The notes under the pieces were generated by a model, which did no database searches, was not told the DNA's origin, and worked only from the letters and a program-made list of their open reading frames with translations. Source: Undibacterium paludis (GTDB lineage: Bacteria > Pseudomonadota > Gammaproteobacteria > Burkholderiales > Burkholderiaceae_D). Taken from it: 64,000 nucleotides of DNA. Positions within the stretch are counted from its first letter, which is position 1. Each line of letters opens with the position of its first letter. The translations under genes and the position numbers were made by a program. Shown piece by piece: positions 1-64,000 of the stretch. Location of the stretch: NCBI RefSeq assembly GCF_022568815.1, contig NZ_JAKZHX010000008.1, forward strand, positions 186,001-250,000, read 5' to 3'.

Positions 1-1715
1 AATACTTTTTCCATCAACCTGCTGTCTCTGTCCAGCAGTTTGCGGGACAAGGTCAGGCCGGCATTCAATTCACCATTGAGCATCTTGTGGCAGGCTGTCG
101 TACTGATCTGCCTGGCTTCACGCAACTCGTCGTACACCAGCAGGGCATATTCATCGAGATTGGTATTGTCCGTGACTTTCAATGCGGCGATATAGTCCCT
201 GCCTGTCATTGCCTGTATCTGCGCATGAATATCTGCATCACTTTTGCCCTGGGTTTTCAGGTTCCAGATCATGTCGACCACTTCTTTAAAGCGGCCAGGC
301 AGGTGCTGTTCATAAACACGCCACAGTGATTGCCTGAGCAGGGACTGAACGATGCCTTCTTTTGAATCAGCAATGGAAAAACTGCGGGAACCGGTTTCAT
401 CGCCCAGTGAGGTACGGGTAATGACACCGGCCGCCAGCATTTCTTCACGGCTGGGGTACCACATGTCTTCAGATTTTGTGCTGCCTATCTTTTGTATGAA
501 TGCTTCTGGCAGCTTGGCCTGGCGATACTTGTCAAGCATGTTTTTTGTTGACATTTCCAGTTCAAAGCCTTGCACGCCAGGGAAGCTGGGCTGATGAAAC
601 CCTATGCGGGCATTGGGTGTGGCTGCCCTGTCCTTGCCTGCCAGGAAAACGTAAGTGCAGGCACTGGCGCACAGTCCTTCGACATAGGTGTCGAGCTGCT
701 TTTCCCGTATCATGCGCGCGATATTTTCGGCTTCGAGCAGGCGCCCACCGGATGAATTCAGGACGATGGTGCGTATCTGTGGCGACCGGCGCAAGGCTTC
801 GGCAAAGCGGTCAGCGCTGCCTTCACCAAAATACGCGCTCAGGTAGATTGATCCGCTCTGGGGTGTCGACTTGATTTCTATGGGGGGCATCTTGTCCTTG
901 CCCATGGCCAGGGCATAAAATTCACGCATCTGTGGCCATTGGGCACGGACAAAATTATGCGCCATGAAGATGACATTGCCACACAGCGTCAGCACGACCA
1001 GCGCAACGATCCAGCCAGCACCATTACCTGACCTGTACCTGCTCACGGAACGCCAGACACCGACAACGCCCCACAGCCAGGCCAGGCTGCCCACAATGAT
1101 GGCAGCCAGCATGAATGTAGCCAGCTGGCGCAGTGAAAAATGTGCTTTTTCTATTATTCTGGCCAAATTCAACAGTGCGTAACTCAGTACCAGGTTACCC
1201 AGCAGGACAGCATTGATCCAATAGGATTGCGCCAGCGGCAGTTCGCCGCGCCAGTGTGCGAGAATATAGTTGGCTGTCTGACGCTCCTGCGCTTTTTTAT
1301 CCTGGCCCTGTGCCTCATCTGGCATTTTATTGTGATTGCGCAACTCGATCAGTTTTTTATTGAAAGCAAAAAAATTCAGGATGCCGGTCAGCACAAAAAA
1401 CGTCGGGGCGATGACCATGGGCAGTGCGGCACTTTCCCGGGCGCCATTCCTGCCTGCCACAAAATACAAACCTGCCAGTACAAGCAGCATGACCAGACCG
1501 GCATACACTCTGGCAGCAGCGATGCGTCGCACACTGCTGTTGTCACCGAGCGCGCGCCATGGCACGTAATAAAACGAGGCGATCAACAACACACCAAACA
1601 TCGCACCCAGGTCTTCATAAATCGTCGTCAAACCGCTCTGGTGCGAGCTAAGCAGAGGGGATAAACTCAGTAGTATCATCAATGCCAGATTGATGCTTCG
1701 CATATTTTTAACCAT
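1..1715 (-). CDS. Membrane-anchored ClpP-like (COG3904-type) protein, C-terminus cut by window edge
   Basis: I translated the minus strand from an ATG at 1715; the frame stays open to base 1, so 571 residues are seen and the C-terminus is missing. The first ~255 residues hold several hydrophobic segments (about 7-22, 38-50, 71-87, 100-117, 166-186, 198-222, 233-252), a multi-span membrane module. Residues ~285-400 look like a ClpP/crotonase-fold domain: a glycine-rich SSGGR turn at 321-325 (oxyanion-type loop), CASAC at 349-353 with Ser351 in the nucleophile position, and IGFH at 371-374. That arrangement is typical of COG3904-type periplasmic ClpP-like proteins. Substrate is unknown. The gene is divergent from the histidine phosphatase gene. 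A serine-peptidase activity is inferred from the motif positions only. Confidence 0.75.
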   Translation of the reverse strand, partial: MVKNMRSINLALMILLSLSPLLSSHQSGLTTIYEDLGAMFGVLLIASFYYVPWRALGDNSSVRRIAAARVYAGLVMLLVLAGLYFVAGRNGARESAALPMVIAPTFFVLTGILNFFAFNKKLIELRNHNKMPDEAQGQDKKAQERQTANYILAHWRGELPLAQSYWINAVLLGNLVLSYALLNLARIIEKAHFSLRQLATFMLAAIIVGSLAWLWGVVGVWRSVSRYRSGNGAGWIVALVVLTLCGNVIFMAHNFVRAQWPQMREFYALAMGKDKMPPIEIKSTPQSGSIYLSAYFGEGSADRFAEALRRSPQIRTIVLNSSGGRLLEAENIARMIREKQLDTYVEGLCASACTYVFLAGKDRAATPNARIGFHQPSFPGVQGFELEMSTKNMLDKYRQAKLPEAFIQKIGSTKSEDMWYPSREEMLAAGVITRTSLGDETGSRSFSIADSKEGIVQSLLRQSLWRVYEQHLPGRFKEVVDMIWNLKTQGKSDADIHAQIQAMTGRDYIAALKVTDNTNLDEYALLVYDELREARQISTTACHKMLNGELNAGLTLSRKLLDRDSRLMEKV

Positions 1716-1948
1716 GACGCCAGCAGTTCCCGATTCCAAGGATTTCAAGATGAGAACCTGATTGTACATGTGCACGCCTGTCGCCCTGCACTTGCAGGTT
1801 AAAAAATATATGCCGTATCAGTATGTTACATACTCAGATTGGCAGGCTGGCCGGATTGTACAGGTGCTTATATGATGCTGTATTGATCGATGAATATTAT
1901 TCGGAGAGCTGTATCCGTCTATGAAAATTTTTAAATGAAAGTGACCAG

Positions 1949-2554
1949 ATGAATGCCACAAGACTGTTACGTCACCGGGTCACACTGCTTCTTATTTCGC
2001 TGATTGCCACCCTATGGCACAGTGACACTTCTGCTGAACCTGAGCTGATCATTCTCGTGCGTCATGCAGAAAAAGCCCCGGACAGCGACAAACCTGGCGA
2101 CCCTGGTTTGTCCGCAGCCGGGCAGGCCAGGGCGCAGGCCCTGGCAGCAGCGTTGCAACATAGTGGTGTGACACAGATATTCACCACGCAATACCGCCGT
2201 ACCCGTGAAACTGCCCAAGCGGTCGCTACGGCAAACGGCCTGGCTGTGCAGGCAATCGAAGCACGCCGTGGCGAAAGTGCCGCCCACGTTGCCGAGGTCA
2301 CAGCAGCAGTGCGTGCCGGCAGTGGTACAGTATTGGTAGTAGGGCACAGCAATACCGTGCCTGCCATCGCTACTGCACTGGGTGCGCCGACCGTGAAGGA
2401 ATTCTGTGAAAACAGCTTTGGCCACATGCTGGTGTTGCTGCCCGCAACCAAACCCGCGCAACCAGCCCGGCTGATCCAGTCACGCTACGGTGCTGCCGAT
2501 GCGCCTTTGGACATGACGGCAGACAGTGCTGCCACGCTGCGTAATTGCCAGTAA
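1949..2554 (+). CDS. Secreted histidine phosphatase family protein
   Basis: 201 aa. An N-terminal signal peptide (hydrophobic ~12-25, cleavage likely near TSA-EPE at ~29-30) is followed by the branch-1 histidine phosphatase signature LVRHAEK at ~36-42, whose His would be the phosphorylated nucleophile. The second catalytic His lies in VVGHSNT (~130). Length and layout match SixA/phosphoglycerate-mutase-like small phosphatases, here predicted periplasmic. It is followed after 31 bp by a Ca2+/H+ antiporter gene in the same direction, so they could be cotranscribed. The natural substrate cannot be read from sequence; the family acts on phosphate esters or phosphohistidine. Confidence 0.85.
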   Translation: MNATRLLRHRVTLLLISLIATLWHSDTSAEPELIILVRHAEKAPDSDKPGDPGLSAAGQARAQALAAALQHSGVTQIFTTQYRRTRETAQAVATANGLAVQAIEARRGESAAHVAEVTAAVRAGSGTVLVVGHSNTVPAIATALGAPTVKEFCENSFGHMLVLLPATKPAQPARLIQSRYGAADAPLDMTADSAATLRNCQ

Positions 2555-2585
2555 CATACACTTATCATCTTAAAGGGACGCCTGC

Positions 2586-3668
2586 ATGACCACTTCAGCC
2601 AAACTACCGCCCTGGTCCATCATCACACCCTTTGTCGCCTGGATCATACTGGCAGGCAGCCTGCTGACTTCAGCCAGCCTGTATGCGGTGCTGCTGACGC
2701 TGGCCCTGTTTGGCGGCGTACTGACTGCCGTCTACCATGCTGAAGTGGTGGCGCACAAGATCGGTGAACCATTTGGCACACTCTTGCTGGCCCTGGCCGT
2801 GACATTGATCGAGGTGGCGCTGATCGTGTCGCTGATGCTGGCCGGTGGTGAAGCCACGTCCGGCCTGGCGCGTGATACCGTGTTTGCCGCCATCATGATC
2901 ATCCTTAATGGCATCATCGGTCTGTGCCTGCTGGCTGGCGCCAGTCTGCACAAAGAACAGAGCTTCAGCCTGCGTGGCGCAAGCACTTCACTGGCGACGC
3001 TGGCCGCGCTGGCGATACTGACCCTGGTTTTGCCCAATTATACGTCGACCGTCAGCGGGCCTTATTACAGCCCCAGCCAGCTCAGCTTCATCGCGATTAT
3101 TTCGCTGGTGTTGTACGGTACGTTTGTACTGGTGCAGACTGTACGCCATCGCGATTACTTCCTGCCTGCTGTTGCCCCTGGCGATGAAGAAGTCCATGCA
3201 GAACCGCCGGGCAATGCCGTTGCCTGGAGCAGTGCCGGCCTGCTGCTGCTTTGCCTGGGAGCAGTGGTCCTGCTGGCCAAAGCGCTGGCGCCAACGCTGG
3301 AGCATGCTGTTGCTGCTGCCGGTGCACCCAAGGCCCTGGTCGGCATCATCATCGCCATCGTCGTCCTGCTGCCGGAAGGCGTCGCCGCCTTCCGCGCCGC
3401 TCGCGCCAACCGCCTGCAAACCAGCATCAACCTGGCCCTGGGTTCCGCCCTGGCCAGCATAGGGCTGACGATACCGGTGGTGGCCGTCATTTCCCTCGTC
3501 ACTGGCTGGTCACTGACCCTGGGTATTGACGCCAAGGCTACCGTGTTGCTGTTGCTGTCGCTGTTCATTACCTCGCTGTCGCTGGGGACGGGGCGTACCA
3601 CCATCATGCAGGGGACTATCCATTGCGTGATTTTTGCGGTGTATTTGTTTACGACGGTGGTGCCTTGA
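2586..3668 (+). CDS. chaA: Calcium/proton antiporter, ChaA/CaCA family
   Basis: 360 aa, about the length of E. coli ChaA. The protein is almost entirely hydrophobic with about ten or eleven membrane segments. It carries the two inverted alpha-repeats of the CaCA superfamily: an N-terminal repeat containing GEPFGTLLLALAVTLIEVAL (~57-76, with the membrane Glu) and a C-terminal repeat with LLPEGVAAFRAA (~259) and NLALGSALASIGLTIP (~283). These acidic residues coordinate the cation in the family. Expected role is export of Ca2+ or Na+ driven by proton influx. An AAGGGA ribosome site (2572-2577) sits upstream of the ATG. The symbol is by family resemblance. Confidence 0.85.
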   Translation: MTTSAKLPPWSIITPFVAWIILAGSLLTSASLYAVLLTLALFGGVLTAVYHAEVVAHKIGEPFGTLLLALAVTLIEVALIVSLMLAGGEATSGLARDTVFAAIMIILNGIIGLCLLAGASLHKEQSFSLRGASTSLATLAALAILTLVLPNYTSTVSGPYYSPSQLSFIAIISLVLYGTFVLVQTVRHRDYFLPAVAPGDEEVHAEPPGNAVAWSSAGLLLLCLGAVVLLAKALAPTLEHAVAAAGAPKALVGIIIAIVVLLPEGVAAFRAARANRLQTSINLALGSALASIGLTIPVVAVISLVTGWSLTLGIDAKATVLLLLSLFITSLSLGTGRTTIMQGTIHCVIFAVYLFTTVVP

Positions 3669-3973
3669 GTAAAACAGACTCACCCTCTTGAATAAAATTG
3701 TCAGCAAATATATTCCATCAAGTGATCTGTCTAATTCTGCGATAGGGAAGCTGTCGGATCTATCTCCTTTCAGCAGAGAATCTAACTTCTGTAAATGCAG
3801 AATCGGGTTAGAGCACTATTGTTCAAGTATTCAGTTTCCTTTGGTGACTGTCATTGAACAAAAAAATATTTAAAAAAAGTTGTAAGACGAAAGACATTTC
3901 ATCGACTTAAGGAAGCTCTCCCTGTTTTTGAGCTATTTGAAATTATCCAAATCAAACCGAGACCGTCGATAAA
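3669..3973. other. Intergenic region, no supported gene
   Basis: About 305 bp between the antiporter and the spondin genes. It is AT-rich (many A/T runs near 3850-3890), consistent with promoter sequence for the downstream pair. A 61-codon open frame here has no ribosome site and no recognisable features, so I leave it uncalled. Confidence 0.5.
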
Positions 3974-4747
3974 ATGTATACTACTGATACACACACCGCG
4001 CCAGTCAATCCTGGCCATACTTTCCTGTTTAAAAAACTCTTGCTGGCGTGCGCCGTATGCGTAGCGGCACCAGCAGCCTTTGCGTCGGATTTGACTGTCA
4101 CTGTCACCAATCTGACACGCGGCACCTGGTTTACGCCAATGCTGGTTGCTGCCCACCCGGCTGGCTTCAAGTCATTTACTGAAGGTACTGCCGCCAGTGT
4201 TGAAATTCAGAGCATTGCTGAAGCCGGGGACACAAGCGGTATGCAGGCTATCTTGCCGGTGAGTTCGGTAAAGGTAGTTGATCCAGCCAAAGGCCCGTTG
4301 AAACCAGGTGGAAGTGCCACCACGGTCAGTTTTAGCGGAGGTGCAGGAACCAGTAATTCACAACTGACAATCTTGGCCATGATGGTACCAACCAATGATG
4401 GATTCATCGCACTTAATGCCATTGATATCCCGACCGCGCCTGGTACTTATACCTACAATGTTAACGCCTACGATGCCGGTACTGAAGCCAACGACGAAAA
4501 GAAGGCCGCCGCTGGTGGTATTAATCAACCAGGCATGATATTCCCGGCTTTCCTGAATGATGCAACAGGTAAGTTATCGAGTGATATCAACCCCAATGCG
4601 ACAGGTTTCAGCAATGCGACCAAAGAAGGTTTTGTTCACATACACAGGGGAATTGTCGGGAGCGCCAATGGCGGCCCAAGCGCTCTGGACAATACCGTCT
4701 ATCGCTGGTTGAATCCGGTTGCCCGCGTTGTTCTGACCGTCAAATAA
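3974..4747 (+). CDS. Secreted spondin-domain protein
   Basis: 257 aa. The N-terminus is a signal peptide with a longer n-region (hydrophobic ~22-38, probable cleavage AFA-SD at ~38). The rest fits a bacterial spondin_N domain: it opens with LTVTVTNLTRG, then FTPMLVAAH, a long beta-rich body with NDGFIALNAI (~139) and VNAYDAGTEAND (~161), and ends in a HIHRGIVG segment (~223) and a final beta strand. In eukaryotes the F-spondin N-domain is an adhesive extracellular module; the bacterial role is not established. Its stop is 10 bp upstream of a second spondin gene, so the two form an operon. No strong Shine-Dalgarno is visible at this ATG, so the start is the least certain part. Confidence 0.8.
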   Translation: MYTTDTHTAPVNPGHTFLFKKLLLACAVCVAAPAAFASDLTVTVTNLTRGTWFTPMLVAAHPAGFKSFTEGTAASVEIQSIAEAGDTSGMQAILPVSSVKVVDPAKGPLKPGGSATTVSFSGGAGTSNSQLTILAMMVPTNDGFIALNAIDIPTAPGTYTYNVNAYDAGTEANDEKKAAAGGINQPGMIFPAFLNDATGKLSSDINPNATGFSNATKEGFVHIHRGIVGSANGGPSALDNTVYRWLNPVARVVLTVK

Positions 4748-4757
4748 GGAGTGTGAG

Positions 4758-5516
4758 ATGCACAATTCCTTACGTGTAAGAACTATGGCAATCTCTCTGG
4801 CGACTGCGGCTGTTCTCAGTGCTTGTGGCGGACATGAGACGATGCCGCCACAGACTACAGTTTCTACCCCGGTGAATGCAATGTTTGAAGTTACGCTGGT
4901 CAACCTGACTGCCGGACAGCCTCTTAGTCCCATGGTTGCAGTCGCTCATGACGATGGTTTTAAACTGTTCTCCTTGGGTGAGACTGCCTCTGTGGAGCTG
5001 GAGAAATTGGCTGAGGGCGGTGAATCGGCACCGCTTGCGGCCCTGGCGAACGCATCAAAGTCTGTTTATGCAACAGCAGTAGGTTCTGGCGGGCCGTTGT
5101 TGCCCGGGGCAGGCAATAAATCCGTAGTCAGCTTGACGGTACCAGCGTCCAGTCTGGGAACTTTGCGTTTTTCCTTGGCCAGCATGTTGGGTAATACCAA
5201 TGATGGTTTCACTGGCATCAGTGGACAATCGCTGGCGCAAATACCTGTTGGTGCAGAGTCAAATTTCAGACTGCTTTCTTATGATGCCGGCACGGAGCGC
5301 AATACCGAAAGCGCCGACACGGTGCCTGGACCGGCAACACAAAACTCTGGAGGAAAGCGTGAAGGATTTAACCCGGCACGTGATGATGTCGTTAATGTAG
5401 TCACTTTGCATCCAGGTGTGGTCAGCAAAGATGATGGTTTGCCGACCTCAGCACTGACACAGGCACATCGCTGGGATAATCCGGTTGCCGTTCTGACTGT
5501 TAAACGCATTCAATGA
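4758..5516 (+). CDS. Spondin-domain lipoprotein
   Basis: 252 aa. A lipobox (VLSAC, Cys at ~22) follows a hydrophobic leader, so this copy should be lipid-anchored, unlike its upstream neighbour. The mature part repeats the same fold: FEVTLVNLTAGQPLSPMVAVAH at ~42, GETASVELEKLAEGG, NTNDGFTGI (~147), SYDAGTERNTE (~173), and a C-terminal VTLHPGVVS segment with a final VAVLTVK strand. It aligns by eye along its length with the preceding protein, suggesting tandem duplication. Good ribosome site (AAGGAG, 4746-4751) 6 bp before the ATG. A hairpin downstream (5557-5593) may end the operon. Confidence 0.8.
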   Translation: MHNSLRVRTMAISLATAAVLSACGGHETMPPQTTVSTPVNAMFEVTLVNLTAGQPLSPMVAVAHDDGFKLFSLGETASVELEKLAEGGESAPLAALANASKSVYATAVGSGGPLLPGAGNKSVVSLTVPASSLGTLRFSLASMLGNTNDGFTGISGQSLAQIPVGAESNFRLLSYDAGTERNTESADTVPGPATQNSGGKREGFNPARDDVVNVVTLHPGVVSKDDGLPTSALTQAHRWDNPVAVLTVKRIQ

Positions 5517-5556
5517 TACGAGCTCTGAGAACTGACAACTCAAACCAGTTCCACTT

Positions 5557-5593
5557 GAAGAATGCCCAGCGCCATTGGGGCTGGACATTCTTC
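5557..5593 (+). terminator. Candidate hairpin terminator after the spondin operon
   Basis: An inverted repeat pairs GAAGAATGCCCAGC with GCTGGACATTCTTC with one mismatch around a 9-nt loop. There is no clean T-run after it, so it may be a weak or bidirectional terminator between the convergent genes. Confidence 0.45.
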
Positions 5594-5718
5594 TTCAAGC
5601 GCTTTAAGCATGCAGTACGACATTGAATACCCTGACTTCCATGACGGACATCGTACTGAAACTCTCAAACCTTATCCGTAAAACATGGGAAAAGTAACTC
5701 TAGTCACGATTGTTTTGT

Positions 5719-6138
5719 TTACGACCGGTCGACCTTATTTATCGGGATATCAACCTCGTTGTTGACAAAGTACGAATTCGCCGTCCCCAGATCCAGCAGG
5801 CCGATTTCATTGGCATGGGGGTTGTGGTAGTCCAGCTTCAGTGCATAGGTTTTGTCTGCGTGGACGGTCAGTACAGCCACCAGCGGGCGTTTGTGGACTT
5901 CTGCCTGCATTTCGTCGAACAGTGACAACATCAGCGGTTCGAGCAGGGAGGTGTATTCAGGCACGGCGCTCAATACAGACAGTTCACGGTTCTTGCGGAT
6001 CATGAACTGGAAAGCGGTGGGCGCTACATCGGATGAGTAAAATCGAAAATACGTCTGGTCCCACACGTTGGTGGAATCAGACGTAAATTTCAACAGAACT
6101 TTTGCCATCAGCAAGGTAAGTTCATTCTTCTTGGGCAT
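5719..6138 (-). CDS. Hypothetical protein, possibly YezG/DUF600-like
   Basis: 139 aa, soluble, no signal peptide or membrane segment. I do not recognise it firmly. The order of features (an aromatic-rich beta region YFRFYSS at ~30, an acidic helix LFDEMQAEV at ~73, then KTYALKLDYHN at ~96) loosely recalls the DUF600/YezG family, some of whose members are immunity proteins for nuclease toxins. This is a weak resemblance. The ATG at 6138 has GGAA 8-9 nt upstream; a second ATG at 6108 is possible. No toxin gene is adjacent. Convergent with the spondin operon. Confidence 0.55.
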   Translation of the reverse strand: MPKKNELTLLMAKVLLKFTSDSTNVWDQTYFRFYSSDVAPTAFQFMIRKNRELSVLSAVPEYTSLLEPLMLSLFDEMQAEVHKRPLVAVLTVHADKTYALKLDYHNPHANEIGLLDLGTANSYFVNNEVDIPINKVDRS

Positions 6139-6262
6139 GCAATTTTCCGGGAATGACGGGTTTTTGATGATTTTACTATGCCGGAAAGCCCAGGGTTTTT
6201 ATTCCATATTGTTTGACGGCAATAAAAAGGGGTTTTTTACGGTTTTATTGTCTTTATGGTAT

Positions 6263-6498
6263 TTAATCTGAAGCTGATATGGTCTGATCACTCCATCTGT
6301 GCCGGGCAAGGCACAGGCGGATAAGATTTTCGCCAGCCACGTCAAAATGCGCCAGGCAATAGGCAATGAATTCCCTGACATGAGGGCGCGGGTAGCAGTG
6401 ATGGCCAAGAAGAAAAAATCAGGTTCGCTGCCTGAATGGGCCTGGGTGGCGTAGAGCAGGGTTTCGTCAAGGTCGAGTATCAGTAATTTTGCAGTCAT
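6263..6498 (-). pseudogene. Frameshifted, truncated HAD-family (NIF/FCP-like) phosphatase
   Basis: The minus strand starts with a perfect HAD motif I (KLLILDLDETLL, with the nucleophile Asp) at residues 4-15. After residue ~32 the frame no longer looks like a protein, but the neighbouring frame reads YPRPHVREFIAYCLAHFDVA, which is exactly the segment expected after motif I in NLI-interacting/FCP-type HAD phosphatases (RPxxxEFL...FDVAVWTSA). That frame then hits a stop at 6263-6265, well before motifs II-IV. So a frameshift plus a 3' truncation have killed the gene. It lies 5 bp downstream of the HxlR regulator. Confidence 0.7.
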
Positions 6499-6503
6499 AT
6501 GTT

Positions 6504-6839
6504 TCAGGTTTCTTGGTCCGGAAGATTCTGGCCCCAGGCATATAGGTCCTGCAAGAGGGGCTTGAGCGTACAGCCAAGTGCCGTCAGGCTGTATTCCACC
6601 TTTGGGGGCACTTCAGCATAAACTTCACGGTGGATGATGCCATCAGCTTCAAGTTCGCGTAATTGCTGGGTCAGCATCTTCTGGCTGATTGGTGGGATAT
6701 TCTTCTTGAGCTCACCAAAACGCATGGTCCCGTCGCACAGCATGTGCAGTATAACGGGTTTCCATTTACCGCCGATCAGGTTGATGGTCCTGACCATGGG
6801 GCAGCGGATGGGGTTTTCTGTATGCCATTGCTGTTTCAT
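6504..6839 (-). CDS. HxlR-family transcriptional regulator
   Basis: 111 aa, the usual HxlR length. Near the N-terminus RCPMVRTINLIGGKWKPVIL contains the conserved C-P and GGKW residues, followed by the winged helix (MRFGELKKNIPPISQKMLT as recognition region, then DGIIHREVYAEVPPKVEYSLT as the wing). Cys13 is the residue that senses electrophiles or redox changes in several family members. It probably controls a neighbouring promoter; the divergent partner is the M50-like protease gene at 6921. The gene directly downstream is a dead HAD remnant. Confidence 0.9.
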   Translation of the reverse strand: MKQQWHTENPIRCPMVRTINLIGGKWKPVILHMLCDGTMRFGELKKNIPPISQKMLTQQLRELEADGIIHREVYAEVPPKVEYSLTALGCTLKPLLQDLYAWGQNLPDQET

Positions 6840-6920
6840 TGCGTCTGCTGTTGATGTTTGCCTGGCTTCATGATAGCTGGTTTACACTATGCATGATATT
6901 TTCATCTTGTCTGGAATAGT

Positions 6921-7790
6921 ATGAGCCTCTTGAAAGCACTCAAGACAGTCAGGGTCGCGTCGGCATCATCCACGTCAGCATACAGCGCCGCGAGTAATCG
7001 CGGCCTTGGCCACAGGCGCAGTCTGCTGTTTCTGATGGCAGTATTTTTTCTGCTGTGGATTGTGGCACCGCTCTTGCTCCCTGAAGTGGCATATATGATG
7101 TATTGGCCTACAGCGCCCCTGCGTTACCTTGGAGTATTTGTGCATGAGATGGGGCATGGCCTTGCCAGCCTGGTGAGTGGTGGGTCATTTCACTGGTTTC
7201 AGATGGACCTGGGTGGTGGAGTAGCAATCACCAGCGGGGGCGCGCAGAGTCTGGTATTGCTTGGTGGTTTGCTGGGGCCAGCTGTGTTTGGCAGCCTGTT
7301 GTTGATTGCCTCGACCAGGATGGAGAAATTGCTGCTGCCTTACCTGGTCCTGATACTGTTCTTTGGCAGCGGTACTTATTACATGCTCAAACCGCTTATG
7401 CTTGGCGGCGCCAATGATGCGTTGCTGGCGCAATGGCATGTCAGTCATCTGTTGGCCCTGTTATTGCCAGTTTCGATGATCGCTGCACTGCTGTTTTTAC
7501 TGCGTATGCCAGACTCTTTGCAAAGACTGGTCTTGCAGTTGCTGGGTATTGTGATGTGTTATGCAGCTTTTAGCGATACCAGCTACATCTTCCGTTACGA
7601 AGCCCTGCCTAATGGCATGTATTCCGATGCCCGTGTGTTCGCGTCCTTGTTCCTGCCCTTCAGTGCGCAGTCTATCCCCTGGCTGGTCTTTGTTTTCTTT
7701 GCCCTCCTGATAGCCTGCCTGAATTTTGCACTGCTTGCGCTTGGTGTTACCAGAGCCCTGAAGGCTCCCGGACTGACCTCGGGTAAATGA
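6921..7790 (+). CDS. M50-family membrane metallopeptidase-like protein
   Basis: 289 aa with about six or seven membrane segments. The zinc motif HEMGH sits at ~75-79 (FVHEMGHGLASL), followed by a glycine-rich membrane stretch GGLLGPAVFGS (~116). This fits M50B-like integral membrane metalloproteases, which cut within or near the membrane. A classic third ligand motif (N/DxxPxxxLDGG) is not obvious, so the substrate and even activity are uncertain. The 41-residue N-terminal tail is Ser/Ala rich and cytoplasmic. Monocistronic by spacing, divergent from the HxlR gene, whose product could regulate it. Confidence 0.75.
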   Translation: MSLLKALKTVRVASASSTSAYSAASNRGLGHRRSLLFLMAVFFLLWIVAPLLLPEVAYMMYWPTAPLRYLGVFVHEMGHGLASLVSGGSFHWFQMDLGGGVAITSGGAQSLVLLGGLLGPAVFGSLLLIASTRMEKLLLPYLVLILFFGSGTYYMLKPLMLGGANDALLAQWHVSHLLALLLPVSMIAALLFLLRMPDSLQRLVLQLLGIVMCYAAFSDTSYIFRYEALPNGMYSDARVFASLFLPFSAQSIPWLVFVFFALLIACLNFALLALGVTRALKAPGLTSGK

Positions 7791-7922
7791 ATCGATATTC
7801 CATACTTACCTCAGGGTGACTATCTCACGAAATAGTGCGTACTTGTTGAAAACAGGTTGATTGCTCACAATGGCGTGGCGCGCGCATTCATACGTTTTCA
7901 TCCACTTGAGGGAGTAGCAAAC

Positions 7923-8663
7923 ATGTCTGCACCACAGATACAAAGAATAAGCATTCTGCCGTTTGGCATGGTCAACTGCCATCTGATCATACAGGGACAG
8001 AATTGCATCGTCGTTGATACTGGCTTGCCAGGGTCTGCGGGAAAGATAATCCGGGCATTGAAACGACATGGACTTGATCAGTCACATATCAGGCTGGTCG
8101 TCATAACCCATGCGCATGTTGACCATGCCGGCAGTGCGGCAGCATTACGTGAGTTGTCCGGTGCGCCGATAGCGGGTCATGACGGCGACCTGGCGTATTA
8201 TCAGCAAAAGCAGCAGATGCATTTCTGTTCTACGGGCTGGTTCGGCCGCCTGTTCTTGCGCACTGGTTTGATATTGCAGCCTTACCAGCCGTTTACACCT
8301 GATATCCTGCTGAGCGGTGACGACACGCTGGACTTGAACTGCTATGGCATTACCGGACTGTTGAAGCCAACACCGGGGCACACGGCCGGTTCACTGTCTG
8401 TGGAGTTGCCCAGTCGCGACGCCATGGTGGGCGATTTGCTGGCGTCTGGCATCTTGCTGGGTGGCTTGCTCAGGACCGGACATGCCATCCGCCCTCCGTT
8501 TGAAGACAATGCGCTGGTCGTGGCGCAACAGTTGCAGAACTTGCTGGATGCAGGAGTTGAGCGTTTTTACATGGGCCATGGCGGTCCTTTGCCTGCGCAG
8601 GAGGTGGCGGCACATGTACGGCGCCTGCATGTTGTGGCGCAGCCTGCCTGCTGCCAACACTGA
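7923..8663 (+). CDS. MBL-fold metallo-hydrolase
   Basis: 246 aa from the ATG at 7923, which has a strong GAGGGAG site 8 nt upstream (an open frame extends 22 codons further but without a ribosome site). The metallo-beta-lactamase zinc motif THAHVDHAG is at ~62-70; further ligands are the His in TPGHTAG (~152) and the Asp in MVGDLL (~169), with a final MGHGG (~217). This is a cytosolic binuclear zinc hydrolase of the glyoxalase-II-like group. Substrate unknown. It ends 11 bp from the convergent GGDEF-EAL gene. Confidence 0.88.
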   Translation: MSAPQIQRISILPFGMVNCHLIIQGQNCIVVDTGLPGSAGKIIRALKRHGLDQSHIRLVVITHAHVDHAGSAAALRELSGAPIAGHDGDLAYYQQKQQMHFCSTGWFGRLFLRTGLILQPYQPFTPDILLSGDDTLDLNCYGITGLLKPTPGHTAGSLSVELPSRDAMVGDLLASGILLGGLLRTGHAIRPPFEDNALVVAQQLQNLLDAGVERFYMGHGGPLPAQEVAAHVRRLHVVAQPACCQH

Positions 8664-8673
8664 CAGGGCTGTT

Positions 8674-11600
8674 TTATGACGGCAAATGCGCCGCTTCAAA
8701 ATCGCTTATTGGCACAGGTTTGCCAAAATGGTAGCCCTGGTAGGCATAGCAGCCGTTGCTGGCCAGGTAGTCTCTCTGTTCGGCGTTTTCCACGCCTTCG
8801 GCAATGACGGACAGGCCCATGCTCTGGCCGAGGGCGACGATGGTCCTGGCGATGGCGGCATCGTTGGCGTCTGTCAATACATCGCGTACAAAGGACTGGT
8901 CTATCTTGAGCTGGTCCAGGGGCAGGCGTTTCAGGTAAGTCAGGGATGAATAACCGGTGCCAAAGTCATCGAGCGAAAAGCATAGTCCGGCCGCTTTGAG
9001 GATTTCCATTTTCTGTATGATGTCTTCCACATCTTCAACCAGCAGGCTCTCGGTCAGTTCCAGCTTCAGCAGACGCGGGTTGGCGCCGCTTTGCTGGATG
9101 ATATCCATGATCTGGGCCACCACGTCGATCTGCCTGAACTGGCGTGCACTGACGTTGACGGCGATGCTGAGGTGGCGTGTGCGTTCATGCTGAGCCCATG
9201 CTACCAGTTGCTGGCAAGCCGTCTGAAGGACCCAGGTGCCCAGCGGTAGTATCAGGCCCGTCGACTCGGCCAGGGGGATGAATTCTGCCGGCGATACCAT
9301 GCCGCGCTGCGGGTGCTGCCAGCGCACCAGGGCTTCGGCGCCGATGAGTTCGCCGTGTTTGCCGACCTGTGCCTGGTAATACAGTTTCAGATCACCATTG
9401 CGCAGGCCTTCGCGCAATTCTTTTTCCATCACCGCCCTGGCGGTGACAACAGCCTGCATGCCAGGGTCAAAAAAGCGCAGGGTATTGCGGCCAGCAGTTT
9501 TTGCGGCATACATGGCCAGGTCGGATTGCCGCATCAGTTCATCGAAGTTGCTGTGATGATCGGCGATCAGTGTTGCCCCTATGCTGGGGGTGCTGTGACA
9601 TTCATAGCCTGCCAGGTCATAGGGGCGGTTCAATGCCTGCAGGATTTTTTTGCCGACCATTTCTATCTGGTTGGCGGCTTCGTTGGTGGCGACGCTCAGG
9701 TTTTCCAGCAGGAGCACGAATTCATCGCCACCGAGGCGCGCCACCGTATCACCTTCGCGCACACAACTGCACAGGCGCTCTGACACTTGCTGCAATAACA
9801 GGTCACCCTTGAAGTGGCCCTGGGTATCGTTGAGTGTCTTGAAATTGTCGAGGTCAATATACAGCAGGGCGCCCTTGCGACCGCTGCGGGCGCTGGCTGC
9901 CAGGGCTTGCTGCAGGCGGTCAGTCAGCAGGCGGCGGTTGGGCAGCTTGGTCAGGGGGTCAAAGAAGGCCAGGTTCTTGATTTCATCTTCCGCTGCTTTT
10001 CGGGTGGTGATGTCGATCAGGGTGAAAACATAGTGCAACAGTTCATTATTGCGGCCCTTGACGGCAGTGATGGTCAGCCATTGCGGGCTGACATGGCCAT
10101 CCTTGTGACGGTTCCAGATTTCACCCTGCCAGGAACCTTCTTGCTCCAGCTGCTGCTCCATCCCGGCATAAAAGGCAGCGTCATGGCGGCCGGAGTTGAA
10201 CAGGTCGGGCGTCTTGCCTGCCACATCTTCGCGGTGATAGCCGGTGATTTCTGTAAATGCGCGGTTGACCTGTTGTATCAGCTTGTTGGCGTCGGTGACG
10301 AACATGCCTTCGTGCGATTCAAACACGGTGGCAGCCAGGTGCAGGCTTTGCTCGGCCTGCTTGCGTGCTGTGATATCGCGTACAAAAGCCGGGAACAGTT
10401 CCTGCCCCGGCAGGTAGCGTACCGATACTTCAACATCGATGATGCTGCCGTCCTTGCGCCTGTGCCTGGCCTCAAATTGCTGGCTGCCAGCCTTGCGTAC
10501 ACTGTTGAGCCTGTCATGGACCGACTGGCCGTACTCTTCGTCAATGACGTCGACATCGGTAATGCTGAGTTTAAGCATTTCTTCGCGGCTGTAACCCATC
10601 ATGGTGCAGGCAGTCTCATTGACCGCCTGCAGTTTGCCGTGCTCATTGACCAGCCAGAACGCATCCATGGCGGTCTGTAAAATCATCTCGTCAAGATCTG
10701 TCATGCGCTTGCGTTCAGTGATGTCAATCGCCAGTCCCCCGAGCAGGGGGGCGCCGTCAGACCCCGAAAACACGAATTTATTGACCAGCCACCAGCTGGT
10801 CGTGCCATCGGCATTCTCCGAAGGCCAGATGGCCTCATCCTGCAAACCGGACTTGAGCAGTTCCTGGTCACTGTTGAAATAGGAATCGGCAATTTCAGCG
10901 GGCCACAGTTCATGATCAGTTTTGCCAATCACGTCTTCCATATTGCCGGCAAAGCGGCGGACAAAATTGTCGCTGACAAACTGATAGCGGCCCGCCATGT
11001 CCTTGACCCAGGCAACGATGGCGCTGTTGTCGAGGAAGGCCCTGAACTGTTCGTCGCTATGTTGCTGGGCTGTTAGCATGCGGTTGAATTCGCGCGCCAC
11101 CGCCCGCAGTTCTGCCGGCCCCTGTATGCTGGCACGCGCACCCAGATTGCCATCGTGCACCGTACGGGCAACCAGTTCCAGCGCCACCATGGGCCTGGTA
11201 ATACGCCTCGTAAATGCCGTCGCCACCATCAGCAGCATGATGATCATCAGCAGTACCAGGGCGATGGATTCAATGGCGCGGGCCCAGGCATCGGCAAAAA
11301 CCGTATTGGACGGTACACCGACAAAGGCGACCAGGCCAAACTCCTGCATAGGGGCGACGGAAAAAAAACGCACGACGCCATCTATCGCCTGGCTTTCAAA
11401 TTCACCATCTTTGGTCTGCACGATACGGCGGGCGGCATCGGCATTGGGGCGTGTGCCGATGACATGATCAGGGTCAAGATTGCGCCAGACCATGATGCCG
11501 TCATCGCGGAAATATCCGTAACGGCTGGAGTCGGGTAAAAATTGCGCAGGGATGCTGGGGTCGTAAAAATTCACATTGAGGTTCAGCAAAACCAGGGCAA

Positions 11601-12168
11601 CGATCTGTTGCCTGTCATTCCATACCGGCATGCTCAGGGTCGTGCTCCAGGGATCACTGACGCTATTGCGGCGTGGCGCGGCAATGCTGAATCCTTTCTT
11701 GCTGATGGCAGCATCGATCTCATCCTTCCTGATCAGGTCACGCATGGGTGGTGTCGTGCCACCCTTGACCGTACACAGTATCCTGCCCTCCAGGTCGATG
11801 ATGGCGATGCGCGCATAGGCAGGGTCCAGAGTGGCGAGATTGCTCAACTTGACCGGACAATCATCCAGGGAAAGCTGTCTGACCTGGGGCAGGTTGGCGA
11901 TCCCCGTCATGATCTGGCGTGCCTGTACCAGGTCGCCACTGGTATTCTTGATCATGACATTGGTCATGGTACGCAAGGACTTCTTGGTGTATTCAGTAGA
12001 TTGCTTGAAATCGTGATAGATACCAAAACCGACAGCCGCAACCAGGGGAAACGACACCACCATGACCAGCATCAGCAAATAGCTGCGTATGGACCGTGCC
12101 TGCTCGGTCGCAGCAGCAGGGCGTATGTCGTCACGTGCCTCGGTCATCGTGCTTCCCGCAGTTGTCAT
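8674..12168 (-). CDS. Membrane sensor diguanylate cyclase/phosphodiesterase (dCache-HAMP-PAS3-GGDEF-EAL)
   Basis: 1164 aa. Order: membrane segment ~29-49, periplasmic dCache-like sensor ~50-295, second membrane segment ~300-322, HAMP ~323-375, three PAS domains (~376-490, ~495-610, ~617-735), GGDEF ~745-910 and EAL ~925-1160. The cyclase signature is intact (RLGGDEF), with the DLDNFKTLND metal site. The phosphodiesterase has EALVRW, the ExLxES-type ELTESLL, DDFGTGYSSL and an EGVE motif, so both halves may be catalytically competent. It should tune cyclic-di-GMP in response to an external ligand. Two ATGs compete for the start: 12168 and 12147 (the latter has GGGAAG upstream). Confidence 0.93.
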   Translation of the reverse strand: MTTAGSTMTEARDDIRPAAATEQARSIRSYLLMLVMVVSFPLVAAVGFGIYHDFKQSTEYTKKSLRTMTNVMIKNTSGDLVQARQIMTGIANLPQVRQLSLDDCPVKLSNLATLDPAYARIAIIDLEGRILCTVKGGTTPPMRDLIRKDEIDAAISKKGFSIAAPRRNSVSDPWSTTLSMPVWNDRQQIVALVLLNLNVNFYDPSIPAQFLPDSSRYGYFRDDGIMVWRNLDPDHVIGTRPNADAARRIVQTKDGEFESQAIDGVVRFFSVAPMQEFGLVAFVGVPSNTVFADAWARAIESIALVLLMIIMLLMVATAFTRRITRPMVALELVARTVHDGNLGARASIQGPAELRAVAREFNRMLTAQQHSDEQFRAFLDNSAIVAWVKDMAGRYQFVSDNFVRRFAGNMEDVIGKTDHELWPAEIADSYFNSDQELLKSGLQDEAIWPSENADGTTSWWLVNKFVFSGSDGAPLLGGLAIDITERKRMTDLDEMILQTAMDAFWLVNEHGKLQAVNETACTMMGYSREEMLKLSITDVDVIDEEYGQSVHDRLNSVRKAGSQQFEARHRRKDGSIIDVEVSVRYLPGQELFPAFVRDITARKQAEQSLHLAATVFESHEGMFVTDANKLIQQVNRAFTEITGYHREDVAGKTPDLFNSGRHDAAFYAGMEQQLEQEGSWQGEIWNRHKDGHVSPQWLTITAVKGRNNELLHYVFTLIDITTRKAAEDEIKNLAFFDPLTKLPNRRLLTDRLQQALAASARSGRKGALLYIDLDNFKTLNDTQGHFKGDLLLQQVSERLCSCVREGDTVARLGGDEFVLLLENLSVATNEAANQIEMVGKKILQALNRPYDLAGYECHSTPSIGATLIADHHSNFDELMRQSDLAMYAAKTAGRNTLRFFDPGMQAVVTARAVMEKELREGLRNGDLKLYYQAQVGKHGELIGAEALVRWQHPQRGMVSPAEFIPLAESTGLILPLGTWVLQTACQQLVAWAQHERTRHLSIAVNVSARQFRQIDVVAQIMDIIQQSGANPRLLKLELTESLLVEDVEDIIQKMEILKAAGLCFSLDDFGTGYSSLTYLKRLPLDQLKIDQSFVRDVLTDANDAAIARTIVALGQSMGLSVIAEGVENAEQRDYLASNGCYAYQGYHFGKPVPISDFEAAHLPS

Positions 12169-12437
12169 GGTTGGAATGCAAACCCTGTATTCATTTCATC
12201 TTTAGTGCCTTTGCTGATGACCTGGCATGGCAGGCGCAGGCATATACTGATGTCGACCAGTCAAGTTCCCAGCACACCCTAATTTACCACATGCCATACT
12301 GTTGCTTGTCATCAAAAAACCTTGCAGTCATGAGTGTTGTTAAATGGCAATATAATTGTTCATTGCATAATAACTCGCTGGCTTTTTGAAATATAGACCA
12401 ACTTTGCCACGCTCGCCCATTTTTTGAATGCACTCCC

Positions 12438-12812
12438 ATGAACTATGCCCTGTACCTTGCTGCGCTGCTTATTTTCATCGTGGGCCTTGCCCATTCTTAC
12501 CTGGGTGAGCGTTACATCCTGATACGTCTGTTCAGACGCGGGGATTTGCCCAAGATATGGGGTAGTGCCGATCTGACCAGGCAGACCTTGCGCCTGGCCT
12601 GGCATATCACCACCGTCGCCTGGCTGGGCCTGGCTGCCGTATTGCTCAATCTTGCCTATCCGCCGGTGACGGCAGGCAGTCTGTGCCGCATCATAGGCGT
12701 CTGTTTCTTGCTACAGTTCCTGGTATCTGCCGTTGGTGGCCGTGGACGGCATTTTTCGTGGCTATTCTTTCTGGCAATAGGTCTCTTGTGCCTGTATGCG
12801 GCGCAAGGGTAA
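12438..12812 (+). CDS. Small four-helix membrane protein, unknown function
   Basis: 124 aa with four predicted membrane segments (~4-20, ~55-73, ~83-98, ~105-120) and a charged cytoplasmic loop (~28-48). No family recognised with confidence. The final segment is followed by only three or four residues. It stands alone: divergent from the GGDEF-EAL gene and upstream of the MITE-split gene. The 269 bp before it contain nothing I can name beyond AT-rich promoter-like sequence. Confidence 0.7.
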   Translation: MNYALYLAALLIFIVGLAHSYLGERYILIRLFRRGDLPKIWGSADLTRQTLRLAWHITTVAWLGLAAVLLNLAYPPVTAGSLCRIIGVCFLLQFLVSAVGGRGRHFSWLFFLAIGLLCLYAAQG

Positions 12813-12859
12813 GGCTGGTCCCGTTTTTCTATTTAACTTACTCTTGATCAGTACAATTG

Positions 12860-13656
12860 ATGAGCACACCTCCACCCAGTCCACGATTATTCGCCATCTT
12901 TGCCAGAGAAGCACCTGTGGCTGCTATCTTCGCGCGCGGACCGACCAGCTGGTTCCACGTGATACGCTGGGATACACGCCATGACAGCTTTGAATCCGGC
13001 GCATGGATACGCGGCCGTATTTACCCCGAGCGCTGCGATCTGTCGCCAGATGGTGAACTGCTACTTTACTTTGTGCACCAGGGAAGAAAATACAGGACTA
13101 GTGGACTGTAACAGTGAAAGCGGAAGTGAAGGACATGTGCCCGGTGAGGCAGGGCAAGGCGCAAAACACAGCGATAGCGGGGCTATCGCGAGTATTTGCA
13201 ACGCCGCCATGGCCGCCGCGCACATGGCAGGCACTTCGCTTTTTACTGTTACAGTCCACTATCTATACATCGGCCTGGACAGGCGTCAGCCGCCTGCCCT
13301 GGCTGCACGCATTGGGACTCTGGCCACAGGGCCATACCTGGGGTGGTGGCGGGCATTTTGAAGCGAATCGTCAGATATGTCTTGCTGTCGGACATTTGGC
13401 GCAGCCCCATCCCGAGCATATTCCCCATGGGCTGGATGTGTTTAGCGGAGGCGGGCAGCGTCAGTTGATCAGTCATGAAGTTGCCGGTGCAGAATGGTCG
13501 GGTCGCGATCAGAACAGGCGCCTGATCTTTGCTGCCGATGGCAAACTGCACTGGCAGCGTGATGATGGGACTGTACAGGTATTGGCTGACTTCAATGGCG
13601 ATAAACCAGACCCACGTGAAGCGCCAGCCTGGGCCAGGCGGCCGTTGACCGGCTAG
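12860..13656 (+). pseudogene. Hypothetical gene split by a MITE insertion
   Basis: The first part reads from ATG 12860 to codons GRKYRT, then enters a 159-bp MITE that supplies an in-frame stop at 13109-13111. After the MITE the protein resumes in another frame as IYTSAWTGVSRLPW and continues to the stop at 13656. Removing the element plus one copy of its TA target (161 bp) joins both parts into one frame of about 211 codons, so the gene was intact before insertion. The product is soluble with many Trp and Gly residues (HTWGGGGHF); I do not recognise the family. An SPDGELLLYF stretch recalls a beta-propeller blade, but that is weak. Confidence 0.8.
13099..13261 (+). mobile_element. MITE copy 1 (TA target, ~159 bp core)
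   Basis: Terminal inverted repeats begin GTGGACTGTAACAGT at 13101 and mirror the end at 13259; both ends are bordered by TA (13099-13100 and 13260-13261). Two further copies occur at 31009-31183 (inverted) and 43710-43876. No transposase inside. TA duplication and short termini resemble non-autonomous relatives of IS630/Tc1-mariner elements; the parent element is not in this window. Confidence 0.85.
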
Positions 13657-13777
13657 TCTGGAGGCAGAAGCAGGAGCAGTTTGAAAATAAACTGGCAATC
13701 AAGAGCTGAGGGCAAATACAGGCTGCACCGTAAAATGCTAGACTTGCCCCAGCCTTCTCGAATCCACCTTCCCATCC

Positions 13778-15028
13778 ATGAAAAAATACATTACAAAGAC
13801 CCTGGTAATTGCATTGCTGGGTTTGGCAATGACCGGTTGTTCATCTGCCCGGCAGCAAGCCTTGCCAAGCACAAACGACGATAGCAACTACCGTCCTGTC
13901 ATCCTCGTTTCTATTGACGGTTTCAAGCCTGATTACCTGGGCCGTGGCGTCACTCCTGCCCTGATTGCACTGGCTGCCGGTGGTGTGCGTGCCGAGGCGA
14001 TGCGGCCTTCGTTTCCATCCATTACCTTTCCCAATCATTACACCCTGGTGACAGGCTTGCGGCCTGACCATCACGGCATCGTCGACAATACCATGGATGA
14101 TGCCGCCATACCCGGTGTACGCTTCAAGCTCAGTAACACAGAGGCGGTATTGGACAGGCGCTGGTGGGACCAGGCCGAGCCGGTCTGGGTGACGGCAGAA
14201 AAGAACAGGGTCAGGACAGGGATCATGTTCTGGCCGGGTTCAGAAGCCGCCATACAAGGTGTGCGCCCGACCGAATACCGTGCTTTTGATGACAAGCTTG
14301 CCCCTGCCGCGCGTGTCGATACCCTGTTGGGCTGGCTCGATAAGCCCATTGCCCAACGGCCAGGCTTCATGACGGTGTATTTTGACCAGGTTGACCATGC
14401 CGGCCATGAGTTTGGCCCCGACACGGCAGAGGTGACCGCTGCCGCAGCGCTGGTGGACAAGGCCATTGCCCGCCTCATGGATGGCTTGCGCAGCCGTCAT
14501 GTCGACGCCAATATTGTCATCGTGTCTGATCATGGCATGACTGCGATCAGCACTGAGCGTGTCATACAGCTGGACCAGATCGCTGATCCGGCCAGCTACG
14601 AGGTGGTTGTCTTTGGCAGCAATGCCGGTATCAATCCCAGGCCAGGAAAGGAGGACCTGGTGACACAGGCCCTGCTGAAGTCGCATGAACATATGCAGTG
14701 CTGGAAGAAGGAAAACATACCGCAACGCTTTCACTACGGCAGCAATCCGCGCGTGCCGCGCCTGTTCTGTTCAGCCGAACTGGGCTGGTCCATCGTGCCG
14801 GAAGCCAGGGCGATAAGCAAGGCAAAAAAAGGTGCGCATGGCTACGATAACCTGACTGCGGACATGCAAGCCCTGTTCATCGCCAATGGCCCGGCTTTCA
14901 GGAAAGGCATTGTACTTGCACCATTTGATAATGTGGATGTCTACCCGTTGCTGATGAAGTTGCTCAATGTGCCCGCGCTGGCGTCTGACGGCACCTTAGA
15001 AGCGACAAGGGCGGCGCTGGCTGAATAA
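13778..15028 (+). CDS. Lipoprotein, nucleotide pyrophosphatase/phosphodiesterase (NPP) family
   Basis: 416 aa. Lipobox MTGC with Cys at ~21, so probably anchored in the envelope. The alkaline-phosphatase-superfamily core is complete: SIDGF (~45, metal Asp), SITFPNHYTLVTG (~80) with the Thr of TFPN as nucleophile, DQVDHAGHEFGP (~206, Asp and His ligands), VSDHGM (~250) and a late His in GAHGYDN (~352). This is the layout of NPP-type ectonucleotide pyrophosphatases, which split phosphodiester bonds in nucleotides or phospholipids. Exact substrate is unknown. Convergent with the secreted hydrolase gene that follows. Confidence 0.9.
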   Translation: MKKYITKTLVIALLGLAMTGCSSARQQALPSTNDDSNYRPVILVSIDGFKPDYLGRGVTPALIALAAGGVRAEAMRPSFPSITFPNHYTLVTGLRPDHHGIVDNTMDDAAIPGVRFKLSNTEAVLDRRWWDQAEPVWVTAEKNRVRTGIMFWPGSEAAIQGVRPTEYRAFDDKLAPAARVDTLLGWLDKPIAQRPGFMTVYFDQVDHAGHEFGPDTAEVTAAAALVDKAIARLMDGLRSRHVDANIVIVSDHGMTAISTERVIQLDQIADPASYEVVVFGSNAGINPRPGKEDLVTQALLKSHEHMQCWKKENIPQRFHYGSNPRVPRLFCSAELGWSIVPEARAISKAKKGAHGYDNLTADMQALFIANGPAFRKGIVLAPFDNVDVYPLLMKLLNVPALASDGTLEATRAALAE

Positions 15029-15089
15029 GCAGAACCCGCCTCTCGCCACCAGTATGCGGTGGCGAGAGGAAAGTGTCAGTGCATGCTGT

Positions 15090-16349
15090 TCAGTTCGGTG
15101 GTGGCGTATGCGTTACCTGCGGACACTGGAATGGTGCTGCCGCGCTGACGACCGGCACAGTCCGGTACTGATCAAAAAAGTTCGTATAGCCACGATAGCC
15201 GTTCCATGGGCCGGACGGGTCATCATAGGTAATGGTCACGCCGTAGCAGGCCTGGATTTTTTTATCTGCTCCCGCGTGGCCATAGGCCTTGTTCATTGCG
15301 ACACCAAAATTGGCGTCATGCTCGTCAAACCAGGCGTTCCAGATATTGTCCGGATCGTGCCATTTCTTTTTCTTCCAGCAGAATTGCTCTGACCAGTCGG
15401 TACGGCAATATTCTTGCTGGGTGACATTACTGATATCGACGGGTGCTTCGTCGTACATCAAGACCATGGGTGGAATGGACAGGGAATTGCCTACTGCATT
15501 CAGGGCACAGCCCGCCTGGTAGTCGAGTGGTTCGGGAAATTTAGGGTCCGATTCAAACGCGGCATAGGACGACGGCAGGATAAACTTGTTCTCCACCGTG
15601 TTGCGGTCATAGCAGGTCTGCGCCTGGTAATCCCATATCGCGTTTGCCTTGGATGACGCCGAACGCCATGGGCGCTGTGCGTCCGTACCGGCAGCATTGT
15701 CCTTGATACCCCAGAGCATATTGAGTGAGCCACGCGACTGCCCTACCAGAAACAGATTGTCAGGGTCAATGTGCAGTTGCGCTGCGTTGTAGCGCATGAA
15801 CTGTATGCCGTCACGTATATCAGTATTACCGGGTGTCTGGTTGAGCTTGGTGTCGTATGATGCAACCGGATGCCTGAACTCCAGTGTGATTACTGTGTAG
15901 CCAGCATTCAAGGCCTGCACCAGCACGCTCTGGAACAGGGTAGAGGTCGCATACGGGTTGTCACTCGGTGTCGTGCTGTCCTTGTACATGAACTTTTCTG
16001 TCTGTCCATTCGGATGCGTGAAGATCACCACCGGGCGCTTTGTGCCAACCGGGTCAGTCGCCGGATTGGTGGCCGTGTAGACGGATGCACGTTGCGTCAG
16101 ATAGGCCGCCGAACCCGGTTCCCACCAAACGGCACTGTCGCCATAGCAGTAATTGTCGCGTTGCCAGAACGTGACCTGGCCCGCCTGTTTTTTGTAATCG
16201 ATATAGGCGACGGTGTGACTGGTAGCGCCGGGCAATGCAGACGAGCAGGCTGGCGGCGGCAAGCTGGCGTTTTGTGCAAAGCCTGACCCTGCGTACAGCA
16301 GCGATAAAGAACAGGCCAGTTGCATGGCTGTCTTGAATGAGAATTTCAT
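15090..16349 (-). CDS. Secreted alpha/beta hydrolase
   Basis: 419 aa from the ATG at 16349, chosen because GGGAGGG lies 6-7 nt upstream; the frame itself extends 50 codons further without support. Signal peptide ~1-24 (cleavage GFA-QN). The nucleophile elbow GQSRGS is at ~203 in the family pattern GxSxG, preceded by an HPNGQ segment (~113) near the expected oxyanion region. Several Cys pairs suggest disulfides in the periplasm or outside. A late segment EHDANFGVAMNKAYGHAG (~347) probably contributes the Asp/His. Likely an esterase or polymer hydrolase; substrate not readable. Confidence 0.8.
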   Translation of the reverse strand: MKFSFKTAMQLACSLSLLYAGSGFAQNASLPPPACSSALPGATSHTVAYIDYKKQAGQVTFWQRDNYCYGDSAVWWEPGSAAYLTQRASVYTATNPATDPVGTKRPVVIFTHPNGQTEKFMYKDSTTPSDNPYATSTLFQSVLVQALNAGYTVITLEFRHPVASYDTKLNQTPGNTDIRDGIQFMRYNAAQLHIDPDNLFLVGQSRGSLNMLWGIKDNAAGTDAQRPWRSASSKANAIWDYQAQTCYDRNTVENKFILPSSYAAFESDPKFPEPLDYQAGCALNAVGNSLSIPPMVLMYDEAPVDISNVTQQEYCRTDWSEQFCWKKKKWHDPDNIWNAWFDEHDANFGVAMNKAYGHAGADKKIQACYGVTITYDDPSGPWNGYRGYTNFFDQYRTVPVVSAAAPFQCPQVTHTPPPN

Positions 16350-16846
16350 GAAATACCCTCCCTGTGGGTTGTCAATGTATAGAGCGAGAAACGATGAGAC
16401 GTCAGGTGACGCAGTGAAGCAGCGTCCCTGACTGATGTGAAGCAATTTATGTGAAGCAATGAGTACAACGCAGTGCAAGGCAAGGTTTTTCAAGATCAAG
16501 CTTGCGTTTTCTTATGCATGCAACGCACCTGTGCACCCATCCTGAATTGCTTGCCGGACCGATTCTAGCTTTGTTCTTATTGTCACAAAATTACTGTTAC
16601 TGCAGATTACATGTAACTACAAGGGTGAAACTTGGTCGTGCTCGTCCAGCCCCGTAATCGTCGTAAAAGCTTGTTTGATGACAGATTTTTCTTACAAGTT
16701 CGGCATGAAAGTTACAGGGCATGTACACAATGATTCTTCCGGTATTCATGTTGCAAAATCCCGTGCAGTTATGGTTGATGTCTCGAAGGAGAAAGGGGAA
16801 GGAGGTCGTGGTTTGTAAGGATATTTAAAAAATAGCTTGCAAATAG
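16350..16846. other. Intergenic region between divergent hydrolase and OhrR genes
   Basis: About 500 bp with no gene I can support. It holds the promoters of both flanking genes. The right end is AT-rich and runs directly into the palindromic operator at 16847. Confidence 0.5.
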
Positions 16847-16858
16847 ATAGTGCACTAT
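16847..16858. promoter_or_regulatory. Palindromic operator 1, ATAGTGCACTAT
   Basis: Perfect 12-bp palindrome immediately upstream of the OhrR-like regulator start, repeated identically at 17377 and 17514. A TATAAA (-10-like) overlaps its right edge at 16858-16863, so bound repressor would block the promoter. Autoregulation is inferred. Confidence 0.75.
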
Positions 16859-16872
16859 ATAAAATGCGAAAC

Positions 16873-17328
16873 ATGAAAACCTCAAACAGCAAATCAGCCC
16901 CGGCCCCACAGCTTGGCGACCAGTTGTGTTTTGCCTTGTACTCGACTTCACTGGCGATGAACAAGCTCTATCGCAAGCTGCTCAAGAACATGGGAATTAC
17001 TTACTCCCAGTACCTGGTATTGATGGTTTTGTGGGAGCAGGATGAGCAGACCGTGAACGATATAGGCGATCGCCTGATACTTGATTCGGCTACGCTGACA
17101 CCCTTGCTCAAACGTATGGAAGCGCAAGAGCTGATTACCCGGGTACGTTCGGCAGAGGATGAACGACAAGTGATTATCTCGCTGACAAAAGCTGGCAATG
17201 ACCTGCGCAAGCAGGCAGCGGCTTTGCCGACTTCGGTATTGTGTGCAGCAGAATGCTCGGCTGATGAGGCGCGTGACCTCAAGCAGGAGATACTGGCTCT
17301 GCGAGCGGCCCTGATGAAAAATGCCTGA
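16873..17328 (+). CDS. ohrR: OhrR-like MarR-family peroxide-sensing repressor
   Basis: 151 aa from ATG 16873 (another ATG at 16864; neither has a good ribosome site, and an upstream TTG would overlap the operator). The protein has the OhrR hallmark LCFALYSTSLAM with the reactive Cys at ~19, then GITYSQYLVLMVLWE, LDSATLTPLLKRME as recognition helix and the wing with DERQV. Two more Cys in SVLCAAEC near the C-terminus are placed like the resolving Cys of two-Cys OhrR proteins. Oxidation by organic hydroperoxides would release DNA. Three identical palindromes around the gene are the obvious targets. No ohr gene is present; the esterase at 17660 appears to be the regulated partner. Confidence 0.85.
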   Translation: MKTSNSKSAPAPQLGDQLCFALYSTSLAMNKLYRKLLKNMGITYSQYLVLMVLWEQDEQTVNDIGDRLILDSATLTPLLKRMEAQELITRVRSAEDERQVIISLTKAGNDLRKQAAALPTSVLCAAECSADEARDLKQEILALRAALMKNA

Positions 17329-17376
17329 AGCGGGAGAGTAAAAGTGTTTGCTTATTCATGCAGTTCAATTAAATAT

Positions 17377-17388
17377 ATAGTGCACTAT
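17377..17388. promoter_or_regulatory. Palindromic operator 2, ATAGTGCACTAT
   Basis: Same 12-bp palindrome as at 16847, within a longer repeat (AAATA-T-ATAGTGCACTATTTAATAG). An extra half site ATAGTG follows at 17392. Lies between the repressor and the esterase gene. Confidence 0.75.
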
Positions 17389-17513
17389 TTAATAGTGTAT
17401 TTTATCGATGTATTTAATAGAGCAGAATGGAAGAAGACATGATCTGCATATGCCATTGCTTGTCGATGATTTATCCATGAAGCTATCTGTCATGGCACAG
17501 GTATATTAAATAC

Positions 17514-17525
17514 ATAGTGCACTAT
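17514..17525. promoter_or_regulatory. Palindromic operator 3, ATAGTGCACTAT
   Basis: Third copy, 137 bp after operator 2 and 135 bp before the esterase start, again followed by TTAATAG. Two spaced operators upstream of the esterase suggest cooperative repression or looping; this is inference. Confidence 0.75.
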
Positions 17526-17659
17526 TTAATAGCTGATTATATAAATAATTTTGACAGGCCAGGCGGCTGGCAGCCTGGTCTTTGTTAGCAACAAGCCAGT
17601 TTCGATTTATCCCACTAACGGCGGTCAGATTGACCGCCACCTTATAAAAGGAAATCAAC

Positions 17660-18679
17660 ATGACACACCTGAAATCGCTCATCGCTGCAACCGCCATCAG
17701 CCTCTCTGTGACCCATGCCTTTGCTGCCGGCAGCCCCGGCGTAGAGCCGACGACGCAGGCTTTTTTGCAGGCGCTGGAAGCCGGTGGCGGCAAGCCGCTG
17801 GAACAATTGCCGGTTGCCGATGCGCGCGCCGTTCTGGTGGGCGCGCAGGCTGGCGTCAAGCTCAGGCTGCCTGCTGCTGATGTATCAGAAAAAATCATCA
17901 AGGCAGATGGCGCCGACATCAGGCTGACCATCGTGCGCCCGGCTGGCATCAAAAAAACCTTGCCCGGATTTATGTTCTTCCACGGTGGCGGCTGGGTGCT
18001 TGGTGATTACCCTACGCATGAAAGACTGGTGCGTGACCTGGTGGCAGAATCGGGTGCGGTAGCCATCTTCGTCAATTACACACCGTCGCCTGAAGCGGGC
18101 TATGGCGTTGCCATCAACCAGGCTTATGCCGCAACCAGATGGGTGGCCGAGCATGGCAAGGAAATCCGTGTTGATGGCAGTCGTCTTGCCGTCGCCGGCA
18201 ACAGCGTTGGCGGCAACATGGCAGCAGTTGTCAGTCTGATGGCAAAAGACCAGGGCGGCCCCGCACTGCGTTCACAGGTATTGCTCTGGCCCGTGACTGA
18301 CGCCGATTTTGACAATGGCTCTTACCAGCAGTTTGCTGACGGTCACTTCCTGACGCGCAACATGATGAAATGGTTCTGGGACAATTACACGACGGACCAG
18401 GGCAAACGCAAAGAGCTTTACGCCTCACCACTGCGCGCCACGACGGCGCAATTGAAAGGCTTGCCGCAAACCCTCATACAGACAGCAGAATTTGACGTCT
18501 TGCGCGATGAGGGCGAAGCCTATGGCCGCAAGCTCGATGAAGCCGGCGTCAAGGTCACGACGGTACGCTACAAGGGCATGATCCATGACTTTGGCCTGCT
18601 CAATGTGCTGGCCAACGTACCGGCAGTGCGCTCTGCCATGCAGCAGGCGGGTGGTGAGTTGAAGCAGAGTTTGAAGTAA
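17660..18679 (+). CDS. Secreted alpha/beta hydrolase, hormone-sensitive-lipase (HSL) type esterase
   Basis: 339 aa. Signal peptide ~1-24 (THAFA-AGSP). The HSL family oxyanion motif HGGGW is at ~109-113, nucleophile elbow GNSVGG at ~179-184, acid residue in FDVLRDEGE (~280) and catalytic His in IHDFG (~307). These cover the full Ser-Asp-His triad. Ribosome site AAAGGA upstream. Two OhrR-type operators precede it, so it is probably induced by organic peroxides or related stress; an exported esterase under an OhrR-like repressor is uncommon. Followed by a convergent-gene hairpin. Confidence 0.88.
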   Translation: MTHLKSLIAATAISLSVTHAFAAGSPGVEPTTQAFLQALEAGGGKPLEQLPVADARAVLVGAQAGVKLRLPAADVSEKIIKADGADIRLTIVRPAGIKKTLPGFMFFHGGGWVLGDYPTHERLVRDLVAESGAVAIFVNYTPSPEAGYGVAINQAYAATRWVAEHGKEIRVDGSRLAVAGNSVGGNMAAVVSLMAKDQGGPALRSQVLLWPVTDADFDNGSYQQFADGHFLTRNMMKWFWDNYTTDQGKRKELYASPLRATTAQLKGLPQTLIQTAEFDVLRDEGEAYGRKLDEAGVKVTTVRYKGMIHDFGLLNVLANVPAVRSAMQQAGGELKQSLK

Positions 18680-18691
18680 GATCGATCGGAT

Positions 18692-18738
18692 GCCTGGGTA
18701 GCTGTGCAGTCAGACAAGGTCAATCATGCTACCCAGGC
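18692..18738. terminator. Bidirectional hairpin between convergent genes
   Basis: Arms GCCTGGGTAGC and GCTACCCAGGC pair perfectly (11 bp) around a 25-nt loop, 12 bp after the esterase stop and 13 bp from the stop of the convergent gene. No T-run on either side. Confidence 0.5.
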
Positions 18739-18750
18739 GCAGTGCTGGGC

Positions 18751-19308
18751 TCAGGTTTTTGATTCAACAATGTCCAGCCTGTAAAACCCGGCCACAGAGT
18801 CATCCTGTACTGTTGTCGCAGTAATCGTCGTATGATCATCACCAAAGGCAACCGGGGCCAGGGTGATGCCATTGATGACGGCCTGCACGGTATAGCCGGG
18901 GCCCGTCCGTAAATTCAATGCGGTAAAATCGCGCGCCTGGGTAATTTCCTGCTCGAACAGGCCATGCATTTGTATGATGAAGCTGACTGGTGGCGTACAG
19001 GTCTTGTACAACTGCATGAAAGGCGGGCTGCTGCTGCCTGTTTCTACCAGGCGCAAAGCATAGGATTTGTTTTCAAGGTCCTGGTCTATCTGCGCGACAT
19101 AGGCGGCATTCTCATTTAACTGCACGCGGTCAGAAGTGTATTCTGTATTGAGAAAATTGGCCTTGGCAGTGATGGTGCCTGTCATGTCCGTGCGTAGTTC
19201 CAGCTCGCCACCGCCACCGAGCCGTACCCAACGAGCGATGACGAGATCGCCTTTGCTGATGGTGAAAAATGCTTCATGGCTGGTGCTGTTGACGACGGTG
19301 ATGGTCAT
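18751..19308 (-). CDS. Hypothetical beta-rich protein
   Basis: 185 aa from ATG 19308, chosen for the AAGGAG site 6 nt upstream; a longer frame of 29 more codons lacks one. No signal peptide and no membrane segment. Sequence alternates short beta-strand-like stretches (MTITVVNSTSHEAFFTIS at the start, GGGGELELRTDM ~33) and looks like one or two beta-sandwich domains. No family recognised. The 5' region is AT-rich. It sits between the OhrR/esterase locus and an Lrp regulator without an obvious functional link. Confidence 0.65.
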   Translation of the reverse strand: MTITVVNSTSHEAFFTISKGDLVIARWVRLGGGGELELRTDMTGTITAKANFLNTEYTSDRVQLNENAAYVAQIDQDLENKSYALRLVETGSSSPPFMQLYKTCTPPVSFIIQMHGLFEQEITQARDFTALNLRTGPGYTVQAVINGITLAPVAFGDDHTTITATTVQDDSVAGFYRLDIVESKT

Positions 19309-19454
19309 GGGAAACTCCTTGCTGAAGGTGGGCTGGTCTATGGATATGTCATATTCTACATTGCAATTTTTTAATAAAAACAATTGCTTCCTCATCAGGC
19401 GAGAAAGACTTCCCTTATTATTTTTATCTGAAAATCGCTGCGGACTGCCGTTGT

Positions 19455-19925
19455 TTATGCATCATCGACGGGAACGTCGAGTCCGGCTTTCACCCGGCTC
19501 ATCGCCACAAAGGTCTTAAAGCGTTTGACATTATTGCTCTCAAAGAAGAGCTGACGGACCAGTTCGTTGTATTGCGCCATGTCGCGTACGGCGAAGATCA
19601 GCACAAAATCACATTCACCGGCAACGTAATAGCATTGCTGAACTTGTGGGCAGGCAAGGAAGGTGGTCTTCATGGCATCAAGCAGATCCATGCGTTCATT
19701 TTCAACCTCCACTTCGACGACGATGGTCAGCGGATAGCCGAGTGCATCCGGGCGCAATTGGGCTGTGAAGCGTTCTATGACCCCCTCATCGCCCAGACGC
19801 TTGAGACGGCGATTCACCGCAGCAGTAGAGAGGTTGACCCTTTCCCCCAGCGTGCTTTGCGGCAGGCTGCTGTCCTGCTGGATTTCAGCCAGCAGGCGAC
19901 GGTCAAAATTGTCCAGGGTAGTCAT
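19455..19925 (-). CDS. Lrp/AsnC-family transcriptional regulator
   Basis: 156 aa. The N-terminal winged helix (DNFDRRLLAEIQQDSSLP, then LSTAAVNRRLKRLGDEGVI as recognition helix) is followed by the RAM ligand-binding domain (~65-150) with VVEVEVENE and the GECDFVLIFAV strand typical of the family. Such proteins bind an amino acid and form octamers. It is divergently transcribed from the diaminopropionate ammonia-lyase gene with a ~95-bp shared intergenic region, so it most likely controls that catabolic operon in response to an amino acid. Confidence 0.92.
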   Translation of the reverse strand: MTTLDNFDRRLLAEIQQDSSLPQSTLGERVNLSTAAVNRRLKRLGDEGVIERFTAQLRPDALGYPLTIVVEVEVENERMDLLDAMKTTFLACPQVQQCYYVAGECDFVLIFAVRDMAQYNELVRQLFFESNNVKRFKTFVAMSRVKAGLDVPVDDA

Positions 19926-20020
19926 CAGTGGCTAGCTATCAGTCAATATGATCGGTGAATTTGCAAAGATTTTGCGCTTGCGCATGCAATATCCGTAAAT
20001 ATTACCACTAGGTGCGGAAT

Positions 20021-21295
20021 ATGATTGCAGGCAATATTCATCCCATGACAGGTGTCGCCATGTTGCTAAGCAATCCACATGCTCTACGTACCCATTATCC
20101 GGCTGATCTCGCCGCCATCATGAATATACAGCATGCGCAGGCAAGCAGACGCTGGCTGGCTCCCTGGAAAGAACTCGCCAGCGCTGCAACACCATTGTAT
20201 GTCTTGCCAGACCTGGCAGGCCAACTGCAATTGGCCTGCGTCCATGTGAAGGATGAGTCAGTCCGTTCATCGCTGGGTAGCTTCAAGGCACTGGGCGCGC
20301 CGGTGGCGCTGATCAGGCAGGTTTTGCGTCTCTACCCTGAGTCTGCCATCACACCTGAAGATGTACTGGCAGGCCGCCACGCACAGCTGCTGCAGAATTA
20401 CACTGTCATCAGCGCCACGGACGGCAATCATGGACGCAGCCTGGCTGCGGCTGCCAGATGCGCGGGCTGCCGGTGTGTGATTGTGCTGCATGCCCAGGTC
20501 AGTGCTGAGCGTGAAGCGGCAATCGCGGCTTTTGGTGCAAAAATAGTGCGCATTGAAGGCAACTATGATGAGTCTGTGGAAGTGGCTGCGCAGATGGCGC
20601 AGGACCATGGCTGGCAGGTGATTTCTGACACGTCTTATGAAGGCTATGAAGATATCCCTCGTGATGTCATGCAAGGCTATGGCACAATCGCCGCCGAACT
20701 GGTGGAGCAGGCTGCAGGAGATGAAGGAAGAAGCACATTTACCCATATTTTCCTGCAAGGTGGTGTTGGTGGACTGGCCGCCGGAATCGTCAGCTACTTC
20801 TGGGAATTGTATGGCGCAAACCGCCCCCGTTTCATCGTGGTGGAACCTGCACAGGCAGACTGTCTTTACCAAAGCGCCCTGTATGGCCGGGCGGGCAGGG
20901 CGACCGGTACGGTTGAGTCCATCATGGCGGGGCTGGCATGCGGCGAGACTTCGCCGCTGGCATGGCGCTTTTTGCAGCCTGCTGTCGATTATTTCCTGAC
21001 GATAGACGATGAACTCGCCATCGAGGCCATGCGCAAGCTGGCGACGGGCAGCGAGGACGATATCCCCATTGTCGCCGGGGAATCTGGCGCAGCGGGTCTG
21101 GCCGGTCTGCTCAGTATATGCGACAGCAGTATCTGCATGAAGCAATTGGGGCTCGATACCAGTTCAAGAGTGCTGGTGATCAATACCGAAGGGGCAACCG
21201 CCCCATCGGTGTACCGTGAATTGACTGGTGTGGCAGCAGAGATGGTGCTTTCTCAACAAAAAAACTGGAAGGACGCACACCATGGAAACAGCTGA
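20021..21295 (+). CDS. dpaL: Diaminopropionate ammonia-lyase
   Basis: 424 aa from ATG 20021 (AGGTG 6 nt upstream; a GTG at 20012 is in frame). A PLP fold-type II enzyme that splits 2,3-diaminopropionate into pyruvate and two ammonia. The PLP Lys lies in RSSLGSFKALGAP (~86), the Asn loop in SATDGNHGRSLA (~131), and the glycine-rich phosphate loop in LQGGVGGLAAG (~244). The stretch ISDTSYEGYEDIPRDVMQGYGT is characteristic of DpaL/YgeX rather than generic threonine dehydratases. It overlaps the M20 gene by 14 bp, so the two are translationally coupled. Likely regulated by the divergent Lrp protein. Confidence 0.9.
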   Translation: MIAGNIHPMTGVAMLLSNPHALRTHYPADLAAIMNIQHAQASRRWLAPWKELASAATPLYVLPDLAGQLQLACVHVKDESVRSSLGSFKALGAPVALIRQVLRLYPESAITPEDVLAGRHAQLLQNYTVISATDGNHGRSLAAAARCAGCRCVIVLHAQVSAEREAAIAAFGAKIVRIEGNYDESVEVAAQMAQDHGWQVISDTSYEGYEDIPRDVMQGYGTIAAELVEQAAGDEGRSTFTHIFLQGGVGGLAAGIVSYFWELYGANRPRFIVVEPAQADCLYQSALYGRAGRATGTVESIMAGLACGETSPLAWRFLQPAVDYFLTIDDELAIEAMRKLATGSEDDIPIVAGESGAAGLAGLLSICDSSICMKQLGLDTSSRVLVINTEGATAPSVYRELTGVAAEMVLSQQKNWKDAHHGNS

Positions 21296-22469
21296 CATCA
21301 ATGCATCCCTGCAGGCAGAATTGCTGGCCTGGCGCAAGCATTTGCATCAGCATCCCGAGACAGGTTTTGAAGAAGTGGCGACATCTGACTACGTTGCCAA
21401 AGCCTTGCAGAACATGGGACTGGCAGTATATCGCGGCATCGGCGGCACTGGCGTGGTGGCCAGCCTGAGTGCAGGCAAGGGTACAAGGGCGATAGGCTTG
21501 CGTGCGGATATGGATGCCCTGCATATTACCGAGAACGCACCCGGCAGGCCACATGCCTCATGCACGCACGGCAAAATGCATGCATGCGGGCACGATGGCC
21601 ACATGGCCATGGTGCTGGGCGCAGCCAGGTTATTGACTACCAGGCCAGATTTTAACGGCACGGTACGCTTTATCTTCCAGCCGGCAGAAGAACACGGGCG
21701 CGGCGCCAAGGCCATGATGAGTGATGGCCTGTTTGAACGCTTTCCCACCGATGCGATTTTTGGTGTGCATAACATGCCAGGCATATCAGCAGGTTCTTTT
21801 GCCACCCGCGCCGGCGGCATCATGGCATCGGAAGATAATTTTGTCATCCACATCAAGGCACGCGGCACGCACGCAGCCAGGCCACACATGGGCATAGACC
21901 CCATCGTCATCGCTTCGCAGATCGTGCTGGCCTTGCAGACCATTGTTTCGCGTAATCTTGATCCGGGTTTACAGGCGGTGATCTCCTGTACGGAATTCAT
22001 TACTGACGGCATCAGGAACGTGATTCCGTCCAACGTCATCATCAAGGGAGATACCCGCAGTTATTCCCGCGAGGTGCAAGCCATGCTGGAACAGCGCATG
22101 CGCGACATCAGCGAGGGAATCTGCCGCATGCATGGTGCAGAATGCACGTTTGAATATACCCATGAGTTTGCACCGACTATTAATTCAGCCGAGTTTGTCG
22201 ACGTTGCCGCCAGGGCAGCTGCGAATATTGTGGGCAAAGAAAATGTCGACGCCAATGTACAGCCCATGATGATCTCTGAAGATTTTGGTGCTTTCTTGCA
22301 AACCATACCTGGTAACTTCAGCTTCATTGGCAATGGTGTCGCAGACGGCCCGGGCGGCATACCCTTGCACAACGCAGGCTATGACTTCAACGATCAAATC
22401 CTGTCGACCGGTGCACGCTACTTTGCTGAAATTGTGCGACTGGAATTGCCTGCCGCCCAAGCCGTCTGA
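21282..22469 (+). CDS. M20-family amidohydrolase (hippurate hydrolase type)
   Basis: 395 aa from ATG 21282, preceded by GGAAGGA. M20D layout: HQHPETGFEE near the N-terminus, RADMDAL (~66), the zinc ligand set in MHACGHDGHMAMVLGAA (~97), PAEEHGRGAKAM (~131, catalytic Glu pair) and a final SEDFGAFLQTIPGNF (~330). Such enzymes remove N-acyl groups from amino acids. Sharing an operon with DpaL suggests it releases a diaminopropionate or related amino acid from an acylated or peptide-like form; that coupling is inference from context. Confidence 0.9.
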   Translation: METADINASLQAELLAWRKHLHQHPETGFEEVATSDYVAKALQNMGLAVYRGIGGTGVVASLSAGKGTRAIGLRADMDALHITENAPGRPHASCTHGKMHACGHDGHMAMVLGAARLLTTRPDFNGTVRFIFQPAEEHGRGAKAMMSDGLFERFPTDAIFGVHNMPGISAGSFATRAGGIMASEDNFVIHIKARGTHAARPHMGIDPIVIASQIVLALQTIVSRNLDPGLQAVISCTEFITDGIRNVIPSNVIIKGDTRSYSREVQAMLEQRMRDISEGICRMHGAECTFEYTHEFAPTINSAEFVDVAARAAANIVGKENVDANVQPMMISEDFGAFLQTIPGNFSFIGNGVADGPGGIPLHNAGYDFNDQILSTGARYFAEIVRLELPAAQAV

Positions 22470-22781
22470 CAGGACCGTTTGCGCTTTCACATTGTCCTCT
22501 TTGCCTTTTGCAGAGGGAGGCCTCCCCCTGTTTCTACAGGATCAATGCAGACATCTATGAGCCTGAGTCCATTCAGCGAATTACAGCCTGACAGCTGTGC
22601 TTCGCTGGATGTGCCGATTTCACATTGATCGCCCCTGAATTGCATCTAGACCACTTCCTTTCATCATTGCTAGGGTAGTCCCCTGCCGTTTTATCAGTTG
22701 CGGCAACCGGGATGCTGCAAGGCTACGGTCAGGTTTTACATAATTGATATTAAAAATATAACCACAATCTTGGAGGAGAAT
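22470..22781. other. Intergenic region, no supported gene
   Basis: About 310 bp between the M20 gene and a lipoprotein gene. Only promoter-like AT-rich sequence (22735-22770) is visible. An open frame extends upstream of the lipoprotein start here but has no ribosome site. Confidence 0.5.
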
Positions 22782-23639
22782 ATGAAAAAACAATCAGTCC
22801 TGAAAAAGAACAGCATAGCTGGCGTCGTGCAGTCGGCGACACCATTGGCAAAGTCTTCATACCGGTATTTCGCAAGTTCCATGCTCATGCTGGCGTTAAG
22901 CGCCTGTGGTGGTGGAAGCGGCGCCGGTGCTGAGTCTGACACCAATATGCCCATCCCGCCCGCCGCTGCTCCGCTAGCGCCAGCACCCGAGGCGGTGCAG
23001 GGTACCGGCTTTGTTGAGCTTGACGTCAGCCAGGGTAACCGGGTCGTGTACCTGTATACGTCGATGGTCGTGCCGCCGCACCCACCTGCTACCGGTACAC
23101 TGTTTCTCTGGCCTGGTCTGCAGCCAGGCGGGGCCAATTATCTGCCCATCGACAATGGCGTATTGCAGCCCGTGCTGACCTGGGGTAATTCATGCGCACC
23201 GGGAAACCAGCCTGCGGCCTATTCGACCTGGTGGATATCGGCGCAATACGTCAATACGATAGGGCATGAAAAAAATTTCACCGGTTGTCAGGGCGGTTCA
23301 ATGATGGCGGTCAATGTTGGCGACAAACTGGCGATATCCATGTATCTGCGTGGCACTGTCTGGACACAATACATCCTCGATGTGCAGACAGGTCAGCATG
23401 TCAGTTATGACATTGACCTGCGTGGTCAGGCGCAGAATCGCAGTATCTTCATGATTGAGTCTTACGGCCTGCGTCCGGCGGTCGATGTGACATTCACAGA
23501 CACCTATATCCAGTTCGCCAATCCCGAAGCCAGCGCCTGCCGTGTCATCCGGCGCGGCATCAATGATACGGTGTCTGCACCTGTCTATTATGGTGACAAT
23601 TACTGCTATGTGAAGAACATGACTTTGCGCTCATGGTAA
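22782..23639 (+). CDS. Lipoprotein with Trp/Gly-rich beta domain, unknown function
   Basis: 285 aa from ATG 22782, which has GGAGGAG upstream. A long n-region precedes the lipobox LSACGGG (Cys ~44), then a Pro/Ala linker (~55-75). The mature domain (~80-285) is rich in Trp, Gly and aromatics (GTLFLWPGLQPGG, YSTWWISAQY, GTVWTQYILD) with paired Cys, as in secreted concanavalin-like or lectin-like beta sandwiches. I cannot name the family. It has its own promoter region and a hairpin downstream. Confidence 0.7.
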   Translation: MKKQSVLKKNSIAGVVQSATPLAKSSYRYFASSMLMLALSACGGGSGAGAESDTNMPIPPAAAPLAPAPEAVQGTGFVELDVSQGNRVVYLYTSMVVPPHPPATGTLFLWPGLQPGGANYLPIDNGVLQPVLTWGNSCAPGNQPAAYSTWWISAQYVNTIGHEKNFTGCQGGSMMAVNVGDKLAISMYLRGTVWTQYILDVQTGQHVSYDIDLRGQAQNRSIFMIESYGLRPAVDVTFTDTYIQFANPEASACRVIRRGINDTVSAPVYYGDNYCYVKNMTLRSW

Positions 23640-23660
23640 GGGTTGAGCGTTCGATACGGG

Positions 23661-23683
23661 AACGGCCACCCTGTGCGGCCGTT
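23661..23683. terminator. Candidate hairpin terminator
   Basis: AACGGCC and GGCCGTT pair around a 9-nt loop 21 bp after the lipoprotein stop and before the convergent AraC gene. No T-run, so support is moderate. Confidence 0.4.
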
Positions 23684-23709
23684 GCGATCAACCCCTGGTC
23701 AGGTGCTCC

Positions 23710-23751
23710 CGGCTAGGCGCCCCCGGCTAGGCACCCCCGGCTAGGCGCCCC
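23710..23751. repeat. Three tandem 14-bp repeats (CGGCTAGGCGCCCC)
   Basis: Three head-to-tail copies with one substitution in the middle copy. The last copy contains the stop codon of the AraC gene and its final codons. Confidence 0.85.
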
Positions 23752-24682
23752 CGCCGTTATGCATACGCAAGACGCTGCGCATTTGTTTGACTTCGTCCAG
23801 CGGGCTGCGGCCGAACAGGCGTTTGAATTCGCGGCTGAATTGTGAGCTGCTTTCATAGCCTACGGTATTCGATGCGGTATAGGCGTTCATGCCTGAACGT
23901 ATCATCAGCAACCTGGCCTTGTGCAGGCGCATGGCCTTGATGTACTGGATGGGCGTGGTGCTGGTCACCTGCTTGAAGTGCAGGTGAAAAGCCGGCACGC
24001 TCATGCCGGATTCGTGCGCCAGGCTGTCGACGTCAAGCTTGTTGCTCAGACCTTCATGGATCATGCGCAGGGCGCGGGTGATTTTCTGGAAATGACTGCC
24101 TTGGCTCAAAGCTGCCCGCATGGCTGCACCCTGCTCACCCATCAGTATGCGGAAATAGATTTCACGCACGATGGCGGGCGCCAGCACCCTTGCTTCCAGC
24201 GGGGATGCCAAGGCTTGCAGCAGGCGCAGTACAGCGTCAGCCAGGGTGTCGTCCACCTGGGTCGCATACATGAAGGCAGGCGCACCGACTGGCGTAGCAG
24301 GTGCATTGGCTTTTACCCCTGCCTGTGCTTCCTGCACTGCCAGCGCCAGTTCTGCCGCCAGCGATTGCTGTATGCCCAGGTGGATGCCCAGCATGGGGTG
24401 ATCCGGTGTGGCTTCGGTATCGGCTTCAAAAGGCAAGGGTGCAGAGACCACCAGGTATTGCCGTGCATCATAAACAAACATGGCGTCGCCCAGATAGGCA
24501 CGCTTGCGTCCCTGCACAATGATGCAGATGCAGGGTTCATACATGACTGGCGTGCGTTGCATGGGCCGTTCGCTGCGCATGAAATGTACATACTCCAGCG
24601 CCGAGGCGGTAAAGCCTTCCTGCAGGGCCATGCCGGCCACGATGCTTGCCAGTCTGTGATTGATGTCGTCCTTGTTTGGCAT
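23741..24682 (-). CDS. AraC-family transcriptional regulator (AraC_N type)
   Basis: 313 aa. The N-terminal half is the AraC_N arm found in regulators beside short-chain dehydrogenases (EPCICIIVQGRKRAYLGD at ~46, YLVVSAPLPFE ~73). The C-terminal half has two helix-turn-helix units: LDVDSLAHESGMSVPAFHLHFKQVT (~217) and ASNTVGYESSSQFSREFKRLFG (~269). It is divergent from the SDR gene at 24851, which it very likely controls. The last residues are encoded within a 14-bp tandem repeat, so the C-terminus may vary between strains. Confidence 0.92.
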   Translation of the reverse strand: MPNKDDINHRLASIVAGMALQEGFTASALEYVHFMRSERPMQRTPVMYEPCICIIVQGRKRAYLGDAMFVYDARQYLVVSAPLPFEADTEATPDHPMLGIHLGIQQSLAAELALAVQEAQAGVKANAPATPVGAPAFMYATQVDDTLADAVLRLLQALASPLEARVLAPAIVREIYFRILMGEQGAAMRAALSQGSHFQKITRALRMIHEGLSNKLDVDSLAHESGMSVPAFHLHFKQVTSTTPIQYIKAMRLHKARLLMIRSGMNAYTASNTVGYESSSQFSREFKRLFGRSPLDEVKQMRSVLRMHNGGGA

Positions 24683-24850
24683 AAACGTGATGAAGAGGAA
24701 CAGGCACGCATCATAGCAATAATATCGCTGAATTTGCGACGTGCAATAGGATTAGGCAAGAATCAGAAAGTTTCCGGCATTCAGTTCGGGGCCATATCTG
24801 CCTATCATGGCCACATTCCGCAATCAGCGGACACACTTGAAAGGCAGATC

Positions 24851-25693
24851 ATGAAGCAAAAAACCTGGTTAATTACCGGCGCCACCCGTGGCATAGGCGC
24901 AGCCATCGCCAGAGCCGCGCTCGATAGTGGTGACAAGGTCGTCGTCACCGGTCGCGATATCAACAAACTGGAAAGCCAGTTCGCCAGCTATGGTGACAAG
25001 GCACTGTCACTGGCGCTTGACGTCGATGATGAAGCGCAGGCACAAGCCGCCGTCAAGGCAGCCTGCGCACAATTTGGCAGCCTTGATGTACTGGTCAATA
25101 ACGCAGGTTACGGACAGCTTGGCCTGTTTGAAGAAATCAGCACGGCAGAAATCCGCCAGCAGTTCGACACCAATGTCTATGGCAGCATGAACATGGCACG
25201 CGCCGTCTTGCCCGTCATGCGCGAGCAAAGAAGAGGGCATATCTTCAACCTGTCTTCAATAGGCGGCATCGCCGGTTTTGAGAGCGCGTCGATTTATTGC
25301 GCCAGCAAATTTGCCATCGAAGGTTTCTCGGAATCGCTGGCGCTGGAAGTGGCGCGCTTTGGTATCCACATTACCATTGTCGAACCTGGCTTCTTCCGCA
25401 CTGATTTTCTTGACCAGACATCGGTGCGTTATGGCAACAAGACCATCGCTGACTACACCAACAGTGGCATCGGCAGTCGCGAGAGTTATGCCAGCTATAA
25501 TCATCAGCAGGCCGGTGACCCCGTCAAGCTGGGTGCCGCCATACTGTCCATCAGCAATATGGCTGAGCCGCCATTACGCTATGCAGCCGGTTCTGATGCG
25601 ATAGAGGTTGTTGGCGCCGCTTTGGAGAAACACCAGCAGGTATTGCAGCAATGGCGGGTTCTGTCTGTCTCGACAGACGGGGATTTTGCATAA
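24851..25693 (+). CDS. Short-chain dehydrogenase/reductase (SDR) family oxidoreductase
   Basis: 280 aa from ATG 24851; the open frame runs much further upstream but that part is antisense to the AraC gene. Classical SDR features: cofactor motif TGATRGIGAA (~9-18), VNNAG (~85), catalytic Ser in FNLSSIGG (~136), and YCASK (~151-155) with Tyr and Lys. An arginine after the first strand (TGRD) suggests NADP preference. Substrate unknown. Divergence from an AraC_N regulator is a very common pairing for this SDR group. Confidence 0.92.
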   Translation: MKQKTWLITGATRGIGAAIARAALDSGDKVVVTGRDINKLESQFASYGDKALSLALDVDDEAQAQAAVKAACAQFGSLDVLVNNAGYGQLGLFEEISTAEIRQQFDTNVYGSMNMARAVLPVMREQRRGHIFNLSSIGGIAGFESASIYCASKFAIEGFSESLALEVARFGIHITIVEPGFFRTDFLDQTSVRYGNKTIADYTNSGIGSRESYASYNHQQAGDPVKLGAAILSISNMAEPPLRYAAGSDAIEVVGAALEKHQQVLQQWRVLSVSTDGDFA

Positions 25694-25768
25694 TGCCGGC
25701 ATGAGCGCAGGGGGGCATGTTGACAAGGATGAGCATGCCTTACCCTGCAAATGCACCGCGTCGGTAAT

Positions 25769-25785
25769 TTTGTCAAATTGACAAA
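25769..25785. promoter_or_regulatory. Palindrome TTTGTCA-AAT-TGACAAA
   Basis: Perfect 7-bp arms with a 3-nt spacer, 49-65 bp before the solute-binding protein gene. Shape and position suit an operator; no regulator is assigned. Confidence 0.35.
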
Positions 25786-25833
25786 GTGTGACATACTCCT
25801 ACTGTTCTTATGACAACGAACAGGGGAGGATGA

Positions 25834-26748
25834 ATGCAGGATGTTTTGCAGCGATGGCTATGTGTGGGCAAGTGGGCCAGGCGTCTGGCCCTGATCGCCG
25901 GCTTGCTCGCCAGCGGCATCACGCAAGCTGCTAACGAGATCAACTGGTATGTTTTCCCGCTGCCGCCTTTGTACATTCCGGACGGACCAGGCAAGGGTGA
26001 GGGTATCGTCGACCTGGCCTTGCAGCGCCACCTCATCCCCAACTTGCCGGATTACCAGCACAAGCTCATCCATGTCCCGCTCAAGCGCCTGGAATTGATG
26101 CTCAAGGAAGAAAGCAATGCCTGTGCACTGGGTCTGTTCAAGAATGCAGAGCGCGAGAAAACCATGGTTTTTTCCACGCCATTCTTTGCCCAGGTATCAC
26201 CGGGTGCCATGATCCCGCGTGCACAGGTTGCACAACTGCGCCCCTATCTTCTTGTGGGTGACAAACTCAGTCTGGGCAAATTGCTTGAAGATGGAGCACT
26301 GACTGTGGGCGTGCAAAGTGGTCGCAGTTATGGCGCCGTAATAGACGAGTTATTACAGGCCAACAAGGACAGGAAAAACATCTTCTTCAACAGCGCACCG
26401 AACGCGGCGAAAAGCCTGTTCCAGATGAATGCCCTGGGCCGTGTCAACCTGATACTGGGCTACCCTTACGAAGCCACTTTCCTCAACAGCCGTGACAGCG
26501 CTGATTTTGTCGACCTTAAATTTTATCCCCTGCAAGAGCAGCCTGCCTTTTTGCTGGGTTATGCCGCATGCTCCAAAAGCCCCTTCGGCGAACAGGCCAT
26601 AGAACAGATCAATGCTGTGCTGGCCCGTCGGGAAATCCTGGAGGCCATCGCCTCTTATTATGAAAGCTGGATGCCCGAAGATGCCCGCCCATTGGCGCGG
26701 CAGGTTTTCAGCCAGGCTTTTCCGGTCAGGGCAAGGGCGCGCAAGTAA
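25834..26748 (+). CDS. Periplasmic solute-binding-like protein (TIGR02285/SBP_bac_3 type)
   Basis: 304 aa. Signal peptide ~12-32 (cleavage TQA-AN). The mature start INWYVFPLPPLYIPDGPGKGEGIVD matches the opening of TIGR02285-type proteins related to amino-acid-binding periplasmic receptors. The later NACALGLFKNAEREKTMVFSTPF segment (~91) and the two-lobe pattern fit. No ABC permease or ATPase gene is nearby, so it is more likely an orphan sensor or binding protein than part of an importer. Ribosome site GGGGAGG upstream. Confidence 0.75.
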   Translation: MQDVLQRWLCVGKWARRLALIAGLLASGITQAANEINWYVFPLPPLYIPDGPGKGEGIVDLALQRHLIPNLPDYQHKLIHVPLKRLELMLKEESNACALGLFKNAEREKTMVFSTPFFAQVSPGAMIPRAQVAQLRPYLLVGDKLSLGKLLEDGALTVGVQSGRSYGAVIDELLQANKDRKNIFFNSAPNAAKSLFQMNALGRVNLILGYPYEATFLNSRDSADFVDLKFYPLQEQPAFLLGYAACSKSPFGEQAIEQINAVLARREILEAIASYYESWMPEDARPLARQVFSQAFPVRARARK

Positions 26749-26804
26749 GTTGGCGGTGCTACAATCCGGTACGACAACAGATTGCCATAGATTCTATATT
26801 CACC

Positions 26805-27281
26805 ATGCAACTCGACAGATTCGACCGCCAGCTACTGAACCTGGTACAGCAGGATTCCAGCCTGGCGGCCGAGCGCCTGGCTGAACAGGTTGCGCTGTCA
26901 CCGTCGGCAATACAGAGACGCCTGCGCCGTTTGCGCGAGCAGGGCGTCATCATGCGTGATGCGGCGGTTGTTGATCCAGTTAAAATAGGTCGTCCCAATT
27001 TTTTCATTGTCTCGCTCGAAGTCGAGCGTGAGCGGCCAGAACTGCTGGCGCAGTTACGCAACTGGCTGAGTGAACATGAACAGATACAGCAGGCTTTTTA
27101 CGTGACTGGCGAAGTCGATTTTGTCCTCGTCGTCACGGCGCCACACATGGAAGCCTTTGAAGCGCTGATGTCGCGTCTCATGCAGGAAAACACCAATGTC
27201 AGGCGCTTTACCACCAATGTGACACTGGGCCTGGTCAAGCGTGGGTTGAATATACCTGTACCGCTGGATGAGGCGGAATAA
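26805..27281 (+). CDS. Lrp/AsnC-family transcriptional regulator
   Basis: 158 aa. Winged helix at the N-terminus (DRFDRQLLNLVQQDSSL; LSPSAIQRRLRRLREQGVI) and a RAM domain with VTGEVDFVLVVTAP (~102). It resembles the Lrp protein at 19455 in length and order, but the two differ widely and are not recent duplicates. The gene follows the solute-binding protein by 56 bp in the same direction. Target genes are not evident. Confidence 0.9.
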   Translation: MQLDRFDRQLLNLVQQDSSLAAERLAEQVALSPSAIQRRLRRLREQGVIMRDAAVVDPVKIGRPNFFIVSLEVERERPELLAQLRNWLSEHEQIQQAFYVTGEVDFVLVVTAPHMEAFEALMSRLMQENTNVRRFTTNVTLGLVKRGLNIPVPLDEAE

Positions 27282-27408
27282 TCGATTCACTTGACTGTGC
27301 CTGACTTTGCCTGACGGTACTTGATATTGCCTGGTCTTACTGTGCCACCTATAGAATAGCGTCATACGGCGGCAGCAAGGACAACGTGCTAGTTGTACGG
27401 CGATTGCG

Positions 27409-27846
27409 CTAGCAATGTGCGCGTAGTGTTGTAATGGAGTCAGGTACATGACGCTGCGCTCGTCCTGCTTTCGCGAGTGACGAAATCATCGGGTAATCCA
27501 AGTGGTTTTGGTTCTGCAATGTTTTTTTGACGCTTGGCTGCTGGAGCTGCCGCATGGTCAGAAAGCCGTACGCCGCGATGCATAGCGTGGCGTGATGGTG
27601 AAACCCACGCCAACCACGCCCCTCATCATATCCAAGCCCAAATTCCTGCTATCAGTTCCTGATAGTCGCGCTCGATCCGCCAACGCATTTTTGTCACAAA
27701 CACAATTTGCTCAAGTGTCGCATCCCAGGGCGCTGTTGAGAGGAAATACTTTAGTGGCTCGACATCCCCCTCCGGCCATTCGATCAGCAGCCATTCTTCA
27801 GCGCGCATCTCGGTGGCAAGGTAGTCCCGGTGGGCGGGACGCCCTA
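27409..27846 (-). pseudogene. IS701/IS4-type transposase remnant (frameshifted C-terminal part)
   Basis: The minus strand reads EEWLLIEWPEGDVEPLKYFL, then MRWRIERDYQEL, the conserved catalytic C-terminal region of IS701-like DDE transposases. Directly after YQEL a one-base insertion shifts the frame; the next frame continues EFGLGYDEGRGWRGFHHH and AAYGFL to a stop at 27409-27411. Upstream the frame is open (GRPAHRDYLATEM) to about 27846 and then stops making sense. So only about the last third survives, with a frameshift. No inverted repeat ends are visible. Confidence 0.8.
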
Positions 27847-28037
27847 CACACCGACGCCAATCTCAACGCATATTCACTGCTTAAGCTCATCTTAAGAATC
27901 AAAGTTCATTATTACTTCCTGGATGAGAGTCCTGCAATTGCATACCCCTCAGTCTCTTGCATGGGTTCTTCATCAGCGAGTGACAGGTACATGATTTTTA
28001 AGTTTGAGAATTCCCTGAATTCCTAGAGGAGATCGAA

Positions 28038-28769
28038 ATGAGCAATATATCAACTTCACAAAGTGACACTAGCTGTACCGAAAGTTCCACCAAGAAAATC
28101 CAGGTATGGGATGTGCCTGTGCGACTTACCCACTGGTTGATTGCCTTATGTTTTACGGGTGCCTATCTGACAGCTGAAGTGGATTCCTTGCGTCTGCTCC
28201 ATATAAGCATGGGATACACCATGTTATTCTTGATCTGTTTTCGTCTGCTCTGGGGATTTATCGGCAGTAAATATGCACGCTTCTCTGAATTTGTGCGTTC
28301 ACCTGCTACTGTCATTCGTTATTTGCGTGGCATGATATCCGGGCATCCAGCTCATTTCACTGGGCACAATCCGGCAGGTGCCATCGCGATTATCGCAATG
28401 TTAGGTCTAGGCTTAATCGTCACAATATCGGGCTATGCCAACTATAATGAATTGGGCGGCGAATGGCTGGAAGAAGCGCATGAAATAGCGGCCAATATTA
28501 TGCTGGCAGTAGTTGGCGTACACATTGCGGGTGTTTTACTTGCGAGTTATTTACATCGTCAAAATCTGGTACGCAGCATGATAAGCGGCCGTAAACTGGG
28601 GCAGCAACAGCAAGCTATACATAGCACCCGGCACTCGGTTGGCATCGCACTGATGTTAGTGGTACTCGGATTCTGGATTTATCAGGCGAGTACAGCAACG
28701 TCTGCAACAAGCACAGAAAAGACGCAGTCGAGCAAAGAAGGTTCAGATAAAGACCGTGACAGAGATTGA
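28038..28769 (+). CDS. Cytochrome b561-type membrane protein
   Basis: 243 aa, four or five membrane segments. The N-terminal VWDVPVRLTHWLIALCFTGAYLTA carries the first heme His (RLTHW) typical of the cytochrome b561/Ni-Fe hydrogenase b-subunit family; other candidate ligands are in LLHISMGY (~54), EAHEIAANIM (~149) and GVHIAG (~160). A highly charged Ser/Lys/Asp tail (~222-243) ends the protein. It would pass electrons between quinol and a periplasmic acceptor. Strong AGAGGAGA ribosome site. It is 35 bp upstream of the response regulator gene; this block is richer in AT than its surroundings. Confidence 0.88.
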   Translation: MSNISTSQSDTSCTESSTKKIQVWDVPVRLTHWLIALCFTGAYLTAEVDSLRLLHISMGYTMLFLICFRLLWGFIGSKYARFSEFVRSPATVIRYLRGMISGHPAHFTGHNPAGAIAIIAMLGLGLIVTISGYANYNELGGEWLEEAHEIAANIMLAVVGVHIAGVLLASYLHRQNLVRSMISGRKLGQQQQAIHSTRHSVGIALMLVVLGFWIYQASTATSATSTEKTQSSKEGSDKDRDRD

Positions 28770-28804
28770 ATCTGGCAAAAATTTTATAATCATAGAGAAC
28801 TGAT

Positions 28805-29476
28805 ATGCGCATATTACTGGCAGAAGACGACCCATTACTTGGCGATGGTTTGCAGGCAGGCTTACGCCAATTCGGTTTTCAAGTCGATTGGGTCAGGGAT
28901 GGTGATGCAGCAGAATATGAATTGCGCAGCCAAGTGTATACCGCTGCAGTACTGGACCTGGGATTGCCGCGCAAAGATGGACTGGACGTGCTTGCCAGCA
29001 TACGCAGGGCTGAAGTCAGCTGCCCGGTATTAATATTGACTGCACGTGATGCCATCCCAGCTAAAATTCGCGGGCTGGATCAGGGAGCCGACGATTATGT
29101 CGTTAAACCAGTTGATCTGAATGAACTTGCCGCAAGGTTGCGTGCACTGATCAGGCGCGCCCATGGGCAGACAACTGAGAATCTGGAAGCACAAGATATT
29201 TTACTGGATCCGGGAGCAAGAACAGTAAGGCAGGCAGGTGCAGAGGTTGAAGTGTCGACGCGGGAATTCGATCTCTTGCAAGCCCTTATGCTCAATCCTG
29301 ATCGCGTGCTTTCACGGGAACAAATCGAGCACCATTTGTATAGCTGGGGGCAAGAAGTGGACAGCAATGCCATTGAAGTCCATATTCACAACCTGCGAAA
29401 AAAGCTCGGCGCAGCATCAATACTGACAGTGCGTGGAGTTGGCTACATGCTACCAAAGACTAGTCGATCATCATGA
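28805..29476 (+). CDS. OmpR/PhoB-family response regulator (QseB-like)
   Basis: 223 aa. REC domain 1-115 with the acidic pocket EDD (7-9), phosphoacceptor Asp in VLDLGLP (~51), Thr in LTARD (~79) and Lys in VVKPVDL (~101). C-terminal winged helix ~125-220 (STREFDLLQALMLNP, NAIEVHIHNLRKKLG, VRGVGYML). Order and wording are those of the QseB/PmrA group. It overlaps the kinase gene by 4 nt (ATGA), so both are translated together. Confidence 0.93.
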   Translation: MRILLAEDDPLLGDGLQAGLRQFGFQVDWVRDGDAAEYELRSQVYTAAVLDLGLPRKDGLDVLASIRRAEVSCPVLILTARDAIPAKIRGLDQGADDYVVKPVDLNELAARLRALIRRAHGQTTENLEAQDILLDPGARTVRQAGAEVEVSTREFDLLQALMLNPDRVLSREQIEHHLYSWGQEVDSNAIEVHIHNLRKKLGAASILTVRGVGYMLPKTSRSS

Positions 29477-30822
29477 CCGCACTTCCATCGCTGAAAAGTC
29501 GATTACTCATCCTGACATTAACAGCTGTCGCATCCATCTGGTTGCTGGCAACTGCCATAACCTGGTTCGATGCCAAGCATGAGCTGGACGAAGTGCTGGA
29601 TGGCCATTTGGCGCAAGCTGCAAGCTTGCTGGCAACACATCAAATACACGAGATTGTAGAGAATGGAGAATCGCAGGATACACATAGTTTGCACAAGTAT
29701 GCACCTAAAGTCATGTACCAGGTTTTTCATGCAGGGCATATTGGCTTGCGCTCAGCAAATGCGCCGGAAGCGCCTATCCTGGACGTTTCCAAGGAATTAA
29801 AAGAGGGCTTTGCAACCATTCAAATTGGCGGCCAGCAGTGGCGTGTATTTTACACAATCGGTGCTGACACAGATGTGCAGGTTTATGTGGCAGAAGAGGT
29901 ACAGGCGCGCACTGCCATCCTGTATGCAGTTTTACGTAGCCTGGTACTGCCGTTCATCATTGCACTTCCCTTGCTTGCCATAGCGCTATGGCTGGCCGTG
30001 AGGCAAGGTATGAGCCCGATCGTCAAATTAGGCCAAGTACTTGAGCAGCGAGAGCCATCGGCAGTTAACCCGATTGAAATGAATGGCACAAGTAAAGAAA
30101 CTCAGCCTGTTATTCAAGCATTGAATGGCTTACTGGAACGCATTGCCGGCCTGATGGAGTCAGAAAGAAGATTCACGGCGGACGCAGCCCACGAACTGCG
30201 CACCCCACTTGCCGCCCTGCGCACCCAGGCCCAGGTAGCGATGGTGGAGCATGATGAAACTAAACGTCAGCATGCATTAAGGGGCACGCTGGAGGCCTGC
30301 GACAGAACATCCCGTTTGATTGAGCAATTACTCACTTTGTCCCGACTGGAAAGCAACGCGGAAGCTGAATTTGTGAAGTTCGACATATCAGTCATGATAC
30401 GCAGCCAAATTGCAGATATCGCTCACAAAGCCATCAGCAAGCATCAAAATCTGGAACTGGATGCGGACTGTAGTTGCGTTATCAATGCTAATGAAGTTCT
30501 GCTGGGTGTACTTGTTCGTAACTTGATCGACAATGCCATTCGCTACTGTCCAGAAGCAGCACGAATTTTGATTCAATTGAGCTGCATCAATGGTCAATAT
30601 ATCTTAACGATTGAAGATAGTGGAAATGGTCTTTCGGATCAGGATATCTCTCGGTTGGGAGAGCGATTTTTTCGTATTCAAAGTAATGTAGAAAGTGGCA
30701 GTGGCCTTGGTTGGTCTATTGCAAAAAGAATAGCAGCGGTTCACAACATGGACTTGCAAGCCGGACGTTCAGAAAAATTGGGGGGATTAAAAGTGACACT
30801 GACAATGCCTGTGCATTACTGA
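29473..30822 (+). CDS. Sensor histidine kinase (QseC-like)
   Basis: 449 aa. Two membrane segments (~10-29 and ~155-177) bound a ~125-residue periplasmic sensor (DUF2206/2CSK_N-like as in QseC). The H-box ADAAHELRTPLAALRTQ (~236-252) carries the phosphorylated His; N-box LVRNLIDNAIRYC (~344), G1 EDSGNGLS (~379) and GSGLGWSIAKRIAA (~410) complete the ATPase. Signal unknown. Genetic link with cytochrome b561 upstream and a small secreted protein downstream suggests these are its regulon; QseBC-like systems often sit beside cytochrome b561 or small periplasmic proteins. Confidence 0.92.
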   Translation: MTALPSLKSRLLILTLTAVASIWLLATAITWFDAKHELDEVLDGHLAQAASLLATHQIHEIVENGESQDTHSLHKYAPKVMYQVFHAGHIGLRSANAPEAPILDVSKELKEGFATIQIGGQQWRVFYTIGADTDVQVYVAEEVQARTAILYAVLRSLVLPFIIALPLLAIALWLAVRQGMSPIVKLGQVLEQREPSAVNPIEMNGTSKETQPVIQALNGLLERIAGLMESERRFTADAAHELRTPLAALRTQAQVAMVEHDETKRQHALRGTLEACDRTSRLIEQLLTLSRLESNAEAEFVKFDISVMIRSQIADIAHKAISKHQNLELDADCSCVINANEVLLGVLVRNLIDNAIRYCPEAARILIQLSCINGQYILTIEDSGNGLSDQDISRLGERFFRIQSNVESGSGLGWSIAKRIAAVHNMDLQAGRSEKLGGLKVTLTMPVHY

Positions 30823-30877
30823 ATCTCTCTTTCATATCAACAACTAGTGGACTGTTGCAGCACACTAGGAGTGCGCA

Positions 30878-31027
30878 ATGAATTACGTCCGACTATTTTT
30901 TTTCATGACATGTGTTTTCGTCACTCTCTCACATGCGCAAAACAACGCGGATATACCTGCTCCACAAGTGAAAAAAGCAGCAAACAATAATTCTGAAAAA
31001 GTGATAACTAGCGGACTGTCAAAGTGA
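30878..31027 (+). CDS. Small secreted protein whose C-terminus was replaced by a MITE
   Basis: 49 aa, AGGAG 6 nt before the ATG at 30878. A clear signal peptide (MNYVRLFFFMTCVFVTLSHA) is followed by a short Asn/Lys/Ala-rich mature part. At codon 44 the frame enters MITE copy 2, which provides the last residues and the stop. If the MITE and one TA are removed, the frame continues VITSLKNLETDKGCTTLNKS and stops at 31273-31275, giving ~73 aa with two Cys in the restored tail. It follows the histidine kinase gene by 55 bp, so it is probably part of that operon. Function unknown. Confidence 0.6.
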   Translation: MNYVRLFFFMTCVFVTLSHAQNNADIPAPQVKKAANNNSEKVITSGLSK

Positions 31028-31183
31028 AAAGCGAAGTGCCTGCCATGTGCTCGACGATCATGGCGGCGTTACAAATACGTGCGATAGCCCCGCTATCGCT
31101 GTGTTTATTTTTCAAAACCTTGCCTTGCCCTGATTCGCCGGGCACATGTCCTTCACTTCCGCTTTCACTGTGACAGTCCACTA
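31009..31183 (-). mobile_element. MITE copy 2 (TA target, ~171 bp core)
   Basis: Inverted orientation to copy 1. Ends GCGGACTGTCAAAGTG and CACTGTGACAGTCCAC, each next to TA (31009-31010, 31182-31183). Internal sequence matches copies 1 and 3. A further stretch at 30845-30868 (TAGTGGACTGTTGCAG...CACTAG) resembles both ends without the middle. Confidence 0.85.
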
Positions 31184-31286
31184 GTCTAAAAAACCTCGAA
31201 ACTGACAAGGGTTGTACGACATTAAACAAGTCTGCACTGCCTCCCAAATCGCCTTGTTCGCACTCACCCTATTGATGAAATCAGTT

Positions 31287-31952
31287 CTAGTCGTTAGTCT
31301 CACCGGAAAGCGGCGTCGCCAGCATGGACGGACGCGCGATGAATGCTTCATACCATGCCGTCAGCCTGGGGCGTTGTTCCCTGAAGCCGGGCAGTTCACG
31401 AAACTCCAGCCAGCTTAAGGCCGTCGCCACGGCGATGTGGCCGACATGGACAGGGCTGTCCGCGTCTCGTTCTTGTTCCCGCTCCTGTTTTTGCTCTTGT
31501 TCCAGCTGCTGCTCCAGCCAGTCATAGCTGGCCAGCAGTTTTTGCGTATGGCCGTCACGTAGTGGCGGGTAACGCAGGGCTTCCGGGCGGCGTGTGGTCT
31601 CCCAGCGTACGGCAATGCCGGAATCAGCCATACCCTTGGCGATGGCCTGCATACGCAAGACATGCCAGCGTGCTTCACCCAGGGCCGGGATCAGCGGCTT
31701 GCCATTGTGCAGAGTGTCCAGGTATTCACAAATCACGTCAGAATCAAACAACGGCGGCAAGCCCGGACGTAGCAGCACCGGCACTTTGCCCAAGGGGTTT
31801 TGCGCATACACGGCCTCATTGCGATTGGTCGGACTGGTTTCATGATGAATGACTTCTATCTGCCCGGCCAGGCCGGCCTCATGGGCGAACACCAGGGCCT
31901 TGCGGGCATAGGGCGAATGGGTCTGGTAAAGTAATTGCATAGGTAATGGCAT
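31287..31952 (-). CDS. Glutathione S-transferase family protein
   Basis: 221 aa. N-terminal thioredoxin fold: QLLYQTHSPYARKALVFAHEAGL with the Ser/Tyr region near residue 13, NPLGKVPVL (~53) with the cis-Pro, and FDSDVICEYLD (~69) as glutathione-binding turn. The C-terminal helical domain contains an unusual Gln/Glu/Arg-rich run (~151-163) before VGHIAVATALSWLEFR, which holds the family N-cap motif region. Cytosolic. Substrate not predictable. Confidence 0.88.
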   Translation of the reverse strand: MPLPMQLLYQTHSPYARKALVFAHEAGLAGQIEVIHHETSPTNRNEAVYAQNPLGKVPVLLRPGLPPLFDSDVICEYLDTLHNGKPLIPALGEARWHVLRMQAIAKGMADSGIAVRWETTRRPEALRYPPLRDGHTQKLLASYDWLEQQLEQEQKQEREQERDADSPVHVGHIAVATALSWLEFRELPGFREQRPRLTAWYEAFIARPSMLATPLSGETND

Positions 31953-32168
31953 GTTGATGGCGTCCTGAATCGGGATGGTGTTGAACTGACGAACTGAATG
32001 GATACAGAAGGCTTACTACCTGTCGCCACTCACATGCAGACATGCTAATCCTGGCAGCGTGAATATTCGCCGCATTTGCAATGCTGCTGTTGCAGTTTTT
32101 CTGCAATATGGCTTGTCTCGCCCATGCGCCTTGCTTATACTGGGGCAATCATCATATCGGGAGGCGTC

Positions 32169-32621
32169 ATGAAGCGATTCGCAATGATTGTTCTGGCCTT
32201 GTTAAGCGCCATGGTTTTCTCCAGCGCCTATGCGGACAATCCGTCTGACGCCATCGACATGGTTGAAAAAGGCCTCGCCTATGTCAAGAAAAACAGTGTT
32301 GAAGCCCTGATCAAGGAAGTCAACAACAAAAATCCTGAATTCATCAAGGGCGACATTTATCTCGTCGTGCGCAGCCTCGATGGCACCACCCTGGCTCACC
32401 CTGTCAATCCCAAGCTGGTTGGAAAAAACATGCTGGTATTACCCGACGCTGACGGTAAATTCTTCCGCAAGGAAATCGTCGAAGGTGCAAAAACCAAGGG
32501 GAAAGGCTGGGTCGATTACCGCTACAATAATCCCGTCACCAAGCAGCTGGAAAACAAATCCACCTACTATGTGCGCAGTGGCGATGTCACACTGGAGGCG
32601 GGGATTTACAAGGGTAACTGA
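32169..32621 (+). CDS. Secreted single-Cache domain protein
   Basis: 150 aa from ATG 32169 with GGGAGG upstream (an open frame extends 31 codons further without one). Signal peptide ~1-22 (SAYA-DN). The remainder is one Cache_2-like domain: a long helix (AIDMVEKGLAYVKKNS), then YLVVRSLDGTTLAHPVNPKLVGKN and WVDYRYNNPVTKQLENKSTYYVRS, the strand pattern seen in Cache domains of chemoreceptors. As a free periplasmic protein it would bind small ligands, perhaps presenting them to a membrane sensor. No partner gene is adjacent. Confidence 0.85.
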   Translation: MKRFAMIVLALLSAMVFSSAYADNPSDAIDMVEKGLAYVKKNSVEALIKEVNNKNPEFIKGDIYLVVRSLDGTTLAHPVNPKLVGKNMLVLPDADGKFFRKEIVEGAKTKGKGWVDYRYNNPVTKQLENKSTYYVRSGDVTLEAGIYKGN

Positions 32622-32709
32622 CGAGGCCAGACTCGTTCTCGCATATGGATCAATCCCGCATGAAGAACGGATTGCGGACGAACGCAGGGGTTGACCGCAT
32701 ACCAGGGCT

Positions 32710-33390
32710 TTAATCCTGCTTGGCTGCCGGCAAATCAGAAGGGTTGGCAGGCGAAGCTGATACTTCAACATCCGATGTCAGGCTGGCAGATGCTGATGCC
32801 TGCTCTGTGGCGGAAGCAGCGGCATTTTCTGTATTTGTTGTGCTTATCGTATCAGCCAGCATCTTTGGTGACTGTACGCCGGCCAGCTGAAACGGCACCC
32901 CGCTGGCGAGCAATTGTTTTTTCTCGACCGGCAATTGCTGGTACAACTCCCATTGTTTTGTTTTTTGCGCCGTTTCTATTTTCTTGGTCCGGGAGTAGTT
33001 GAGGCGGGCGATCTGTTTTTGCTCAGGGCTGAGCGCAGCCCACAATTCCATGCGTTTTTGTATGCGTTTCTGTTCGTCAGGTTTCAGGCTGACAAATCGA
33101 TTGGCAATCTGCAACCATTTTGCCTGGTTGAGGCCATCTATCCTGTCCCATTCAGCTTGCAGTGGTTGCAAGACTTTTTTCTGGGCGGTACTCAATTCTT
33201 TCCAGGTTTGTTTACCGGCGATGACTGGCTTGGTGGTGGCAGGCAACGGTCTGGCACTTGCCTGCATCTGCGGACTGGCAGCAGTTTGTGCAATGGTCTG
33301 GACTTTGAAATATGCCAGGCCGGTCAATACACTGACGCACACCATGCCACTTAGCGTGATCAATCCTGTGCTGTGATTTGCTGGTTTCAT
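32710..33390 (-). CDS. DUF3106-domain protein
   Basis: 226 aa. N-terminal membrane segment/signal anchor (~9-27), then the DUF3106 core (~60-165): TWKELSTAQKKVLQPLQAEWD, ANRFVSLKPDEQKRIQKRMELWAALSPEQKQIAR, with repeated helix and Trp/Leu spacing. The C-terminal ~55 residues are Ala/Ser-rich and low in complexity. DUF3106 proteins are common in Burkholderiales, usually close to sigma-factor or RDD-protein genes; none are here. Periplasmic role unknown. Confidence 0.85.
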   Translation of the reverse strand: MKPANHSTGLITLSGMVCVSVLTGLAYFKVQTIAQTAASPQMQASARPLPATTKPVIAGKQTWKELSTAQKKVLQPLQAEWDRIDGLNQAKWLQIANRFVSLKPDEQKRIQKRMELWAALSPEQKQIARLNYSRTKKIETAQKTKQWELYQQLPVEKKQLLASGVPFQLAGVQSPKMLADTISTTNTENAAASATEQASASASLTSDVEVSASPANPSDLPAAKQD

Positions 33391-33533
33391 GATTGCTACT
33401 CTCTATGAAAAACTGCCTTGTCCCCTATTTTAATCCTCATTTGGCTTTTCGTCAGTGTCCTTTCATTTTTTAAATCGGAAGAATGAAATTGATTCGGCAA
33501 ATGTTTGTCATGGCAAACCAGGCTGGATGCGTT

Positions 33534-34466
33534 TCATTTCCCCGTGGGGGCAGGCACAGGATGCGCCAGGTCAAATGCATTTACCTGTTCTTGCCACAAC
33601 CCTGCCTGTTCACGCAACCAGGCGGTAAAGGCACGCACTTCCGGCAGGGCCGCGCTGTCTTCACGCAAGACCAGCAGGTTGTCACGCGGGGTAGGGCAGA
33701 TGATGTCACTGGCCAGGACCAGGCTGCCGGCCTGCAGGCGTCGCCAGGCGATGCTCAGGCGTCCCAGTGCGATGCCCTGGCCCTGAACGGCGGCTTCCAG
33801 CAGGACGTCGGCATCATTGTAGGCCTGGCCTTGCAGGCTATGGTCTTCCGGCAGGCCGGCGGCAGTCAGCCAGTTGCCAGCATCCAGCGACAGATGCTGC
33901 AACATGGCCGTTGCCGGCCACAGGCGTGCATCCGTACCCAGTCTGGCCTTGAGCGCCGGGGAAGTCACTGCCACCAGACGGTCGGTGAACAGGGTTTCGC
34001 AAATCTGGTCGGTACTCTGGCGGCTGCCATGGCGTATCGCCAGCATGGCCACGCGCGGGGCGGCGCGCACCAGGGCGTAGTCGGTTTCTATGATCAGGCG
34101 TATCTCAGGGGATTGCCGGGTAAAACTGTCCAGGCGCGGCAGCAGCCATTCCTTGGCAATCGATGCCAGGGTGCTGACGTGCAGGGTTCTTTGCGTGGTA
34201 TCGTCTGGCGGGTAAATCGCCTGATGCAGGGCCGACAGCGGGCCGGCCAGGCGCGTCAGCAGGGCCGCACCGTCATCAGTCAGGCTGACCTTTGGGCCGT
34301 TGCGCTTGAACAGGGTCAATCTGCTCCAGTCTTCCAGTTGCCGTATCTGGCGGCTGATGGCCCCTGGCGTCAGGCTCAGTTCATCTGCCGCCTTGCTGAA
34401 ACTGCCCAGGCGCGAAGCCGCTTCAAAGGCCTGTAATGTGAATAAGGGCGGCAATTTGCCTGTCAT
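33534..34466 (-). CDS. LysR-family transcriptional regulator
   Basis: 310 aa, GcvA-like. HTH at ~10-65 (LQAFEAASRLGSFSKAADELSLTPGAISRQIRQLE) and a substrate-binding domain from ~90. Divergent from the quinone reductase-RidA-aminotransferase operon (98 bp between starts), which is the expected target. GAGGAAAA sits before the start. Effector unknown. Confidence 0.93.
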   Translation of the reverse strand: MTGKLPPLFTLQAFEAASRLGSFSKAADELSLTPGAISRQIRQLEDWSRLTLFKRNGPKVSLTDDGAALLTRLAGPLSALHQAIYPPDDTTQRTLHVSTLASIAKEWLLPRLDSFTRQSPEIRLIIETDYALVRAAPRVAMLAIRHGSRQSTDQICETLFTDRLVAVTSPALKARLGTDARLWPATAMLQHLSLDAGNWLTAAGLPEDHSLQGQAYNDADVLLEAAVQGQGIALGRLSIAWRRLQAGSLVLASDIICPTPRDNLLVLREDSAALPEVRAFTAWLREQAGLWQEQVNAFDLAHPVPAPTGK

Positions 34467-34564
34467 CTTGAATTTTCCTCACTTTCATCTTGCAAAAGTA
34501 TCGTTTTTCACCTGTGCGGGGTGCAGCAATAATCTTGCTATCTTAACTGAGTCAGTGGTGGAAC

Positions 34565-35560
34565 ATGAAAGCGATCATTGTTGAACAATTTGGCGGGCCA
34601 GGGCAATTGCGGCTGCAGGATGTGGCAGCACCCGCTGGCGAGGTCATCGTCAATGCCGCCTGGGCCGGGGTCAATTTTGTCGATATCTACCAGCGCGAAG
34701 GCCGTTACCCCGGCGTCAGGCAACCGCTGGCCATGGGTATAGAAGGTACGGGTGTCATTGCATCTGCCCCAGCAGGCAGCGGCTGGCGCAGCGGTGAGCG
34801 TGTTGCCTACACCACTGGTGTGCAGGGCAGTTACGCAGAACAGGTGGCAGTGCCAGTGGCGAACCTGATACGCGTTCCTGACCAGGTCAGCCTGCGCGAT
34901 GCCTGTGCCGCCATCGAACATGGCCTGACCGCCATCATGCTGGTCGACGAAGTGGCACGCCTGCCGCAATCCGGCAGTGTGCTCGTACATGCCGCCGCCG
35001 GTGGTGTCGGCGGCTGGCTGGTACAGTTACTGGCAGCGCGCGGCCTGACAGTATTTGGCACAGCCTCGTCTGCCAGCAAGGCAGACTGGCTGCTCAGCGT
35101 GGGTGCGCAGGCGATTCGTTATGACGATGGCACTGACTGGGCAGCCCAGGTGCTCGACAAAACTCGGGGGCGCGGTGTTGACGTGGTATTTGATTCCGTC
35201 GGCAAGGCCACCTTTGCACACAGTCTGGATGTGGTGGCCACGCGCGGCCATGTCATCCTGTTCGGTGCTGCCAGCGGCCAGCCAGAACCCGTCGATGTGC
35301 TGCAACTGATGCGCAAGAGTATCACCCTGACGCGCCCGATATTGCCGCACTACATGAACACGCCTGCCGCCCTGCAATCCAATGCCGACAAGGTGTTTCA
35401 ATACCTGACTGACGGTACGGTCAAGCTGCGTATTCATGCGCAATACCCACTGGCAGATGTGGCGCAGGCCCATGCGGCGCTGGCAGAGCGTGGCACGCAA
35501 GGCAAACTGCTGCTGGCAATTCACCCTCAATACAATCAAGACACATATCAAGGACAATAA
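34565..35560 (+). CDS. NADPH:quinone oxidoreductase (zinc-free MDR family)
   Basis: 331 aa, the usual length of QOR proteins. Substrate-domain landmarks: WAGVNFVDIYQREGRYPG (~37) and GIEGTGVI (~59); cofactor loop HAAAGGVGGWLVQL (~142) and FDSVGKATF (~203). The zinc-binding Cys/His set of alcohol dehydrogenases is absent, as expected for quinone reductases. It reduces quinones or reactive enals with NADPH in the cytosol. First gene of a three-gene operon with only 2 bp to the next. Confidence 0.9.
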   Translation: MKAIIVEQFGGPGQLRLQDVAAPAGEVIVNAAWAGVNFVDIYQREGRYPGVRQPLAMGIEGTGVIASAPAGSGWRSGERVAYTTGVQGSYAEQVAVPVANLIRVPDQVSLRDACAAIEHGLTAIMLVDEVARLPQSGSVLVHAAAGGVGGWLVQLLAARGLTVFGTASSASKADWLLSVGAQAIRYDDGTDWAAQVLDKTRGRGVDVVFDSVGKATFAHSLDVVATRGHVILFGAASGQPEPVDVLQLMRKSITLTRPILPHYMNTPAALQSNADKVFQYLTDGTVKLRIHAQYPLADVAQAHAALAERGTQGKLLLAIHPQYNQDTYQGQ

Positions 35561-35562
35561 TC

Positions 35563-36027
35563 ATGACCATCATTTCAGAAAAACTGCAACAACTGGGCCA
35601 CAGCCTGCCACCCGTCAAGGCGCCGGCAGCCAATTACCTCAGCTACACCCTGCAAGGCAATCTGCTCATCATCGCCGGACAGATAGGCAACCCTGGTACA
35701 GCCAAAGCGGGTGTCGTCGGAGCGGGTTGCTCGCCCGAGACCGCACAGAAAGAGGCAGAAATGGCAGCCCTGCGCCTGCTCGCTGTCATCGATGCCGTCA
35801 CCGGAGGCGACATGACGCGCATACAGCAAGTCTTGCGCCTGGGTGTCTTCATCGCCGCCAGCCCGGATTTCGACGGTCACAGCGCCATCGCCAATGGCGC
35901 GTCCGACCTGTTTGTCGCCACCCTGGGCGAGCGTGGCCGTCATGCCCGTACCGCCATCGGCGTTGCCAGCCTGCCCACAGGCGCTGCGGTTGAAGTCGAC
36001 GCCATCGTGCAACTGGCTGCATCATGA
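35563..36027 (+). CDS. RidA/YjgF family protein
   Basis: 154 aa, the longer RidA subgroup. Features: YTLQGNLLIIAGQIG (~28), the segment AGCSPETAQKEAEMAALRLLAVIDAV (~54), RIQQVLRLGVFIAAS (~86) and ARTAIGVASLPTGAAVEVDAIV (~127) with the RTAIGVxxLPxGAxVEV signature. RidA proteins hydrolyse reactive enamine/imine intermediates made by PLP enzymes. Its gene overlaps that of a PLP-dependent enzyme by 4 nt (ATGA), which fits such a detoxifying partnership. Confidence 0.9.
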   Translation: MTIISEKLQQLGHSLPPVKAPAANYLSYTLQGNLLIIAGQIGNPGTAKAGVVGAGCSPETAQKEAEMAALRLLAVIDAVTGGDMTRIQQVLRLGVFIAASPDFDGHSAIANGASDLFVATLGERGRHARTAIGVASLPTGAAVEVDAIVQLAAS

Positions 36028-37208
36028 TCAGCCATGAACAGCTTGCGTTGCTGCGTGCCCAGACTCCTGGTCTTGACCAGGGCCTGCATTTCAATCACGC
36101 CGGTGCGTCGCTGCTGCCGCAGGCGGCGTTGCAAGCCATACAAGCGCACCTGCAACTCGAATCCCGGGTCGGCCCCATGGAAGCTGCACTCATGGTCGCA
36201 GACCGTCTGCAAGCCATGCGTGAAGATGCGGCCAGGTTGATCAATGCCGGCAGTGAAGAAATCGCCTTCATGACATCGGGCTCCAGCGCCTTTGGCAGTG
36301 TGTTCGCCGCATTGCCGCCATTCAGGCAGGGTGAGCGTATTCTGGTCAGCCGGCAGGAGTGGGGCGGCAACCTGGCCAATTACCAGCGTGCGGCACAAGC
36401 CACGGGTGCTGTCGTCGAGGTCATGCCCTGCCGTACCGACGGCAGTGTCGACGCTGGCGCACTGGCCAATTGCATCGATCAACGTGTGCGCCTGATCTCA
36501 CTGACCTGGCTGCCCGCCAATGGTGGCCTGATCAATGATGCCGTTGCGGTGGGCAAGGTAGCTGCTGCCACAGGTGTGCCCTATATCATCGATGCCGGGC
36601 AGGCATTGGGCCAGGTGCCGGTTGATGTCAAAGCCCTGCAATGCGATGTACTCAAGAGCGCAGGCCGCAAACACCTGCGCGGCCCGCGCGGCACCGCCTT
36701 GCTATATGTGCGCAAGGCTTTCCTGGAACATCTGCAACCGGCCTGGGTTGATGTCTCATCGGCGCCGGTCAGTGCAGATGGGCCAGACCTGCGCAGCGAC
36801 GCCCGTCGTTTTGAAACCAGTGAAAACGCTGTCGCCCTGCAACTGGGTCTGGCTGAAGCTATCAGACTGGCGCTTGATATCGGCGCAGGAAACATCACCG
36901 CTGCCATCACCAGCCTGGCAACGACAGCACGGCAACGCCTGGCACGCATCCCCGCCATCAGCCTGCACGACCTTGGCGACGGTCCGCAATCGGGCATCAT
37001 CTCTTTCAACCTGCGCGGTCACGACGCCATGGCACTCAAAAACCGGCTGGCGCAACAGCGCATTTACATTGGCGCCAACGGCGTACCCTATACTCCGCTG
37101 GACATGCAGGCGCGTGGCCTGCACAGCATCGCGCGGGTATCGCTGTCCTACCTCAATACGCTTGAGGATGTGGAAAAACTGGCGCAGGCCCTTGAAGGTT
37201 TGGCATAG
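36024..37208 (+). CDS. Aminotransferase class V-fold PLP enzyme
   Basis: 394 aa. Fold-type I: HFNHAGASLLP at the N-terminus, FMTSGSSAFGSVFAAL (~89) for the phosphate cup, IDAGQALGQVPVDV (~190) with the Asp that binds the pyridine nitrogen, and the Schiff-base Lys in KSAGRKHLRGPRGTALLYV (~214). The wording is like the cysteine desulfurase/EgtE-like branch, but the specific reaction (desulfuration, beta-elimination or transamination) is unclear. Last gene of the qor-ridA operon; hairpin at 37276 may end it. Confidence 0.88.
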   Translation: MISHEQLALLRAQTPGLDQGLHFNHAGASLLPQAALQAIQAHLQLESRVGPMEAALMVADRLQAMREDAARLINAGSEEIAFMTSGSSAFGSVFAALPPFRQGERILVSRQEWGGNLANYQRAAQATGAVVEVMPCRTDGSVDAGALANCIDQRVRLISLTWLPANGGLINDAVAVGKVAAATGVPYIIDAGQALGQVPVDVKALQCDVLKSAGRKHLRGPRGTALLYVRKAFLEHLQPAWVDVSSAPVSADGPDLRSDARRFETSENAVALQLGLAEAIRLALDIGAGNITAAITSLATTARQRLARIPAISLHDLGDGPQSGIISFNLRGHDAMALKNRLAQQRIYIGANGVPYTPLDMQARGLHSIARVSLSYLNTLEDVEKLAQALEGLA

Positions 37209-37275
37209 GATACCTGTCGTCATGTGGCTTGCCACGCCCGTCATGCAGGGTATGGCACAGAATGGCATCATACTT

Positions 37276-37301
37276 CCATACTGGCCGTCAGGCCTGTATG
37301 G
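37276..37301 (+). terminator. Candidate hairpin terminator
   Basis: CCATACTGGCC and GGCCTGTATGG pair with a single mismatch around GTCA. It lies 67 bp after the aminotransferase stop. No T-run follows, so it may act as a Rho-type or mRNA-end structure. Confidence 0.4.
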
Positions 37302-37459
37302 AAACGGCGCTTAAAAAGACGCTGGATGCCAGATCAGGTCCGGCCTGATGGTTTGGGCGTTGCAGGCTTCAACCAGTGAATTTGCACACGCTGGCTTTCA
37401 AGACAGATCACCAACCGTACTGATGGATTGCTGCTCCGGTCCATCAGACCACATCTGCA

Positions 37460-37684
37460 TCAATCGACTACCTGCATCCACCGTTTTTCTTGAATGCTAC
37501 GTTCAAGATAATACCTGCGTGGATTGCCGCACACATGGCAACTGCATATGGTCGCCGTGTGCAAGGCCCGCCCCAGATATTTTGAATCCAGCCTGCCGTA
37601 AGCGCCATAGAAATGATACTGCCGCTTCTTTTTCAAACGGACATCATGATGCCTGCGCAAGGCGCGTAAGAGATCTTTCATCAT
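37460..37684 (-). CDS. Small CSC/CGNPR-motif protein, unknown function
   Basis: 74 aa, very basic. It reads MMKDLLRALRRHHDVRLKKK, then RALHTATICSCHVCGNPRRY, then SIQEKRW. The CSCxxCGNPR motif with a following IQExR is shared by a family of small conserved bacterial proteins, and the three Cys could bind zinc. GAGGAAC precedes the paired ATGATG start. Function is unknown; basic charge suggests nucleic-acid or ribosome contact. The opposite strand also has a long open frame, which I treat as its shadow. Confidence 0.75.
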   Translation of the reverse strand: MMKDLLRALRRHHDVRLKKKRQYHFYGAYGRLDSKYLGRALHTATICSCHVCGNPRRYYLERSIQEKRWMQVVD

Positions 37685-38067
37685 TGTTCCTCGATAACCA
37701 GGGCGGTCCGATTGCCGCCTTGTTGGTCATGAAGAACTGGGCTGAATGTTTTTTCATGGCGTTTGTTCCAGAGGGTTGTCGTGACTATTAAATTTTTTGG
37801 GGAGGTTTGCCTGATCTTTGCGGGATTTTGCGTAAGACTTGCCGCGGCGAGCACGATGTTTCCATGCTTCATGCTATTTCATTCTCCGACTGTGGTGCTT
37901 GGAATAATATTAATGGAATCAATTAATTTTTTAAATATTATTTGTTTTAATAATGAAAATATAAATTAAATTCTTATTTAATAGATATGAAAAAAATACA
38001 TTGATTTAAGCCATAAATGGGCTTTATGATAATTTAAGAAAAGAAATTTAACAATTTCGGAGATGCA
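37685..38067. promoter_or_regulatory. AT-rich upstream region of the graspetide operon
   Basis: About 380 bp. From ~37910 to 38060 the sequence is strongly AT-rich, clearly unlike the ~54% GC flanks, and should carry the operon promoter. A small inverted repeat AAGCC-ATAAATG-GGCTT lies at about 38009-38025. No short peptide gene with a ribosome site is present. A 63-codon minus-strand frame (37681-37872) is not convincing. Confidence 0.5.
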
Positions 38068-39351
38068 ATGCCGCTTGCGGGTTCAGATAATGTACAACCG
38101 GTTCGCCCCTTATTTCGCCCTGAAGCAGGTGGAGGTAAAGGCCAATCCTGGCTTGGTGAAGTTGTTTTTCTGCGCCCCCTGTCTTTCATTGTCTACGCTG
38201 TCTTTTCACTATGTGTCATCACGGCATTGGTCAGCTTTGCATTTTTAGGCAGCTATACAAGGCGCTCCGTGGTTACTGGCGCTGTCTTGCCATCTGGGGG
38301 CTTGCTGAAAATATATTCTCCGCGCCCCGCACGTGTGCTGGAGCGTAAAGTTACCGAAGGGCAGTATGTGCAAGCCGGACAGATTTTGTTCACGCTGAGC
38401 GATGATTTTACCCTGGCAAAAGAAGGCGAGCCTGGTCGTGAAGCCGTTATGCTGCAAAACCTGGCGGGCAAACGCGCTAACCTCCAGGCTGAGCGCAACT
38501 CTCAGATCACGCAGAACCTGCAATTACGTGAAAAATTGCAGCGGCAAATCGAGGGAATACAAGCCGAACTACTGCAAATCGATCGCGAGATAGCGACGCA
38601 ATCGGAACGCCTTGAGTCTGCCAGGGAAAATTTTCAAAGACAGCAAAACCTGGCAGCGCAAGGGTTTTTAGCTGCCACGGCATTGCAGCAAAAAAAGGAC
38701 GAGAGTCTTGAGCAGCAAGCACGTTTGCAGGCAGTGCAAAGAACCCGCCTGAACCTGCAACGTGAAAAATCAGAACGAGAGGCAGAACTGGTCGGTGCTG
38801 TGACCGTTGCCACCCGTGAACAGCAGCAGCTTGACCGCCAGTCACTTGAGCTTGAACAAACTGAGTTACAGAACCAGGCAAAGTTTTCTATTACTGCCTC
38901 ACAAGCCGGTACGGTGGGCGCCATTCTGGCTGAGCCCGGACAAAGTGTCAGTCAGTCGGCGCTCGCCACGCTCATTCCGTCGAATGCACCACTGGAAGCC
39001 CAGGCTTTCGTTCCTGCAAATTCTGCTGGCTTCTTAAAACCTGGTTTGCCTGTGCGCCTCCGTTACAACGCTTATCCTTACCAGAAATTTGGGCAATATC
39101 TGGGCCATGTCGCCGAGGTTGCCAAAACGCCGCTTGCACCATCTGAATTGCCGGCGGTGCTGGCTAGTGACAGAGGTAATCAAGTACTTTACCGCGTACG
39201 TATTGCACTTGACCAGCAAAGCGTACAAGTCTACGGAAAAAATGAGTTATTAAGTCCGGGCACCTTGTTTGAAGCAGACATCCTGCAAGAGACACGTACT
39301 ATCTGGGAATGGGTGCTGGAACCTTTGTTCAGCTTGAAAGGGCAACTGTGA
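38068..39351 (+). CDS. HlyD-family adaptor of a peptide exporter
   Basis: 427 aa; GGAG 6-7 nt before the ATG. One membrane segment (~37-60) is followed by a lipoyl-like barrel (IYSPRPARVLERKVTEGQYVQAGQ, ~88), a long coiled coil (~128-255, Gln/Glu/Leu-rich) and a second barrel half (ASQAGTVGAILAEPGQSVSQ, ~273). This is the membrane-fusion protein of type I export, which links an inner-membrane ABC exporter to an outer-membrane TolC channel; no tolC gene is in the cluster, so a housekeeping one must serve. Its stop overlaps the GTG start of the ABC exporter gene. Confidence 0.92.
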   Translation: MPLAGSDNVQPVRPLFRPEAGGGKGQSWLGEVVFLRPLSFIVYAVFSLCVITALVSFAFLGSYTRRSVVTGAVLPSGGLLKIYSPRPARVLERKVTEGQYVQAGQILFTLSDDFTLAKEGEPGREAVMLQNLAGKRANLQAERNSQITQNLQLREKLQRQIEGIQAELLQIDREIATQSERLESARENFQRQQNLAAQGFLAATALQQKKDESLEQQARLQAVQRTRLNLQREKSEREAELVGAVTVATREQQQLDRQSLELEQTELQNQAKFSITASQAGTVGAILAEPGQSVSQSALATLIPSNAPLEAQAFVPANSAGFLKPGLPVRLRYNAYPYQKFGQYLGHVAEVAKTPLAPSELPAVLASDRGNQVLYRVRIALDQQSVQVYGKNELLSPGTLFEADILQETRTIWEWVLEPLFSLKGQL

Positions 39352-41528
39352 TATTTGATGCTCTGAATATGGGCTGGCGTAACCGCGTACCTTTGATTTT
39401 GCAAAGTGAAGCAGCAGAATGTGGGCTGGCATGCCTGGCGATGCTGGCCGGGTATCACGGTTACGAGACAAATCTCTTGGCACTGCGCCAACGCTTTTCA
39501 CTGAGCCTGCGAGGTGCAAATTTAAAGCACCTGATCGACATTGCTCAAAAACTCAATTTTTCCACTCGTGCAATTCGCATCGAATTGGAAGATCTGGCTT
39601 ATCTGCCGACGCCTGCTATTTTGCACTGGAACATGAACCACTTCGTTGTGCTGGTGAGTGTCAATACCAGCGCAGACGGCAGTTTGAAGCACATCGTAAT
39701 TCATGATCCCGGGAGCGGGGAATGCACCTGCAATGCGGCAGAAGTTGCGCAACGCTTCACAGGGATTGCACTGGAAATAGCGCCTGCCGCCGGTTTTGAA
39801 GCCAGGCAGGAAAAGCAAGCATTGTCTATTACGCACCTGCTTGGTCATATCAGGGGGTTGAGCGGTGCTGTTGTGCAGATCGTAGCTCTTGCACTTGGTC
39901 TGGAGCTACTGGCGCTGGCCGCGCCTTTTTATATGCAACTCGTGGTTGACTCTGCCTTACTGTCAGCAGACCGGCAGTTACTCACCTTGCTGGCCCTTGG
40001 TTTTGGTTTGCTCTTAGTGATACAAACTACGCTCTCCCTGATGCGTAGCTGGATGTTGCTGGTATTGTCCACGCATATGAATTTACAGTGGCTGGCAAAC
40101 ATTTTTCATCACTTGATACGCTTGCCTCTGGCTTTTTTTGAGAAGCGCCATCTGGGTGATGTCATGTCACGTTTCAATAGCGTACAAGCGATTCAGCGTA
40201 CGTTGACGACCAGTTTCATCGAAGCCATGCTTGATGGCATCTTGGCGTTGTCTACCCTGACGATGATGTTTATCTATAGTCCAGGCCTGAGTGCACTTGT
40301 GCTGGCATTTGCTGTTTTATATGCGGTATTGAGATTTGCTTTTTATAGCCCGCTGCGACGCGCGAACGAAGAGAGCCTGAACATGGCTGCACGTGAGCAA
40401 ACCATGATGATGGAATCACTGCGCGCCATCCAGTCAATAAAACTTTTTGCGCATGAAAACCAGCGCCAGCAGCGGTGGTATAACGCCCTGGCTTCGACCA
40501 CCAATCGCCAGGTGCGTTTTCAAAAAATAGGCCTGGGTTTCAGTTTTGGACGCCAGCTGTTGAATGGACTGGAGAATGTCTTAGTGATCTGGCTAGGTGC
40601 AAAATTGGCTATGAATAATGTTTTTTCTGTAGGCATGTTATTCGCCTTTATCAGCTACAAAACCACCTTTTCAACCAGGATATTTGCTTTGGTTGATAAA
40701 TGGATGGAGCTCAAGATGGTGGGGCTGCAAGCCGAGCGTTTGGCTGACATCGTCTTGACTGCGCCAGATACCTGTCATAGTGAAAATGAGCGTCTGTCTT
40801 TACACCAGGCCTCGCCAGAAAGCCTTGCGCTGAGCGTTAGAAATCTTGGTTTTCGTTATGCTGATGGCGAGCCCTGGATCATCAAAAATTGCAGCTTCGA
40901 TATCCAGTCAGGAGAGTCGCTTGCGTTGATTGGCGCTTCTGGTTGCGGCAAGACTACATTAGTCAAACTCATGCTTGGCCTGCTTACCCCTACCGAAGGC
41001 GAAATATACATCAACGGCCAGCCTTTAAGCCAGTTTGGCATGCAGGCATATCGCTCTCACATTGCGGCAGTCATGCAAGACGATCAATTATTGTCCGGGT
41101 CAATACTTGATAACCTGAGCTTCTTTGACCAAAAACCAGATATGGAGCGTGTCAGTCGTTGCGCCCAGATGGCTGCTATCTCCAGTGATATTGAAAACAT
41201 GCCCATGGCTTGGCAAACCTTGATTGGTGACATGGGATCTTCTCTTTCTGGCGGTCAAAAGCAAAGACTTTTGCTGGCCCGCGCTTTATATCGACAACCA
41301 AAATTGCTTTTCCTGGACGAAGCCACGAGTCACCTTGATGTTACACGTGAAGCTGAAGTTAATCAGGCAGTTTCCCAGTTGGCGATCACTCGCGTCATTG
41401 TTGCGCACAGACCTGAAACGATCAAAAGTGCTGACAGGGTAATAGAAATGGCCAAGGGTGAAATTGTCAGGGACTTGCGCAGGACTCCCGCAGGAGAAGA
41501 CCTGGATAAAGAAAAAAACGTGCAGTAA
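39348..41528 (+). CDS. Bacteriocin/RiPP ABC exporter with N-terminal C39 peptidase (PCAT)
   Basis: 726 aa from GTG 39348, which overlaps the hlyD stop (GTGA) and has AAAGGG 5 nt upstream; an ATG at 39369 is the alternative. Residues ~15-150 form a C39 protease: Gln19 and Cys25 (SEAAECGLACL), His98 (HWNMNHFVVL) and Asp120 (IHDPGSG), so the catalytic set is complete. Then six membrane segments (~165-440) and an ATPase with Walker A GASGCGKTT (~528), signature LSGGQKQR (~632), Walker B LLFLDEAT (~653) and the H-loop AHRPE. Such proteins cut leader peptides after Gly-Gly and export the core. The 56-aa peptide encoded 80 bp downstream has exactly that site. Confidence 0.95.
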   Translation: MIFDALNMGWRNRVPLILQSEAAECGLACLAMLAGYHGYETNLLALRQRFSLSLRGANLKHLIDIAQKLNFSTRAIRIELEDLAYLPTPAILHWNMNHFVVLVSVNTSADGSLKHIVIHDPGSGECTCNAAEVAQRFTGIALEIAPAAGFEARQEKQALSITHLLGHIRGLSGAVVQIVALALGLELLALAAPFYMQLVVDSALLSADRQLLTLLALGFGLLLVIQTTLSLMRSWMLLVLSTHMNLQWLANIFHHLIRLPLAFFEKRHLGDVMSRFNSVQAIQRTLTTSFIEAMLDGILALSTLTMMFIYSPGLSALVLAFAVLYAVLRFAFYSPLRRANEESLNMAAREQTMMMESLRAIQSIKLFAHENQRQQRWYNALASTTNRQVRFQKIGLGFSFGRQLLNGLENVLVIWLGAKLAMNNVFSVGMLFAFISYKTTFSTRIFALVDKWMELKMVGLQAERLADIVLTAPDTCHSENERLSLHQASPESLALSVRNLGFRYADGEPWIIKNCSFDIQSGESLALIGASGCGKTTLVKLMLGLLTPTEGEIYINGQPLSQFGMQAYRSHIAAVMQDDQLLSGSILDNLSFFDQKPDMERVSRCAQMAAISSDIENMPMAWQTLIGDMGSSLSGGQKQRLLLARALYRQPKLLFLDEATSHLDVTREAEVNQAVSQLAITRVIVAHRPETIKSADRVIEMAKGEIVRDLRRTPAGEDLDKEKNVQ

Positions 41529-41608
41529 AGATCGCTTTTTTTGCATGGCGTGCCGACCAGCCATGTAGAAATTTTTCTTGGTCGGAGCATCATTTAGGAG
41601 ATACAAAC

Positions 41609-41779
41609 GTGAGTAACGAAACTAAAGTACGTGTTTTGGGAAGACTGTTGGGACAAGAAATTTCTCCAAAAGAAACAGAAGACGTTTCTGGTGGCTGGAT
41701 ACCTACGAGCTATTTTCAAACAGGTTACTCTACTGGCGAAAGCAGTACGGATGTTGATGAAAGTGATTCAAGAGGTTAA
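41609..41779 (+). CDS. Graspetide-like RiPP precursor peptide with double-glycine leader
   Basis: 56 aa, GTG start with AGGAG 8 nt upstream. Leader 1-29 is charged and ends ISPKETEDVSGG; Gly28-Gly29 is a standard C39 cleavage site. The core, 30-56, begins WIPTSYFQTGYSTGE and continues with an acidic, hydroxyl-rich tail, STDVDESD, then SRG. It has 10 Ser/Thr and 6 Asp/Glu but no Cys and no Lys. That excludes lanthionine or disulfide bacteriocins and leaves side-chain esters between Thr/Ser and Glu/Asp as the expected chemistry of the ATP-grasp enzyme next door. It lacks the microviridin TxKxPSD core and PFFARFLE leader motifs. Function as protease inhibitor or other bioactive peptide is inference. 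Confidence 0.85.
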   Translation: MSNETKVRVLGRLLGQEISPKETEDVSGGWIPTSYFQTGYSTGESSTDVDESDSRG

Positions 41780-41791
41780 GTTTTCCTAAGT

Positions 41792-41823
41792 GATATGGGG
41801 ACTGCATTCGTAGTTCCCATATC
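41792..41823 (+). promoter_or_regulatory. Intercistronic hairpin between precursor and ligase genes
   Basis: GATATGGGGACT pairs with AGTTCCCATATC (12 bp, one G-U) around an 8-nt loop, starting 13 bp after the precursor stop. No T-run follows. It could protect the precursor mRNA end or reduce read-through, giving more peptide than enzyme. Confidence 0.65.
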
Positions 41824-41860
41824 CCCGTTAGTGCGCTATCTACAAAATCCCTGACTTGAA

Positions 41861-42967
41861 ATGACAATTTTAATTCTTTCAAAAGAAGATGATCTTCATG
41901 TTTCTGCTGTTGAATGGGGCTTGAAGCAATTTGGTTGTGATACTTACATTTGGAATTGGCATAACTTTCCTCATGGCGATACTTGTAAATGGAATCTCAA
42001 TGTGAATTCATTTTCTTTACAGGATATATGGGTCAATGATCGCAATCTGGGGAGCAATATCACTGCTGTCTGGAATCGTCGCTTTGGCGTACCAACACCT
42101 ACGGCGAATAGTCATGAAGATGACTATGAATTGATTAAAAAAGAATCGGTCTCATTTTTGAGAAACATGCTTAGATTGATTGGCGATAGTGAGACAAGAT
42201 GGGTTAATCCCCTGGTCCCTTCGATGGAGGCGGATCATAAGATCAGGCAATTAGTATTTGCCAAGCAGGCGGGCTTTGATGTACCAGATACCTATATAGG
42301 TAATGACCCTGCTGAATTATTGAATTTCTACAATAAACATCACAAAAAAATCATATTCAAAGCGTTTAACCCAGGCGGCTGGTATAAAAATGATGGCCCT
42401 ACGACTGTACTGAAAACTGCCCGCGTTTTAGAAGAGCACATTCATCATGCTGAAGCCATACGTGCATGCCCGGCCATATACCAACCCTTGATAGAAAAAG
42501 AATATGAAATCCGGGTCACGGTCATCGGCAATCGGGTCCTGGCGGGGAAAATTTCAGCAGATAATACTTGCGTTGATTGGCGTTATGATTCGCCGCAGGC
42601 ATGTAGAAACGTGACTTTTTTTGAACTCCCAGCACATATTGCTGATAAGTGCATTTCCCTGAGCAGAAGCATGGGACTGGAATTTGGTTGCATTGATTTG
42701 ATTTATTCAAAGACAGGGAATATCATTTTTCTGGAGATCAATGAGGCAGGGCAGTTTATGTGGAAAGAATTGGCTGATCCAAAATTGAATGTGCTTGATG
42801 CGTTTTGCAGATTACTAGCTGCATCGGAATTCTCTGATACTGAATTGCAAACCAAGCCTGTGATTTCGCTGCAAAATTATTTTAAGACTGACGAGTATAA
42901 AACTACATTGGGCAACATCATCAATGCCAGTGGCACAAAGCCATCCAATATTTACGAAGAGGCCTGA
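41861..42967 (+). CDS. ATP-grasp peptide ligase, MvdC/MvdD (graspetide synthetase) type
   Basis: 368 aa. ATP-grasp features in order: ADHKIRQLVFAKQAGFDVPDT (~124-144, start of the ATP-grasp core), IIFKAF with Lys167, EYEIRVTVIG (~214-223), VDWR (~238-241), FGCIDLIYSKTG (~275, metal Asp279) and LEINEAGQFMW (~291-301) with metal ligands Glu292 and Asn294. The ExRVTVxG...VDWR...IDL...FLEIN set is characteristic of graspetide synthetases, which activate Asp/Glu side chains with ATP and join them to Thr/Ser/Lys side chains. The ribosome site is weak (only TTGAA near the ATG), unlike the precursor. Its stop is immediately followed by the next ATG. Confidence 0.9.
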   Translation: MTILILSKEDDLHVSAVEWGLKQFGCDTYIWNWHNFPHGDTCKWNLNVNSFSLQDIWVNDRNLGSNITAVWNRRFGVPTPTANSHEDDYELIKKESVSFLRNMLRLIGDSETRWVNPLVPSMEADHKIRQLVFAKQAGFDVPDTYIGNDPAELLNFYNKHHKKIIFKAFNPGGWYKNDGPTTVLKTARVLEEHIHHAEAIRACPAIYQPLIEKEYEIRVTVIGNRVLAGKISADNTCVDWRYDSPQACRNVTFFELPAHIADKCISLSRSMGLEFGCIDLIYSKTGNIIFLEINEAGQFMWKELADPKLNVLDAFCRLLAASEFSDTELQTKPVISLQNYFKTDEYKTTLGNIINASGTKPSNIYEEA

Positions 42968-43603
42968 ATGAGATTCACAGCTTGCCTATTGTTTCTTTTT
43001 TATATGCCCCTTTGTATTGCGCAAGAGCCTTGTTCCCCCGCCAAATTGAATGCAGACCTTGAACAGGTGCTGGAGCTTGACCAAGGCTTGCGCAGGACCC
43101 ATCAGTTCGCTGTCTATGACCAGAAATTTTCGCCCAGTGCAGAGCATCAGGCGGCAGTGGACAAGGCTCTGTCGGATATGCGCGTTGCGGACCAGAACAA
43201 CCACGCCATTGTAGAAGGTATTTTCAATACCTGTGGCGCACCTGATGCCAGGTTATTGAGCTATAAAGCTAATACAGCCTTGTTTCTGACCATACAGCAT
43301 GGCAGTAAGGCTGATCGCATCACCTATTTCCCCTACTTTGAAAAACAATACCAAGACAACCAACTACATAGTTTTCGCTATGTGATGATGGTTGATCGCA
43401 TGCGCTTTGACCAGGGAAAGGGGCAGCTATATGGCACGCAATTTTTCCCCAATAAAGAAGGTGTGGATGCCTACGGTAATGTGGAAGAACCCGAAAAAAT
43501 CAATGAACGACGCGAAAAAATGGGCATGACACGCCTGCTGGTATTTGATGAGGTGTATCCCCCAAAAACAGAACAGGGTAAATCCATGGAGAAATCCAGG
43601 TAG
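42968..43603 (+). CDS. Secreted DUF6624-like protein in the graspetide operon
   Basis: 211 aa. Signal peptide ~1-18 (LCIA-QEPC). The DUF6624 landmarks are visible: LFLTIQHGSKADRITYFPYFEKQ (~99), MMVDRMRFDQGKGQLYGTQFF (~139) and a late INERREKMGMTRLLVFDEV. The gene starts directly after the ligase stop with GAGG overlapping the ligase end, so it is translationally coupled. DUF6624 has no established activity to my knowledge. In this context it could be an immunity protein, a periplasmic target, or a final processing factor; none of these can be chosen from sequence. Confidence 0.8.
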   Translation: MRFTACLLFLFYMPLCIAQEPCSPAKLNADLEQVLELDQGLRRTHQFAVYDQKFSPSAEHQAAVDKALSDMRVADQNNHAIVEGIFNTCGAPDARLLSYKANTALFLTIQHGSKADRITYFPYFEKQYQDNQLHSFRYVMMVDRMRFDQGKGQLYGTQFFPNKEGVDAYGNVEEPEKINERREKMGMTRLLVFDEVYPPKTEQGKSMEKSR

Positions 43604-43709
43604 TTTGTATTGAGGCATTTTTGGGGTTGACCGCTCTTGCTGCACAATGATATGAAGGTTTAACAGTTGCGGTCGGAATCTGGCCGAGAGGACGATTAAA
43701 AAGACACCC

Positions 43710-43876
43710 GTGGACCGTGAAAGCGGAAGTGAAGGACATGTGCCCGGCGAATCAGGGCAAGGCAAGATGTTGACAAATAAGCACAGCGATAGCTTGGCTA
43801 TCGCTGGTATTTGCAACGCCGCCATGATCGTCGAGCACATGGCAGGCACTTCGCTTTTCACTGTTACGGTCCGCTA
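43710..43876 (+). mobile_element. MITE copy 3 (damaged left end)
   Basis: Same orientation and internal sequence as copy 1. The right end CACTGTTACGGTCCGC-TA is complete; the left end GTGGACCG-TGAAAG has lost about five bases of the terminal repeat and has no TA beside it. It lies 106 bp after the graspetide operon. Confidence 0.8.
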
Positions 43877-43981
43877 GATGCCGGATCAAGCCCGGCGTGA
43901 CGTGGTTGGGACTTGTAGTCGTCAATGCATGGCTGCACACGTATCAATGCCCAAAAAATACTGTTTCTGTGAATTAAAAAC

Positions 43982-44374
43982 TCAAATCCACACATCCAGC
44001 GCACTGGTCCTGTCACCGCCTTCATCCCCGGTATTGACCACGCCGCGTGGTTCTATCAGCAGCAGTTTGACTTCGTGTTCTGCATAGGGTTTGTGTTCGA
44101 CACCCTTTGGGACGACGTACATTTCACCTGCCGAGATCAGGACATGGCCATCGCGAAAATCAATGCGTAGCAGGCCTTCCAGCACGATGAAACTTTCGTC
44201 TGTATCGGCATGGGCATGCCAGATGAAATCACCTTCCAGGCGCGCCAGCTTGAACTGGTAGTCATTCATCTCGGCAATGACTTTTTGTGACCACTGTTCA
44301 CTGAACAGGCTGAACTTGTGGTTGAAGTTGATGCTTTGATAGGGTATCGATGCGGTAGTTTGCTGCTTGTCCAT
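43982..44374 (-). CDS. Cupin-domain protein
   Basis: 130 aa from ATG 44374 (AGGA about 9 nt upstream; 11 more codons are open). Single cupin_2 barrel: FIWHAHADTDESFIVLEGLLRI (~50) holds the His-His-Glu metal set and GEMYVVPKGVEHKPYAEH (~83) holds the fourth His. Small cytosolic cupins of this type bind a metal and act as isomerases, dioxygenases or sensors; activity is not readable. Next to an AraC regulator in the same direction. Confidence 0.85.
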   Translation of the reverse strand: MDKQQTTASIPYQSINFNHKFSLFSEQWSQKVIAEMNDYQFKLARLEGDFIWHAHADTDESFIVLEGLLRIDFRDGHVLISAGEMYVVPKGVEHKPYAEHEVKLLLIEPRGVVNTGDEGGDRTSALDVWI

Positions 44375-44499
44375 GTTGCTTGTCCTGTGGCTGGTTGATG
44401 GAAACATCAGCCTACAAGGACGGGGACCATAAATCTTGTACGATTGTGCGTCGTTGGTGTCTTTTCTGTAATGCTGTTTTGATAATTGCTTAAAACCGC

Positions 44500-45306
44500 T
44501 TAACGATGCCTGTGCATGTTCAGCCAGCGCAGCGGTGTCAGCCCAAAGGTTTTGCTGAAATGACGGCTCATGTGGCTCTGGTCGGTAAAGCCTGCATCGA
44601 GGGCGCTGTCTGCCAGGCTGCGGCCCTGCATCATCATGGTCTTGACCAGGTCCAGACGGCGCATGGTCAGGTAGCGGTAGGGGCTGGTGCCAAACAGCAG
44701 GCGGAAGTCGCGTGACAGGCTCCAGCGGTCACGGCCGCTGTGGGCTTCCAGTTCTTCCAGGCTGATGTTGCGACTGACGGCGGCGTGGATGTACTCGCGC
44801 GCTTTTTCTGCTGCATGGTAATCGGCACGTTGCCTGGTCAGCGGTCGCTGTGATACTGCATGCATGGCCTGGGCCAGGTCGTACAGGGCATCCTGCTCTT
44901 CCAGCACATCCATGGCTTTGTCCATGCCTTGCAGCAGGGGCAGGGTGGCCGCATGCAGGCGTGGGTCGGCAGAAATACCGTCCCTGATGAAAGGCAGAGC
45001 CTGGCCGCCCAGTATCTGTTGTATCAGCGCCGGTTCAACATAGATCATCCGGTAATGAAAACCATCGCCGGTACCGGCCTGGCCGTCATGTGCTTCATCC
45101 GGATGCAGGACGATGGTGCCACCCGGCAGACTGTGGCGCTCGCCACCGCGATAGGCAAAACTCTGCACCCCCGCCAGGGTACAGCCTATGGCATAGGTAT
45201 CATGCCTGTGCATGGCATAGGCGCTGCCTGCGAAATAGGCTTCAATGCGCTCCAGCCGTTCAGAGCCGGGGGCGTGGTGTATCCAGTCTTGGCGTTGTGG
45301 GTTCAT
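44500..45306 (-). CDS. AraC-family transcriptional regulator
   Basis: 268 aa. N-terminal cupin-like AraC arm (MHRHDTYAIGCTLAGVQSFAYRG ~32) and a C-terminal double HTH (ISLEELEAHSGRDRWSLSRDFRLLFG ~180; ADSALDAGFTDQSHMSRHFSKTFGLTP ~233). Located upstream of the cupin gene on the same strand and divergent from the secreted hydrolase at 45447; either may be its target. Confidence 0.92.
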   Translation of the reverse strand: MNPQRQDWIHHAPGSERLERIEAYFAGSAYAMHRHDTYAIGCTLAGVQSFAYRGGERHSLPGGTIVLHPDEAHDGQAGTGDGFHYRMIYVEPALIQQILGGQALPFIRDGISADPRLHAATLPLLQGMDKAMDVLEEQDALYDLAQAMHAVSQRPLTRQRADYHAAEKAREYIHAAVSRNISLEELEAHSGRDRWSLSRDFRLLFGTSPYRYLTMRRLDLVKTMMMQGRSLADSALDAGFTDQSHMSRHFSKTFGLTPLRWLNMHRHR

Positions 45307-45446
45307 GATGGAATAAGGGGTGTCCAGTATATGCTACCACTCCCCCGGTTTGCCCGCAGGCATCAATACATGCCGTTACACCGGGCTTGTCAGGGCAGGG
45401 GCAGGTGATGCTATGATCGATGCCAACTTTAAGCCCGAAGACCAGC

Positions 45447-46556
45447 ATGCAAACATCCCGACTCCTGACCAGATTGATGCCAGCGTCCATGGTGCTGGCC
45501 GTGTCCTGCCTGTCATCAGCTGTCAGTGCTGCACCTGCCTGGCAGCGCCTGCATTTACCACAGCCAGCGCAGCAGGGCGGTTATGACTTCCCTGTGTATG
45601 CCAATCATGCGCTTGCCGGTGATGCCGCTGACCTGAAAAAAATACGTGAAGTCATCCTCATCCAGCATGGCATACAACGTAATGGTGACGATTATTTTGC
45701 CGGCGCGATGGAGCTGTTGAAAGCATCTGGCCGTTCTGCTGACGAAATACTGATCATTGCCCCCAACTTTCCTGGCACGCCTGACAAAGACAAGGGCTTT
45801 GATCGCATGCCGGTGTGGAGCGTGCAAGGCTGGACTGGTGGTGATGTCGCCTTGCCCGGCGCGGGTACGCCTGTCGGTCTGAGTTCACTGCAAGTCATTG
45901 ATGACATCGCCCAGCTGCTGGCTGACAAATCACGGCTGCCGCAGTTAAAGAAAATCACCTTCGCCGGTCATTCAGGTGGCGGGCAGTTGATACACCGTTA
46001 TGCCGTACTCAACCATGTCGATGAAGGTTTGCGCAGCAAAGGCATAGACGTGCAATATGTGGTGGCCAATCCGTCGTCCTATCTCTACTTCACACCTGAA
46101 CGCCCGGCACAATCCGGCTTTGCCATCTATGACAAGGCAGCCTGTCCCGCTTATGATGACTACCGCTACGGCATGCAAAACATGGTTGCTTATGCCAAAG
46201 GCATGTCAGGCGCAGACCTGTACCTGCGTCATTTGCCGCGCCAGGTCACCTACCTGGTCGGCAGCCTCGATACCGATCCCAACCACCGCGTACTCGACAA
46301 ATCCTGCGGGGCCGAGGCAGAAGGGCCAACACGCTATGACCGTGCCCATGGCTATTGGGCTTATGAACAATACTTGGGCAAGCACATCCCGGTGGCGCGG
46401 CCTATACCGGCAGCCAACCGGCAATACTTTGACGTGCAGGGGGTAGGGCATGATCAGGGCAGGATGTTCGGTTCACAATGCGGAGTGGCGGTGTTGTTTG
46501 GGGATAAGGCTGTGGTCAGCCCGCAGGCGGCGGTTTGTCAGGTGGTGAGGCCGTGA
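45447..46556 (+). CDS. Secreted alpha/beta hydrolase
   Basis: 369 aa from ATG 45447, which gives a normal signal peptide (~1-29, AVSA-AP); an in-frame ATG at 45420 adds 9 residues. The fold markers are EVILIQHGIQRNGDDY (~69, oxyanion region), the nucleophile elbow FAGHSGGGQ (~171) and a late His in GVGHDQGRM (~338). An acid residue is likely in LVGSLDTDPNH (~278). Conserved Cys pairs suggest an extracellular location. Substrate unknown. Confidence 0.82.
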   Translation: MQTSRLLTRLMPASMVLAVSCLSSAVSAAPAWQRLHLPQPAQQGGYDFPVYANHALAGDAADLKKIREVILIQHGIQRNGDDYFAGAMELLKASGRSADEILIIAPNFPGTPDKDKGFDRMPVWSVQGWTGGDVALPGAGTPVGLSSLQVIDDIAQLLADKSRLPQLKKITFAGHSGGGQLIHRYAVLNHVDEGLRSKGIDVQYVVANPSSYLYFTPERPAQSGFAIYDKAACPAYDDYRYGMQNMVAYAKGMSGADLYLRHLPRQVTYLVGSLDTDPNHRVLDKSCGAEAEGPTRYDRAHGYWAYEQYLGKHIPVARPIPAANRQYFDVQGVGHDQGRMFGSQCGVAVLFGDKAVVSPQAAVCQVVRP

Positions 46557-46632
46557 ACCGGGGCTTGCCAGCCACGACTCGTTCTCTCAACATCATTTGA
46601 TTGTGGTTGTGGTTGTGCGTGTTTGGTTTTCT

Positions 46633-47308
46633 TACATGCGTTCGTTGATGTGAGAGTACAGGCCGGGGGTAGCCCGGCGGCTACTCACTTTTCTTGTCTC
46701 GCCAAGAAAAGTAAGCCAAAGAAGGCGCCCCAGGCGTAGCCGCCCCCTAAAGGGGGTTCCCGGTTGTGCAGTACAAAAAATGGGAAGATCCGAAAACTCA
46801 CTCCCCTTGCAGGGCGCACAATCGCTTGCAAGCGATTGCCGTTACGCAGGCGTGGTGCATGCACCACGAAACCCCTGCTACACCTCAAACATCGGCTCTT
46901 CTTGATCCATTTTCTGTACCGCACAACCGGCGTCTACACATGGGAACAGCAAAAGTCAAAAGCAACAGCAACAGCAACAGCAAAGTCAAAGGCAACCCCA
47001 AACCCGTAACGGCTGATTTGCTCTTTATTTAAAAATTTGAATGCTGGCTGTATTGACGTTGTTTTTGACGTTGGCCGTTCCGATGTGTCGATGCCTTTGT
47101 TGCTAGGCAGAAAATGGATTAAGAAAGGCCGATGTTTGAGCGCCAGCGAGTTTTCGAGCCTTCCCATTTTTTGACTTGCAGCAAAGGGAACCCCCGCAGG
47201 GGGCAGCGACGCCTCGGTCGCCTTCTTTGGCTTACTTTTCTTGGCGAGACAAGAAAAGTGAGTAGCTGTCGGGCTACCCCCGACCTGTACTCGTCAATTA
47301 ACGCATGC
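46633..47308. repeat. Long imperfect palindrome: two inverted copies of a ~330-bp repeat
   Basis: Outer arms 46633-46799 and 47149-47308 match as reverse complements over long stretches, including CTACTCACTTTTCTTGTCTC and AAGAAAAGTAAGCCAAAGAA. Inner arms continue the match (46888-46917 with 47109-47138, and GGCGTCTACACATGGGAAC with the complement of GTTCCGATGTGTCGATGCC). The left half has a ~78-bp extra piece and an (AACAGC)n stretch near 46965. No convincing gene lies inside; the region 46557-47555 is non-coding. Confidence 0.8.
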
Positions 47309-47367
47309 AGGCAAAAAAGATTTAACACGCACAATAATGCTGTACAGGGTGATTTCGAGACCGGGTG

Positions 47368-47493
47368 TTGGGCTGATGAAGCGCTAGCCCAACCTACCAA
47401 ACTGAGATTGCGTCAGACGATGTTCATCGGCGGCGAAAAACTTTCAGGGTATTTCTGGAATCTGTCTTGCTGGATGAATTAGGCGAAGCCTAA
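47368..47493. repeat. Pair of REP-like small palindromes ending in AACCTAC
   Basis: TTGGGCT...AGCCCAACCTAC (47368-47397) and TTAGGC-GAA-GCCTAACCTAC (47479-47498) are two hairpins with the same tail, ~90 bp apart. They look like dispersed intergenic repeats. Confidence 0.55.
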
Positions 47494-47555
47494 CCTACGA
47501 ACCACAATCGACCACCAACGAATGCCGTACAAAGAAATCAGCGATGAAAGAGGCA

Positions 47556-47582
47556 TAAAAAAATGCCCTCAAAAGAGGGCAT
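47556..47582 (-). terminator. Rho-independent terminator of the DUF3829 gene
   Basis: On the minus strand ATGCCCTC-TTTT-GAGGGCAT is followed by a run of seven T. It lies 54 bp after the stop of the DUF3829 lipoprotein gene. Confidence 0.85.
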
Positions 47583-47635
47583 TGTAAAGAGCGCGTCCAG
47601 ATCATGACTGGAGCACTACCGGGTTTTTATCGTGT

Positions 47636-48724
47636 TCAGCGATTGAGCCGGTTGCTGGCTTCGATCAGGTCATTGTAGGCACGCGATACTTTTTCCTGGC
47701 TGCCGTCTACCATCCAGGCTGAACCGGGTTTCAGCATCATCTTTTCGCCTTCGCTGTAAGGCACCTTGTCGCGGATGCGGCGTACGCGTTCCTTGGCGGC
47801 TTTGCGGAAGTCTTCTGTCTTGTGCTCCAGGTTAGACCAGCCGCTGCTGGCGCTTTCGCTGTTCTTTTTGACATAGGCGATCGCTTCGTCGGTCAGGCTT
47901 TCGTAGTCGGCCAATAGCTTGGCTGCTGCGGCGGCGTCAAAGCTCTCTTCACCGATCAGGCGTATCAGGTGCTTGGCTTTGGCCATGAAGGCCATGTGCA
48001 GATAGGGCAGTTGACGGCCTTCGGTTTTTTCCAGCTGCTGCATTTCTGCATCCAGCGCCTTATCGTTTTCGACTTCGATTTCGTCGGAGAAGATGCTGCT
48101 CTGCTCTTCAAAACGTTTCATGCTTGCAGCCAGCGGCGCATGCAGTTTCTTGCCTTTGGCAAAGGCATCGTCCTTGTAGTTTTCACGGCTGTAATAGGTG
48201 TCGGCGTCGGCTACCAGGTCACCGAGTTCTGCCAGGGCGTCAATATAGCTCGCACCGGCGGCATCAAGCTTGGCCAGGGCAGGCTGGATTTTTGCTGCCT
48301 GGGCGAAGCTGTTTTTGCATTTGGCGATGGCGTCGACATCGATCTTGTAGAGTCCGTATACAACCATTTCCTTGCCGCTGGGGCCGGTCGCCATGTCCTT
48401 GACCCAGCTGCGGTAGCGGTCAATGCTGCGGTGGGCATTGCCGTCGAGCTGGTTATAACAGGCGATGTAGTCCTGCAGCTTGTTGGCATTGGCATCTGCT
48501 GTTGCTGGTGCAACTGCGCTTGCTGCTGCTGATGCACTGGCCAGTATGGGCGGCGGCGTGACTGCCGGCGCTGGTGCATCCTCATTTTTTTTACTGCAGG
48601 CGCTGATCATCAGACCCAGGCCCAGGCAGGCAAGCATGGTTTTTACCTTGTGCCTGTGTTGCCCCGGTACTGGCAGTTGCGGGTGTACGGCGGATGAACT
48701 GGGTGTTGCAGGCTGATGAGTCAT
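47636..48724 (-). CDS. DUF3829 (YiiG-like) lipoprotein
   Basis: 362 aa. The lipobox LMISAC puts the lipidated Cys at ~43, after an unusually long n-region, so the true start may be later. An Ala/Pro linker (~48-80) precedes the DUF3829 domain (~83-360): KLQDYIACYNQLDGNAHRSIDRY, KCKNSFAQA, and a long helical body ending NDLIEASNRLNR. This matches E. coli YiiG in domain and topology. Function is unknown. It ends in a good terminator. Confidence 0.85.
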   Translation of the reverse strand: MTHQPATPSSSAVHPQLPVPGQHRHKVKTMLACLGLGLMISACSKKNEDAPAPAVTPPPILASASAAASAVAPATADANANKLQDYIACYNQLDGNAHRSIDRYRSWVKDMATGPSGKEMVVYGLYKIDVDAIAKCKNSFAQAAKIQPALAKLDAAGASYIDALAELGDLVADADTYYSRENYKDDAFAKGKKLHAPLAASMKRFEEQSSIFSDEIEVENDKALDAEMQQLEKTEGRQLPYLHMAFMAKAKHLIRLIGEESFDAAAAAKLLADYESLTDEAIAYVKKNSESASSGWSNLEHKTEDFRKAAKERVRRIRDKVPYSEGEKMMLKPGSAWMVDGSQEKVSRAYNDLIEASNRLNR

Positions 48725-49039
48725 GTGGGCTGTGTATCGTAGTGTTGCATTAACGTGCGCTATCTTAGCCGCTGATATTTACAAAAGCTGCAACAATTTG
48801 TATCTGTCCTCTATGTGTAGTTTGCCATGCCTGCCATGGCCATGCTCGCTTAATTTCATTGAACGTCGCTCTTTGTTACGTCTTGTTACGTGTTTGTGTC
48901 TGGCCGGTCGCAGGCTGGCGACCAGCGGTCGTTAGTTTTTATTGTTGTTTGGTTAATATATGGATGGCAATACATGGCAGGCACCGTAGGGCCTTGCTGA
49001 TGACAACTTCACACCAACAACTAGCGACAAATAGAGGAA
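48725..49039. other. Intergenic region between divergent genes
   Basis: About 315 bp containing the promoters of the DUF3829 gene and the RIFT-barrel gene. No gene, repeat or named site recognised. Confidence 0.5.
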
Positions 49040-49045
49040 ATGATC

Positions 49046-51196
49046 ATGCGCAATCTCAATCTGGCTGTCTGTGCGGCAGCCATCATGGCGGTATTTTCAG
49101 CAGGGCAGGCAAGCGCTGCAGGTAGCAACGGTGCACAGGCGCTGCAAGTGACTCGCAGTACAGTGATGCCGCTGACCAGTGTACGTATATCGAATACTGG
49201 TGATACCGTGCAAAGCAATGTACCGGTTACGTTTGGCCAGGTATTTGCACCCGGTGATGTACCGGCCGGTTCCAGCGTGCAGGTTGGACTGACCGGTGGC
49301 GCAACCATTGCTGCCCAGGTTGATGCCAAGGCCACGCATGCCGACGGTTCCCTGCGTCATGCCGTCATCACGGCGGTGTTGCCGCAACTGGGCCGTGACG
49401 CGCCGCAAAACCTGCAACTGAGTGCAGTACCAGGCATTGCACCAGTCGGGCAGTCTGCCAAGCCGGCGGACCTGCTTAATGCCGGCTTCAGCGGCAGCGT
49501 CAATCTCACCATTGCAGGCAAGCTGTACACGGCATCCATTAACGATGCGCTGAAATCAGGCAGGGTGCAGGAATGGCTGCGTGGTCCCGTGGTGACTGAA
49601 TGGATAGTCGCCAGCCCCCTGGTCGATGCTGCCGGTGTGCCGCATCCGCACCTGATGGCGCGCTTCAACGTGCGTTCTTACACCGGTTATGGCAAGGCCA
49701 GGGTCGATGTCATCATAGAAAACACCTGGGCTTACCAGCCCGGCCCGCAAAATTATCAGTATGATGCGCAGGTGGTCATTGGTGGCAATGTCGCCTATAC
49801 CCAGAACAATCTCACGCATTATCATCATGCGCGCTGGCGCAAGACTTTCTGGTGGGGCGTCGCGCCGCAAACGCATATTGCCCACAACACGGCTTACCTG
49901 ATTGCCAGCAAGGCGCTCCCCAATTATGACCAAAGAGTGCCGATCTCCAACACCGCACTCAATGACATGAAAACCCGCTTCAGCGGCGCGAAGGCGCAGC
50001 CCATGGGACCTGGCCTGGCAGAACCCTATATGCCAATGACAGGTGGCAGGCCAGACATCGGCTTGCTGCCAGGCTGGTCGGCCGCCTACCTGCTGAGTAT
50101 GGACCAGCGCGCCAAGGAGGTAACCCTGGGCACGGCTGACCTGGCGGGCAGCTGGTCGGCACATTACCGCGACCAGAATACCGACAGGCCGATCCGCCTG
50201 CGTGACTACCCTTACATGACCATACTGGGCACTCCCGGCGACACCTATAACCCGGTCACCAAAAAACGCGAAGCCTTCCCGGTATGCGGCGGCACCTGCA
50301 CCAATCCCAACGTGGCTGATGCGGCGCATACGCCGGCACTGAGCTACCTGCCTTACCTGGTGACCGGTGATCATTACCATCTGGAAGAGCTGCAATTCTG
50401 GGCGATGTGGGATGTGTTCCAGACCAATCCCGGTTATCGCAGCAACATCCAGGGCCTGATCTACAGTTCCAACGTGCGGGTGCAGGCCTGGGACTTGCGT
50501 AACCTGGCACAGGCTGCCTACATCATGCCCGACGACGACAGCATGAAGGCTGACTTTGCGACACTGCTGTCGAATAACCTGGATTACTACAACACCACCT
50601 ATACCAATAATGCAGCAGCCAACAAGTTTGCCGCCATCACCGGCCCCGGTGCGATTGTCTACAACAATAACATCGGCATTGCGCCATGGATGGATGACTT
50701 CTTTACTTCGGCGATAGGGCATGCCGTTGAACTTGGTTTCACCAAGGCGCAGTCATTGCTGAACTGGAAAGCCAAATTCCCCGTCGCCCGCATGCTCGCT
50801 GCAGATTATTGCTGGATTTTTGGCGGCATCTACAGCCTCAATCTCAGAGCCACTGCCACCAGCCCCTTGTACACCACGTTTGGCGAAGCCTTTGCCGCCA
50901 GCCGTCCTGCATCGGTCAACGGGCTGGCCTGCAACAGTCCTGAAATGGCCAAGGCGCTGGGTCTGAAAGTGGGCGAAATGACCGGCTATTCCAGCAGCTA
51001 TGCCGGTTACCCGTCCAATATGCAACCGGCACTGGCCTATGCCGCAGATTCTGGTGACGAAGGCGGACAGGCCGCCTGGAGAAAATTCATGCAGCGCAGT
51101 GTCTTGCCTGATTATTCTGCTTATCCTGAATTTGCGATCGTGCCACGTAGCGTGACGGGCATTGGTGCTGGTACCGTGTCGCCTGCGGGAAAATAA
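49046..51196 (+). CDS. Large secreted protein with PcRGLX/YetA-like RIFT-barrel domain
   Basis: 716 aa from ATG 49046 (AGAGG 8 nt upstream; ATG 49040 is too close). Signal peptide ~1-24 (GQASA-AG). After ~45 residues the segment NVPVTFGQVFAPGDVPAGSS, then ADGSLRHAVI, fits the N-terminal RIFT-barrel of PcRGLX/YetA-type proteins, relatives of rhamnogalacturonan lyases. The C-terminal half is Trp/Tyr-rich and helical (WMDDFFTSAIGHAVELGF ~552), as in (alpha/alpha) barrels of polysaccharide-acting enzymes. A carbohydrate-active role is inference. It ends in a bidirectional terminator. Confidence 0.8.
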   Translation: MRNLNLAVCAAAIMAVFSAGQASAAGSNGAQALQVTRSTVMPLTSVRISNTGDTVQSNVPVTFGQVFAPGDVPAGSSVQVGLTGGATIAAQVDAKATHADGSLRHAVITAVLPQLGRDAPQNLQLSAVPGIAPVGQSAKPADLLNAGFSGSVNLTIAGKLYTASINDALKSGRVQEWLRGPVVTEWIVASPLVDAAGVPHPHLMARFNVRSYTGYGKARVDVIIENTWAYQPGPQNYQYDAQVVIGGNVAYTQNNLTHYHHARWRKTFWWGVAPQTHIAHNTAYLIASKALPNYDQRVPISNTALNDMKTRFSGAKAQPMGPGLAEPYMPMTGGRPDIGLLPGWSAAYLLSMDQRAKEVTLGTADLAGSWSAHYRDQNTDRPIRLRDYPYMTILGTPGDTYNPVTKKREAFPVCGGTCTNPNVADAAHTPALSYLPYLVTGDHYHLEELQFWAMWDVFQTNPGYRSNIQGLIYSSNVRVQAWDLRNLAQAAYIMPDDDSMKADFATLLSNNLDYYNTTYTNNAAANKFAAITGPGAIVYNNNIGIAPWMDDFFTSAIGHAVELGFTKAQSLLNWKAKFPVARMLAADYCWIFGGIYSLNLRATATSPLYTTFGEAFAASRPASVNGLACNSPEMAKALGLKVGEMTGYSSSYAGYPSNMQPALAYAADSGDEGGQAAWRKFMQRSVLPDYSAYPEFAIVPRSVTGIGAGTVSPAGK

Positions 51197-51212
51197 ACGG
51201 CATCCGGTATTA

Positions 51213-51248
51213 AAAAAAGCACCCATGCGTAAGCTTTGGGTGCTTTTT
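51213..51248. terminator. Bidirectional Rho-independent terminator
   Basis: AAAAAGCACCCA pairs with TGGGTGCTTTTT around a 12-nt loop; A-run on the left and T-run on the right serve both convergent genes. Confidence 0.9.
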
Positions 51249-51279
51249 CCTGTGCGATGTGCGGGACTGAGTTTTTGTC

Positions 51280-51939
51280 TTACTCAACCGTCAGCATATA
51301 CGTCACAGCCTGGGACATATCACTGCCGCGCCCGCCAAAATTGATCGTATGTTTGCCAGGGCTTAATGGCTTGAGCATGACATAGTAGCCATCGGCAGCG
51401 GAGGGGAACAGTTTGATCCTGCCACCAGTCAGAGCGCCGGCGTCGAAGCAGTCAGGGCTGACCTGTCGATGCGCTTCCAGCCGGGTGGCGCGCACGCCAT
51501 CTATCTCCAGTACCAGCATGTGGATACCGTCCATGGCATCCCTGACTGATTCAGTGACCGCACTGCAACTGAATTTATTCGGTACATGCGAGTTGACCAT
51601 GTAATTGATCAGGGGGAAGTACAGGTATTTCCCCCTGGGGATGGTGCAAGTCCTGATCGTTCTTTGCGTGCCATAGGTGCCGGCCAGAAACCAGACCGGG
51701 CCTTGTTGCCCCAAGTGACAGAATTCGCCGCTTTTGTCTGCAACCGGGCTGTCTTCGCCATCAAATGAACGTGCCCATTGCCACCAGGCGCTTGACCATT
51801 CTCCCTGCGTTTTGTCCGCCACCACTTGCTTGGGGCTGACCAGGGCGGCGGGGGTAACTGGGGCGGCCGCAAGGCTGTTGACAGGTAGCTGACTGATAAG
51901 GGAGAACAACAGCGCCAGGGAAAGTTTGCAATTTTTCAT
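51280..51939 (-). CDS. Secreted hypothetical protein
   Basis: 219 aa. Signal peptide ~1-24 (NSLA-AAP). The mature domain starts with a Trp cluster (WSSAWWQWARSF, ~48) then GEFCHLGQQGPVWFLAGTYG (~70), RTCTIPRGKYLYFPLINYM (~94), and ends in a beta-rich GKHTINFGGRGSDMSQAV. Four Cys could form two disulfides. Similar WWxWA...QxGxVWFLAG proteins occur in many proteobacteria but I know no function for them. Monocistronic. Confidence 0.75.
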   Translation of the reverse strand: MKNCKLSLALLFSLISQLPVNSLAAAPVTPAALVSPKQVVADKTQGEWSSAWWQWARSFDGEDSPVADKSGEFCHLGQQGPVWFLAGTYGTQRTIRTCTIPRGKYLYFPLINYMVNSHVPNKFSCSAVTESVRDAMDGIHMLVLEIDGVRATRLEAHRQVSPDCFDAGALTGGRIKLFPSAADGYYVMLKPLSPGKHTINFGGRGSDMSQAVTYMLTVE

Positions 51940-52088
51940 TGAAGTGCTTGTATGTGGATCAGCTTGCCTGACAGGCGCGATTCAACTCGCCAGGCATGCT
52001 TTTCACGGATAAGGGAAGGGCGCAATTCTACCAAGCTTTTGTTCAAACAAATCTATCCAGTCAAGATGGGGCGCAAGTCATCAGCAAA

Positions 52089-53294
52089 TCAATGCATCGC
52101 TGCCACCTCTGTTTGCCCCGGTGTGATGATGGTCCCATCAGCCTTGTCCAGCCGTCCCGCCAGCGTTGTCAAAGCCCAGGCGCCAACCACGACCAATGCA
52201 CCAATCCAGGGTGTATGCATCAGGCCCAGGTGCTTGACGATCAGGCTGCCGCCCCACGCGCCGCCAGCGATACCCACGTTAAACGCCGCGATGTTGAGGC
52301 CAGACGCCACATCCACCGCCTGCGGCGCATCACGCCCGGCGCGTTGCACCACATACACCTGCAAACCGGGCACGTTGCCAAAAGCCACCGCACCCCAGGC
52401 CAGTACGGTCAGCAAGGCGGCCCATTGATTGTGTGCCGTTACCGTCAGTACCAGCAGGACCAGGGCCAGCAGGGCAAATACGATCTGCAGGGCGGCGATG
52501 GGGCCTTTTCTGTCGGCCAGTTTACCGCCCCAGATATTGCCAAAGGTGACAGACACCCCATACACCAGCATCACCAGACCAACCGCATTGGCGCTGAAAC
52601 CGCTGATGTCCTGCAATATCGGCGCCAGGTAGGTGAAGGCGATGAAACTGCCGCCATAACCAAGCGCCGTCATCGCATACACCAAGAGCAGGCGTGGCTT
52701 TTTGAGGACTGCCATTTGCGTCAGCAATGATGCCGGTGCACTGCCGACGATATCAGACGGTATCAGCAGCGCGCTACCGACCAGGGCAATGACACCGAGC
52801 AGCGATACCGCCAGAAAAGTCGCCTGCCAGCCCAGGTGTTGACCAATGAAAGTGCCAAGCGGCACACCGGTCACCAGGGCCACCGTCAGGCCGGTGAACA
52901 TCAGGGCTATCGCACTGGCGGCTTTTTCCTTGCTGACCAGGCTGGTCGCGATGGTGGAACCGATGGAAAAGAACACACCATGCGCCAGGCCAGTCAAGAC
53001 CCGCGCCGCCATCAGCGCTTCATAATTCGGCGCGACCCAGGCAACCAGGTTGCCGATAGTGAACAAGGCCATCAGCCCCAGCAGCAATTGCTTGCGCGGC
53101 AGGTGACCGGTCAGGGCGGTCAGCACCGGCGCACCAATGGCAACGCCGAGTGCATACAGGCTCACCAGCAGACCAGCAGAGGGCACGGATACGCCCAGGT
53201 TGCTGGCGATGGTAGGGATAAGGCCGACAATCACAAACTCTGTCGTACCGATGGCAAAGGCGCTGAGTGTCAGCGCCCATAAGGCGAGTGGCAT
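52089..53294 (-). CDS. MFS transporter, DHA1/AraJ-like efflux permease
   Basis: 401 aa from ATG 53294 (TTGGAG 8 nt upstream; an 18-codon extension is unsupported). Twelve membrane segments. The start IGTTEFVIVGLIPTIASNLGVS is the typical TM1 of the AraJ/YdhP/DHA1 group, with the antiporter-like GLAHGVFFS in TM4 and GVPLGTFIGQHLGW in TM5 (motif C region). Exports sugars, drugs or metabolites with protons; substrate unknown. Divergent from a LysR regulator (102 bp between starts), the probable controller. Confidence 0.9.
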   Translation of the reverse strand: MPLALWALTLSAFAIGTTEFVIVGLIPTIASNLGVSVPSAGLLVSLYALGVAIGAPVLTALTGHLPRKQLLLGLMALFTIGNLVAWVAPNYEALMAARVLTGLAHGVFFSIGSTIATSLVSKEKAASAIALMFTGLTVALVTGVPLGTFIGQHLGWQATFLAVSLLGVIALVGSALLIPSDIVGSAPASLLTQMAVLKKPRLLLVYAMTALGYGGSFIAFTYLAPILQDISGFSANAVGLVMLVYGVSVTFGNIWGGKLADRKGPIAALQIVFALLALVLLVLTVTAHNQWAALLTVLAWGAVAFGNVPGLQVYVVQRAGRDAPQAVDVASGLNIAAFNVGIAGGAWGGSLIVKHLGLMHTPWIGALVVVGAWALTTLAGRLDKADGTIITPGQTEVAAMH

Positions 53295-53396
53295 GCTTGA
53301 CTCCAAAAGGGTAAATAAACAAAACCGCAGTCTGGACCCTGCCACCACAAAGAAAAATAGCGTAAGCTACACTTGACCTTTGACTTGGAATCAATA

Positions 53397-54317
53397 ATGC
53401 TCAGTCTGGAAACCATGACAGCCCTGGTGGCCGTTGCCGATACCGGTTCTTTTTCTGCCGCCGCAGAACGCCTGGGGCAAACCCCGTCTGGCGTCAGCCG
53501 CAGCATAGCGCGACTGGAAGCGCAACTGGGCATGACGCTCATGACGCGCACCACCCGCCGTCTTGACCTGACAGAAGAAGGCCACTGGCTCTTGCAAAAA
53601 GCCAAAAAGATACTGGCCGATATCTGTGACACCGAAGAACAACTGGTTGCCCGCCTGGCCCAGCCGTCCGGCCTGGTGCGCATCAATGCCGCCACGCCCA
53701 CCCTTGACCACCTGCTTGCGCCCCTCGTGGCCGATTTTCTTGATGCCTATCCCCTGATCCGGCTGGAACTGGTCAGCGGCGAAACCTATGTCGACCTCAT
53801 CGAAGAACGCGCCGATATCGCCCTACGCATAGGTCCGCTCAGTGATTCCAGCCTGCATGCACGCCGCCTGGGCAGCAGCCGTTTGCGCCTGGTGGCGGCG
53901 CCACACTACCTGGCGCGTCATGGTGAACCTGCCAGCGTGGCTGACCTGGCCCGGCACCGCCTGCTTGGCTTCACCGCCCCCGCCAGCCTCAATACCTGGC
54001 CTTTACTTACCAGCAATACCGGCAGTGATGAAGCCAGTACGATGACAGAAGGCTACCCCATCGAAGCCACAGTCCACGCCAGCAATGGCGAAACCCTGCG
54101 CCATCTGGCCGTGCAAGGCGCAGGCATTGTCTGCCTGTCCGACTTTCTGACCATGGCTGACCGCGCCCATGGCAGGCTCAAACCCGTGCTGCCAGCCCTC
54201 AGCCTGCCCTGGTCGCAACCGGTCTGGGCCGTTTTCTACAAGCAGGAAGCAATCCCCCCGCGCGTAGCTGTCCTGCTCGACTTTTTGATGACAAGACTGC
54301 CGCTGGACCAGGTATGA
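53397..54317 (+). CDS. LysR-family transcriptional regulator
   Basis: 306 aa from ATG 53397 (an upstream TTG is in frame). HTH ~5-62 (ALVAVADTGSFSAAAERLGQTPSGVSRSIARLE) and a PBP2 effector domain ~85-295 of the group that includes DmlR-like regulators (NAATPTLDHLLAPLVADFL). Divergent with the MFS exporter gene, a frequent pairing in which the regulator activates its neighbour in response to a substrate. Confidence 0.93.
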   Translation: MLSLETMTALVAVADTGSFSAAAERLGQTPSGVSRSIARLEAQLGMTLMTRTTRRLDLTEEGHWLLQKAKKILADICDTEEQLVARLAQPSGLVRINAATPTLDHLLAPLVADFLDAYPLIRLELVSGETYVDLIEERADIALRIGPLSDSSLHARRLGSSRLRLVAAPHYLARHGEPASVADLARHRLLGFTAPASLNTWPLLTSNTGSDEASTMTEGYPIEATVHASNGETLRHLAVQGAGIVCLSDFLTMADRAHGRLKPVLPALSLPWSQPVWAVFYKQEAIPPRVAVLLDFLMTRLPLDQV

Positions 54318-54451
54318 ACAAGGCTGGACAAGACTGAACAAGCCCGAACAAGGCGGGGTGGGCAAAAGAGCATCGCCTGAATAATTGCAATTTTTACCCA
54401 AATGACATTAAATGCAGCGATCCCTGATATCAAGATTTCACCACCATACCC

Positions 54452-55213
54452 ATGCTGAACCGCCACAAACCTGAATGCTATTACTCTACCGGTGTGTTGC
54501 TGCTCATCCTTGGTTTGAGCGCCTGCCAAAAAAATACAGGCAAAGAAGTACAAATCAGCTCTGCTCAGTTCAACATAGCGGCGGCATCGCTGGCCGTGCA
54601 GCCCCCTGCTGCGCCATCTGATGACGACGATGTGGCAGCACCGGCCACGGCCCATAACAGCCCCTTCGGTCTTGCCATGGGCATCAGCGAAGCCGACCTG
54701 ACTGGCCAGCTGGGTTTTACCAGGTCCGGCAAGGCTGCCCACCTGTTCCAGGGGCAGCCCCCCCGGCCCGCGCAAGAATTCAGCGATTATTACGCCGTCA
54801 CCGCCCCCATCAGCGGTGTCTGCAAGGTTGGCGCATCCCGGACCATTACTGCCGTCAGCGGCAACGGCGAACAGTTGCGCGCTGCCGCTGACCACATCGC
54901 CAGCACATTGCAGCAGCAATACGGCCAGCCCAACATCAAAAAAGACAAAGCCAGGGCAGACATCTACACCCGCCGCCCGCAGTTCTGGATGGTCGGCCTC
55001 AAGGAAGGTTCCGTCAGCTATGGCTACCTGTGGGCCAGGGGTAAGACAGAGCGCGAACTGCCCGACAACATCCTCAACATCATCGTCTTCGCCCGCGCCC
55101 ACGCCATCAACTACGGCGAAGTCGGTGTCAGTTATGAGTTTGCGAATTATGCCGATTGCGAGAAAGAATGGCGGGGGAAGACTGGGGCGGGGAAATTGAA
55201 AAACAAGGATTAG
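54452..55213 (+). CDS. Lipoprotein of unknown function
   Basis: 253 aa. Lipobox GLSAC with Cys at ~25. A low-complexity linker with an Asp run (DDDD at ~57-60) precedes a globular domain (~70-245) that opens GLAMGISEADLTGQLGF and has two Cys. No recognised family. It is monocistronic, and the gene ends 126 bp before a convergent gene. Confidence 0.7.
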   Translation: MLNRHKPECYYSTGVLLLILGLSACQKNTGKEVQISSAQFNIAAASLAVQPPAAPSDDDDVAAPATAHNSPFGLAMGISEADLTGQLGFTRSGKAAHLFQGQPPRPAQEFSDYYAVTAPISGVCKVGASRTITAVSGNGEQLRAAADHIASTLQQQYGQPNIKKDKARADIYTRRPQFWMVGLKEGSVSYGYLWARGKTERELPDNILNIIVFARAHAINYGEVGVSYEFANYADCEKEWRGKTGAGKLKNKD

Positions 55214-55339
55214 AATGTGCTACGCAATATGACTAACCACTCTGCATTGCAAAAACAATATAGGAGATGAATTCCACAAGCTGCTTACTCTGGTTTGAAC
55301 AGTCCTGATACGTTGATAAAGCTTGTGGTGTAACTATAT

Positions 55340-56482
55340 TTATTGCTGATTCACAGATTCCTGTCGCTCACACCCCGCAGCAGTAATTTCCCATCGTGGT
55401 ATTGGACCGTTCATCATGCTACTGCGGTTTTCCACGATCAGTGCAGCATGATCTCGGGTAGTATCCAGCCAATAAGTGTATCCGCCATACATGCCCGGTA
55501 TGCGGAAATGCATCCTGGGCATGGCAAGTTCCAGCATGGGTCTTAATTCAGGGAGACGCAAGGGATGGTGGTTTTGGTTGACCAGGGAAGATTTTTGCAT
55601 AAGCTGATGAAAATGGATTTGTATGCAGTTCATTTCAACAGATGAATACGAATGTAAAAATACCGGTTCCAGCAAATTGATCAGATGAATGTGTCCATAT
55701 CGCCTTGCAATGTCGAGCGGGCGTTCGCCTCCAGCATTGGTAATGCTGCGCCATGCGCCCATATTCAGCATTTCATGCACGATTTCAAGTGGAGCGGCTG
55801 CTTCTGCAGCCCAATGCAATGGGGTATTGAACGAAGCGCCGCTTAATTGCCAGTCGTTCGGGTTTGCCCCCTTGCCAAGCAGATCAAAAACCTGGTCCCA
55901 TTTGGCAGCCTGTACTGCCCGGACCCAGTTCACACGCGCTTCTCCCCAGCCGTATTTGAGTGTGGATGACTGGATCGCTCCATCCCAGTGATGGCTATGC
56001 GAGAGAGAGATTTCTTTTTTTTCTGCCTCGGTCAAGATGTAGTCGGCATCACGGACAGCTTCTTCCTCCTGGAGGGCAGTAGTGAATTCACCATAATCAG
56101 GGCGTTGATCTTCCTGGTAGCGGACATTGATCTCAAGCATATTGGAACTACATCCACTTGCTTCCAGACTGATCCAGCTATCAGGATTTTTATAGTCCTT
56201 TGGTATGTTATACATCTGGATTTGTTTGTGATTTCCACCTGCCGGCGATAAATCCAGCGTTACTTGCAGCGGCCTGCCGGCAATATCCTGACCCAGGTCA
56301 ATCAGGATCTTTTCTGCATCGAGAGGTGTAGTCGGTCCACTGTTTTCTGTCAATGCATATGCCTGGTACAAGATAGTCTTTCCTTGCCTGGCCTTACGCT
56401 TGTTGGTTAACCTGATGTGAGCCAGGTCAGGGCCGTGGATGATTGTGTTGAAAGCAGTAATTAGCCTGTCGCTGAAACGCAT
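55340..56482 (-). CDS. Ankyrin-repeat protein
   Basis: 380 aa, no signal peptide. Residues ~1-180 have no recognised domain. Residues ~185-275 contain about three ankyrin repeats: WVRAVQAAKWDQVFDLLGKGANPND, NTPLHWAAEAAAPLEIVHEMLNMGA, and ERPLDIARRYGHIHLINLLEP. The C-terminal ~100 residues include a Trp/Tyr-rich segment GMYGGYTYWLDTTRD. Ankyrin repeats mediate protein binding; partner unknown. Confidence 0.75.
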   Translation of the reverse strand: MRFSDRLITAFNTIIHGPDLAHIRLTNKRKARQGKTILYQAYALTENSGPTTPLDAEKILIDLGQDIAGRPLQVTLDLSPAGGNHKQIQMYNIPKDYKNPDSWISLEASGCSSNMLEINVRYQEDQRPDYGEFTTALQEEEAVRDADYILTEAEKKEISLSHSHHWDGAIQSSTLKYGWGEARVNWVRAVQAAKWDQVFDLLGKGANPNDWQLSGASFNTPLHWAAEAAAPLEIVHEMLNMGAWRSITNAGGERPLDIARRYGHIHLINLLEPVFLHSYSSVEMNCIQIHFHQLMQKSSLVNQNHHPLRLPELRPMLELAMPRMHFRIPGMYGGYTYWLDTTRDHAALIVENRSSMMNGPIPRWEITAAGCERQESVNQQ

Positions 56483-56649
56483 GATGATAGGTAAGGTATG
56501 GTTGACCTGGTGTCATTGTACTCTGCGCTTGTTTGGCTCGCACCGGCACGAGGCGCAGCATTCAGCATGCAGGGGCGTCATGCACGAATACGGCCACTGC
56601 GATCAATGCCGGGGCTTGCATCGCACCTATGATAATCAATGTGCCTTGC

Positions 56650-56683
56650 TGTTTGCTGTTGCGTAATGACGCAACAGCAAACA
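56650..56683. repeat. Perfect 15-bp hairpin
   Basis: TGTTTGCTGTTGCGT and its exact complement flank AATG. It lies 55 bp after the stop of the histidine phosphatase gene on the minus strand. No T-run, so I list it as a structural repeat that may act as a terminator. Confidence 0.65.
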
Positions 56684-56737
56684 ATCGTGTACAAAGGTGT
56701 GCCGTCAGCTTATCTACATCGAGATTCCGCAAGCAAA

Positions 56738-57388
56738 TTAAATTGGCTCTTTACTGTCCCCAGCAAGCAGCAATTGCGGAACCTGGGTGAAACTTGTAAA
56801 GGCGCCGCTACCGCTTGGACGATCAAAAACCAGAACCATGTCGAAGCGGCCACCTGGCCACGGACCAGCTGGTATGTTGGTGAGCGCAGTAGTTCTGGTC
56901 TGTGAAAGCAGTTCTGTGACAATGGAATCGTTGGGATTTGGGCCCTTGGGGTCAGGAAGGATGTCCTGATGTTGCCAGCTGATGAGAACGGTGCCAGTTT
57001 GATTACTCAACACGTCCGTCACCATTTCTTGATATGAGTCTTTGTCGAATTCTACAATTGGGGATATTTTCAATTTTGCTGCCAGGGCTGAGATGGTTTC
57101 AAGCGGCCTTTGGCTGGCTTCCTTCGGCGGTTTATGTTTCTTCCCGGGTTTGTCTGGATTGGACGCATAGATCGCCGAGGGCGTCGCTAATTCCGCATTC
57201 TGAAACACGCCACAACCTGGGGCGAACAAGGCGGCGAGGCCGCCTGCCCTCTCCCATCCCTGGACGATCAGGGATTTGTCATCCTGATTTCCATTACTGT
57301 CTACACCAAAGGGCGGGGGGAGACTCGGGGATTCAGGTGGTTTTTCAGCATGGCGGATGATCATGACTTTAGTAGGACCGTTTGACAT
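56738..57388 (-). CDS. Histidine phosphatase family protein (cytosolic)
   Basis: 216 aa. IIRHAEKPP at ~10-18 carries the catalytic His; WERAG, a Ser/Arg segment SQRPLETISAL (~91) and the second His in ISWQHQDI (~136) follow. No signal peptide, unlike the family member at 1949. Very strong ribosome site (AGGAGGAG). Insertions rich in Pro/Lys (GKKHKPPKEA) make it longer than SixA-type proteins. Substrate unknown. Confidence 0.85.
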   Translation of the reverse strand: MSNGPTKVMIIRHAEKPPESPSLPPPFGVDSNGNQDDKSLIVQGWERAGGLAALFAPGCGVFQNAELATPSAIYASNPDKPGKKHKPPKEASQRPLETISALAAKLKISPIVEFDKDSYQEMVTDVLSNQTGTVLISWQHQDILPDPKGPNPNDSIVTELLSQTRTTALTNIPAGPWPGGRFDMVLVFDRPSGSGAFTSFTQVPQLLLAGDSKEPI

Positions 57389-57621
57389 TTACAACTCCTC
57401 CTCTGGCTGATTTTTGCATGTATCGCATCACAAAGCGATCTCAGGGAAACACGGAAATCTTACCCTGTTATGTCCCTGACGAAGCTGTAAATATGAATAG
57501 CGTTTCGTTAATTGAGAAAACGTTGTAAAAATATCCCTTTTACAGATTGCCAGTCGTGGACGTTAAGATTTATTTTTAAGATTTATCTGTTTGACCTGCG
57601 TGTATGTTCTGCTGATTGTAG

Positions 57622-57837
57622 TTATGGACTGTCATTTTTCTTGCGCTTCTCATATACGGTCTCAACCAGCCCCATCAGCCAGCAAGCGGGGCAGCCGCGC
57701 ATCAGTACAAGGGCGGTGATCACTGCCAGTGCCTGCCAGATGGTGGCCAGGTCAGGTACGGCGAAGGCGACCAGCAACAGGGTCAGCGCACTCAGGCCGC
57801 GCAGCAGGTGCTGGGTGATGGAGGTGCTACAGAACAT
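57622..57837 (-). CDS. Small DUF2892-like membrane protein
   Basis: 71 aa from ATG 57837 (GGAGG 6 nt upstream). Two membrane segments (~12-29 and ~34-50), then GCPACWLMGLVE with the Cys-Pro motif characteristic of DUF2892 inner-membrane proteins such as the tail of YgaP, and a basic C-terminus. Its start lies inside the end of the sigma factor gene (11-bp overlap), so translation is coupled. Confidence 0.8.
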   Translation of the reverse strand: MFCSTSITQHLLRGLSALTLLLVAFAVPDLATIWQALAVITALVLMRGCPACWLMGLVETVYEKRKKNDSP

Positions 57838-58411
57838 GGCTGCCTCCATTCTGCTCAGGTATTTCAGGCGCGCCATCCTTCATCCAGTAGCCGCTGTTGA
57901 GCAATTGCTGGCGCACCTGTGTACGGGCGCGGTGCAGGCGGCTTTTGACGGCTTCCAGGCTCAGGCCAAGCTGGGCGGCGACTTCGGGCGCGGTCAGTTC
58001 GTGTACATCACGCAGTATCAGCACTTCGCGGTAGGGGGCAGACAGACCTTCCATGGCACGCACCAGGTCCAGCCGCAAGTCGGTCGGCACCATGGCGGCT
58101 ACGGGCATGTCGCCTTCGCCAAGTTCATCGAGGGCATCGTGGTATTTCTTGATACGGAACAGACGAAAGCACTCACGCTCAACGATGCGGAACATCCAGG
58201 TGGCAAAGGTTGCCACACAACGCAGTGCGCCTACCTTGCGGTACAGCGCCCACAGGGCTATCTGCACGGCGTCTTCAGCATCCTCGGCGTTGGAGCAGGT
58301 GCGGCGGGCAAAACGTTTCAGGTCAGGCTGGCAGACGGCCAGCAATTCGGTGATGGCTTGTGCATCCCCTTGCTGTGCTGCTTCCAGTAATTGTTGTCTG
58401 GGCTGGTTCAT
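57827..58411 (-). CDS. ECF-type RNA polymerase sigma factor
   Basis: 194 aa from ATG 58411. Region 2 (~25-90): LLAVCQPDLKRFARRTCSNAEDAEDAVQIALWALYRKV; region 4 (~125-180): LSAPYREVLILRDVHELTAPEVAAQLGLSLEAVKSRLHRAR, a clear helix-turn-helix. It starts 1 bp after the stop of an upstream DUF2892 gene and overlaps a downstream DUF2892 gene. No anti-sigma factor with a recognisable zinc or ASD domain is present, so one of the small membrane proteins may hold that role. Confidence 0.9.
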   Translation of the reverse strand: MNQPRQQLLEAAQQGDAQAITELLAVCQPDLKRFARRTCSNAEDAEDAVQIALWALYRKVGALRCVATFATWMFRIVERECFRLFRIKKYHDALDELGEGDMPVAAMVPTDLRLDLVRAMEGLSAPYREVLILRDVHELTAPEVAAQLGLSLEAVKSRLHRARTQVRQQLLNSGYWMKDGAPEIPEQNGGSHVL

Positions 58412-58412
58412 G

Positions 58413-58622
58413 TCATTTATCCAGGTATTTACGTCCGGCCATGGCGCAGGCCGGGCAAAAACCGGCAAAGGCGGTCAAGATCATGGTGGCGGCGCTGGCA
58501 ATGAGCAGCCAGTTCAACATGCCGCTTACCTTGCCGCTGTAGGCCAGCCAGGCCAGCAGCAGACCAGCGATAATGCGCAAGGCGCGTTCCCAGTGGGGCA
58601 GATTGCGTTTGAGATAGAACAT
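58413..58622 (-). CDS. Small DUF2892-like membrane protein
   Basis: 69 aa. N-terminal LKRNLPHWERALRIIAGLLLAWLAY is the standard DUF2892 opening (N-P-x-E-R-x-x-R), followed by a second membrane segment and GFCPACAMAGRKYLDK with the Cys-Pro pair. First gene of the three-gene set with the sigma factor. GAGGAGTCT precedes the ATG. Confidence 0.85.
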   Translation of the reverse strand: MFYLKRNLPHWERALRIIAGLLLAWLAYSGKVSGMLNWLLIASAATMILTAFAGFCPACAMAGRKYLDK

Positions 58623-58747
58623 GACAGACTCCTCTTGGTGGATGATACAGTGCCAGAGTGCTCATCCACGCAAAAGGATTCAGCCTTTCGAAAAAAAACT
58701 TGTTTGCCGTCGGTTACCGGTTTTGTCTGATCGTGCCCTGTGACATC

Positions 58748-58842
58748 GTAGGAGCGGCTTCCGCCGCGAAAGCCTGGCTGTCCCGTCATGCGATGCCGGT
58801 GATTTCCCTGTACGGGCTGTTCGCGGCTGAAGCCGCTCCTAC
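58748..58842. repeat. REP-type inverted repeat (GTAGGAGCGGCTT...)
   Basis: GTAGGAGCGGCTTCCGCCGC at 58748 mirrors GCGGCTGAAGCCGCTCCTAC ending at 58842, about 50 bp apart. It has the look of widespread proteobacterial REP sequences found between genes. Confidence 0.75.
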
Positions 58843-58878
58843 GGGGGGATGTGCTCTGTCGGGTAGTCGTGACTTCTT

Positions 58879-58938
58879 TTATTTATCGCTGATGAGCCGG
58901 AAGGCTTCGACGATGTCGTGGTCGAACTGGACTTCTGA
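58879..58938 (-). pseudogene. Fossil C-terminal tail of an HD-GYP phosphodiesterase
   Basis: The minus strand reads VQFDHDIVEAFRLISDK and a stop, closely matching the end region RHFDPDIVEAFMSISDE of the HD-GYP gene at 62154. The frame has a stop just upstream, so only ~18 codons remain. Confidence 0.6.
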
Positions 58939-59018
58939 TCCGATTTATCCGTAAGCATTGCCTGTTCCCTTGATGCTGTCGTCGTTGGTGGCATCGAGGG
59001 GATGCAGCTATGTAAAAG

Positions 59019-61205
59019 TCACACAGGAGTTCGCGCTGCGAGAAGGTTAAATCCGGCCCTGGAAAGTGGCAACGACGTTATACGCTGTCCGGTAGCGGCG
59101 AATAGTGCATTTGTCAAAGCGGGAGCCAGTGGTCCGACAGCTTCTTCACCAACACCGGTCGGCGTGTCCGCACCTTCTACGATGGCTACCTCAATGACGG
59201 GGATATCGGCCAGGTTAACAAGGCGGTAATCATGGAAATTGGACTGTAATACTGCGCCATCTTGAATGGTGATCTCCCCATAGAACGCGGCGGACAGGGC
59301 AAAAATCACCCCGCCTTCAATTTGTGCCCGGATATTCTGCGGGTTGACTGCCACACCGCAATCAATCACGGTACATATTTTGTGCAGCTTCACGCCGGCT
59401 TCCGCATTGACACTCAGTTCGACCACAGTGGCAATACTGCTGCCATTGGCACGACACAGCGCAATACCCCTGCCGTGTCCTTGTGGCAGGGCTTTCTGCC
59501 AGTGCGCCATGTCGGCGACTTTATCGAGCACAGCTTGTTCACGCCCAACAGGCAGCAGGGCGTGGCGATAGGCATATGGATCACGCCCTGCACGGTGGGC
59601 AAGCATATCAATCAAGCTTTCATAGGCGAACACATTTTGAGATGAGGCAACCGATCGCCAGAAACCCACAGGTACCCCGGCGTCAACGCTTGTTACACGC
59701 ATTTGAATGGCTGTTATCTGGTAGTAGTTTGGCAGCTTTCCAACGGCAGATGTGTCAACTGGTTTCGCGTCCGCACGAAATTCCCCCAGATGGGTATACT
59801 CGTACAAAGACTCGCACGCGCTGTCTATTCGCAAGGCGACAGGCATACCGTGCTGGTCCACACCGGCCCGCAATCTGACGACGGCAGCAGGGCGGTAGTA
59901 ATCATGCCGGGTATCTTCCTCACGACTCCAGATAAGTTTTACGGCAGCGCCGCAGCGTTTCGAGATTTGTGCCGCCTGTAGTGCAAAATCGAGCTCTTCT
60001 CGTCGCCCAAAACCGCCGCCAGCCAGTGTCGTGTGCACCGTTACTGCGCTGGCTGGCATGCCGAGCGCCTTGGCCACGGCAGCCTGGGTTGCGGACTGGG
60101 ATTGCGTCGGTAGCCAGAGTTCGGCTGAATGCGCCGTCACATGGGCAGTGGCATTCATGGGCTCCATGGTGGCGTGCCCCAAAAATGGCACGCTGAAATC
60201 CTGATCAAGCATGTCCACAGAACTACGCATTGCCTTGTCATAGGCGTCAAGTACCTGTTCTGAACTGGATGACGAAGGAACATACAGTGCACCGTCCTGC
60301 CTGACAGCTTCATGCAGCATACCCATATACTGGGGTGTGCTGTGTGTGCTTGCCTGTGACAAGTCCCACTGTGGTTGCAGTGCATCCAGGCCCTGCCTGG
60401 CTCGCCAAAAGCTGTCTGCGACGACAGCCACGGCATCCCCAAGGTCCATGACGTGTAACACGCCCGGTTTCGCCAGGGCTGGCCGTGCGTCAAGACTTCT
60501 GACACGTCCGCCAAACTGGGGGCATTGCATGATTGTAGCCAGCAACATATCGGGCACCCTGACGTCAATGCCGTATATTGCGCCGCCGTCAACCTTGGCA
60601 GGTAAATCCAGACGGGCCAGGCTTTTCCCTATATGACTCCAGTGCTCTCGCGGCTTCAATCGGGGGTTCTCAGGTACCGGTTGATCTGCCGTCAACTGGA
60701 CCAATTGGGCATATTGACTGCTTCGTCCACTGGGCTGATGCCACATAACACCGGCTTTGGTATCGCATTCATCCGGACTGACACCCCATTGCCTGGCAGC
60801 GGCACTCACCAGCATTTCCCTGGCCTGAGCACCTGCCTTGCGGAGCGGAGCGAACTGATTGGCAACCCCGCCACTACCGAACGTTGCATACTCATCCCAA
60901 CCAGGATTGAAGTAGCGCGCCTCTATAGGCGCCATCTCAATACGCACGGTATTCCAGTCAAGATCCAATTCGTTGGCGATAATTTGCGCCAGTGCTGTAC
61001 CTGTGCCCTGTCCAAGCTCGCTCGTATTGGACAAGAACGTCACTATTCCGTCTGATCCAATTCGTATCCAGCCACGCAATTCAGTTGAGCTGAATTTTCC
61101 AGTCGCTGCCGCAAACTCTTTCGCCGCGCCAGGAATGGCAATCAACAACCCGCCGGCTGCAACCCTCTTGAGAAATAGCCTGCGTCCGGTATTCGTCAGA
61201 CTCAT
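59019..61205 (-). CDS. Tat-exported molybdopterin-binding oxidoreductase, large subunit (IorB type)
   Basis: 728 aa. A twin-arginine signal [12 protein letters not shown] at ~8-19 predicts folded export. The xanthine-dehydrogenase-family body has [20 protein letters not shown] (~60), the GGGFGRREE motif (~399) that contacts the molybdenum cofactor, and a late [18 protein letters not shown] (~693) with the catalytic Glu position. Domain order follows isoquinoline 1-oxidoreductase beta subunits and aldehyde dehydrogenases of this group. The 2Fe-2S subunit gene overlaps by 4 nt. No cytochrome subunit is in the operon. Substrate unknown (N-heterocycle or aldehyde). Confidence 0.92.
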
Positions 61206-61678
61206 ACCGTAGCTCCGTGACGCTCACCTCTGACCCTGGCCGCGCGCTTGATGGCAAGCCTGATGCGGCTATAGGTACCACAACGGCACAAATTGCTTAT
61301 TGCCGCATCAATTTGTTCATCATTCGGCGATGGAATCTGTTTTAACAGTGCATCTGCCGCCATCAACATCCCCGACTGGCAATACCCGCACTGGGGAACC
61401 TGTTCTGCGATCCAGGCCTTTTGCAGCGGATATCTGGAGTGTGCCGAAAGCCCTTCTATCGTTGCTACGCTGGCGTCACCGATTTCGCTGACGGCAATCG
61501 TGCAGCTGCGCTGCAGTTTCCCGTCTATCTGAACAGAACAGGCGCCGCATATGCCTATGCCGCAACCGTATTTTGTCCCCGTCAGTCCCAGATTGTCGCG
61601 CAGCACCCAAAGCAAGGGAGTTTGCGGCTCAACGTCAGCGCTGTGTGAAACACCGTTTACTGAAATTGATATCAGCAT
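61202..61678 (-). CDS. 2Fe-2S subunit of molybdenum hydroxylase (IorA type)
   Basis: 158 aa. Plant-type ferredoxin domain with [18 protein letters not shown] plus a distal Cys (RSC), then the helical second cluster domain [12 protein letters not shown] and [13 protein letters not shown]. This two-cluster layout is standard for small subunits of xanthine-oxidase-family enzymes. Starts 27 bp downstream (on its strand) of a MITE-like element that now sits in its promoter region. Confidence 0.93.
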
Positions 61679-61704
61679 CTATTTTCCTCCTGATCTGTGT
61701 ATTT

Positions 61705-61912
61705 GATCTTTAGGACTTACGCAAAACTGCCCCGACTGCGTTGCAGCTCCCGCATTTGGCAAATTCGGTACTATTCGTACTGTCTTCGTCGCTGCGGTGT
61801 AGTCGGGATTTCAGACAACATGTTGTCTGCCGACATAACGAACAGCCCTTGCAAGGGCTGTTTCCTAAAGCCTTAGCCTTGCCGGGACAATTTTGCGTAA
61901 GTCCTGATCTTT
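61705..61912. mobile_element. MITE-like element with 7-bp target duplication
   Basis: Ends AGGACTTACGCAAAA (61712) and TTTTGCGTAAGTCCT (to 61905) are perfect inverted repeats of 15 bp. GATCTTT flanks both sides directly (61705-61711 and 61906-61912), a 7-bp target duplication. Inside are two perfect palindromes (CAGACAACATGTTGTCTG and AACAGCCCTTGCAAGGGCTG plus TT). No transposase gene fits within 194 bp. Confidence 0.85.
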
Positions 61913-61964
61913 ATAGGGAGGTCACAGTATGTTGAATCACATCGTCTTGTACTAGCGACAATTT

Positions 61965-62093
61965 TCAACCAGGGCCATGAAAAAAACTGACCACGTCAAA
62001 TCCTGACGAAGATTTTTCTATCGAAGCAATATCGAGATATTCATCGGGTGAGTGCGCATCACTGCCGATAGCGCCGAGCTTGTCAGTGCTGGC
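61965..62093 (-). pseudogene. Fossil C-terminus of an M20-family peptidase
   Basis: The minus strand reads STDKLGAIGSDAHSPDEYLD and then IASIEKSSSGFDVVSFF before a stop at 61965. GAIGxxAHSPDEYL is the usual end motif of M20 carboxypeptidases, with the last zinc-binding His. The frame degenerates upstream of ~62093 and the HD-GYP gene begins shortly after, so the rest is lost. Confidence 0.6.
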
Positions 62094-62153
62094 GAGGCAG
62101 GGGGGCGGGCTGGCGGCCGTTTGCACGGCAATTCTTGATGGCAGCCGCGCTGC

Positions 62154-63290
62154 TCAGGCGATGCTGAGTTTCTTTTCCACCGCGTTCTCGCTGTCTGCAT
62201 ACAGCTTGCCTATCTTCTGGAATTCATCGCTGATGCTCATGAAGGCTTCGACGATGTCCGGATCGAAGTGGCGGCCCTTGCCTTCTTTGATGATGTCCAC
62301 CGCCTGCTCATGCGGCAGGGCGGGTTTGTAGACGCGGCGCGAGATCAGGGCGTCGTAGACATCGGCCAGCGCCATCAGGCGGGCTGACAGCGGGATGTTA
62401 TCGCCGGACAGGCCTAATGGATAACCGCTGCCATCCCATTTTTCCTGATGGCTGTAGGCAATTTCCAGTGCGCAACGCAAAAAGTTGCTGGATGTGCCCA
62501 GCATCTGCTCGGCAGCGGCGATGGTGTCCCGCCCCAGTATGGTATGGGTTTTCATGATCTCGAATTCTTCCGGCGTGAGCTGGCCCCGCTTGAGCAGGAT
62601 GCGGTCGGGGATGCCAACCTTGCCGATATCATGCAGGGGGGCAGACTTGAACAATGCTTCTATCATGTCATCATCCAGTACTTCGTAAAAGCGCGGATGT
62701 GTTTGCAGCTTCTGTGCCAGCAGGCGCACATAATGCTGGGTACGGCGGATATGGTTGCCGGTCTCATTGTCGCGTGTCTCGGCCAGCGAGGCCATGGCCA
62801 TGATGGTGACATCCTGCACCACCTGCACCTGGCGGGTGCGCCGTTCAACTTCCTGTGACAGGAAGCTGTTCCTGTCGGCCAGAAAGTCGGCTGCAGCCTT
62901 GAGCTTCAGGTGCGTTTTCACACGCGCATGGACGATGGCAGGCGAAATTGGCTTGATGATGTAGTCGACGGCACCGGCATCAAAGCCGGCCTGTTCATCT
63001 TCCATTTCAGCCATGGATGTCAGGAAGATTACGGGAATGTCTTCCGTCAGGGCAGAATTCTTGAGTTGCCTGCACACTTCAAGCCCTCCAATGCCTGGCA
63101 TCATGACATCGAGCAGGACCAGGTCCGGCAGCGGCTGGCTGGCGATGATCTCCAGCGCCCGTTCACCGCTGTTGGCGACCTTGACCGCATACTTGTCCTT
63201 GAGCAGGCCTGTCATCAGGATGAGATTTTCCGGTGTATCGTCAACGATCAGCAAGGTTTTGCGTTCGCCATCAGCATAGCTGGTATTCAT
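62154..63290 (-). CDS. Response regulator with HD-GYP cyclic-di-GMP phosphodiesterase domain
   Basis: 378 aa. REC domain ~12-130 with IVDDTPEN, phosphoacceptor Asp in VLLDVMMPG (~61), LTSMAEMED and IIKPISP. A short helix links to the HD-GYP domain (~160-360): ETGNHIRRTQHYV, the HD pair in APLHDIGKVGIPD (~217), SHQEKWDGSGYPLGLSG with the GYP motif (~280) and LADVYDAL (~309). It hydrolyses c-di-GMP to GMP when phosphorylated. Overlaps the upstream kinase gene by 4 nt (ATGA), so the two form a signalling pair. Confidence 0.95.
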   Translation of the reverse strand: MNTSYADGERKTLLIVDDTPENLILMTGLLKDKYAVKVANSGERALEIIASQPLPDLVLLDVMMPGIGGLEVCRQLKNSALTEDIPVIFLTSMAEMEDEQAGFDAGAVDYIIKPISPAIVHARVKTHLKLKAAADFLADRNSFLSQEVERRTRQVQVVQDVTIMAMASLAETRDNETGNHIRRTQHYVRLLAQKLQTHPRFYEVLDDDMIEALFKSAPLHDIGKVGIPDRILLKRGQLTPEEFEIMKTHTILGRDTIAAAEQMLGTSSNFLRCALEIAYSHQEKWDGSGYPLGLSGDNIPLSARLMALADVYDALISRRVYKPALPHEQAVDIIKEGKGRHFDPDIVEAFMSISDEFQKIGKLYADSENAVEKKLSIA

Positions 63291-64000
63291 AAGTCCTCCT
63301 GCAAGACTGTACCGGGTTCGGCGCTCTTGCGCCGTAATTGTTCCAGCGCCGCGACAAAATCGAAATTGGTCACATTGCGATTGAATTCGCTAAAATCTTC
63401 ACCGACAAACAAGGTGCTGATGGCAGGTGCATGTTCCAGGAAGTAACTAACTGCTTCACCGTCATTGGCAGCCAGCAGGCTGGTCAGACGGTGCAGATGC
63501 AGGACGGCATCGCCATCTGCAATGTGCGCCGGATGATCTGGCTTGCCAAATGCGTCATTGAGTGCTGCCAGAGAGCGGCCAAGTTCGGATTTGAAGGCAT
63601 CCAGTTCATCACCTGTTGTACCGTAGACCCGCAGGATATGCTCGGCCGCTGCCGCACTGGCTTGCAGACGGCGAAACCCGATTGAACCGGCTACACCCTT
63701 GATGGTATGGGCAATGCGCTCGGCAGTTTGCCTGTCATTTGCCTGCAACGCTGCGGACAGGCGCGCAACTGCATCCGCTTCCTTGTCCATGAATTGCCTT
63801 AACAGACTTTCGTAAAGTATGCGATTGCCGCCGGTATGTCGCAGGCCGCTTGCCTGGTCCAGGCCTTCAATCTCAGACAGGGGGCTATCCTTGTTTTTAA
63901 TGTGGCTGTCATTGTGCCGACTGTCACTGCCGCCGCTGGCTGGCGGAGTCACTGCCTTGCCGGACTGGTCGGGCAATTTGAGCCAGCGCGCCAGGGTCTG
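63287..64000 (-). CDS. Hybrid sensor histidine kinase, C-terminal part with Hpt domain (cut by window edge)
   Basis: 237 codons are visible; the frame is open to base 64000, so the N-terminal kinase part lies outside. The first residues QTLARWLKLPD are the typical end of a receiver domain in such hybrids. An Hpt domain spans ~65-160, with the phosphorylated His in RIAHTIKGVAGSIGFRRLQ (~107). A further ~75 residues follow. Phosphate would pass to the REC domain of the HD-GYP regulator encoded next. The kinase input is not visible. Confidence 0.88.
   Translation of the reverse strand, partial: QTLARWLKLPDQSGKAVTPPASGGSDSRHNDSHIKNKDSPLSEIEGLDQASGLRHTGGNRILYESLLRQFMDKEADAVARLSAALQANDRQTAERIAHTIKGVAGSIGFRRLQASAAAAEHILRVYGTTGDELDAFKSELGRSLAALNDAFGKPDHPAHIADGDAVLHLHRLTSLLAANDGEAVSYFLEHAPAISTLFVGEDFSEFNRNVTNFDFVAALEQLRRKSAEPGTVLQEDL

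Follow-up and report, generated by a model that had tools for sequence, protein, structure and literature searches.

Positions 38068-42967 of the window, the 64,000-nucleotide stretch of Undibacterium paludis DNA analysed here, very probably hold a four-gene graspetide module that occupies a variable slot in the chromosome and would make, trim and export a ring-closed peptide. The module is a fresh example of a type of system that has already been described and partly tested elsewhere. It is compact, linked to C39 and open to testing, and it comes from a bacterium of Janthinobacterium's family; its core is short and free of Lys, and the ring pattern of the product would be new data. Further, its leader, of the RVL(A/G)x...GG and not the PFFARFL type, links many proteobacterial clusters, and comparison of the same place in four genomes of the genus cautions against calling the adjoining DUF6624 gene biosynthetic from co-occurrence alone.

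Layout of the locus

The sequence-only reading described five same-strand genes, separated by overlaps or short gaps, as one operon. All five open reading frames were recovered in place, as a single run on the plus strand:

38068..39351, + strand: HlyD-type membrane-fusion adaptor, 427 aa (Pfam HlyD_3, 2.3e-16)
39309..41528, + strand: Peptidase C39/ABC exporter, 739 aa as called (Pfam; Q32, C38, H111, D133)
41609..41779, + strand: precursor peptide, 56 aa (leader profile, GG motif)
41693..41695, + strand: second Gly codon of the GG, with the C39 cut predicted right after it (sequence and leader alignment)
41861..42967, + strand: ATP-grasp ligase of the graspetide-synthetase family, 368 aa (NCBIfam MvdC, PDB matches, alignment, tree)
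42968..43603, + strand: DUF6624 protein, 211 aa, a doubtful member of the module (Pfam 4.1e-5, below the cut-off)

As called, the HlyD and C39-ABC frames overlap by 43 bases; an alternative ATG for the exporter at 39369 would replace the overlap with a gap of 17 bases. The precursor starts with GTG, has the ribosome-binding-like sequence AGGAGA upstream, and is flanked by gaps of 80 bases before and 81 bases after it, while the ligase stop codon abuts the start codon of the DUF6624 gene. Precursor and ligase have a G+C content of 0.41, DUF6624 one of 0.47 and the exporter genes 0.49-0.52; the corresponding values are 0.605-0.631 in four genes on the left side and 0.509-0.605 in five on the right. 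A search of plasmids with the operon returned 29 records, all of them short and at 60-80% identity, and nearly all of the matches listed are annotated as peptidase-domain ABC transporters. An Rfam scan gave zero matches.

Promoter-like sites at the module (7 found, 9.1 expected from shuffles) and terminator-like sites (8 found, 7.5 expected) are no commoner than in shuffled sequence, which would fit a module that is silent or starting to decay, its frames intact and unexpressed. We hold this to be improbable, as all the frames of the module are open, the conserved residues are kept and the precursor is preceded by the ribosome-binding-like sequence.

Ligase, precursor and exporter

Among NCBIfam models, the ligase scored best with MvdC (162 bits, 1.9e-47), SAV_5884 (155 bits) and MvdD (145 bits), and reached 51 bits with RimK; all of these models stay under their curated cut-offs, those of the MvdC and MvdD equivalogs, at 425 and 475 bits, being missed by far. 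A profile of the window ligase and four relatives matched six PDB entries at E <= 0.001, namely 5ig9, 7m4s (AMdnB), 5ig8, 7mgv (CdnC), 9bou and 7drm. The window ligase alone finds the same six, the next match being a DNA-binding domain at E 0.054. We take 5ig8 to be MdnB and 7drm to be PsnB; in the search output, 7drm and 9bou carry only ATP-grasp or MvdD-like protein names. Entry 5ig9 is given as MdnC in PMC7823629. By these scores and matches, the enzyme can be regarded as a homologue of the graspetide synthetases, as the sequence-only reading had proposed.

In an alignment of 38 ligases (the window's and 37 relatives), the invariant columns include D11, W71, R73, R74, K127, K167, E216, R218, D239, R241, D279, E292 and N294, so that the motif W71-x-R73-R74 is invariant throughout. 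Mutation of K165 or D280 is described as abolishing the activity of AMdnC (PMC5934393); these residues presumably correspond to K167 and D279 of the window ligase, the positions having been mapped through an alignment with MdnC.

The nearest ligases are those of Janthinobacterium sp. CG3 (locus L033, 42% identity), Massilia solisilvae (L035, 38%) and Pseudoduganella guangdongensis (L034, 38%). In a maximum-likelihood tree of 100 rows, five of them PDB segments, the window ligase pairs with that of Janthinobacterium CG3 (support 100/83), and the two join M. solisilvae and P. guangdongensis in a set of four (100/99, starred), the supports coming from a careful run and the set memberships being read from a quick tree. 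Neither the PDB rows of microviridin type nor a second Oxalobacteraceae ligase type belongs to this clade, and in the quick tree the window ligase does not fall inside the 45-row Legionella clade. The tree program flags long branches, that of the window (1.41) included; L020, L104, L105 and L106 were left out beforehand, as were rows under 250 aa. A position outside the graspetide synthetases, named beforehand as evidence against the sequence-only reading, was not seen in this tree, which is unrooted and has no RimK outgroup. Separately, the ligase copies at L167 and L105 carry stops or apparent frameshifts, reflecting either decay or draft errors.

The ATP-grasp superfamily also includes enzymes that modify peptides otherwise, for example by adding amino acids to an end as RimK or PGM1-type ligases do. 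Such an activity would be compatible with scores below the curated graspetide cut-offs and with the 25-31% identity between the window enzyme and the Legionella-named ligases that were found. We nevertheless consider it very unlikely here, given that the PDB matches are of graspetide type as far as they are identified, that RimK scores far below the 145-162 bits of the maturase models, and that donors precede acceptors in the core of the neighbouring peptide.

This peptide, the 56-residue double-glycine precursor of the sequence-only reading, has the leader MSNETKVRVLGRLLGQEISPKETEDVSGG and the core WIPTSYFQTGYSTGESSTDVDESDSRG. A profile derived from the leaders of 57 Legionella-clade precursors ranked it first among 2,978 open reading frames from the window and seven other loci, with 20.6 bits (E 4.8e-5) against 5.8 bits for the next-best frame; the profile omits the window's row, but its columns derive from an alignment that included the window. 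When the leader was shuffled with the first Met and the GG fixed, 0 of 2,000 shuffles reached the real score (best 8.2 bits, real 23.1 bits). By eye, the common leader reads approximately R(V/I)L(A/G)xxLAxE(I/L)SxEELxxVSGG. The microviridin core TxKxPSD and leader PFFARFL are both absent from the window precursor on inspection, which bears out an earlier remark that the microviridin signature is missing; the VLGRLL of the leader resembles FFARFL by eye only. It has been reported that Glu191, Asp192 and Asn195 of MdnC contact Arg17 of MdnA (PMC7823629), and these contact sites were mapped onto the ligases; by eye, they showed no clean shift between R- and Y-type leaders, and covariation between leader and ligase was set aside.

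The 27-residue core contains 10 Ser/Thr, 5 Asp/Glu and zero Lys. Cores vary widely across the related precursors. In known graspetides, donors are described as standing before acceptors (PMC7823629), and this order holds for more than 0.5 of the donor-acceptor pairs in 78 of 81 precursors, with a mean of 0.81 as against 0.55 in the leaders. Individually, 30 of the 81 fall below p 0.05; the fraction of 0.76 in the window core is not significant on its own (shuffle p 0.067). A putative precursor with both the leader and a donor-before-acceptor core thus neighbours the ligase, as would be expected of a graspetide cluster. The window core also looks like the Legionella core pattern T...[ST]G...D...D by eye. 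A Legionella core profile gave it 4.3 bits, and because 239 of 5,000 shuffles of the core itself scored higher (~5%), the likeness is only marginal and an identity of the two core types was left unproven.

The exporter contains the Pfam domains Peptidase_C39 (5.3e-33), ABC_membrane (1.3e-39) and ABC_tran (1.8e-34). Its C39 domain carries Q32, C38, H111 and D133, the residues of the catalytic set, and the Cys/His/Asp set noticed in the sequence-only reading is accordingly present as C38, H111 and D133. The nearest solved C39 domain is 6mpz (E 4.8e-17), the double-glycine protease domain of an AMS/PCAT transporter. The top NCBIfam model is TIGR03796, an NHLM equivalog, with 474 bits, which misses the curated cut-off of 853.3 bits. 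With its full residue set, the exporter appears to be paired with a GG-leader substrate.

Homology searching yielded 74 related loci, of which 54 have C39, 48 HlyD, 61 a precursor and 50 both precursor and C39; precursor and C39 counts mean a match anywhere within the locus sequence, and many loci are contig ends. That double-glycine precursors travel with the ligase, a point raised by the sequence-only reading, is borne out at these 61 loci, a count that is partly circular because the calling profile (E < 0.01) was seeded with 19 related-locus leaders and the window's. No C39 gene was found in 20 of the 74 loci and no profile-detected precursor in 13. When only the 38 loci of 15.5 kb or longer are counted, C39 is present in 30 and a precursor likewise in 30, leaving 8 without the one and 8 without the other. 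At L169, a nearer Burkholderiales relative, precursor and ligase are present and C39 was not found within its 16 kb.

The ligase is sparsely distributed in the genomes sampled. In the family sample, a match at E <= 1e-20 occurs in 19 of 294 genomes including the window's own; close ligases are confined to G212 (44%) and G155 (38%), the others reaching at most 34%. Across the order, 5 of the 399 sampled genomes, again with the window's counted, match the four-row ligase profile at the strict threshold of E <= 1e-40. Within the genus, the window's genome and G259 are the 2 of 43 with a match at E <= 1e-10, and the G259 ligase is of a different type with a stop inside the matched stretch. A literature search for graspetides together with Oxalobacteraceae names did not return the word graspetide among the matches listed, and one for graspetides together with DUF6624 led to a single paper.

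Two further arrangements were observed in this family. Pseudoduganella guangdongensis has a ligase-HlyD-C39 cluster in which a precursor was not detected (L024/L034), and a separate contig of its genome carries a precursor-ligase pair with no exporter nearby (L026/L079); the two loci may complement each other. The second Oxalobacteraceae ligase type is found at L027-L032, where the nearby ABC transporter matches stop short of the C39 domain.

The DUF6624 gene and the variable slot

The last of the five genes encodes a protein whose N-terminus looks, by eye, like a signal peptide and which scores 23.6 bits with the Pfam DUF6624 model, below the gathering score of 27 bits. Kinship with the family is likely despite the missed cut-off, because H111, D143, R144 and Q153 are invariant in an alignment of eight sequences. 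The abutting stop and start codons suggest that this gene might belong to a five-gene operon, as the sequence-only reading had it. DUF6624 would then be a biosynthetic, partner or immunity component, and the related strains G241 and G310 would later have lost the other four genes. The wider distribution of the family lends this some substance: graspetide groups 18, 20, 23 and 42 are stated to contain DUF6624 with high frequency (PMC13097080), and by family profile DUF6624-like genes lie near the ligase in 7 of the 74 loci. One stands behind the ligase at L043 (2.8e-29), L094 (1.2e-9) and, weakly, L070 (7.2e-4), and others are near it at L099, L041, L104 and L106, the last two being nearly identical and carrying the gene on the other strand. 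Such genes beside graspetide ligases occur in Caulobacter, Legionella and other bacteria. The coordinates within the loci are:

L043:9132-10091: DUF6624-like gene
L094:9306-10046: DUF6624-like gene
L041:6591-7670: DUF6624-like gene
L099:7003-7998: DUF6624-like gene
L104:2115-3080: DUF6624-like gene
L106:460-1425: DUF6624-like gene

These are distant relatives, since a blastp-like search with the window protein alone finds 0 of the 74 loci. Further, the close ligase relatives L033-L035 have no DUF6624 gene within the 17 kb examined.

Instead, the closest DUF6624 relatives found (66, 65, 60 and 58% identity) are in four genomes of the same genus without such a ligase, and in two of these the gene occupies the corresponding position. 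Positions 33.6-37.2 kb and 43.05-50.0 kb of the window are collinear with G241 at 71-86% nucleotide identity. Between these flanks lies a variable slot (37759-43046 in the window), with a conserved small gene on one side and a cupin-like gene on the other; the corresponding sister loci are L137, L161, L162 and L163. In G241 and G310 it contains, with names assigned by sequence inspection, the small conserved gene, a gamma-lyase-like gene, a GntR-like regulator, a DUF6624 orthologue (64.5 and 63.5% identity, respectively) and the cupin-like gene, while G296 and G282 have the lyase and the regulator without DUF6624. Six other genomes of the genus have the left marker; the four with the right marker on the same contig were compared, and G187 and G306 were left out. 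The graspetide genes are absent from this place in all four, and in G241 and G310 such a ligase was not found anywhere in the genome. Close DUF6624 genes (E <= 1e-40) are present in 5 of 43 genomes of the genus, the window's included.

Because G241 and G310 have the DUF6624 gene at this place without the module, and without such a ligase anywhere, the five-gene unit is unsupported and we consider it unlikely. Nor did any of the four sister slots show convincing remnants of HlyD, C39 or ligase, the strongest tblastn hit having E 0.22. A candidate module remnant before DUF6624 in G241 and G310 was likewise unconvincing, the best nucleotide match being 16 bases at E 0.041. DUF6624 was thus most likely already resident here when the module inserted next to it. 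The simplest reading of the compared slots is that the four-gene module replaced the lyase-regulator genes next to it.

The slot that follows the ligase is usually taken, in Legionella-clade loci, by a HEAT-like protein whose start is signal-like (e.g. L051:8987-10168 and L045:6659-7702). Altogether, 39 slot proteins match one profile of this HEAT-like family, one of them from Pseudoduganella (L079); all five Legionella-clade slot proteins that were scanned hit Pfam HEAT_2, three above the cut-off. Homology between these proteins and DUF6624 was considered and none was seen (hhalign probability 0.5%). A short, dispersed palindromic intergenic repeat flanks the slot on both sides (37315-37357 and 43878-43901) and has similar copies in the sister genomes; its core occurs in 4 copies with at most one mismatch in the source genome, one of them within the window.

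Proposed product and comparison with known systems

In the four-gene module, the ATP-grasp ligase would bind the precursor leader and phosphorylate the side chains of Asp/Glu residues close to the core's C-terminus, and Thr/Ser side chains would then attack the activated residues to close macrolactone rings. With no Lys in the core, the links would be esters only, and the five Asp/Glu would set a maximum of five. By analogy with Gra-7 and rosaritide, described below, a product with three ester links is most likely. The C39 domain would then cut after Gly-Gly, and the ABC/HlyD pair, together with an outer-membrane factor encoded elsewhere, would export the 27-residue core.

Tentatively, the window, Janthinobacterium CG3, M. 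solisilvae and P. guangdongensis could form a graspetide group of their own, unnumbered so far, whose C39 leaders are of the RVLGR type; the window's product would be a Lys-free, ester-only, multi-ring peptide, and the resident DUF6624 gene would be a newly captured accessory directly behind the ligase. If so, strains of the genus would provide a natural plus/minus comparison for the DUF6624 family. The ligases of these nearest relatives form one clade with the window's and are accompanied by C39 and HlyD. The leaders of L033, which has two precursors, and of L035 resemble the window's, whereas the cores differ; L034 differs in that a precursor was not detected, and all three loci lack DUF6624 over the stretch examined.

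With the microviridins (MdnA/B/C), the window module shares the ligase family and the donor-first logic of the core. It differs from them in lacking both the microviridin core and leader motifs and in not reaching the equivalog scores.

Gra-7 of Legionella pneumophila, assigned to group 8, pairs two precursors with a single ATP-grasp enzyme, and both precursors are reported to undergo three dehydrations each in E. coli (Ren et al. 2022, PMC9576775). According to the same report, those of precursor A were localised to the core with LahT150, the digestion of precursor B failed, and the rings are unmapped (PMC9576775). The loci of other Legionella species have the leader family of the window, whereas the window ligase lies outside the Legionella clade and the core match to Legionella is marginal. 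Because the compared loci come from other Legionella species, the link between the window and Gra-7 is by genus only.

The source of rosaritide, M. rosaria, is an actinobacterium. Its cluster, of group 21, is described as consisting of MirA, MirB (TIGR04187), the PPIase MirC and the PCAT MirD (TIGR03796), with three dehydrations installed by a synthetase that depends on the PPIase partner (PMC13097080). As described there, it resembles the window in combining a precursor with a predicted PCAT cut site, an ATP-grasp synthetase and a peptidase-containing ABC exporter. Similarly, TIGR03796 is the best NCBIfam model for the window exporter, and TIGR04187 the second-best for the window ligase. However, the window lacks a PPIase, and the likeness is one of description.

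More broadly, the C39/ABC family (433 occurrences) is reported to top the neighbours of graspetide ligases by weighted frequency, with HlyD at 191 (Makarova et al. 2022, PMC8939145), and NHLM-type transporters are described in eight graspetide groups (Carter et al. 2026, PMC13097080). Since C39 neighbours, Gra-7 and rosaritide have all been described (PMC8939145, PMC9576775, PMC13097080), the kind of system to which the window module would belong is already known.
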